From: Candidatus Zixiibacteriota bacterium
GTDB taxonomy: Bacteria; Zixibacteria; MSB-5A5; GN15; FEB-12
Length of the DNA: 34,214 bases
NCBI GenBank assembly: GCA_034439475.1
Contig: JAWXAN010000013.1
Span: 1-34,214, forward strand
Direction: 5' to 3'
The notes beneath the pieces were generated by a model. It was not told where the DNA came from. It did no database searches and saw only the letters and a program-made list of their open reading frames with translations. Every line of letters begins with the position of its first letter. Position 1 is the stretch's first letter. Of the stretch, positions 1 through 34,214 are shown one piece after another. A program made the position numbers and the translations under genes.

Positions 1-543
1 AAACGATGGCGTCCAGCTAAACGAAGCCGTTCCGTTTCCGTTATCAGTATATGTCGCACCGGTCGGAAGCGCAGATGATGTAAGCGCAGGAATTGTGCCA
101 TCCAGATCACTTGCACTAACAGCGAATGCGAGTAGGATGTTTTCAGTCGTATTCTTGGCTCCGATTGCCGCGAGAACCGGCGATTGATTTATGTTCGCGA
201 CAGTGATACTTACAATCTCCGAATCAATATCAGCCGTGACCGCATCAGCGGCATAGAACGTAACACTATATCCGCCAGCCTGGGTAAAGTCCGGATTAAA
301 TGCAAAACTTCCGGTTCCATTGGCGTTGTCAATAAATGTCGCATTGGGCGGCAGTACCGATGTGGACAGAACGGGAATTGTCGCATCGATATCGCTTGAG
401 GTCACGCCAAAATTCAGGGCCTGACCTTCATCGACATTTTTGGCTCCGATTGCAGCAAGTACCGGCGGGGCTGTCTGCGCTGTGGCTCCTGCAGCGAGAA
501 GCGCGGAGACAAGCAGTGCGAATAATATCTTTTTCATATTCAT
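1..543 (-). CDS. Exported Ig/cadherin-like repeat protein (3' part cut by window edge)
   Basis: The frame is open from a start at 543 to the window edge, giving 181 residues with no stop. ATG at 543 is preferred over ATG at 537 because a GGAGG lies 10 bases upstream of it. Residues 1-22 are a signal peptide (MNMKK, then a hydrophobic run ending ATA before QT). Two copies of a ~95-residue repeat follow, each opening with 'PVLAAIGAKN' (near residues 27 and 122). Each contains 'DxDGTIP'-like and 'TFIDNxNGTGSF' motifs typical of cadherin-like/Ig-like exoprotein repeats. The second copy is incomplete at the edge. The gene lies 22 bases downstream of the next minus-strand gene, so it is probably the last visible member of that operon. 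The C-terminal part, including any dockerin or sorting domain, is outside the window. The role is probably structural or adhesive at the cell surface; no enzymatic motif is visible. Confidence 0.85.
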   Translation of the reverse strand, partial: MNMKKILFALLVSALLAAGATAQTAPPVLAAIGAKNVDEGQALNFGVTSSDIDATIPVLSTSVLPPNATFIDNANGTGSFAFNPDFTQAGGYSVTFYAADAVTADIDSEIVSITVANINQSPVLAAIGAKNTTENILLAFAVSASDLDGTIPALTSSALPTGATYTDNGNGTASFSWTPSF

Positions 544-565
544 AGTTTCGTTTCCTCCAACGCCT

Positions 566-3247
566 CTATTTCAGCAAGAGCATCTTTTTTGTTTGACTTA
601 CTTCCCCTATCCGCAATCGGTAGAGATATATTCCTGTCGCCACCCGAGCCCCATCGCTCGATGTTGCGTTCCATTCAACCTGGTGTTCACCCGGCTGTAA
701 TTCCTCGTTCAGCAATGTGTTGACCTGTTGTCCGAGTACATTGAAGATTTCCAAAGACACTTTCTGTGTTTTGGTTCCCCCAGAAGAACGAGGCACCGTG
801 AACTCGATCGTTGTTGTCGGATTAAATGGATTCGGATAGTTCTGTTTTAGAAGGAAACTGACCGGTAGCGGGGCATCGACACCCTGTACGCCCACCGATG
901 TTGCCGTGCCGGTCGAAAGAAGCGCCTGGCTCAATCGAAGCACCGATTTATCGCCGGATTGGATATCGTCTTTTGCCGTAATCGGTATCTCAACCAAATC
1001 GGCAAACCCGGGCTGGAGCAATCCGGACTCACTCGATGACCGGTCTAATGTATAAAGTATCATACGAAGGCTGCCGCGGCCATCATCTTTGTACTGTAAA
1101 ACGAAGTTGTCGGCATCAGTGCTAATTTTTGGCTGACCAACAGTCACAGCCGCCGGGTCATAGGCAACTTCAAGCTGTACACCGGCAATTTTGTGATGCA
1201 ACTCGGTTTTAATGGTCATCATTTCGGTTGTGCCGTATGGAATGTTATCGTATGCCAGAGAGACGACGGCATCCGGGCCCGGCTCAGGAATGCTGGGACT
1301 TGGCGAGATTGGCGATCCGTATATAAAGTTTATATCTCCGACCAAATCAAACACATTCACCGAATCGTTGGTGATAATATCCGCGGTCGAAAACTGCCGC
1401 GGAGTCAAACCGAAATTGCCAATGATATACGCGACAATATTGACCACATCAGCCACATTGATTCGCCTGTCAAGATTCACATCGCCAGGATTGTCGATAT
1501 CGATGATTCCTGAATCAGTCTTGAGCGTGTCAGAAGCGACATTTGGATTAGGGTCAATCGATTCAAAGGCGCTGTCGAGATGTATCGGATAGCGCTGCCA
1601 TGGAATCGCGCTTGAATCTATCGAGAAGACCGCATATAAAATCGCCGTACTGGTGTCTGAAACGACAGGCTCATTATTAAGCCCGAAAGACAACACTTTC
1701 ACTCTGCCGGGTGTATTTCCGATATTGTCATAGACAACATAGTCTGGGATTCGGCCTGTCACGACAAACGAATCAAGAGTGACTACATCAAGCGGGTGTC
1801 TGAGATTAAACTGAATACCATACACGGTCTTATTCGTAATAAGATTTATCGGGAACATGACGCCCTTAGCGCCCCTGAGTCCGCCAACCGGTTTTTGATT
1901 GGCCGCCGATGTCGAAAAGAGTTTGTCGACCGGAAGCGCGCTCACTTGAATCGTCGCCGCTGTATTGGTGGTTCCTCCGCTGTTGACTGCCGAAAAGTTC
2001 ACGACAAATGTCCCGACTTGGCCGATATTCGGCGTAAAGCTGAATATTCCGCTCACCGGGCTCGGACCAAGAATTGGATTTGTCGGCGCAAAAGCCCCGT
2101 TCTGCGGAATATTGCTTGCACGGAGAGTTATGTTTCCATTGGCGGCTTGGCCGGTAGCAGTAACCGTAAAGCTGACCGCTTGTCCTTCTGTCGTTACATA
2201 TGCTGGACCCACAGGAGAAAAGCTGATTGTAGGGACACTAACTGGAGGTGGTGTGCCGCTTACTGTAATTGTCTTGCTTGCTGAGTCTGATTGAACTCCC
2301 TTCCACGCTTTGAGCTTGAAAGTACTGGTCGCCACTAACGAAGTTGGCAGGCTGGATGTCAAAGTCGTCGAGGAAAGGATATAAACACCATCTTTATAAA
2401 GTTGCAGCGAGTCGCCATTAGTTACAGTCCAATTGAGATTAAAAAATTCGCCGGGCGCGACTGTTGACTTGCTCGCACTAAGGACAATAGTCGGTTTAGG
2501 CGGAGTCGTGTCAGTGATAAACCGCATCAACCCTGTGAATTGAGAAGGAAACACAAGATTATCAATCGGTTCAGTAACACCCAGCGGCGTCCAGACTTCA
2601 TTCAACTGCCCCGCATTACATCCGCCAAAACAGGTGCGGATCGGAAGTCCGCTTGAGGTATCAACAATACAAATATCTTCTCTAAGCAGGAAGAATCGCG
2701 CCGTATCCCGAAGATGTACCAATGTCGGTTTCGCGATAAACTTTATATAGAAGATTACACTTCCTGCCGCATCGGCGGCTAGGGTATCTGCAAATTTTGG
2801 AGGATCGTCTACCGGAAGAGGCGGGAGCAAGGTAACTGAAATTGAGTTCAAGCGCCGGTTGTCAGTATTCGGATTGACTGGAGTTGTGTCATTTGTAAGA
2901 TATACTCCGCTAAAATCCGAACTGTTAAGCGCGGACGCCAGCCGCCCCGCAGGAATCATATCAAGAAAATAGGTTGTGTCCCCACTAATTGGGTTTATGT
3001 CAAGAATCTCGACCAAATCCAGCTTTGATGTGTCAAACCGAATAAAGAAACGAAACGCGGTAACTGCCGAATCGTTGTCCAAAGAGAACGGCATAAGCAC
3101 CGTATCGCCTGGCGAACCTCTGAAATCTAAAATACGCATCGATTCTTTTGGCGATGGGGTCAGATCAGCGCAAGACTGCGCCTTCACCGATTGATTCCAA
3201 AACAACGCGAACAACAGACACAGTATAGGAATCTTCAATAATCGCAT
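566..3247 (-). CDS. Large exported cohesin-like/dockerin-like protein with C-terminal sorting domain
   Basis: The protein has 893 residues from ATG 3247, which has GAGG five bases upstream. A longer frame to 3301 lacks a ribosome site and adds residues before the signal peptide. Residues 1-24 are a signal peptide ending VKA before QS. Residues ~35-190 look cohesin-like ('SPGDTVLMPFSLDNDSAV' and 'FDTSKLDLVEI'). Two Ig-like modules follow to ~435. A second cohesin-like module spans ~442-565. A dockerin-like segment lies at ~586-645 ('GDVNLDRRINVADVVNIV' and a second Asp/Asn loop 'NDSVNVFDLVG'). A further beta module reaches ~787. The last ~97 residues are a type A-like sorting domain with 'QNYPNPFNPTTTIEF', 'GIYLYRL' and the terminus 'TKKMLLLK'. 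It lies 55 bases after the related upstream gene, which implies co-transcription. Domain names are assigned by motif only. The ligand and function are unknown; a structural or carbohydrate-related surface role is an inference. Confidence 0.85.
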   Translation of the reverse strand: MRLLKIPILCLLFALFWNQSVKAQSCADLTPSPKESMRILDFRGSPGDTVLMPFSLDNDSAVTAFRFFIRFDTSKLDLVEILDINPISGDTTYFLDMIPAGRLASALNSSDFSGVYLTNDTTPVNPNTDNRRLNSISVTLLPPLPVDDPPKFADTLAADAAGSVIFYIKFIAKPTLVHLRDTARFFLLREDICIVDTSSGLPIRTCFGGCNAGQLNEVWTPLGVTEPIDNLVFPSQFTGLMRFITDTTPPKPTIVLSASKSTVAPGEFFNLNWTVTNGDSLQLYKDGVYILSSTTLTSSLPTSLVATSTFKLKAWKGVQSDSASKTITVSGTPPPVSVPTISFSPVGPAYVTTEGQAVSFTVTATGQAANGNITLRASNIPQNGAFAPTNPILGPSPVSGIFSFTPNIGQVGTFVVNFSAVNSGGTTNTAATIQVSALPVDKLFSTSAANQKPVGGLRGAKGVMFPINLITNKTVYGIQFNLRHPLDVVTLDSFVVTGRIPDYVVYDNIGNTPGRVKVLSFGLNNEPVVSDTSTAILYAVFSIDSSAIPWQRYPIHLDSAFESIDPNPNVASDTLKTDSGIIDIDNPGDVNLDRRINVADVVNIVAYIIGNFGLTPRQFSTADIITNDSVNVFDLVGDINFIYGSPISPSPSIPEPGPDAVVSLAYDNIPYGTTEMMTIKTELHHKIAGVQLEVAYDPAAVTVGQPKISTDADNFVLQYKDDGRGSLRMILYTLDRSSSESGLLQPGFADLVEIPITAKDDIQSGDKSVLRLSQALLSTGTATSVGVQGVDAPLPVSFLLKQNYPNPFNPTTTIEFTVPRSSGGTKTQKVSLEIFNVLGQQVNTLLNEELQPGEHQVEWNATSSDGARVATGIYLYRLRIGEVSQTKKMLLLK

Positions 3248-3302
3248 CGTTACCTCTATATGGTATAAAATAATATTCTTCTCAGTCACATTCCCTCTCA
3301 TC

Positions 3303-5744
3303 TTATTTCACCAAGAGCATTTTCTTGGTTGAGGATTCAGTTCCGGCCACAAGCCTGTACAAATAGACACCGGACGAAACAGACGCTCCATTTTCCCCAT
3401 GTCCGTCCCAGACTACCGTGTGCGATCCAGCCGATAAATCATCGTCGACCAGAGAGCGGATTTTCTGTCCGGCAATATTGAAAATGGTCAGTTCCACTCG
3501 CGAAGCGCGGGGGAGCGCAAAATTAATCGATGTACTTGGGTTAAACGGATTCGGATAATTTTGCATCAATATAAATTCAGTCGGTAAGGTAGTCACAGTT
3601 GTCGAGTGGAGTGCGGTCACAGCGCGGCCTTCGGAAGATGACAACTCGACCTTCTCAAAAGAGAACGACTCAGACGACATTCCTTCAATTGAAAATAGCG
3701 GAGAATACCCCGCCGCTATTGAATTCGCTTCGAGACTATAGACGAGCACATTGAGCATTCCGCCGATCTGTTCAGCCGTACATGTCATATTCGGTTGAAG
3801 CCCTGTTATCTGCGGGTCAGTCCCTTCAGCCAGCGGAATCTGAATATAGACCCCGCCCAATTCAAAATCGGCCGAGGAGAAGACCGTTGTCCGGTGAGCC
3901 TCAGCTTCAATACTTATTTGTGCCGTCAGTTCGGCGGAGGAATTGAATTCCCGTCTCGGACCACCCGAGACAACAGTTTTTATCAAAAGCACCAGATCAG
4001 AAATCGTGGCCGCGAGATTGTCATTATTCACATCCGAATTGGCGTATTGCAGCGCATTGAATGAATAGCTGAACGGATTGATGAGGAAATTTGAAAAATA
4101 AATGGCATCGCCGATTTCAAAGGCCAGCCCATTGAGATTAATATCACCCCGATTGATAGCTCCGACACTTTCAAATGCAACACGCCCATTCAAGTAGAAA
4201 ATCTGCTCCCGGCTGATCTTGACGCCCAGCGAGTCTACCAGTGTGTTGTCATTTTGCTCGAAATCCAAATACTTGAACGCGAGCGGAACACTCAATCCGC
4301 CAAGACCTATATCACCACTCGTGGCAAAAGTCATTTTGGCAATGGCTCCATTGCCGGAAGTCAGGACACCGCCGAGCGGCGCTGTAATGTCGGCTGTGCC
4401 GATAATCCGCAGATCGCCCGGACGGCCGGACGCATTATTTGTATAGGTGAAATATTCAAAAGCCGCTGCCCGCGTTCCTGTCTTAGTCAATGAAGCCAAA
4501 AAGAGCGCGCTCGGATCATAGTTGAAAAGTATATTGAAGCCCGTTATCGGAACCTTATTATCTAAATGAACTTCAATCGTCGCGGTTTCACCCGGATAAA
4601 CCTCCACGGTATCAATAGACAAAGTGTAGATATTAACCGGGTTGATTCGTACTGATATCTGTGCGCTGTCGGCCGCTCCAGTTGGGTCAGATGCCACAAT
4701 CATGACATTGTATTCCCCCGAATCAACTATGGTCGAGTTCCAGTTAAAATTCGAAGGATTCCCCGGGGTAAAAGTTGCCGCTGTCGGTTTATTTATGATT
4801 GTCCATGATATCGCCTCGAAATCCAGATCGACAGCCGATAGCGCGAAAGTTACAAGACTTCCGGCATCAACCGTAATTGTCGCCGGAGAGGTTACGACCG
4901 GACGGCGGTTCTTGTTTGTTACATTGATTTGAATTTGCTGCTGGGTGAACCGATTTCCATCGCTTGCGCGAAAGGTAACGGTAAACGGTGAACCGGCTGA
5001 TGAATACGGGCCGACATAATCAGGCCGCCATGAAAAACGCCCCGTGCCGTCGCCGTTATCTATGAATGTCGCCCCGACAGGTTTCGAAGTTACCGACAAC
5101 GAAAGATTATCCAAATCAATATCGGCCGCGCCGACTGTCAATACCAGACTATCACCTTCCATTATAGACTGATCATTCATTGAAGCAATTGTGGGGGGAC
5201 GATTGACATGTTTCACGACCACTTTCCCTTGCGCAAAGGCCGGGCGAATTGGCCCGTTGGTCGTGGCTTCAACAAGGAGAAGTTCTCCTCCCGGCGGATA
5301 GAAAAGACTGTCAATCTTGGCCACCGCTCCAGCCGCTGCCGATAATTTCACGGTAAAAAGAGCCGTAAAAATAAGTCCGTCGCCAACGGCAAGAGGACTC
5401 TCAAATATTTTTATAACGGCAACGACAAAATGTCCATTTGTGTTTTGGGCCAATTCAGGATTGGTAATCCGCGTGGCGATATAACTCACCCGTGACCCAA
5501 GGAAGTGAATTGAATCAAGCTGTAATAATGCGGTATCGTATATAATCGGAATGGAAATAGAGCTTATCAGCTCATCATTCCTGAGCGAAAATCTGACTGC
5601 CGCTTGTCCACCGGCTGTTGTCTGCACAGAGTCTACATAGACCAGATCAAGAGCGCCGAACGGGTCGGACACAGCTGAGACTCTGCCGCCAAACAAAAGC
5701 ATCGTGCCAAGAGCTACTGTAATATATTTGAACATCATCGTCAT
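3303..5744 (-). CDS. Large exported cohesin-like/dockerin-like protein with C-terminal sorting domain
   Basis: The protein has 813 residues. The start could be ATG 5744, or ATG 5738, which is eight bases from a weak GGAC; no strong ribosome site distinguishes them. A signal peptide covers about 1-24 (ends VSA). A cohesin-like module spans ~30-175. Two Ig/cadherin-like repeats at ~180-365 carry 'NRPPTIASMNDQSIMEGD' and 'TFIDNGDGTGRFSWRPDY'. A second cohesin-like module spans ~371-525 ('VYPGETATIEVHLDNKVP' and 'FNYDPSALFL'). The dockerin-like segment at ~530-595 has two loops, 'GDINLNGLAFEIGDAIYF' and 'SDVNNDNLAATISDLVLL'. A beta module follows, then a sorting domain at ~721-813 ('QNYPNPFNPSTSINF', ending 'TKKMLLVK'). 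The module order matches the downstream gene at 566-3247, so the two are probably paralogues within one operon. Function is unknown beyond an exported, probably surface-anchored, structural protein. Confidence 0.85.
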   Translation of the reverse strand: MTMMFKYITVALGTMLLFGGRVSAVSDPFGALDLVYVDSVQTTAGGQAAVRFSLRNDELISSISIPIIYDTALLQLDSIHFLGSRVSYIATRITNPELAQNTNGHFVVAVIKIFESPLAVGDGLIFTALFTVKLSAAAGAVAKIDSLFYPPGGELLLVEATTNGPIRPAFAQGKVVVKHVNRPPTIASMNDQSIMEGDSLVLTVGAADIDLDNLSLSVTSKPVGATFIDNGDGTGRFSWRPDYVGPYSSAGSPFTVTFRASDGNRFTQQQIQINVTNKNRRPVVTSPATITVDAGSLVTFALSAVDLDFEAISWTIINKPTAATFTPGNPSNFNWNSTIVDSGEYNVMIVASDPTGAADSAQISVRINPVNIYTLSIDTVEVYPGETATIEVHLDNKVPITGFNILFNYDPSALFLASLTKTGTRAAAFEYFTYTNNASGRPGDLRIIGTADITAPLGGVLTSGNGAIAKMTFATSGDIGLGGLSVPLAFKYLDFEQNDNTLVDSLGVKISREQIFYLNGRVAFESVGAINRGDINLNGLAFEIGDAIYFSNFLINPFSYSFNALQYANSDVNNDNLAATISDLVLLIKTVVSGGPRREFNSSAELTAQISIEAEAHRTTVFSSADFELGGVYIQIPLAEGTDPQITGLQPNMTCTAEQIGGMLNVLVYSLEANSIAAGYSPLFSIEGMSSESFSFEKVELSSSEGRAVTALHSTTVTTLPTEFILMQNYPNPFNPSTSINFALPRASRVELTIFNIAGQKIRSLVDDDLSAGSHTVVWDGHGENGASVSSGVYLYRLVAGTESSTKKMLLVK

Positions 5745-5862
5745 TCGTCCGCAAGGAGATTACTCCGACTACTGTCTGAGCAATTACCAGACCAGCTTTA
5801 CCTTCTGTTAATGACAGCTCGCCTCATTTCCTTCGCGGCCAAGGCCAAACATCCACGAAACT

Positions 5863-5908
5863 CTTTAGTGTTTTTCAACAAGTCCATGTAAGAAAAAGAA
5901 CACTAAAG
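5863..5908. repeat. 10-bp inverted repeat upstream of the 5744 gene
   Basis: The arms ctttagtgtt (5863-5872) and aacactaaag (5899-5908) are perfect complements. T-rich and A-rich sequence next to the arms inside the loop could lengthen the stem with a bulge. It lies ~120 bases upstream of the start at 5744. It could be a leader hairpin or an operator; the sequence does not decide which. Confidence 0.5.
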
Positions 5909-6226
5909 ACTTAGTCTCTAACGACCGTGCCAAACCATCTTAACAATCAGGCGATTATAGTTCCCTTGCAGTTATGGGCAAGCATATAAGTGAGGTCTAA
6001 ATTGAAACTCAAACCTATCATTATAAAGCCAAACAATTGCGCAATGCCCTGCGCAGCGCCCTTTTTAGATACCCCAACCGGACCCAATATACAAAAAAAG
6101 ATGACCTTTGGCACGAACTTTCTGCCAGTCATCTTGAATAATTTTCTCATCTGCAATTCTTCTATTCTCTGCAATTCTTAGTCTATTTCTTCTCTATATC
6201 TATGTCGCCCAGCTTACTCCTCCCGT

Positions 6227-6265
6227 CTTAAAATTATCCCCGGGAAGGAATTATCCTTCCCGGGG
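6227..6265 (-). terminator. Rho-independent terminator after the 6282-8879 gene
   Basis: A perfect 12-bp stem is formed by ccccgggaagga (6238-6249) and tccttcccgggg (6254-6265) with a four-base loop. Read on the minus strand it begins 17 bases beyond the stop codon and is followed by ATAATTTTAAG, a short T-rich stretch. It should separate this transcript from the downstream exported-protein operon. Confidence 0.75.
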
Positions 6266-6281
6266 AGGTATCCAAAAAAGA

Positions 6282-8879
6282 TTACTTCAAGAGTACGGCT
6301 TTCTTGGTCAAGGAAACCTGACCTTTGACATCAAGCTTGTAGAAATACACGCCTGAAGCATTGTTCGAAGCATCCCATTCGTAGGTGACAGTACCGGCAT
6401 CTGAAGAGCCATTGAATTCGTTAACAACCTGGCCAGTTACGTTGTAAATGGTCAAGGTGTAGTCGCCTGCTTTAGGCAGACCGAAAGAAATGGTGGTCTT
6501 CGGGTTGAACGGATTAGGATAATTCTGATTCAGCGAATAGCTGGACGGAATTGTCTTGGCCGCAACCATGTTACCTGTAGCGTCAGCAAGTTCGACGCTT
6601 ACGATCTGAGCGTTGTTCAAATCAAGGACATCGCCTGAGAAGGAGTTAACGCCGAAACCAAAGTGGTTGACATCCGGGATAACAAGAATACGGGTATTCT
6701 GGCCATCAAAGCTGGATGTCATTACTGTACCAACTTCGTTGATAAGCAATTCCGGAGTTACGTTGCCTTTGACGACAACAAAAGCGCCACCAAGTTCGCC
6801 ATCAACCGAGAATGTACCATTAGTATAATTGTACTTTCCTGACTGAGCGGAGACCTTAGGAACGGCTTGGAAATCACCAACGACGACTTTGATTGCATAA
6901 ACCAAGTCAGCGACTGTCAGCGGGTTGCCGTCAGCATTGACATCGGAAGCAGCAATCGAACCATCGACATGACCAGCGAAAGCGCCAAGGCCATTGACGA
7001 AATAGTTGGTGAACATGACGACGTCAGCAATTTCGATGTACACGCCGTTGAGGTTTATATCACCACGGGCGTCGATTGAGTCGGCGCAGATGATACAAAC
7101 TCCACCGTTCTGGAAATCGATATTGCGAATCGGGGCTCCTTTAGGACCTGGGACCAAGCAGCTGTTCTGAGCGCCGAGGTAGGTCGGGAAGGTGCCTGTG
7201 CCGTTGTTGACCGGATTAGAATTGCCAGATTCAAACACTTTGTCTGAGACATAAAGCTGCGAACCTGAAGCGTTTGAAAGGGTGTTGTCTGTGCAATCAA
7301 CCCAGAACCAACGGATCGGAACATACTGGCATTCAAGTGTACGGTTGTTTGAAATCAAGAACACAACATGAGCCAATGTGACCGGAAGGGTACCAACAAA
7401 AGGAGTCGGGCTGGCACAACCGGGGTGGTTGGCGCCATTGTTGGTTTCGGCAATACCAACTAAGCGCATCAGACCTGAAGGGCATCCACCTGAGCAGATA
7501 CCGTTCGCGCCGAAGCGATAGGTGAAATATTCCCATCCGCACTCAGTGTAGATGGCACCCGGGAGGGCAGACTGAGGAGAAAGTGCGGAGTTGTCATAGG
7601 CGATAAGGAGGTCAAAGCCGCCGAGACCTTGCTGCGGATCGATACTCTCAAGAGTAAGGTCGACTGTGACGAATCCGCCTTGGATCTGACAAGCGACATC
7701 TTCGATCGTCAAGCCATACGGAGCGCCTGTGATGACATTGTAGCAAACGTTACAGGTATCGGAAGCGAGACCGTCGGATGCAACAACAGCAAAGCAGCGA
7801 ACTGCAGGGCCATCGGTGGCGGACGGAGTGTAAGACAGAAGGCCCGTTGCGTCAACGGAGAAAGCACCTGTGGTGCCGGGGGTCAACGCAGTAACGGTCC
7901 AAGTCAGCGGATCGCAATCATCGGAAGCATCAACATTCTGCGTCTTGGTGTCACCGGTTGTAATGGTGAGGGCACCAGCCGGGCAGGCTGTGATGCTCGG
8001 ACCAGCGTTGGTCACGATGATATTGACAGTACAATTAGGACCGTCGCCAGCATCGTCTGCATCGACTACGAGGGTAATCGAAGCGCCGACATCAAGAAGA
8101 GTCGCGCCGTTCCAGCTCCACACGCCAGTCGTGGTATTGATTGAACCAGGACCGCTGACGAGTTGATACAGGAAGCCATCGGACTCGACATCTGTGGCGT
8201 TAAAGTCGTATGTCAAAGTCGCGCAATGGCTGCCAGTGATGCTCACCGGGCAGTTTGAAATGGTCGGAGGAAAGTTCGGGGACTTGAAGATTTCATAGCA
8301 AGTCTTACCCTGCCACGTCGGCTTCACGTTCGGTGTAGAGAGACCAGCCCATGTCCAGGTACCAATCGGCGCTGTACCTGCAGCGGAATCGATGCAGATA
8401 TGCTTACCGGTATCGGACAATTTCGAATTGATGATGATCTGATAAGCAATACCATTGTAGCTGGTTGAAAGACCTTTTGTAGGATCGAACGAAACACCAG
8501 CAAAGGCAATGGAATCAGCATTAGTTCCCTGGGTAAGAGGCCCCGGGAAGTGGCGGCGGTTGATGAAGAACTGGGTAAAGAAAGATGGGGCTCCGGTATT
8601 GATGTTACCAGCAACGTTGTTGGTTCCATACGTGGAATCCCATGTGGCGCTGTCCGGGGAGGAGATGGCAAAGCCGTTGTTCGGATTATAATTCTTGGCG
8701 GCAGGACCTCCAAGGTTATTAATCCGGATGCTGATAACGTGTACATTGCCGGCCTCGAGTTGGAGGGGACCAGCGTCATTTGAGACGTTATCAACGGAGA
8801 TGTGCTGTTGAGCGGATGCCGAAGCTGCCGCCAAACAGATTGAGAAAACTAAAGCGAAGAAAAATGAAAGTCTTTTCAT
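6282..8879 (-). CDS. Large exported Ig-like/cohesin-like/dockerin-like protein with C-terminal sorting domain
   Basis: The protein has 865 residues from ATG 8879, with AGGAG six bases upstream. Residues 1-23 are a clear signal peptide (MKRLSFFF, ending ASA before QQ). The N-terminal beta domain (to ~200) is followed by Ig-like repeats at ~204-290 and ~290-380 ('ATDVESDGFLYQ' and 'LTITTGDTKTQNV'). A cohesin-like module with many Cys residues starts near 387 ('IAYDNSALSPQSALPG'). A dockerin-like segment spans ~604-668 ('RGDINLNGVYIEIADVVMF', then 'SDVNADGNPLTVADLVYAI'). A beta domain and a sorting domain at ~778-865 complete it ('QNYPNPFNPKTTISFGLP', 'GVYFYKL', terminus 'LTKKAVLLK'). The architecture repeats that of the two genes downstream, but this gene has its own terminator. 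The paired Cys residues in the cohesin-like module set it apart from its paralogues and suggest disulfides in an oxidising compartment. Ligand and role are unknown. Confidence 0.87.
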   Translation of the reverse strand: MKRLSFFFALVFSICLAAASASAQQHISVDNVSNDAGPLQLEAGNVHVISIRINNLGGPAAKNYNPNNGFAISSPDSATWDSTYGTNNVAGNINTGAPSFFTQFFINRRHFPGPLTQGTNADSIAFAGVSFDPTKGLSTSYNGIAYQIIINSKLSDTGKHICIDSAAGTAPIGTWTWAGLSTPNVKPTWQGKTCYEIFKSPNFPPTISNCPVSITGSHCATLTYDFNATDVESDGFLYQLVSGPGSINTTTGVWSWNGATLLDVGASITLVVDADDAGDGPNCTVNIIVTNAGPSITACPAGALTITTGDTKTQNVDASDDCDPLTWTVTALTPGTTGAFSVDATGLLSYTPSATDGPAVRCFAVVASDGLASDTCNVCYNVITGAPYGLTIEDVACQIQGGFVTVDLTLESIDPQQGLGGFDLLIAYDNSALSPQSALPGAIYTECGWEYFTYRFGANGICSGGCPSGLMRLVGIAETNNGANHPGCASPTPFVGTLPVTLAHVVFLISNNRTLECQYVPIRWFWVDCTDNTLSNASGSQLYVSDKVFESGNSNPVNNGTGTFPTYLGAQNSCLVPGPKGAPIRNIDFQNGGVCIICADSIDARGDINLNGVYIEIADVVMFTNYFVNGLGAFAGHVDGSIAASDVNADGNPLTVADLVYAIKVVVGDFQAVPKVSAQSGKYNYTNGTFSVDGELGGAFVVVKGNVTPELLINEVGTVMTSSFDGQNTRILVIPDVNHFGFGVNSFSGDVLDLNNAQIVSVELADATGNMVAAKTIPSSYSLNQNYPNPFNPKTTISFGLPKAGDYTLTIYNVTGQVVNEFNGSSDAGTVTYEWDASNNASGVYFYKLDVKGQVSLTKKAVLLK

Positions 8880-9242
8880 TTTTTTCTCCTAACTTCTTCG
8901 TTAACAAATTAGTGTGCGCGACGATCATTATCATTCTTTTTCCCGCCTCAATTTAGCCGACCGATACAACAGCGAGAGCCAACCAGCTGGAAGTATACCT
9001 CGCGGCTTAAATCAAAAATGATGTTAATCGTGAAAATTCCTATTAGAGCGCGTGCAAGATGCCTCTTTTAAACGTCCTCCTCTCCATCGCTTACGCCTGT
9101 TTATCTCCTGGACGCCGGAGTGTGTGACCCAGACATCCATTTTTTCGTTCTCAAAAAAGTAATTCATTATTCAGCATTCAGCCGGTATTATCTCTTTGTG
9201 CAGTTACCGTTCAGCCAACAACAATTTGCCCATTTAGTTTTA
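8880..9242. other. 363-base intergenic region upstream of the 8879 gene
   Basis: No supportable gene is visible. It must hold the 5' region of the 6282-8879 gene and the 3' end of the 9243-10343 transcript. The 13-base string cgaccgatacaac at 8958-8970 recurs with one mismatch at 10434-10446, upstream of the related gene at 10343. No convincing terminator hairpin was seen after the stop at 9243. Confidence 0.4.
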
Positions 9243-10343
9243 TCATTGCAGACAGCACATATCTTGGAGGGATATAAATAAATAATCTATCAAGACCGTC
9301 AGGTCGGAAATATCAACCGATCCCTCGGCATCGCAGTCCAAATTTCCGATAGAGAGCGGCTCAATCGGAGCTAATGTTATAAAGAGAAAATCAATCAGAA
9401 CGGTAAGATCGGAGATGTCAATGCTCTCCGCCGGGTCATGGTCGAGATTACCGCATGCCCCGCATTCGGTTCCTTCGGCTACCGTGAGAGAGCCGACATA
9501 GAGCTTCACCTTGTTCGTATCCAACGTCGCAACCGTATCCAAAGTAATCTTAATTGAATCGTACGGCACGCCTGAGACCTGGACATAGTTCACGCAGACT
9601 TGATTGTCCGGCGGAAGCCAGGAGTTACAGCGGTAATAATTTGTGTCCGGAACGGTGGTCGTGACAATTCCTATAGATGTGCCATCGGGTCTTGAGAAGT
9701 TGAAATGGTCAAGAAATGGCTGAGGTATAATGTAGACTGTGCGGTCTGTGGATGAATCGGGAACACATTTAATATCTCCAAGGAGCCGGAACAATACACC
9801 GCCGCTTTGAGGGGAAATACCGGGAGTCGTGCCGCCACTGCCGAACAAATCGGCGATTCCGGTGACTTTGATATCGAAACCCGATCCGGTTATTGAACGC
9901 GCAACGACATATTCCCAATTTTGAATAAGTGTGCCGGCGATGCTAAAACTGCCGACCACGGCCTCAACTGTGTCTATATGCCTGATATTCCACGTTTCGT
10001 TTTTGGACCTTCCGACGGAATCGACACAATTCAGACCCTGATACTGTCTACAGAACCAATAGGTGGTATCGACCACGGGCACTGTGTCGGTTTTGAACAC
10101 CATTATATCGGGACGATCAAGCTGGAGCCAAAGCTCGAAAGCTGACACCGTCTGAGTGGGATTGTCCAATGAGACAGTCGTCATTGAGTTTTGTTGGCCG
10201 GCATTGCCGACGGTATCGCCGACGGTGACTATAATGTCTGGAATTTGCGCTTGTACAGACAACGCGCCGCCAAGGAGTACTATAAATGAGAGGGCGCACA
10301 AAGCGCCAAACGAGATGCGATACTTACGAAAGCCTGTTGACAT
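9243..10343 (-). CDS. Exported cohesin-like protein with terminal dockerin-like segment
   Basis: The protein has 366 residues from ATG 10343, chosen because GGAGG lies eight bases upstream. The frame extends to a TTG at 10364, but that adds residues ahead of a good signal peptide (about residues 1-32, ending VQA before QIPD). A cohesin-like module follows ('VTVGDTVGNAGQQNSMTTVSL', hydrophobic strands 'AFELWLQLDRPDIMVF'). From ~297 to the end lies a dockerin-like pair: 'IDISDLTVLIDFLFITL' and, 32 residues later, 'VDISDLTVLIDYLFISL', each preceded by an Asp-rich loop ('NLDHDPAES', 'NLDCDAEGS'). The protein ends a few residues later with Cys-Cys, so it lacks the sorting domain of its neighbours. 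The same dockerin signature ends the FG-GAP protein at 31830-34214. It could be a soluble or docked partner of the sorted proteins; that is an inference. Confidence 0.85.
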   Translation of the reverse strand: MSTGFRKYRISFGALCALSFIVLLGGALSVQAQIPDIIVTVGDTVGNAGQQNSMTTVSLDNPTQTVSAFELWLQLDRPDIMVFKTDTVPVVDTTYWFCRQYQGLNCVDSVGRSKNETWNIRHIDTVEAVVGSFSIAGTLIQNWEYVVARSITGSGFDIKVTGIADLFGSGGTTPGISPQSGGVLFRLLGDIKCVPDSSTDRTVYIIPQPFLDHFNFSRPDGTSIGIVTTTVPDTNYYRCNSWLPPDNQVCVNYVQVSGVPYDSIKITLDTVATLDTNKVKLYVGSLTVAEGTECGACGNLDHDPAESIDISDLTVLIDFLFITLAPIEPLSIGNLDCDAEGSVDISDLTVLIDYLFISLQDMCCLQ

Positions 10344-10620
10344 ACACCTTACCTCCTGAACCAAATTGATTTACGATACCTCTACTGTCTCCGGACAGTC
10401 CTATTATTCTCGGAGCGACGATCTCTTATAACGCGACTGATACAACCGTATTTGTGCCACGGTTTATTTTAGAAGCGACTAAGAAATGTTTCGTTAACAG
10501 TAGTGCGTAAAGAAACCAACCTGTTAGTAACTCTCAAGCGACCCCCACAGCCGGCTTAAGAAAGAAGTACTTATCGTGACAGCTTGCGATCGAAAAAAAG
10601 TAGTGCAGCGTGACCACTCT

Positions 10621-10698
10621 TCAATGAGCAGTCTCAATCTTTTTGTTAGAGGTTTCACCTATCATCCGAATAGAATATACTCCTGTCGCTCCATTCTG
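10621..10698 (-). pseudogene. Decayed remnant of a C-terminal sorting domain
   Basis: Read on the minus strand from 10698 to the TGA at 10621-10623, the frame gives 'QNGATGVYSIRMIGETSNKK' followed by five residues and a stop. It aligns with the last segment of the sorting domain in the 566-3247 protein ('ATGIYLYRLRIGEVSQTKK'), sharing ATG-(I/V)-Y, R, IGE and the KK before the end. A TGA lies immediately upstream in frame and no remainder of the domain was found, so it is a fragment, not a gene. The resemblance covers about 20 residues, so chance is not fully excluded. Confidence 0.5.
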
Positions 10699-10702
10699 TC
10701 AA
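10674..10702 (-). promoter_or_regulatory. Consensus-like sigma70 promoter facing the 10343 gene
   Basis: On the minus strand TTGACA (10702-10697) is followed by exactly 17 bases and then TATATT (10679-10674). This near-perfect -35/-10 pair would start a transcript near 10667, leaving a leader of ~320 bases before the ATG at 10343. The -10 overlaps the sorting-domain remnant, so one of the two readings may be coincidental. FCB-type bacteria often use other promoter consensuses, which lowers confidence. Confidence 0.35.
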
Positions 10703-11030
10703 TACATAATATCAAAAAAACGCTATTATTTAGGGCTTTTTTCGCCTTTCTCTGCTAAAGGTTAATTGGCCAGCGGCCTGTGTGTCACATTAGGGAATTG
10801 CGAGCCACGAGTCTTTGTCAGTCTGTTTTGCGACCAAATTCAAAGCTCAATGGCCGGACTAAATCGAAACTAAGCCCCTCAGAATGATCTTTTTGCCTTC
10901 AACTGATCAACTCCCCAGCCTATCCTTACATCATCTTATCAACGTATGTTCGGCATCCTCATCGTATGTTCAACGTCCTATATATAGTGGAAGAGCCCGT
11001 CCCTCTCCTTTTGTTCATTTATGGAACAGC

Positions 11031-11256
11031 AACCGGGTACCCCACTCCGCCATCGGCGGACGGTGTGATCTTCTCCCCCGGTCTCAGGAATCCCTGACCC
11101 CGCGGTCACCCCCTCCTATGGCGGGCAACCACAGGGGGTTGCCCCTACAATATCACCAACTTATGACTCCGTAGGGGGCAGGCCCCTGTGCCTGCCCAGT
11201 TCTTTACTGTGCTGTCAGGCGCCCCCGCCTGACAGTTAAACCGGGTACCCCACTCC
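11031..11256. repeat. 18-bp direct repeat flanking a hairpin cluster
   Basis: The string aaccgggtaccccactcc occurs at 11031-11048 and again at 11239-11256. Between the copies lie three GC-rich hairpins. This layout suggests a small composite repeat element rather than coding sequence. No transposase or terminal inverted repeat was seen. Confidence 0.55.
11123..11235. repeat. Cluster of three perfect hairpins
   Basis: Stem 1 pairs gggcaacc (11123-11130) with ggttgccc (11137-11144). Stem 2 pairs gggcaggc (11176-11183) with gcctgccc (11190-11197). Stem 3 pairs ctgtcaggcg (11212-11221) with cgcctgacag (11226-11235). The loops are six, six and four bases. None is followed by a T-run, so they are not simple terminators. 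They resemble REP/MITE-like intergenic palindromes. Confidence 0.65.
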
Positions 11257-11453
11257 CCCACATGCTCCCATAGCAGGAGCACCGCCGGAGCACAACCTGC
11301 AGAAACTCCATATTCCCCATTTTTGCCCCAAACTTCAAGAAATAATCATGCAAATCCGGATTTCCCGTATATTGCCTTAGGACTTTCATCCCCTTTGAAC
11401 GTCCTATATAATGATATTATGATAGCCAAGAAATGCAGACACTCGGAGACCAA

Positions 11454-12451
11454 ATGTTTCGATTTTTAATAGCAAAGCTCATGCCCCTCTTTTTTTGTCT
11501 TCTCTATTCTTTTTCTCCGGTTGCTCGGATGAAAATCCGGTCGATCCCTCCGATGCACCGCCGGTGAACTTGACAGCCTATATAGCGACCCATACTGAGC
11601 CCCATGCCCTCTCTGCTCCAGCGGCTGTCGCCGGTGATTGGATGAACATATTGGTAATTGGCGGACAAGAAATTGTGCCTCCGGATAACGGGTCATATTA
11701 CCGGCTGTCACTCATAGCCGATGACGGCTCGGAAGTGATTGTTGTAAACAACGATACCACTCTTTTCGGCGATCTTGTCGAATGGGAGAGGGTGAACCAG
11801 AGATTTGAGCTCCATCCCTTTGAGATAGAATTCACAACCAACTTAGTGGCCGACTATAAAGGCTTTGCAGTTTACTCAGTTGCCGGAACAGAGGCAAATA
11901 GACTTGCTCAGGTTGTTTTGCCGCCATCAGTTTTGGTTCCCTTGAGAGCCCTCTACGCCAAGACCGAAACCGAGTCCGGCCCGGGCTACGAACTCTTTGA
12001 AAATTTTGAGGACATTGACGGGCTTGTTCACCCGATGGAGAATTCGACCGATCCTACGCTTGTAGAAATAAGAGGGCTGGCCGCCCAAGCCGCAATATAT
12101 GTTACTTCGCTGGTCAATGCCGCCGCCGAATTTCATGACATGGCCGGGGCAGTCGTCGCCGCTGATCCAAGCTTTACAAGTGGCTTTAATAAAATAGTCG
12201 ACTATTGCGAAACAGAAATTCCAGCCTCCGCCACCGCAATTTCAAGCCATTTGACGGCTATCCAAAACTCAACCAATCTGTTGATCGCCCGTGATCATGC
12301 TCTTGCAATTCATGACATTTACCATGGAGAGACCGGTAGCTTTGTCGAGCTTTTTACCTCGGTGCAGACAATTTTACAGGCCTACCCGCGAGCTGTGTTT
12401 GGCGAAGGCCTTAAAGAGGAAGAGCATGTCGGCGGCGGACACGGCCGTTAA
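11454..12451 (+). CDS. His-containing lipoprotein, signal peptide out of frame at a T7 tract
   Basis: ATG 11454 has CGGAG five bases upstream and begins 'MFRFLIAKLMPLFF', a typical signal peptide. In that frame a stop arrives after 37 codons. The long frame (318 codons ending 12451) is -1 to it and opens with a lipobox, 'FFFSGCSDENP'. The run of seven T at 11490-11496 is where the frames join: one more T would give a 332-residue lipoprotein with lipobox Cys at 24. The mature protein has a beta-rich N-terminal half ('YYRLSLIADDGSEVIVVNNDT') and a helical C-terminal half with His residues ('RDHALAIHDIYHGE', ending 'EEEHVGGGHGR'). I do not recognise the family. Its place 5' of a Cys/His-rich protein and a TonB receptor suggests a metal-binding outer-membrane lipoprotein. 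The shift could be a sequencing indel, phase variation or programmed slippage. A TTG at 11495 could start the long frame but leaves no charged n-region. Confidence 0.72.
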
Positions 12452-12493
12452 GTGTTGGAAATTTGGTTTCGCTTAAAGTGTATATATAATCGC

Positions 12494-12868
12494 ATGAGAA
12501 CTAATTCGTTTGGACATCGTTATCTTTCTAATCCAAGAAGAATATTTTCGATTCTTCTTGTCGGGTATTTCCTCCTCTTCGGCTCGTTTTTGGGGCAGGC
12601 GCATGATTACCCACATATTTTCTCAAGCGCGACGAGCGCCGAAAACCCCGATGATTGCGGCCACGATGAAAGCTGTCCAACTCATCATCATTCGTCATCC
12701 TGTCAATTGTGCAAAACCGACGGACAGTTCTTTGCTCTTGCTTCAGCGCTGCTCTCTGATCTCAGGCCAACGTCTGTAGACAAGACTAAAATAGTTATAT
12801 CCGCAAAAATCTATCCCCTTCCGCTCAGGGACATTTCCCTGCGTTCGCCTCCCGTGACTCTTTCCTGA
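12494..12868 (+). CDS. Small exported Cys/His-rich protein, DUF2946-like
   Basis: The protein has 124 residues from ATG 12494. The frame is open from a GTG directly after the previous stop, but ATG 12494 gives a sensible signal sequence: 'RRIFSILLVGYFLLFGSFLG' at ~15-34, then QAHDY. The mature part carries C55, H57, C61, H64-H66, C70 and C73 ('CPTHHHSSSCQLCK'), a likely metal-binding cluster, and ends 'SLRSPPVTLS'. This combination of a short exported chain, a CxxC near a His run and a C-terminal R-x-PP resembles DUF2946-type proteins, which often sit beside TonB-dependent metal receptors. It lies 42 bases after the lipoprotein gene and 132 bases before the receptor, on the same strand, so it is probably part of one operon. 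Family assignment is by motif only. No clear ribosome site is visible. Confidence 0.68.
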   Translation: MRTNSFGHRYLSNPRRIFSILLVGYFLLFGSFLGQAHDYPHIFSSATSAENPDDCGHDESCPTHHHSSSCQLCKTDGQFFALASALLSDLRPTSVDKTKIVISAKIYPLPLRDISLRSPPVTLS

Positions 12869-13000
12869 CAAATCAAAAAAAGACAATGACCATTTCGCGC
12901 AGATTTTTTGCTGCGAGTGATGGGACACTCTGAGCGTGTAAGTTAGTCTTGCTCTCACAATCTATTTTTTTTCATAGACGAAGGGAAAGGTCTTATTACC

Positions 13001-15238
13001 ATGTATTTTATTCATAAATTCAGAATCCTTAATTTCTTAATGAGCATATTTTTTGCGTTTTTGAGCGCGGGTAATCTTATGTCCGCCACTCTCAGCGGAA
13101 GAGTGACAGCGACACATAATATATCGCCCTTAGGTGTTACGGTCTCCATTCCAGCCCTTCACAGGTTCACAGAGACAGATTCTTTGGGCATGTTCACTCT
13201 CCTCAACCTGCCTGCAGGGGTGTATGCCGTGGAGTTTTCTTCAATTGCCCTCAATCGGCTAGTGCGAACGGCGGCTTTAACTGATACAGAAACGACTCTC
13301 AACGTTGAATTGTCACCGAGCGTGCTCGAACTCCCGGGCATATCTGTAACTTCGACTCCTCAGCCGACCGATGCTTTGTCTTCTCCGCAGTCGGTTACAG
13401 TCGTTAGCAAGAGAAATCTCGACCGGCTCCGGGGCGAGAGCGTCATGTCCACAATAAAAGATCTGCCCGGTGTGGCAACCTACTCGACTGGCAGTTCAAT
13501 CGTCAAACCTGTCATCCGTGGCCTCTCTTCCCAGCGTGTGCTTGTAGTCAGCGATGGCATCCGACAGGAAGGACAGCAGTGGGGAGACGAACATGGACCT
13601 GAAATAGATGCACTTGATGTGAATAGCATCGAAGTTGTCCGCGGTCCAAGTTCTGTTCTCTATGGCTCGGATGCGCTCGGTGGTGTGATAAACATCATAA
13701 ATAACAAAATACCTTCTGTCGACGAAGGCGCTGTTGTACTGGGTGGAAATCTCCTGCTCAACGGTTTCAGCGGAAATAAACAGAGCGCAGGGGCTTTGTC
13801 ATTATCCGGCGCGAATGGCCAAGTTGGTTATCGGGCAAGTGTTTCGCTACGTGATGCCGGCAACATCACCACTCCGGCCCGTGAGTTATTTAACAGCGCT
13901 GAAGAGGAAATGAACGGAAGCGGCGCGATCGGCTTACAAGGCGACTGGGGTTCGCTCAGTGTTGGTTACATTCGCTTTGACCAAAAATTACAGATACATG
14001 AAGACCCCAACGAAGAACCGGATGCGACTCCGAATCAGCATGTCGAGCATGACCGCGCTCATCTCCATACCAATATTCTGCTGAATGGGTTGAGAGTGGA
14101 AGCGAAGGCGGGGTGGCAGAGAAATCAACGAAGGGAATTTGAAGAAGCAGGTGGACGCGAGCCTGCGCTGAATCTCAATCTGGAAACGAACACTCTGGAT
14201 CTCGAAGGCCATCACAGGCCCTTCGGCAAATTTGTCGGCACCGTTGGGATATCGCTTATGGATCAGACCAATAGAACACTGGCCGAAGAAAAACTCATTC
14301 CCGGCTTTGATCTTGCCAACACTTCAGGGTTTCTCTTTGAGCAATGGATCGATGATACATTCACGGCATCGGCTGGTATTCGCTACGACACAAGGACAAT
14401 TGATGTCCTGGAAACTTCAGAAATCAATGTTACCGAACAAAGGCTCGAATACGATGCTGTCACCGGCTCGATCGGGATTGTGTGGAGGCTGATTGAACCG
14501 CTTGCATTGGTCGCAAATGCCGGTCGCGGCTGGCGCTCGCCGACTCCATTCGAGTTGTTTGTCGATGGGGTGCATGAGGGGACTGTGCGATATGAAATTG
14601 GAGATATCACACTCAATCCGGAAGAATCCTTCAATGTCGATCTTGCACTGCGCGCGGCATCAACTCGATTCAGCGCTGAGATTTCGATCTTTCGAAACAG
14701 AATAGCCGAGTATATTTTTCTCTCGCCTACGGGAGAAACGGACACGGCATCCGGCCTTTCAGTCTATGAGCATCGACAAGCCGACGCAACATTGGTTGGG
14801 GGAGAATTATCGGCTCAGTTTGCATTAACGAATTGGCTTGTCCTTAGTGGCGGCTTTGATATGGTCCGTGGCACAAACACTGAAATCGACAGGTCGCTTC
14901 CGCTCCTGCCTGCAAACCGGGTCAAAGCCGGTATAAAGTTTTTGACAACAAAGCTCGGCGGTCTCTACAATCCATATTTTTCCGTCCAACTCAATTCAGT
15001 CGCAAGGCAAGACAGGGTGGATGAATTTGAAACCCCGAGCGCGGGTTATGAACTTATCACTGTTGCGGGGGGAACAGAACTGATGTTTGGCGGAAACCGA
15101 ATCACAATTGATGTGGGAATTGAAAATCTCTTCAATGTCTCGTACCGTGACCATTTGTATCGCTATAAAGAATACGCCCAAAGCCCCGGTATGAACGTAT
15201 TCGCGAAAGTTTCAGTTCCTTTTGAATTAATTAAGTAG
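13001..15238 (+). CDS. TonB-dependent outer-membrane receptor, probably for metal (zinc-type)
   Basis: The protein has 745 residues. ATG 13001 has AAAGG ten bases upstream. A signal peptide (~1-29) is followed by a carboxypeptidase-regulatory-like beta domain (~30-115; 'LSGRVTATHNISPLGVTVSI' and 'GMFTLLNLPAGVYAVEF'). The plug domain spans ~125-235, with 'PGVATYSTGSSIVKPVIRGL', 'VLVVSDGIRQEGQQWGDEHG' and 'VEVVRGPSSVLYGSDALGGV'-type motifs. The remainder is the beta-barrel, with a TonB-receptor C-terminal region 'IDVGIENLFNVSYRDHLYRY'. An acidic, His-rich loop at about 332-360 (H-EDPNEEP, then HVEHDRAHLH) resembles metal-capturing loops of ZnuD-like zinc receptors. Together with the Cys/His-rich neighbour this favours a divalent metal over a siderophore; substrate is an inference. 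The final residues FELIK lack the usual terminal aromatic. Confidence 0.88.
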   Translation: MYFIHKFRILNFLMSIFFAFLSAGNLMSATLSGRVTATHNISPLGVTVSIPALHRFTETDSLGMFTLLNLPAGVYAVEFSSIALNRLVRTAALTDTETTLNVELSPSVLELPGISVTSTPQPTDALSSPQSVTVVSKRNLDRLRGESVMSTIKDLPGVATYSTGSSIVKPVIRGLSSQRVLVVSDGIRQEGQQWGDEHGPEIDALDVNSIEVVRGPSSVLYGSDALGGVINIINNKIPSVDEGAVVLGGNLLLNGFSGNKQSAGALSLSGANGQVGYRASVSLRDAGNITTPARELFNSAEEEMNGSGAIGLQGDWGSLSVGYIRFDQKLQIHEDPNEEPDATPNQHVEHDRAHLHTNILLNGLRVEAKAGWQRNQRREFEEAGGREPALNLNLETNTLDLEGHHRPFGKFVGTVGISLMDQTNRTLAEEKLIPGFDLANTSGFLFEQWIDDTFTASAGIRYDTRTIDVLETSEINVTEQRLEYDAVTGSIGIVWRLIEPLALVANAGRGWRSPTPFELFVDGVHEGTVRYEIGDITLNPEESFNVDLALRAASTRFSAEISIFRNRIAEYIFLSPTGETDTASGLSVYEHRQADATLVGGELSAQFALTNWLVLSGGFDMVRGTNTEIDRSLPLLPANRVKAGIKFLTTKLGGLYNPYFSVQLNSVARQDRVDEFETPSAGYELITVAGGTELMFGGNRITIDVGIENLFNVSYRDHLYRYKEYAQSPGMNVFAKVSVPFELIK

Positions 15239-15307
15239 ACGGTGGGAGGTATGCTTGAAAAGTCTTAGGAGGGAGGAGACGTTTTTTGTCGCGTGTCTTC
15301 TTAGTGC

Positions 15308-15331
15308 GGCGGGTCCATCTTAGTACCCGCC
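15308..15331 (+). terminator. Weak hairpin after the TonB receptor gene
   Basis: ggcgggt (15308-15314) pairs with acccgcc (15325-15331) over a ten-base loop, about 70 bases after the receptor stop. It is followed by aattgaatgg, not a T-run, so termination activity is uncertain. Confidence 0.35.
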
Positions 15332-15341
15332 AATTGAATGG

Positions 15342-15375
15342 TCTAAAAATTGTGTCGGGCGAGGGTGCCCGACAC
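15342..15375 (-). terminator. Rho-independent terminator after the M1 aminopeptidase gene
   Basis: gtgtcgggc (15352-15360) pairs perfectly with gcccgacac (15367-15375) over a six-base loop. On the minus strand the hairpin is followed by AATTTTTAG, and it starts 31 bases beyond the peptidase stop at 15406. The location between convergent genes fits a terminator. Confidence 0.7.
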
Positions 15376-15405
15376 CACAAGATAGGTGTGACCACCGTCA
15401 ACCCC

Positions 15406-18036
15406 CTACTTTACCGCCTCCGACAGATACCGCAGCACTGATGCACTTTCTCGCCCCCGCAGATCAAGACATTCTTCAACACTTTCCGTCACCCGCAAAA
15501 GGCGCAACTCCGTTCCTTCGACCCGATGTTCCGGTTGAGCAAAAAATTCATGAGCCTTATCAAGTCTCGCTCTTGAACACCCCCCTGCATAACGTGTCAG
15601 TGACGCCAGCGAGCTTGGCGGAATTCTTGCGGCAATGTCGTCATAGTGGCGCATCATCCATTCAAAAATCATGTCTCTGTGCGCATCAGAAATAGCGGCA
15701 ATTGAAAACGGAATTGTAAAACGCTCCTGCGGCCTGAGCGGCCCGGTCAGCGTGTATTCCAGCGCTTTGTCTAGAATCCGCCCATTCCGAAACGCGCTGA
15801 GAGTCGATAAATACTGCGAACGCTCGCTTGGGATCGTCGCCGTTTCAAAACGCAAGCGGAGCGTGTCCCAGAGAATGCTGTCTCCGGTTGTAGCCGCAAT
15901 GTCTAAGAATGTAGAAATGAGCGAAGGGTCAATATCCGACTTGCCAGCAAGGTAGAGGTCCGCCATTGAATCGGCATAAGCGATAAGGGACTGGTCCTTT
16001 CCATCAATAGCCAGTGTCGAAATGAGAAATGGCCGAATTCGTGAAACGGTCTCGGGCTCGTTTGTTTTGGCTGACAAACCAATATGCTGAAGCGACGGTG
16101 CGAATATTTTCTGCAAAAATGGCGCAAAGGATAGTTCATCTGCATCCGATATGAACGCCGCATCAACCGTTTCAATACCGTCCAGCACCGCCTCGATTAT
16201 CGCCGGGTCATGATCTGACGAGAAATTGTACAACGCTTTTACATACTGATCGCCGCCAATCCCTCCGGCATCGAGCATGGCCGATAGATTATTAATAAAC
16301 CCAATCTTGTCTCGCGTTGAGAGCAATGTAAACGATCCGGCGATAGCCTCAAGTTGTTTCGGAGCAACCCACCAGCGATAATATCCGCCGGCATCGGCTG
16401 TTGGCAAAACCCACTGAACAGAACCATCGTTCGGCAATTTGAATGATTGTTTTTTTTCAGTCAAAAGCAGGCTATGCGTGCGGACTGAGTTCCCATCGTA
16501 ATACTTGACCGTCATTGGCACTTGCCAAACCAGAGTCGAAGCATATCCGACGGTGTCGCCGTAGTTGGAAAAGCGGCTTTGGTTGATCTCGATTTCTCCT
16601 GTCGATGTCATGTTTACCGAAATCAACGGCACTCCGGGCTGCTCTATAAATGTATTCATGGTTGGTCCAATCTCTCTGCCTGAGGCCTCGGACAATGCCG
16701 CCCAAAGATCATCGGCGGTTGCATTCCCCCAAGCATGCTTTTTCAGATAGAGCCGTATTCCCTTTTGAAAGAGATCGGCCCCCATCCATTCCTCAAACAT
16801 CATGAGCACAGCCTGCCCTTTGTTGTAGATGACGCCTATATTTGACAAAAGATTATCGGTCGAGCCGGTCGGCTGGCGGATTTGTTGTGTCGACGGACGG
16901 GCGTCGCCATTCATGGCGCCGTGTATACTGCCAATTTCATTGAGGCCAACTTCGTATTCCGGAAAAACCTCATCGCATACTTTGTTTCCCATCCAGGTCG
17001 CAAATGATTCATTGAGCCATAAATCATCCCACCAGGCCATAGTCACAAGGTCGCCAAACCACATGTGCGCCAGTTCATGGGCGATTACGCCAGCAGTGCT
17101 GCGACGTTGGCTGAGAGTCAATTTCTGTGGATCGCGAAGGAGGATCGTCTCGCGAAATGTAATAGCTCCGGCATTTTCCATCGCCCCTGCCCAGAATTCC
17201 GGTACCGCGATAAGATCCAGCTTATCATACGGATAAGGGGAATCGAAATACTTTTCGAATGCAGCCATAAGCGGCGGTGTGGTTTTTATGGAAAAGTCTG
17301 TCAGACCAAGCTTCCCTTTGACCGTCACAATCCGTGTCGGGATTTTCATCCCCGGAACGTTGACTGTCTCAAGCGGGCCAGTCGCAATCGCAACAAGATA
17401 GGTGGGAAGAGGTTTGGTTTCACGAAAAACGACCGTTTTCCAGCCGTCTTTGCTTGACTCTTTTTCAATAGATGTATTGGCGATGGCGAGATGTTCTTGA
17501 GGAACTTTGAGAGTCACCGAAAATGGAATTTTGAAAATCGGTTCGTCAAAACAGGGAAATGCTTTGCGGGCATCATTTTCCTCGAACTGGGTGAAGGTAT
17601 AGCCGTTTCCTTCGGTCACGACTCGATATAATCCGACAGCCTGTGTGTCAAAAGCATTTGTGAAGTCGATTGTCAGACTGTATTTGCCAAGTGCCAATGG
17701 CACCGCGCAATGCACACTGACCAACCCGTTTTCACCTCGTGTGAAACTATTCGCGATACTTTTCTTATTGTGTTTGAGTGAGAGTGAGTCAAATTGTATT
17801 CGCTCGGCATGGAACGAAAAGCTGTCGGTGACGGCTTTAACCTCAAGGTCTATGAGTGTCGAGCCAGAATAATCCGAAGTATCTGCATTGATAGTCAGCA
17901 TGACCGTTTGGTTGGTCGGCACAACATCCATGGCGAGTTGTCTGGCCTGCGCAAAATCGTCTATGACAAGCAGGACAGGGACGAGGCGAAGAATTAGCCA
18001 AATATGTTTGGCGGACTGTGATCGAGGTGATAGCAT
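15406..18036 (-). CDS. Exported M1-family zinc aminopeptidase
   Basis: The protein has 876 residues from ATG 18036, with AGAGG four bases upstream. A TTG-started extension to 18054 is less likely. The N-terminus is basic then hydrophobic ('SAKHIWLILRLVPVLLVID'), consistent with a signal peptide. The N-terminal beta domain leads to the M1 catalytic domain. The exopeptidase motif GAMEN lies at ~283. The zinc site HELAHMWFGD lies at ~319, and the third ligand is in 'WLNESFATWMG' ~342. 'CFDEPIFKIPF' at ~160-170 and a C-terminal helical ERAP1-like region (~540-870) complete the family layout. M1 enzymes remove N-terminal residues from peptides. Export suggests a role in extracytoplasmic peptide scavenging, which is inferred. 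It is convergent with the TonB receptor operon and divergent from the decarboxylase. Confidence 0.93.
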   Translation of the reverse strand: MLSPRSQSAKHIWLILRLVPVLLVIDDFAQARQLAMDVVPTNQTVMLTINADTSDYSGSTLIDLEVKAVTDSFSFHAERIQFDSLSLKHNKKSIANSFTRGENGLVSVHCAVPLALGKYSLTIDFTNAFDTQAVGLYRVVTEGNGYTFTQFEENDARKAFPCFDEPIFKIPFSVTLKVPQEHLAIANTSIEKESSKDGWKTVVFRETKPLPTYLVAIATGPLETVNVPGMKIPTRIVTVKGKLGLTDFSIKTTPPLMAAFEKYFDSPYPYDKLDLIAVPEFWAGAMENAGAITFRETILLRDPQKLTLSQRRSTAGVIAHELAHMWFGDLVTMAWWDDLWLNESFATWMGNKVCDEVFPEYEVGLNEIGSIHGAMNGDARPSTQQIRQPTGSTDNLLSNIGVIYNKGQAVLMMFEEWMGADLFQKGIRLYLKKHAWGNATADDLWAALSEASGREIGPTMNTFIEQPGVPLISVNMTSTGEIEINQSRFSNYGDTVGYASTLVWQVPMTVKYYDGNSVRTHSLLLTEKKQSFKLPNDGSVQWVLPTADAGGYYRWWVAPKQLEAIAGSFTLLSTRDKIGFINNLSAMLDAGGIGGDQYVKALYNFSSDHDPAIIEAVLDGIETVDAAFISDADELSFAPFLQKIFAPSLQHIGLSAKTNEPETVSRIRPFLISTLAIDGKDQSLIAYADSMADLYLAGKSDIDPSLISTFLDIAATTGDSILWDTLRLRFETATIPSERSQYLSTLSAFRNGRILDKALEYTLTGPLRPQERFTIPFSIAAISDAHRDMIFEWMMRHYDDIAARIPPSSLASLTRYAGGCSRARLDKAHEFFAQPEHRVEGTELRLLRVTESVEECLDLRGRESASVLRYLSEAVK

Positions 18037-18353
18037 GAGGCCTCTTTTCAACAATAAGTTTTTTTCGACAGGTGTATTGTGTTAAGGACGCCGGACTTGG
18101 CTTTTTTGTGTAAACCGAGATAAGACTTTGCTATGTCGGATAATATAGCCATGCTGTGCAATATAGAACTATTCGACACCGTGTCAACGTAGGCCATAAC
18201 TATTAGAAGTAGTTAGTACGCATTCCGGTACATGAGATTACACCGCCAACCGGGGCGGGATGGCCACACCCTCCCCATTATCCGCTTGCCTCATTTGCGT
18301 CACCCGTGTAATTTCCCTCTCTGTAAAGGACACAGCAAACGAAAGTAATCGCC
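18037..18353. other. Divergent promoter region between aminopeptidase and decarboxylase
   Basis: These 317 bases separate two divergent genes and must contain both promoters. I see no gene. A small imperfect dyad (aactattagaagtagtt, around 18198) is present. No consensus promoter pair stands out. Confidence 0.4.
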
Positions 18354-19793
18354 ATGCCGCACCTCGATTTTGATCCCGCCCAACGAATACAGCTCTGGCA
18401 AAAAATTGCCGCTGAAATAGAGCGCTATCGCGCAAGCGTCGACGCGCTTCGTGTATCGCCGATTCTCGAGCCAACCATCGTTCGTGCCCTACTTGAAAAA
18501 CATAGCTTCGAAGAACCGCATTCGCCTGAGTGCGCTGTGGATTTTATTGTAAAATCACTGACCGAACACCAGGTCCACTCATCCCATCGGATGTACTTCG
18601 GGCTGTTCAACCCCTCGCCGACGATGATGGGAATTGCCGCCGACTCGCTTGTGGCCGCTTTCAACCCCCAGCTTGCGGCATGGAGCCACAGTCCATTTGC
18701 AATCGAAACTGAAGGGCATCTTATCAGATCCATCGGAGAAAAGTTTGGTTATCCGACCGGAGACATCGATGGAACATTCACCAGCGGAGGCGCTGAAGCC
18801 AACCATACCGCATTGTTGACCGCCCTTGTCCACACATTCCCGAGCTACCTGTCTCATGGCGCACAGGCGCTCAGAGGCCAGCCGAAAATCTATGTCACCG
18901 CCGAGAGCCACCACTCAACCCTCAAAGCGGCGAGGTGCTCAGGAATTGGAAGCGCGGCTATCTGCGAGATTCCCGTTGATGACGCTCTTGGCATGGACAT
19001 TGACGCTCTCCGCAAACAGATTGCTGTTGATAGATCAAACGGCGAATTGCCGTTCATGGTCATTGGAACCGCGGGAAGCACTCAATCGGGAATTGTCGAT
19101 CCATTCGATAGTTTGGCTGATGTGGCCGCAGAACAAAAACTCTGGCTTCACGCCGATGCTGCCTGGGGCGGCGCGGCGATGCTTGTGCCGGAACTCCAAG
19201 ATCTGTTTTCCGGAATTGAAAGAGCCGACTCGATTACATTTGATGCCCATAAATGGCTTTCGGTTCCTATGGGAGCCGGGCTATTTTTGACCCGCCACAC
19301 AGACATCCTCAGCCGAACATTTGCGATACATACCGGATACATGCCGCGTGATGCCTCGGGACTCGAGGTTATTGACCCGTTTTCACACTCTCTTCAGTGG
19401 TCGCGAAGATTCATAGGGTTAAAAGTATTCATGTCATTGCTTGTCGCCGGATGGGATGGCTATGCTGATGTAATCCGACATCAATGCTCGATGGGCAACC
19501 TGCTTCGTGATGAACTCCATAAATCAAACTGGAAAGTTCTCAACCAGACGAAATTGCCGGTTATATGTTTCGTGGATGGCCAAACAGGCGAAGGTCGTAC
19601 CGAAAGATTCGTCGCAACAGTTGCCCGAAATATTGTTAGATCCGGCGAGGCCTGGATCTCGTCAACCACATTAAACAAGTCAACTCCTGTCCTGAGAGCC
19701 TGTATAACAAACTACGGCACTCAGCCCGCCGATGTAAAAGCTTTGGTTGCGCTTTTGAATCGCGAGCGATTACATTACTTTCAAAAGGCATGA
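18354..19793 (+). CDS. PLP-dependent group II amino-acid decarboxylase-like enzyme
   Basis: The protein has 479 residues. It shows the fold-type I PLP signature of the glutamate/aromatic-amino-acid decarboxylase family: 'GTFTSGGAEANHTALLTAL' (phosphate-binding loop, ~142-160), 'TAESHHSTLKAA' (~183; His stacking on the PLP ring), 'LWLHADAAWGGAA' with D268 contacting the pyridine nitrogen, and 'TFDAHKWLSVP' with K300 as the Schiff-base lysine. N-terminal 'HRMYFGLFNPSPTMMGIAAD' matches the 'H-P-x-F' region of these enzymes. Length is normal for the family. The specific substrate cannot be read from sequence; aromatic amino acids, glutamate and cysteine sulfinate are all possible. The ribosome site is weak (GAAAG eight bases upstream). 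It is followed after 32 bases by a small conserved gene and then a methyltransferase on the same strand. Confidence 0.9.
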   Translation: MPHLDFDPAQRIQLWQKIAAEIERYRASVDALRVSPILEPTIVRALLEKHSFEEPHSPECAVDFIVKSLTEHQVHSSHRMYFGLFNPSPTMMGIAADSLVAAFNPQLAAWSHSPFAIETEGHLIRSIGEKFGYPTGDIDGTFTSGGAEANHTALLTALVHTFPSYLSHGAQALRGQPKIYVTAESHHSTLKAARCSGIGSAAICEIPVDDALGMDIDALRKQIAVDRSNGELPFMVIGTAGSTQSGIVDPFDSLADVAAEQKLWLHADAAWGGAAMLVPELQDLFSGIERADSITFDAHKWLSVPMGAGLFLTRHTDILSRTFAIHTGYMPRDASGLEVIDPFSHSLQWSRRFIGLKVFMSLLVAGWDGYADVIRHQCSMGNLLRDELHKSNWKVLNQTKLPVICFVDGQTGEGRTERFVATVARNIVRSGEAWISSTTLNKSTPVLRACITNYGTQPADVKALVALLNRERLHYFQKA

Positions 19794-19825
19794 GCCAAAG
19801 GACTTTATATTCGGGATAGTATTGA

Positions 19826-20299
19826 ATGGCTGTAACCAAGCAGGAATTTTCGACAACCATAACTTCATTTCTCGATCTCATCGAACAGGAAAGCGATATC
19901 CTGACTGGCAATGAGCGTGAGCTTTCCAATCTTCTGGACAACCTTGCCGTGCTCTATCACCGCCTTACCGCATATTCGAAAGAATACAGTCCAAGCGACA
20001 CCCCAAGACGTGACCAAAATGCTCTCCGCAAATTAATAACGCGTCGCTTTCCCAGTTTTGGCCGCTATCAGGTTTCATCGTCGGTCACCGCAACTCCTAC
20101 TCCTGCGATTATAGAGATAGGGGATTCAATCGATGATATTCTTGACATCACGAATGAACTCTATTCGGTGAATTGGCTTCTTTTGCATAATGGCATCGAA
20201 GAAGCAGCGGAATATTTTGTTGTAAGTTATGACATCCATTGGGGTGAGCATCTTCGCACACTGCAACTGTACATTTACTGCATCAAGCGCGGACTGTGA
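19826..20299 (+). CDS. Small cytoplasmic conserved protein, possibly DUF5063-like
   Basis: The protein has 157 residues and begins 'MAVTKQEFSTTITSFLDLIE'. It is mostly alpha-helical and acidic, with no signal peptide or membrane segment. The conserved-looking parts are the N-terminal helix, the Trp-containing 'YSVNWLLLHNGIEEAAEYF' and the 'DIHWGEHLRTLQLYIY' segment near the C-terminus. This layout resembles the DUF5063 family, which has no established function. The assignment is by memory of the pattern and not certain. The gene lies 32 bases after the decarboxylase and 48 bases before the methyltransferase, all on the plus strand, so they are probably one transcript. The ribosome site is weak. 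Confidence 0.7.
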   Translation: MAVTKQEFSTTITSFLDLIEQESDILTGNERELSNLLDNLAVLYHRLTAYSKEYSPSDTPRRDQNALRKLITRRFPSFGRYQVSSSVTATPTPAIIEIGDSIDDILDITNELYSVNWLLLHNGIEEAAEYFVVSYDIHWGEHLRTLQLYIYCIKRGL

Positions 20300-20347
20300 T
20301 AATACTGGCATTCGCGTTAATAGCATAAAACCGCGCCTATCATTTTT

Positions 20348-21157
20348 ATGACACGCATCTATTCCTATCCGGAAATTTATGATATAGCCTTCCAGGATCG
20401 CCCTCTGTCAGGTGAAGTTGATTTCCTGTTAACAGCTGCCCAAAAATTTCTCAATCGTTCAGTAACATCGGCTCTGGAATTGGCCTGCGGCCCGGGATAT
20501 CATCTGCGTGAACTTGCCGCTCGCAATGTCATCTCCGATGGTCTTGACATCGAACCAGCAATGGTGGCTTATACACAAACTCTCGTTAAAAAACAAAAGC
20601 TGAACAGTCATATTATTGAAGCAGATATGCGATTATTTTCTACACAGCGGCGCTATGATCTCTGTTTTTGCCTGCTTTGCAGTTTTGCGCATTTGCTGTC
20701 AAACGAGGATATCGTATCGCATTTTCATGCGGTTGCTGATTGTCTGGTCGATGGCGGCATCTATATTATTTCGACCGCCCATCCGCGTGATTTTTACAAC
20801 GAGGAATCCGCGCCTGAATCTGTCCAAGAAAACAAAACATGGCTCAGATCCCGCGGAGACCTGATCGTCGAAACCGACTGGGGTGGAAACGACCAACAAT
20901 ACGATCCGCTCACTGAAATTGATGAAATAACGATCACGTTCACAGTTACCAATACCGCGAACGGCGCGGTAGACCGAATTGTTTCAACCGACCACCTTCG
21001 TCGCTGTTCGCTTCAGACCTTTCGCGCCCTGGTTGAACTCTCAGGACAATTCGAGATTGTTGCTGTGTACGGCGATTTTGATGTAAGTGTGCGGCTTGAT
21101 AATTCCGATGATTCAGTCCGCTTTATTCCGGTGTTGAGGAAGATAACTCTTCCATAA
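20348..21157 (+). CDS. Class I SAM-dependent methyltransferase
   Basis: The protein has 269 residues. Motif I is 'ALELACGPGYHLRELAARN' (~39-57). The acidic end of strand 2 follows in 'SDGLDIEPAMVAY', then 'IIEADMRLF' (~94) and 'YDLCFCLLCSFAHLLSNED' as motif IV. 'LVDGGIYIISTAHPRDF' is the strand after helix D. This is the Rossmann-like methyltransferase fold. The N-terminal 'YSYPEIYDIAFQDRP' is typical of small-molecule methyltransferases of the type with an extra beta insertion after motif IV (~160-215 here: 'TDWGGNDQQYDPLTEIDEIT'). The acceptor substrate cannot be inferred. No Shine-Dalgarno is evident before ATG 20348; the preceding run is atcattttt. The upstream gene ends 48 bases before. 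Confidence 0.88.
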   Translation: MTRIYSYPEIYDIAFQDRPLSGEVDFLLTAAQKFLNRSVTSALELACGPGYHLRELAARNVISDGLDIEPAMVAYTQTLVKKQKLNSHIIEADMRLFSTQRRYDLCFCLLCSFAHLLSNEDIVSHFHAVADCLVDGGIYIISTAHPRDFYNEESAPESVQENKTWLRSRGDLIVETDWGGNDQQYDPLTEIDEITITFTVTNTANGAVDRIVSTDHLRRCSLQTFRALVELSGQFEIVAVYGDFDVSVRLDNSDDSVRFIPVLRKITLP

Positions 21158-21661
21158 TATGTCGTTGTGACGAGCGACTTCTTAGGAACGCCCCTTCCGC
21201 GGCGAGCAAGTGTGGCAATCTCATGCCTGCCAGCTGTGGCGGGTTCATTTTCGTCTTAGCTCCGTAGCGATTCCGCAGCGGGTTCGCCGCAGGCGAACGG
21301 TTCAGCGATTCTTTGTTCTATGTCATTCCAGTCCGACGTGGCGGAGAATCCATCTTCTCTGATATTCGTAGGTCAGCGATCACTGTGACCTGACGTCTTT
21401 TCTTCGTCTTGTAGCACGAGTCATTCTTATGCCCCTCGGCCTTCTCTTAATTGAATAGGCCCTCATCCCCCCTCTCTCAGGGGGAGAAGGTAATATCAAA
21501 TCTTAAGATTTGTCGTTGCGAGGAGCGTACTTTCCCATCTCTCATTCAGCTCTTTCGCAAAAAAGAGATTGACGAAACCCAAAATTATGCTAATAATACA
21601 ACGTCACGATTAACTTCTTTGTGGTTTCATGCTGTACGGCCAGTCTTGACAGGAGCGGAAG
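21158..21661. repeat. 504-base intergenic region of decayed repeats
   Basis: No gene is supported. The region carries degenerate pieces of dispersed repeats that recur near 31.2-31.8 kb. Examples are 'tgtcattcca' at 21321 followed by agaatccatcttctctgatattcgtaggtc (compare 31198-31232), 'gtgacctgacg' near 21385 (compare 31311), and 'ggcaatctcat' at 21213 (compare 31567). It also holds a perfect hairpin, gttcgcc/ggcgaac (21282-21298), and a C-run/G-run hairpin (ccccc...ggggg) near 21466-21485. The final part contains the AGGAG ribosome site for rmuC. Confidence 0.6.
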
Positions 21662-23059
21662 GTGTCTATACTCGTTACATCAATCATTATTCTCGCCTGC
21701 GCCGCTGTGGCATCGTTTGTGACATGGCTTCTTTCAAAGAGCCGAGCGACTGCTGCCGAAGCGAAAGTCAGCGAGTTGCGTCAGCAGATAGAGATTGCCG
21801 CCAAAGATTTCGGCACTATCCGTGAGAGACTCACAACGGCCGAGATTCTTCAGGCAAAAGCCGAAACAAAAGCCGAAGAAACTCAAAAACACCTTCAGGA
21901 ACAACTTGCGCTTCTTGATGACGCCAAAACTAAACTTGCCGATACTTTTACATCACTCGCATCCGAAGCCTTAACCAAAAATAACAAAGATTTTCTCTCG
22001 CTGGCTGATCAATCATTCAAAGTCCTTGAAAAAGGAGCGCAGACTGAATTGGAGGCCCGTAAAGCGGCAATCGCAGAGTTGATCCTGCCTCTCTCTGAAT
22101 CACTGAATAAATATCAGAAGGAAAGCACTCACCTTGAAGAGAAACGTCAAAAAGACTATGGAACGGTCAATGAGCAGTATCGCACCCTTGCGGAGGGCGT
22201 TTCCAAGTTACAAAATGAAACATTCAAACTCAGCTCCGCGCTTAAATCTCCGACCGTTCGCGGACGCTGGGGTGAAATAGCTCTTCGACGAACCGTCGAG
22301 TTGGCCGGGATGTCCAATCATTGCGATTTTATCGAGCAGGGATCAGTGGCAACCGAAGACGGACGCCTCCGTCCGGATATGGTTGTGAATCTTCCAGCAG
22401 GACGCCAAATAATTGTCGATTCCAAGGTTCCGCTCAGCGCCTTCCAGGAAGCGCTTGAAGCTCAGACCGATGAAGCGCGCAAATCCTCGCTGGTTCGATA
22501 CGCGCAACAGATAAAAGTCCATGTCTCAAAATTGGCAGCTAAAGATTATGCAAGCCAGTATCCGGCTTCGGCCGGCTTTGTGGTCATGTTCATTCCGAAC
22601 GATTCATTTCTTTCTGCCGCCGCTGAGCAGGACCCCTTGCTGATTGAAAGCGCGCTCGCGCAGGGAATTGTCATCACCACTCCGACAACATTAATCGCTC
22701 TCTTTCGCGCGGTTGAGATGGGGTGGCGGCAGGAATCGCTTGCGAAAAACGCCCAGGAAATAAGCCGTCTTGGACAGGATTTGCATGACCGATTTGCGAC
22801 CGCCTTCGACCATTTTGGCCAGGTCGGGAAATATCTTGATAGCGCTGTCGGCTCTTTCAATTTGTCGGTGAGGTCATTTGAAAGCCGCCTCTTTCCTGCC
22901 GCAAGAAAATTCAAAGAACTTGGCGCGAGTGGAAAAAAAGAGATTCCTGAACTCGCTCAGATCGGCCAGACTCCTCTGAAGCTTGAAAATATATCAGCGG
23001 TCGAGCCGGTTACTCTCGAACTGATCCCTGACAAAATCAACGGCGACAGATTACATTAA
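21662..23059 (+). CDS. rmuC: RmuC-family DNA recombination-limiting protein
   Basis: The protein has 465 residues, starting at GTG 21662 with AGGAG six bases upstream, a clear start. An N-terminal membrane anchor ('ILVTSIIILACAAVASFVTWL', ~3-23) is followed by a long coiled coil (~30-190, rich in A, E, K and Q). The RmuC core is at ~195-400: 'SPTVRGRWGEIALRRTVELAG', 'RLRPDMVVNLPAGRQIIVDS' followed by KVPL (a PD-(D/E)xK nuclease-like site near 240-256), 'FVVMFIPNDSFLSAA' and 'ATPTTLIALFRAV'-type segment 'VITTPTTLIALFRAVEMGW'. RmuC limits inversion at short inverted repeats in E. coli. Length and order match the family. The membrane-protein gene follows 41 bases after the stop, likely in the same transcript. 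Confidence 0.95.
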   Translation: MSILVTSIIILACAAVASFVTWLLSKSRATAAEAKVSELRQQIEIAAKDFGTIRERLTTAEILQAKAETKAEETQKHLQEQLALLDDAKTKLADTFTSLASEALTKNNKDFLSLADQSFKVLEKGAQTELEARKAAIAELILPLSESLNKYQKESTHLEEKRQKDYGTVNEQYRTLAEGVSKLQNETFKLSSALKSPTVRGRWGEIALRRTVELAGMSNHCDFIEQGSVATEDGRLRPDMVVNLPAGRQIIVDSKVPLSAFQEALEAQTDEARKSSLVRYAQQIKVHVSKLAAKDYASQYPASAGFVVMFIPNDSFLSAAAEQDPLLIESALAQGIVITTPTTLIALFRAVEMGWRQESLAKNAQEISRLGQDLHDRFATAFDHFGQVGKYLDSAVGSFNLSVRSFESRLFPAARKFKELGASGKKEIPELAQIGQTPLKLENISAVEPVTLELIPDKINGDRLH

Positions 23060-23100
23060 TGGAACAGAAGAACCTAATCCGATAGAGGAGATCTGGTGTA

Positions 23101-23477
23101 ATGCTACGATCAATCGCCGCTGTTATCGCAGGCTATTTTGTGATGGTTGCTCTGACTGGCCTTTTTTTCTCGTTCTGCCAACTGTTTTCCCCGATGCTTT
23201 CCCTGAGCCGAATGCATTTCCACGAATAAGCGTCGCTGTTTTGATAATTGTTGTCGGCTTTTTTGTGGCGCTTGCCGGCGGCTATGTCACGGCATTGACC
23301 GCTCGTGGCAGCATTCAACAACACATTTTTGCGCTGGCCGGACTGATTGTATTGGGAAGCATTGCGACGATAATATTCGACAAGGCAGATCAACCGATCT
23401 GGTATCAGTTGTCGCTTTTGTTCGCTGGTGCGCTTGGGGCGTTGGCTGGTGGGCGATTGCGAAAGAGTGCGATATAA
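23101..23477 (+). CDS. Four-helix membrane protein interrupted by a -1 shift at a T7 tract
   Basis: ATG 23101 follows AGAGGAG by ten bases. The zero frame gives only 42 residues (stop 23227-23229), ending as a single membrane segment. The frame that carries on to 23477 is -1 to it, and the two join at the T7 run 23162-23168. One extra base, or a -1 slip on U-UUU-UUC, gives a 125-residue protein. Its segments read 'AAVIAGYFVMVALTG', 'ISVAVLIIVVGFFVALAGGY', 'HIFALAGLIVLGSIATIIF' and 'YQLSLLFAGALGALAGG', four membrane helices. The reading continues without stops through the junction region ('LVLPTVFPDAFPEPNAFPRI'), so the downstream part looks maintained. I do not recognise the family. The cause may be a sequencing indel, a recent mutation or recoding. 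It lies 41 bases after rmuC. Confidence 0.65.
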
Positions 23478-23481
23478 GTAG

Positions 23482-23506
23482 GGCGGGGAAGTCTGTCCGC
23501 CCCGCC
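23482..23506. terminator. GC-rich hairpin between convergent genes
   Basis: ggcgggg (23482-23488) pairs with ccccgcc (23500-23506) over an eleven-base loop, directly after the membrane-protein stop and ~100 bases from the end of the opposing gene. There is no T-run on either side, so it may be a repeat palindrome rather than an efficient terminator. Confidence 0.4.
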
Positions 23507-23602
23507 ACAGCGGGCAGGCGCGGAGGGTCGTGCTTCAGAAGACACTCCTCACAACGACTCATCGGAATGTTACCCAAGCGAACCGAACCGAATGCTGACC
23601 GC

Positions 23603-26104
23603 TCAGGCTTTGAGGGATTCTTCAACAAACGATTTATAGCGGTTAACAAGCGAATAGGCATCGTTTTCCGATCGCGATTCAGCCATTATCGTGAAGGCCG
23701 CATTGAAGCGGTCGGGGGTAACGAGTACCCAGCCGTTATCTTCAAATACCCGCACACCGTCTATAAGCTGGCGCTGTTTTTCGGTCGAATCCGTAATTAG
23801 ACGTCGCATGACCATACCTCGCTTTGACCACGGGCATGGGACAGACGCGCTTTGTCGGCTGAGGTCATCGAACTGTTTTCTTAGACTGCTCAATCGGGTA
23901 TTCGTACGGGCCATCATCTCGATTATCCGCACCGTGGCAAGAATGGCATCGGCTCCCATCTGAAAACCGGGAAAGATAAATCCGCCGCGCGTTCCTCCGA
24001 CAAAATCAGCCATCCCTTTGAGACGAACTTCCATCATTGCGCGGTGATCATTGGCCACTCGAATAACTTCGACGCCACGTTCATGGGCGATCTCCTCGAT
24101 TCCCATTGAGGCCCCAACTGGCACAGCGATTCGCTTGGGCCGATTCAGTTGCAGGTATAGCTCTGTGACCATAAGCAGAAGCAGTTGTCCGTCGATAGGC
24201 TGGCCCAGTTCATCTATCACAGTAAGTTTTTCCGCCGCCGGGTTGAGCATGAAACCAACATCGGCTTTGAGCGAGGTCACAATCGCCGAAAGCTGGCGAG
24301 TTGCCTGTGCCCGATTTTCGACAGAGGTAGAAAATTTTCGCGGATTGAGCGCGGCATTCAGTTCTGTTGTATCGATTCCAAGCTGGGAAAAAAGCGTTGG
24401 AAAAATTTGCGATGATGAGCCATTGGAATGATCGATAACAACTTTATATCCAGCTTTGCGGATGGTGTCGACATCGACTTCGGAGATAAACTCATGGCGG
24501 TAATCATCGAGCACCCGCTGGGGAGTGTCAAGGTGGCCAATCGTATCAAGCGAGGCGCGCTCATAGTCTTCGCCAAAATAATTCCGTTCGATTTTTTTTA
24601 GTTTACTGGGCGGCATATCCAGCCCGCTGCCATCGAAGAAAATAAAATCGACCTGGCGATAATCCTCAGGATTATGCCGAACATACAACCCGGCCGCATA
24701 TTTCCCTTTGCCTAAACAAAAGCGCATTACTGGCACAGGCATTGATTCAAGGTCAGCCACATTCACACCCGATGCGAGCAGGCCGGAGATAAGTCCGCGG
24801 CGCAGGAGTCTTGAGATATCCGATGAATCTCGGCTGGTGACAATTTCGGCGCCAGGGCCGAAAATTGCTCCGAACGCGCTTCCCAGCCGCACAGTCATTT
24901 CCGGCGACAGCTCAGTCAAGGCAAGTCCCGTTACCTTGGAATCGGTGATTAACTCCCGATTCCATTTCTCACCCCAAACCATCGAGCGCGACACAATCGC
25001 GCCATCTTCAACCGTTTTACTCGGCCAGACTTTACAGTCAGCGCGAACGGTTGCAGAGTTACCAATATAGCAGTCATCGCCGATTATGGCGTTGTCATGA
25101 AGCTGGACATTATCGCCGACGCGAACACGGTGGCCAACAATAACAGAGTTGAAACTTGTGTGATTGCCAATGACAGTATCGGCCCAGATGATGGAATTGT
25201 TCAGATCGCAATTTCGTCCAACCGAACTTCGGTCGCCGAGAACACAGTTGTGCAATTTGGTGCCGGATTCCACCTTCACCTCCCGGCCAAGAATCACTGT
25301 GCCGCTGATAATGACATCGCTTGGCAGACTGCTTTCGGATTCCTTAAAAAGGCGGCTGCCAGAGTTACCCCCCTCAGGCAATTTGAAATCAAGCTCGAGG
25401 CCGTTGCTGAAAATATCCTGGTGGACACGATGATACTCGGCGACGTTACCCACGTCTTTCCAATAGCCATCGATAATTTTCCCAAATAGTCGCATGCGTT
25501 TGGAGAGCATAAGCGGAAAAAGATTTTGTGAAAAATCAAAATTTTGCTCTTTTGGAATAAGCGATATGGCCGAGGGTTCAAGGATATATATACCAGTGTT
25601 TATCGTATCTGAGAAAGCCTCGCCCCAGGTCGGCTTTTCTAAAAAGCGGACAATCTGGCCGCTGTCATCAGTGATGACAATTCCGTACGAAAGCGGATTC
25701 TCTGTACGAGTAAGAACCAAGGTCGCATCTGACTTGCGGGATTTGTGCCAGTCGATAGCCGCAGTCAGGTCAAAATCCGTGATGAGGTCGCCTGAGATAA
25801 TAAGTGTTGTCTCAGTTGCTAACTCAAGCGCGAAGCGCACCGCCCCGGCGGTTCCGAAATCCTCGTCGGGACGACAGTAGCTCATACGGACGCCAAAGTC
25901 AGAGCCGTCTTTGAAGTAATTTGTTATCTGATCCGGTTGGAAAAAAAGAAGCGAGGTGATATCGGTGATGTTATGGGTTTTAAGCAGAGAGATGACATGC
26001 TCCATCATGGGAAGATTCCCAATCGGGACCATCGGTTTTGGCACATTGATGGTCAAAGGCCTGAGTCTTGTTCCGAATCCCCCGGCCATAATGACTGCTT
26101 TCAC
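23603..26104 (-). CDS. Sugar nucleotidyltransferase fused to degenerate phosphomannomutase-like domain
   Basis: The protein has 833 residues. The start is GTG 26104, with GAGGAG six bases upstream; the overlapping ATG is in another frame. Residues 1-235 are a sugar-1-phosphate nucleotidyltransferase: 'MKAVIMAGGFGTRLRPLT' (nucleotide loop), 'VPKPMVPIGNLPMMEH' and 'LIISGDLITDFDL' (metal-binding D). Residues ~258-380 are left-handed beta-helix hexapeptide repeats ('VILGREVKVESGTKL', 'SIIWADTVIGNHTSF'). From ~390 the chain resembles phosphomannomutase/phosphoglucomutase, as in known ManC-PMM-like fusions. The mutase active loop reads 'IVTSRDSSDISRLL' (~422) instead of TASHNP, and the metal loop reads 'FMLNPAAEKLTVIDELG' (~617) instead of DGDGDR. 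The transferase probably makes GDP-mannose or a similar NDP-sugar for glycan synthesis. The mutase half may be non-catalytic. It is last in the tmk operon, 34 bases after the HAD gene. Confidence 0.88.
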   Translation of the reverse strand: MKAVIMAGGFGTRLRPLTINVPKPMVPIGNLPMMEHVISLLKTHNITDITSLLFFQPDQITNYFKDGSDFGVRMSYCRPDEDFGTAGAVRFALELATETTLIISGDLITDFDLTAAIDWHKSRKSDATLVLTRTENPLSYGIVITDDSGQIVRFLEKPTWGEAFSDTINTGIYILEPSAISLIPKEQNFDFSQNLFPLMLSKRMRLFGKIIDGYWKDVGNVAEYHRVHQDIFSNGLELDFKLPEGGNSGSRLFKESESSLPSDVIISGTVILGREVKVESGTKLHNCVLGDRSSVGRNCDLNNSIIWADTVIGNHTSFNSVIVGHRVRVGDNVQLHDNAIIGDDCYIGNSATVRADCKVWPSKTVEDGAIVSRSMVWGEKWNRELITDSKVTGLALTELSPEMTVRLGSAFGAIFGPGAEIVTSRDSSDISRLLRRGLISGLLASGVNVADLESMPVPVMRFCLGKGKYAAGLYVRHNPEDYRQVDFIFFDGSGLDMPPSKLKKIERNYFGEDYERASLDTIGHLDTPQRVLDDYRHEFISEVDVDTIRKAGYKVVIDHSNGSSSQIFPTLFSQLGIDTTELNAALNPRKFSTSVENRAQATRQLSAIVTSLKADVGFMLNPAAEKLTVIDELGQPIDGQLLLLMVTELYLQLNRPKRIAVPVGASMGIEEIAHERGVEVIRVANDHRAMMEVRLKGMADFVGGTRGGFIFPGFQMGADAILATVRIIEMMARTNTRLSSLRKQFDDLSRQSASVPCPWSKRGMVMRRLITDSTEKQRQLIDGVRVFEDNGWVLVTPDRFNAAFTIMAESRSENDAYSLVNRYKSFVEESLKA

Positions 26105-26138
26105 ATCACTCTCCTCTTCAACCTAAACAATACTTCGC

Positions 26139-26801
26139 TTACAGATAACCGAGCTGTGTGAGTTTTTCGGCTATATCGAAGAAACTTCCATAGCTATTAT
26201 ACGATATATTTTCCGCGAGGCAATACTCTTCAAGGTCCTTCTTGGCGAAAAGTAGGTCAACTTCCCGGGCCGCGCAGATGTCGGAATAACCGTCGCCGAT
26301 GAACACCGTGCGTATCCCCTTGGCCTGATTCTCCATATATTCGCGCATCCGCTCCTTTTTACAGCTTCCGCACCGTCTGCAACTGCTATTAGTGTGCGGA
26401 TATTCAATGCGAATGCCATTATTTTCAACAAATCCAGCATTTGCGGTAATCGGCAGGTGCGTTAGATTATGCCGCGCAAAGATATGCTCGATATAGAAAT
26501 CCAAGCCATCTGAGAGAATTACAAGCGGGATATTGTTTTTCTGGCAAAAACGATCGAAAGCGACAAAACCGGGATCAAGCTCAAAAGTGTCAAGGAATGC
26601 GAAAATATCCTCAGATGAGGCAGTTACGAGCGCGGCCTCAGCGGTCAGAACCTCGCGGCTTGACATAGCGCCGCTTTTCCAGTCAGGAATCAGGTCAACA
26701 TTTCTGCCATTTGAAAAGTGATGAAAAAGCCAATAGCCGACATCGCGGGTGGTAATTGTCCCATCAAAATCGCAAAAAACCACCACCGGTGGCTGTTCCA
26801 C
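26139..26801 (-). CDS. HAD-superfamily phosphatase, MtnX-like
   Basis: The protein has 220 residues from GTG 26801, 14 bases after the protease stop. HAD motif I is 'VVFCDFDGTITTRDVG' (~7-22; nucleophile D in DFDGT). Motif II is 'IPLVILSDGLDFYIEHI' (S/T in SDG, ~97). Motif III/IV is 'TVFIGDGYSDICAAREVDL' (~169). The cap insert carries 'NSSCRRCGSCKKERM' (~143-157). A CxxC of this type is usual in MtnX-like phosphatases and may bind metal. MtnX acts in methionine salvage, but relatives in other operons act on other phosphomonoesters, and no salvage genes are nearby. A sugar phosphate linked to the downstream nucleotidyltransferase is equally plausible. The ribosome site is weak, suggesting translational coupling to the protease gene. 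Confidence 0.85.
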   Translation of the reverse strand: MEQPPVVVFCDFDGTITTRDVGYWLFHHFSNGRNVDLIPDWKSGAMSSREVLTAEAALVTASSEDIFAFLDTFELDPGFVAFDRFCQKNNIPLVILSDGLDFYIEHIFARHNLTHLPITANAGFVENNGIRIEYPHTNSSCRRCGSCKKERMREYMENQAKGIRTVFIGDGYSDICAAREVDLLFAKKDLEEYCLAENISYNSYGSFFDIAEKLTQLGYL

Positions 26802-26815
26802 CTTCTGAGGCTGGT

Positions 26816-28393
26816 TTATCGTTTGCGCTCCCGAAGCAACTGCGAAGCATAAGCAATTTCGGGTTTTTGTCTAATTGTGACTTCGGAGTAGGCCCGCGAA
26901 GTCCCAAATTTTCTTTCCCAAGCCAATTGAGCCAGACGCATCGTAATATAATTGCCGTAATATTTGGCTGAAAGGCTGTCATGGGCAAGCGATATATTTG
27001 CAAGTTCTGTTATCGCCCGTCTGACTTTTGCAGATTGCCCCTCAAAAATCGCCAAATCCGCCATCAATTGAGCCTGCTCTGATTGTAACGAACGATAGAA
27101 TGCTTTTTCTTCGCCCAGAAAAGCATTAAAACGCTGAACCCATTCATCACCCAAGCTGAATCCCTGCGAAATCCCAAGGATTTCATCTTCATGTGAAGCC
27201 GCGAATTCATGGAGCAGGAGTGACTGTTCAAGCCAGCGCGGGTAGTGGTCCCGCTCGACAAAATGAATCGGATAGTTGGGCACAAGCCCGCGACCGGTAT
27301 CGATCAAAGTTGAATCAAATTCATTTAAGAAAAGATTACCCTCAAGATAATAACGCGACGTCGTTAATCGCAGACCGCTGCCGTCATCGAACCGGTTAAA
27401 GCCCTGAACTAAACCCTTGCCGAAGGTAGTATCTCCAACCAGAATCGCCCGGTTGTTTTGCTTTAAAGCGCCTGCGACAATTTCTGAGGCCGATGCCGAG
27501 CCTTGATCTACCAGCACAGCCATAGGCAGGCCGTCGGTTTTGTCATCGTCGGTCGCCTCATATTGTTCGCTGTTCCAGCGTGAACGCCCCTGTGTCCCAA
27601 CAATAAGTTTGCCGTCTTCGAGAAAGAGGTCCGCAGTTTTGTACGCTTCGTATAATTGTCCGCCGGGGTTTCCTCTCAGGTCGAGAATAATTCCGAGACT
27701 TCGCTTTGGTCGTTTGGTGATAAGCGAGTCAATGGCGGCCTCTACTGATTCAGAGGCGCCGGCATCGAAATCCAACAATCGAATATAGACCATCGAATCC
27801 GGTGTGTATCCTGCAAATGGAATATGGAGCAGTTCTAATTTACGGCGTGTGATGTCGATTTCGGTAGTATCTCCGCTTACCGGCCTCAGGACGGATAACT
27901 TGACCTCGGTGCCATCTGGCCCACGGAGATAGTCGCTTGCCCGGACAATTGGCACTGTGTTAAGATGAATTGAATCAGCTTTGAGAATAATATCGCCGCT
28001 CAATACGCCGCGCTCGGCAGCCGGGCCACCTTCGCGAACCGACATAATCAGAAGTCCGCGGTCATCGCCGACCACACTCACACCAATTCCGCTGTATGCG
28101 CCGGTCCGCTCCTCGTCTATTTGTTCAAATTGATGAATATCGACATAACCCGAATAGCGATCCAAATCAGCCATCATTCCCTGCACGGCTTGATCGAACA
28201 TCCTGTCCCAGTCCAAACTTCCCGGATATTGAGAGTCAAGGGCAAGCGCGGTACGGGTAAATTTAAAGGCAACTTGAAGCGATTTATCGCTGACCGTATA
28301 AATGCCCATCGCGCCGCTCAGAAGCACAATAAGAACCATAAAGATTGAAGAAATCACAAACTCACGGCGTAGAGATTTAGCAGTTCGAGTCAT
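26816..28393 (-). CDS. S41 C-terminal processing protease (CtpA-like)
   Basis: The protein has 525 residues from ATG 28393, which overlaps the tmk stop as ATGA. An N-terminal hydrophobic segment ('FVISSIFMVLIVLLSGAMGIY', ~12-32) is an uncleaved anchor or signal, placing the enzyme in the periplasm. A PDZ domain spans ~95-180 ('GAYSGIGVSVVGDDRGLLIM', 'GGPAAERGVLSGDIIL'). The S41 catalytic core has 'LGIILDLRGNPGGQLYEA' (~233), the Ser region 'VLVDQGSASASEIVAGAL' (~292-309) and the Lys region 'LVGDTTFGKGLVQGFN' (catalytic K ~326). The C-terminal ~140 residues are helical. CtpA-type proteases trim or degrade periplasmic and exported proteins at their C-termini. It is the second gene of the tmk operon. 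A link to processing the C-terminal sorting domains elsewhere in the window is tempting but unsupported by position. Confidence 0.93.
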   Translation of the reverse strand: MTRTAKSLRREFVISSIFMVLIVLLSGAMGIYTVSDKSLQVAFKFTRTALALDSQYPGSLDWDRMFDQAVQGMMADLDRYSGYVDIHQFEQIDEERTGAYSGIGVSVVGDDRGLLIMSVREGGPAAERGVLSGDIILKADSIHLNTVPIVRASDYLRGPDGTEVKLSVLRPVSGDTTEIDITRRKLELLHIPFAGYTPDSMVYIRLLDFDAGASESVEAAIDSLITKRPKRSLGIILDLRGNPGGQLYEAYKTADLFLEDGKLIVGTQGRSRWNSEQYEATDDDKTDGLPMAVLVDQGSASASEIVAGALKQNNRAILVGDTTFGKGLVQGFNRFDDGSGLRLTTSRYYLEGNLFLNEFDSTLIDTGRGLVPNYPIHFVERDHYPRWLEQSLLLHEFAASHEDEILGISQGFSLGDEWVQRFNAFLGEEKAFYRSLQSEQAQLMADLAIFEGQSAKVRRAITELANISLAHDSLSAKYYGNYITMRLAQLAWERKFGTSRAYSEVTIRQKPEIAYASQLLRERKR

Positions 28394-29031
28394 GCGAGAT
28401 GGAGTTTTCGTTTCACGTGGGCGAGGACCTCTTCATAAACTGTATCAGGCGGCTGAGTGGTATCAATCACTTTTACTCGGCGAGGATCGGATTCGGCAAT
28501 TTTCAAAAAACCTTTTCTGACGCGGCCAAAAAAGGACTTGGATTCGGCTTCGAGACGGTCAAGTTCCCGTCCTCGTCTGCTCAAGGCGGTCTTGAGGTCG
28601 ACATTAAAAATAAAGGTCAAATCCGGTTTGAGATTTGACGAGGCAAATAGATTAAGCAGGGTGATCATTTCCAAATTTAATTTACGTCCGTATCCCTGAT
28701 AAGCTGTCGTAGAATCATAAAATCGGTCACAGATGACAATTTCGCCGCTTTTCAAAGCCGGAACAATCTCTCGCTCGACCAAATCAGCGCGAGCCGCTTG
28801 GTAGAGAAGGAGTTCCGATACAGGCGAGACAATCGAAGATTTATCGAGCAGAATCTGGCGGATTTTCTCGGCCGTTGGAGTAGAGCCCGGCTCACGCACC
28901 AATTTGACTTTTGTTTCCCGTGAAACAAAATAGGTTTCGAGCCGAGAGGCCTGGGTTGACTTCCCGCAACCATCGATTCCCTCGAAAGTTATAAGGTAAC
29001 CACGTGACCGAACAGGGGATTTTTTAGTCAT
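28390..29031 (-). CDS. tmk: Thymidylate kinase
   Basis: The protein has 213 residues. The P-loop is 'ITFEGIDGCGKSTQASRL' (~14-31). The substrate-binding Asp/Arg is in 'LVREPGSTPTAEKIRQIL', the DR(Y/F) motif in 'EIVICDRFYDSTTAYQGYGR' (~99-118), and the Arg-containing LID region in 'SRRGRELDRLEAESKSFFGR'. It phosphorylates dTMP to dTDP in the cytoplasm. Length matches the family. Its start is only ten bases beyond the end of a strong terminator (29041-29074, minus strand). The message must therefore come from read-through or from a promoter buried in the terminator or the upstream gene. The downstream protease gene overlaps its stop by four bases. Confidence 0.95.
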   Translation of the reverse strand: MTKKSPVRSRGYLITFEGIDGCGKSTQASRLETYFVSRETKVKLVREPGSTPTAEKIRQILLDKSSIVSPVSELLLYQAARADLVEREIVPALKSGEIVICDRFYDSTTAYQGYGRKLNLEMITLLNLFASSNLKPDLTFIFNVDLKTALSRRGRELDRLEAESKSFFGRVRKGFLKIAESDPRRVKVIDTTQPPDTVYEEVLAHVKRKLHLA

Positions 29032-29040
29032 ACATTCTCA

Positions 29041-29074
29041 CGTAAATAAAAACCGGCGATTGTCATCGCCGGTT
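29041..29074 (-). terminator. Strong rho-independent terminator after inositol-3-phosphate synthase
   Basis: aaccggcga (29051-29059) pairs perfectly with tcgccggtt (29066-29074) over six bases. On the minus strand the hairpin is followed by TTTTTATTTACG. The stop of the upstream gene is at 29120, 46 bases before the stem, and the tmk start is ten bases after the T-run. Confidence 0.9.
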
Positions 29075-29119
29075 AAAGTATATCAAAGCCATCCTCACAG
29101 ACAGCGATTTTTTTTGAGA

Positions 29120-30316
29120 CTACTTTTTCTTGCGCACTACCCGTTTGGCAGGTTTGGCTGTAACTGCTGCAGTTGCGCGCGCCGCCGGCTTTTTGGCCGC
29201 GATTTTCATCGGCATCTTCTTTTTCTTCTGGCCAGTCTGTTTCCAGCCGTATTTGGCGATAAAGTCCTCGGTCATACGGCGGGCCACATCATCAGGAAAC
29301 TGCACCGGCGGGGACTTTTTAAAATACGATGACGGTTCGACCAGCGCGCCGCCGATTTTGTTATCGAGAGCAAGTTTGGCGCAACGTACAGCATCGATGA
29401 CCACTCCGGCGGAATTAGGACTGTCCCAAACTTCGAGTTTCATCTCGAGATTAAGGGGTACATTGCCGAATGTCGTCCCTTCCATACGAATATAGGCCCA
29501 TTTACGATCTGTCAGCCACTCGACATAATCCGATGGCCCAATATGGACAGTGCCGGGAGCCATTTCGTAATTTAATTGGCTTGTCACGGCATTGGTTTTG
29601 GAAATCTTTTTTGATTCAAGCCGCGACCGTTCGAGCATATTCAAAAAGTCGGTATTACCGCCGACATTGAGCTGGCTTGTGCGATCCAATTTGACACCGC
29701 GCTCTAAAAACAGACGAGTCATGACACGGTGGGTGATTGTTGCGCCAACCTGGGATTTAATATCATCGCCGATAACCGGAAGTCCTTTTTCTTTGAAGCG
29801 CTTCTGCCAGTACGGCTCACGAGCAATAAAGACCGGAATACAGTTTACAAAAGCGCAGCCAGCTTCGAGAACCTGCTCGACATACCATTTGGTCGCTTCT
29901 TCAGAACCTACCGGCAGGTAGTTGATAACAACATCGGTGCGTGTACTTTTGAGCAATTTGACAATATCGACCGTATCGCCAGGGGCTTTGTCGATTATCT
30001 GCGAAAGGTAATAGCCGAGTCCGTCATGCGTCATACCGCGTTGGACTTTGATTCCGGACTTTGGGACGCCGGAAAATTTGATCGTGTTATTCGGCCATTG
30101 AAAAATGGCATCGCTGAGATCTTTGCCGACTTTGTTTTTGTCGATATCAATGGCGGCTGAAAACTCGATGTCGCGGATATGATATCCGCCGAGGTTGACA
30201 TGCATCAGCCCCGGGACAAAATCATCGTCCTTGGCCTTCTTGTAAAATTCGACACCCTGCACCAATGAAGAGGCGCAGTTGCCGACTCCGATAATGGCGA
30301 CGCGTACTTTTCCCAT
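29120..30316 (-). CDS. ino1: Inositol-3-phosphate synthase with basic C-terminal tail
   Basis: The protein has 398 residues from ATG 30316, with AAAGGGA about ten bases upstream. A TTG-started extension to 30346 is rejected. The N-terminal NAD-binding Rossmann fold is '[20 protein letters not shown]' (~4-23). The family core follows: '[20 protein letters not shown]' (~130), '[10 protein letters not shown]', '[20 protein letters not shown]' (~186; active-site Lys region), '[14 protein letters not shown]' (~225) and '[20 protein letters not shown]'. The enzyme converts glucose 6-phosphate to inositol 3-phosphate, feeding inositol lipids or inositol-derived solutes. The length and sequence type are those of short prokaryotic and archaeal forms. 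The last ~38 residues, after 'KYGWKQTGQ', are Lys/Ala/Pro-rich ('[20 protein letters not shown]'), which is not part of the catalytic fold. It is divergent from a TetR gene that may control it. Confidence 0.92.
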
Positions 30317-30412
30317 AGATTTATTTCCCTTTCTGTTCCTGTTCAATCAGGTTTATCTGTGGCTGTGAATAAAAGAGTCGGCAGCGAGACAGTCAAATCT
30401 TATTTATTTCTT

Positions 30413-30439
30413 TTGAAAGATATATAGTAATAGTATATT
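30413..30439 (+). promoter_or_regulatory. Possible promoter of the TetR gene
   Basis: TTGAAA (30413-30418) is followed by 15 bases and TATATT (30434-30439), or by 17 bases and TATTCA. The dyad operator lies directly downstream, which fits an autoregulated promoter. The spacing is not ideal, so this is tentative. Confidence 0.35.
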
Positions 30440-30443
30440 CATT

Positions 30444-30459
30444 ATGACTAAATAGTCAT
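30444..30459. promoter_or_regulatory. Perfect 16-bp dyad, likely TetR operator
   Basis: atgact-aaat-agtcat is a perfect palindrome of six-base arms, in the 190-base region between the divergent TetR and inositol-3-phosphate synthase genes, 48 bases before the TetR start. Size, symmetry and placement fit an operator for an autoregulating TetR dimer. It could also affect the divergent gene. Confidence 0.6.
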
Positions 30460-30507
30460 TATACTGCCAACGCGAGAAGATATTGGATTGCATGAGGATT
30501 GCCCCGA

Positions 30508-31155
30508 ATGGTCGATGAAAATATAATAAGTGAACTGGTGAAGCGGCAAGTTGTCAATGACACCTTTCGCAAGCTCCAGCCGCAGAAAAAAGAACTTATC
30601 TACCGTCAGGCGATAAAACTATTTGGCGAGTACGGCTACGATGGTCTTTCGGTTGACCGGCTTTGCCGCGATGCGGGGATATCCAAAGGATCATTCTTTC
30701 AGTACTTTCCATCAAAGAGTCACCTCCTTGAATTTGCATTGCTTGTTTTCGATGACTATCTCGCTCGCTGGGTTGCGGAAGTCAGAAAACATGACCAGCG
30801 CGCGCTGGCAAAAGACCGGCTGATGTATTTATATCAGGCGCTTATTCTCAACGCAAAACTCCACCAGCCGGAAAAGAAATTTTATCTCTTTGCGACAAAC
30901 GCGCTCGAACACTCGGCGGTCTTGATTGAAGGAATAGATATCGAGCGGCATTTTCATGACTACATCGACGAAATAATTTCGCGCGGTGAAAAGACGGGAG
31001 AGATACGCGGGGATTTTGAGGTAGAACTAACTGGACATCTGGTTTCGATAGTCATGCGGGCATTGGTCAATAGGCAATTCTCGCAGCGAAAGACGACCAC
31101 GCTCAGGACGGGCGAGTATCTAATTTCGTTTCTTTTCGATGGGATAAAGGCGTGA
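30508..31155 (+). CDS. TetR/AcrR-family transcriptional regulator
   Basis: The protein has 215 residues from ATG 30508, with GAGGA nine bases upstream. A TTG at 30499 is also in frame but has no better site. The helix-turn-helix domain lies at ~25-75: 'ELIYRQAIKLFGEYGYDGLS', then 'VDRLCRDAGISKGSFFQYFP' and 'SKSHLLEF', the family's recognition-helix signature. The C-terminal ~140 residues form the helical ligand and dimer domain, with no recognisable ligand motif. It is transcribed away from inositol-3-phosphate synthase across a shared promoter region with a perfect dyad, so it probably represses itself and perhaps the synthase. The last ~15 codons lead into a repeat block. Confidence 0.92.
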   Translation: MVDENIISELVKRQVVNDTFRKLQPQKKELIYRQAIKLFGEYGYDGLSVDRLCRDAGISKGSFFQYFPSKSHLLEFALLVFDDYLARWVAEVRKHDQRALAKDRLMYLYQALILNAKLHQPEKKFYLFATNALEHSAVLIEGIDIERHFHDYIDEIISRGEKTGEIRGDFEVELTGHLVSIVMRALVNRQFSQRKTTTLRTGEYLISFLFDGIKA

Positions 31156-31199
31156 GGGGGGTTGTCGGGCGAAGCATTCTCAGTTTCCTTTCTCTTGTC

Positions 31200-31219
31200 A
31201 TTCCAGCGCAAGCTGGAAT
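31200..31219. repeat. dRS3-like palindrome, copy 1
   Basis: attccagcgcaagctggaat has eight-base arms and a gcaa loop. It has the ATTCC...GGAAT form of the dispersed repeats known as dRS3 in Neisseria. It starts 45 bases after the TetR stop. Confidence 0.8.
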
Positions 31220-31406
31220 CCATCTTCTCCGATATTTGTAGGTCGATACCTTCCGAGGTCTCGACATCTTTCTCCGTTCCGTCAGATCTTGCCGAACTTC
31301 TTAGGGCGGTGTGACCTGACGGTCACTTGGTGCGCGACCGGGACGTCCCGCACGAATATTTCCTGCCACAGCGAACTGTGTGTTCACCAATTCCTTATTC
31401 TATGTC

Positions 31407-31426
31407 ATTCCAGCGCAAGCTGGAAT
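31407..31426. repeat. dRS3-like palindrome, copy 2
   Basis: Identical in sequence to copy 1, preceded by tctatgtc as in copy 3. Confidence 0.8.
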
Positions 31427-31672
31427 CCATCTTCGTCTTCGTACAGGCCATCTTCGGCCTGCACCTCATCCTCGATCACACCGCACGCAGTGTGGTACAA
31501 GATACTATAGCAGACATCTCACAGCTCGTCATTGCGAGTTTCGCTTCTTAGTCCGCCGTGGCGGATGGCAATCTCATATTCGTCTTAATGCTTGGTGCGC
31601 GACAGGGATGTCCCGCACGAATATTTCCTGCCGTGGCGGACTGGGGTGTTCAGCGACTCTTTCTTCTATGTC

Positions 31673-31692
31673 ATTCCAGCGCAAGCTGGAAT
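31673..31692. repeat. dRS3-like palindrome, copy 3
   Basis: Identical in sequence to copies 1 and 2. It lies 266 bases after copy 2, matching the tandem period of the surrounding block. Confidence 0.8.
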
Positions 31693-31794
31693 CTATCTTC
31701 GTCTTCGTGCAGGCCGTCCTCCATTGGCGGATTCGAAAATCTCTGGCCTGCACAAACATTAAGATCACACCGCAAGCAGTGTGGTACAAAGTAG

Positions 31795-31827
31795 GTCAGT
31801 CCGCCCCGCCGCGGACTGACGCCTTTT
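31795..31827 (+). terminator. Rho-independent terminator-like hairpin between TetR region and FG-GAP gene
   Basis: gtcagtccgc (31795-31804) pairs perfectly with gcggactgac (31811-31820) over six bases, followed on the plus strand by gccTTTTTac. It faces the end of the repeat block and lies next to the stop of the convergent FG-GAP gene. Confidence 0.6.
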
Positions 31828-31829
31828 TA

Positions 31830-34214
31830 CTACTCGCACCCAACATCCAACGGCCCTAAACTAATAAACAAATAATCTATCAGCCTCGTCAAATCCGCAA
31901 TATCCGCCACACAATCCCCATCAACATCTGCCACAAACTCAGGACTTATCGGAGCCAGACTGATAAACAGATAATCTATCATAGCCGTCAGATCCGAAAT
32001 ATCGGTAACATGCGAATGATTAACATCCCCCAACTCCCACGTCCAGAATGACTGCACTGGCGATGCCGCCGATAAACCATCGGAATCAAAGGCCGTCACC
32101 TTCCAGTAGAACCGTGTCCCAAAAAAGAGCGAATCGCCCACTCCGGTTATCGTATATAATGTATCCGTCAATGAATCATAAACCGTCGCAAAATTAAGCG
32201 ATGGAGTGAACGCCACCGCAAGTTTATAGCGCGTCATATCATTGGGATCAGGATCAAGCGCACGATTCCAACTGAATGTCGGAAGCATGGTAAAGATCGG
32301 CAAGGGAGGATTGTTGGCCGGTGAAATAGTCGACGGCACCGATGGCGGTTCGTTGATACCATCCACCACAAAAGACGACACCGCGCTCCATGCCGAATAC
32401 TCATACGCATCGAACGACCGCGCCCTCCAGTAGAGCGTACTGTTTTCGGGCAGTGACGACGGCACATTCCAGACGGTTGTCCCGCTCCCCGAAGCTACTC
32501 CGCTTTGAGCGAGCACCTGATTCGTAATCAGCGGGTCGGAATAGATTTCAAAATCATACACCAGCGCATCGTTCTCTGCATCGGTGGCATTGGTCACAAT
32601 GAGTGATGGCGAACTGCCGACTATGGTATTGCTGACAGGCGCTACAAGCGCGGGAGTACTCGGCACAGAATTCATGCGGAAAACTTCCTCCCGCCACGGC
32701 GACCACCGGCTTCCGTTGTAGACACGGATTCTCAGATAATAGGTCGCGCCGTCAACTAAGCTCACTCCAGCATATGTCAAAAAGCTATCTGATGAAATAA
32801 ACGGAGCCGGATTCCACATTTCAGCGAATGCCCAGTTGTTGTTTGTACCGACCGCAAACTCAATCTGTGTTTGCGGCGAGACTCCGGTCGGGTCAAAATA
32901 ATCCCATACAAATAAAGGCGTATGGTCAATGACATTTAAATTGGCGGCTTTGTTATCGACGAGCAGGGAATCGACTTCGGGCGTGACCTGCAGAACCGCC
33001 AAGCTGACAACCTGCGTGTCGGCAAGAAAACCATCAGAGACAATAACAGAGAAACTCGTATCGGATACCGGATAGACCGCCGTGCCATAGATTGAATCAG
33101 CATTTGATGCCATCCATGAAGGCTTATTGGTAAAGCTATATGTAGCCGAAGGTCCATCAGGATCGGCGCTTGTGGCATGGTAGACAAAGAGCGAGGCTTC
33201 GGTGGCAGTGTCGGAGGTGGGTGATGTCAGAGTAGGAGCTACAACATTACTAACATTTATCAGGATCGAGACAGTGACGGAAAAGTAATTCGCGACCGCC
33301 AGATCGGATTTCCCGTCCCCGTCAAAGTCGGCGGAAGTAACTGAAATAGCATAGCTCCCCACCCCGTAATTCACCGCTGACGCAAAGGTACCGTTGCCGT
33401 CGTTTTTCAGGATCGAAACATTGTTAGAGTAATTCGCGACCGCCAGATCAGGTTTCCCGTCCCCGTCAAAGTCGGCGGATGTAACTGACCTAGGATTAAT
33501 CCCCACCCCGTAATTCACCGCTGATGCAAAGGTCCCGTTGCCGTCATTTTTCAGGATCGAGACAGTGCTGGAATATTCATTCGCGACCGCCAGATCAGGT
33601 TTCCCGTCACCGTCAAAGTCGGCGGAAGTAACTGAATAAGGACCGCTCCCCACCCCGTAATTCACCGCTGACGCAAAGGTACCGTTGCCGTTGTTTTTCA
33701 GGATCGAGACATTGCTGGAACTTATATACGCGACCGCCAGATCAGGTTTCCCGTCACCGTCAAAATCGGCGGATGTAACTGAAGTAGGAGACCCCCCCAC
33801 CCCGTAATTCACCGCTGACGCAAAGGTCCCGTTGCCGTTGTTTTTCAGGATCGAGACACTTCCGGAGCCTGCATTCGCGACCGCCAGATCAGGCTCCCCG
33901 TCCCCGTCAAAGTCGGCGGATGAAACTGAATAAGGAACGCTCCCCACCCCGTAATTCACCGCTGACGCAAAGGTCCCGTTGCCGTTGTTTTTCAGGATCG
34001 AGACACTTCCGGAGCCTGCATTCGCGCCCGCCAGATCAGGTTTCCCGTCCCCGTCAAAGTCGGCGGAAGTAACTGAATAAGGAGAGACCCCCACCCCGTA
34101 ATTCACCGCTGACTCAAAGGTCCCGTTGCCGTTGTTTTTCAAAATCGAGACACTGTTGGAAGAGTAATTCGCGACCGCCAGATCAGGTTTCCCGTCCCCG
34201 TCAAAGTCGGCGGA
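31830..34214 (-). CDS. FG-GAP/VCBS repeat protein with terminal dockerin-like segment (5' end cut by window edge)
   Basis: The frame is open to the window edge (794 residues visible); a TTG at 34142 inside a repeat is not the real start. The visible N-terminal part is six full ~49-residue repeats plus a truncated seventh. Each opens 'SADFDGDGKPDLAVAN', a Ca-binding DxDxDG loop of FG-GAP/VCBS beta-propeller repeats, and continues 'SVSILKNNGNGTFASAVNYG'. A cadherin-like module ('FTNKPSWMASNADSIYGTAV') and Ig/fibronectin-like modules ('SPWREEVFRMNSVPSTPALV', 'VDGINEPPSVPSTISPANNP') follow. The last ~65 residues are dockerin-like, 'GDVNHSHVTDISDLTAMIDY' and 'DVDGDCVADIADLTRLIDYL', then LFISLGPLDVGCE at the end. 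There is no sorting domain. The C-terminal signature matches the protein at 9243-10343. A role in extracellular adhesion or surface assembly is inferred. Confidence 0.88.
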   Translation of the reverse strand, partial: SADFDGDGKPDLAVANYSSNSVSILKNNGNGTFESAVNYGVGVSPYSVTSADFDGDGKPDLAGANAGSGSVSILKNNGNGTFASAVNYGVGSVPYSVSSADFDGDGEPDLAVANAGSGSVSILKNNGNGTFASAVNYGVGGSPTSVTSADFDGDGKPDLAVAYISSSNVSILKNNGNGTFASAVNYGVGSGPYSVTSADFDGDGKPDLAVANEYSSTVSILKNDGNGTFASAVNYGVGINPRSVTSADFDGDGKPDLAVANYSNNVSILKNDGNGTFASAVNYGVGSYAISVTSADFDGDGKSDLAVANYFSVTVSILINVSNVVAPTLTSPTSDTATEASLFVYHATSADPDGPSATYSFTNKPSWMASNADSIYGTAVYPVSDTSFSVIVSDGFLADTQVVSLAVLQVTPEVDSLLVDNKAANLNVIDHTPLFVWDYFDPTGVSPQTQIEFAVGTNNNWAFAEMWNPAPFISSDSFLTYAGVSLVDGATYYLRIRVYNGSRWSPWREEVFRMNSVPSTPALVAPVSNTIVGSSPSLIVTNATDAENDALVYDFEIYSDPLITNQVLAQSGVASGSGTTVWNVPSSLPENSTLYWRARSFDAYEYSAWSAVSSFVVDGINEPPSVPSTISPANNPPLPIFTMLPTFSWNRALDPDPNDMTRYKLAVAFTPSLNFATVYDSLTDTLYTITGVGDSLFFGTRFYWKVTAFDSDGLSAASPVQSFWTWELGDVNHSHVTDISDLTAMIDYLFISLAPISPEFVADVDGDCVADIADLTRLIDYLFISLGPLDVGCE
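33336..34214 (-). repeat. Tandem 147-bp repeats inside the FG-GAP gene
   Basis: Five 147-base units and one 144-base unit run from 34214 down to 33336, each coding one propeller blade. They are nearly identical at the DNA level (ccgtcaaagtcggcgga and caccccgtaattcaccgctg recur in each). Differences are concentrated in the short variable stretch after 'AVAN' and after 'YGVG'. The array continues beyond the window edge. Confidence 0.9.

Follow-up and report, generated by a model that had tools for sequence, protein, structure and literature searches.

A conserved gene row of T9SS-tailed cohesin proteins and dockerin-ended partners in Zixibacteria, a candidate non-cellulosomal surface-assembly locus

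Cohesins and dockerins are common outside cellulosomes, and because they are usually scattered there, their non-cellulosomal role is hard to test. The locus analyzed here raises the question of what such modules do when they are gathered in one row of exported proteins. The window, a 34,214-base stretch of DNA, is one entire contig of a Zixibacteria genome (2.66 Mb, 98.7% complete). Four neighbouring genes, P1 to P4, all lie on the minus strand and encode proteins with signal-peptide-like N-termini (Table 1), and the ORF list and translations agree with the original prediction on the reading frames, their order, coordinates and strand, and the exported N-termini. The prediction had overlooked P0, the fifth gene of the row, whose start lies 22 bases past P1. 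Searching the window for Rfam families and tRNA genes gave no match. Further along, on the plus strand between 11495 and 15238, the window encodes three products that probably serve metal uptake: an exported protein, a short protein rich in His and Cys, and a TonB receptor whose heme and ZnuD-type matches lie below cut-off.

Table 1 Features of the locus. Amino-acid numbers of P1 refer to a 911-aa frame starting at 3301.
Gene	Position	Strand	Modules (aa)	Basis
P0	1..543	-	N-terminal 181 aa; gene cut by contig end	Translation
P1	566..3247	-	Signal peptide; cohesin 1 (about 46-265); Ig/cadherin-like modules; cohesin 2 (456-602); dockerin (603-668); cohesin-like 3 (676-812); T9SS type A tail (815-911)	PF00963 2.9e-12, PF00404 0.018, TIGR04183 2.8e-7; AlphaFold2, Foldseek; orthologue alignment
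P2	3303..5744	-	Signal peptide; cohesin 1 (30-172); two cadherin-like modules (176-369); cohesin 2 (372-528); 13-residue-loop dockerin (529-596); cohesin-3-like beta module (600-722); T9SS tail (724-813)	PF00963 9.5e-11, Big_9 2.4e-9, TIGR04183 2.6e-9
P3	6282..8879	-	Signal peptide; N-terminal module, weakly cohesin-like; two cadherin-like modules; cohesin (about 386-560); 13-residue-loop dockerin (600-671); beta module (672-776); T9SS tail (780-865)	TIGR04183 2e-12; AlphaFold2 and Foldseek to cohesins
P4	9243..10343	-	Signal peptide; N-terminal beta region, possibly cohesin-like; C-terminal dockerin (about 295-366); no T9SS tail	PF00404 0.047 (2.4e-7 in best orthologue); PDB dockerin 4fl4_A 2.7e-4

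Cohesin and dockerin modules of P1 to P4

The original prediction had placed cohesin-like modules in all four proteins and had proposed an HMM search and structure prediction as checks. With PF00963, for which the gathering cut-off is 24.1 bits, P1 (47.4 bits) and P2 (42.5 bits) scored above the cut-off, each with two matching stretches, and the Pfam search of the window proteins gave no match in P3 or P4. The assignment in P2 recurs in 17 of 18 orthologues, and the P2 profile matches the PDB cohesin dyad 3l8q (5.6e-7). P3 is predicted to have a cohesin fold despite the silence of PF00963: 10 of 26 relatives match the family, the P3 cohesin profile aligns with the second cohesin of P2 at 99.65% (hhalign), and the AlphaFold2 model of residues 383-865 (mean pLDDT 83, pTM 0.54) retrieved PDB cohesins as the leading Foldseek matches (E 1e-7 to 1e-8, TM about 0.7-0.8 by target length). 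The model of P1 residues 456-911 (pLDDT 84, pTM 0.66), in which the dockerin is well ordered, has among its best Foldseek matches a GH84C cohesin-FN3 construct and a ScaA type II cohesin dyad, and the P1 profile aligns weakly, at the right places, with PDB cohesins and dockerins. A cohesin fold was thus predicted in both of the modelled proteins. For the N-terminal region of P4 the alignment to cohesins was weak (hhalign 68% at best) and none of 21 P4 relatives matched PF00963 in the Pfam search, so that its cohesin half, possibly cohesin-like by sequence, stays unconfirmed. The claims that cohesin-like modules occur throughout and that both halves of the pair sit on each chain can accordingly be kept for P1, P2 and P3 and not for P4.

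A two-loop dockerin-like segment had likewise been predicted in each protein. We found paired calcium-loop motifs in all four proteins as compared with 7-17 of 2000 shuffled copies, although in P1 the second pattern match does not line up with the actual loop, which is degenerate. The dockerin profiles of P1 to P4 are mutually homologous (hhalign 69-99.7%). The proposed search with PF00404 gave a more divided answer: P1 (15.6 bits) and P4 (14.3 bits) fell below the Pfam cut-off of 22.9 bits, P2 and P3 gave no match in the Pfam search, and the best P4 orthologue matched the family clearly (Table 1).

The orthologue alignments show near-invariant calcium-loop ligands and differences in loop length from the type I pattern of two F-hand repeats, each with a 12-residue calcium loop of the form D-x-[DN]-x-[DNS]...D. 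Both loops have 13 residues in all 26 sequences of the P3 type and in 15-16 of 17 sequences of the P2 type, and it is likely because of these longer loops that PF00404 is silent in the two proteins. Loop 1 of P1 is canonical in 20 of 21 sequences and loop 2 is degenerate, its second ligand position being occupied, as judged by eye in the alignment, by a hydrophobic residue. The loop length in P4 varies from 12 to 14 residues. The putative 13-residue-loop dockerin may represent a binding class absent from current models. The residue two positions after the last loop aspartate is V or I in the internal dockerins and more often T or S in the terminal ones, a difference that would fit two pairing classes.

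The close association of the modules could have a different meaning, namely that the dockerin in P1 to P3 is a calcium-stiffened hinge on the neighbouring cohesin-like modules, that no binding in trans takes place, and that each protein is a monomeric rod, either secreted or at the surface. P1 to P3 have in common the module row cohesin, dockerin, beta module and tail; the distance from the last cohesin strand to the dockerin is only a few residues, with few gaps in the orthologue alignments; and the C-terminal half of P1 with its well-ordered dockerin was modelled with the higher pTM. For P3, however, no fixed packing in cis is predicted, since the pTM reaches only 0.54, and the presence of cohesin-tail proteins together with dockerin-ended proteins in one locus would be unneeded for a purely internal role. 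We regard the hinge as a rather unlikely explanation.

Secretion, gene order and the fifth gene

As predicted, three of the four proteins carry a C-terminal sorting domain, which is a T9SS type A tail scoring above the TIGR04183 cut-off in P1, P2 and P3. No such tail was found in P4 of the window or in the P0 copy scanned from the relative L166. The genome that contains the window encodes 30 proteins with TIGR04183 tails as well as the type IX components SprA (568 bits) and PorU (654 bits).

The original prediction had also asked whether the gene order recurs in related genomes, and the row P4-P3-P2-P1-P0 is kept across Zixibacteria. Among 20 loci fetched around P3, P4 is the neighbour of P3 in all 20, while P1 occurs in 18 and P2 in 14. 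A second set of 22 loci was chosen by name or for their P1, and many of these belong to distant families; 20 of them have a P3-type gene, 19 have P0 and 16 have P4. By our count, about 90 of the 132 phylum genomes contain the P1-type module row, and the matches in other phyla rest mainly on the T9SS tail. P3-type cohesin-dockerin-tail matches number at least 14 per genome (14-17 among the matches listed) in each of 61 genomes of the order; these proteins form a large family expansion in the 61 genomes.

In relatives P0 is a giant protein of cadherin/Big_9 repeats. The copies in L166, L167 and L168 have 3135, 3347 and 3242 residues, respectively, with dockerin-like repeats at the C-terminus and no T9SS tail, and in the L166 copy Pfam finds 28 Big_9 stretches followed by PF00404 at 3073-3126 (E 0.019). 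The C-terminus of P0 was read in relatives only, and not every relative has a dockerin there: the repeat ORFs of L169 and L170 have a different end, and in L170 it is the next ORF that ends in a dockerin. Contigs often break off inside P0, which fits its repeats. The remainder of the window's own P0 was suspected at the start of contig C21, and the stretch read there gave no sign of it.

At five distant loci the place of P2 is taken by one to three small proteins consisting of a cohesin and a tail. When four of these were scanned with Pfam, the cohesin was over the cut-off in one and just below it in another, and by sequence the middle members appear to be cohesin-only in some families. Proteins of this kind, about 280 residues long and made up of a single cohesin-like module plus a T9SS tail, were seen at L029:3969-4847 (contig C21 of the same genome) and in L211-L213, L216 and L217.

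Above we described tailed proteins with cohesins and untailed proteins ending in dockerins. We propose, at about even odds (a probability near 0.5), that this row, conserved across the phylum, serves to assemble a non-cellulosomal surface structure from cohesin carriers with tails and partners that end in a dockerin, and it is the conserved order of the two kinds of genes that points to co-assembly. P1, P2 and P3, along with the small cohesin-tail proteins in some families, would be exported via the type IX system, and PorU would trim these carriers, which would either stay attached to the outer membrane or be set free and would display their cohesins. P0 and P4, which end in a dockerin and have no sorting tail, would probably dock onto the carrier cohesins in a Ca2+-dependent manner, and the dockerins inside P1 to P3 would probably connect one carrier with another. 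What results would be a scaffold or a fibre coat on the cell surface. A more specific version, which we hold only tentatively, is a phylum-wide, Ca2+-assembled, non-enzymatic fibre or sheath in which T9SS-exported cohesin carriers would tether a cadherin-like repeat protein of at least 3,000 residues via its dockerin, and a second class of dockerins with 13-residue loops would link the carriers.

Several results count against the surface-assembly reading. PF00404 is below its cut-off or silent in P1 to P4 and a ligand is lost from loop 2 of P1; the cohesin of P4 is unconfirmed and the C-terminus of P0 is not always a dockerin; and neither P4 nor P0 has a tail that would account for its passage across the outer membrane. 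The original prediction was that P1 to P4 join head-to-tail into a surface-tethered polymer, for which the conserved presence of both halves on P1, P2 and P3 speaks. P4, however, has neither a confirmed cohesin nor a tail, P0 is left out of that model, and the middle proteins that lack a dockerin in some families could not extend a chain. The carrier and client scheme fits better because the dockerin of P0 and of P4 is terminal and no sorting tail follows it, and self-polymerization of this kind, possible as just one assembly option among several, is quite improbable as the account of the whole locus.

Enzymes and comparison with known systems

The original prediction had seen no glycoside hydrolase, and the Pfam search, which covered the locus proteins and ten further proteins of dockerin type from this genome, matched none in P1 to P4 or in those ten. 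The combination expected of a cellulosome, a scaffoldin with dockerin-bearing glycoside hydrolases, is thus absent among the proteins scanned, and most of the dockerin proteins examined carry PKD, FN3, FG-GAP or unknown domains. Phosphomevalonate-kinase and BpsA matches on two dockerin proteins were below the Pfam cut-off and were disregarded. A count of C-terminal dockerins versus T9SS tails was not used as evidence, since the two are exclusive by construction, both needing the C-terminus, and since the loci had been picked for P1 to P3 homologues, which biases the class sizes. One protein of the same genome (L019:3668-5848) is an M14 zinc carboxypeptidase with a MAM-like domain whose C-terminus matches the dockerin profile of the locus.

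This carboxypeptidase would suit a degradative complex like a cellulosome or planctosome, in which the cohesins collect secreted hydrolases with C-terminal dockerins, and similar schemes have been proposed for Cloacimonadota (PMC8542988) and for Planctomycetes (PMC6461901). Against it stand the domains of the dockerin proteins examined, without a glycoside hydrolase match, and the conserved locus itself, which is devoid of an enzyme, and we consider such a complex unlikely. If the surface-assembly reading is true, T9SS-displayed cohesins would here serve the building of a structure on the surface and not of a complex for digestion.

Clostridial scaffoldins are known to carry a cohesin and a dockerin on one chain. 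The locus shares with them (CipA, ScaA/ScaB) the cohesin fold and the joining of cohesins and dockerin on one chain, but differs in that no glycoside hydrolase was found, in having T9SS tails where those scaffoldins use SLH or sortase anchoring, in its cadherin-like repeats and in the 13-residue calcium loops of P2 and P3. The same joining is reported for ANME archaea (PMC9012536) and proposed for the planctosome (PMC6461901), cohesin/dockerin proteins are listed among the putative adhesins of syntrophic sulfate reducers (PMC10553843), and a cohesin scaffoldin with a C-terminal surface-attachment domain is reported in Cloacimonadota (PMC8542988). Both the shared chain and a surface-displayed cohesin scaffold are thus already described, and what is new here is the gene row that spans the phylum, the giant partner with a terminal dockerin and the loops of 13 residues.

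The system of ‘Ca. Stygibacter’ (PMC8542988) is similar in its cohesin protein, which is reported to have a surface-attachment C-terminus, and in its dockerin-ended partners. It has one scaffoldin of 3,755 residues with CBMs and glycoside hydrolase or peptidase clients, whereas the present locus has several medium-sized carriers with internal dockerins, a giant dockerin-ended repeat protein and a conserved row of five genes. The proposed planctosome (PMC6461901) is likewise non-cellulosomal with an adaptor carrying dockerin and cohesin on one chain and an M14 peptidase client, and has a Lamin-tail anchor and hyaline repeats and, in the part of its description consulted, no T9SS tails. ANME and their partner sulfate reducers (PMC9012536, PMC10553843) share the arrangement of one dockerin with several cohesins and a proposed role in adhesion, but those proteins are reported to vary between close relatives, unlike the Zixibacteria row. 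Our literature search found no paper joining Zixibacteria with dockerins or T9SS. A gene row kept across an uncultured phylum names the likely partners and thereby makes pairwise binding directly testable.

At the far end of the window (31830-34214, minus strand) lies a protein of FG-GAP and Ig-like repeats, cut by the contig end, with a clear terminal dockerin (PF00404 9.8e-6) and no T9SS tail, which is possibly another client of the locus cohesins. Next to it, the intergenic positions 31196-31789 contain a 32-nt element in three copies and repeat pairs of 76, 53 and 27 nt, with a spacing of about 265-289 nt.
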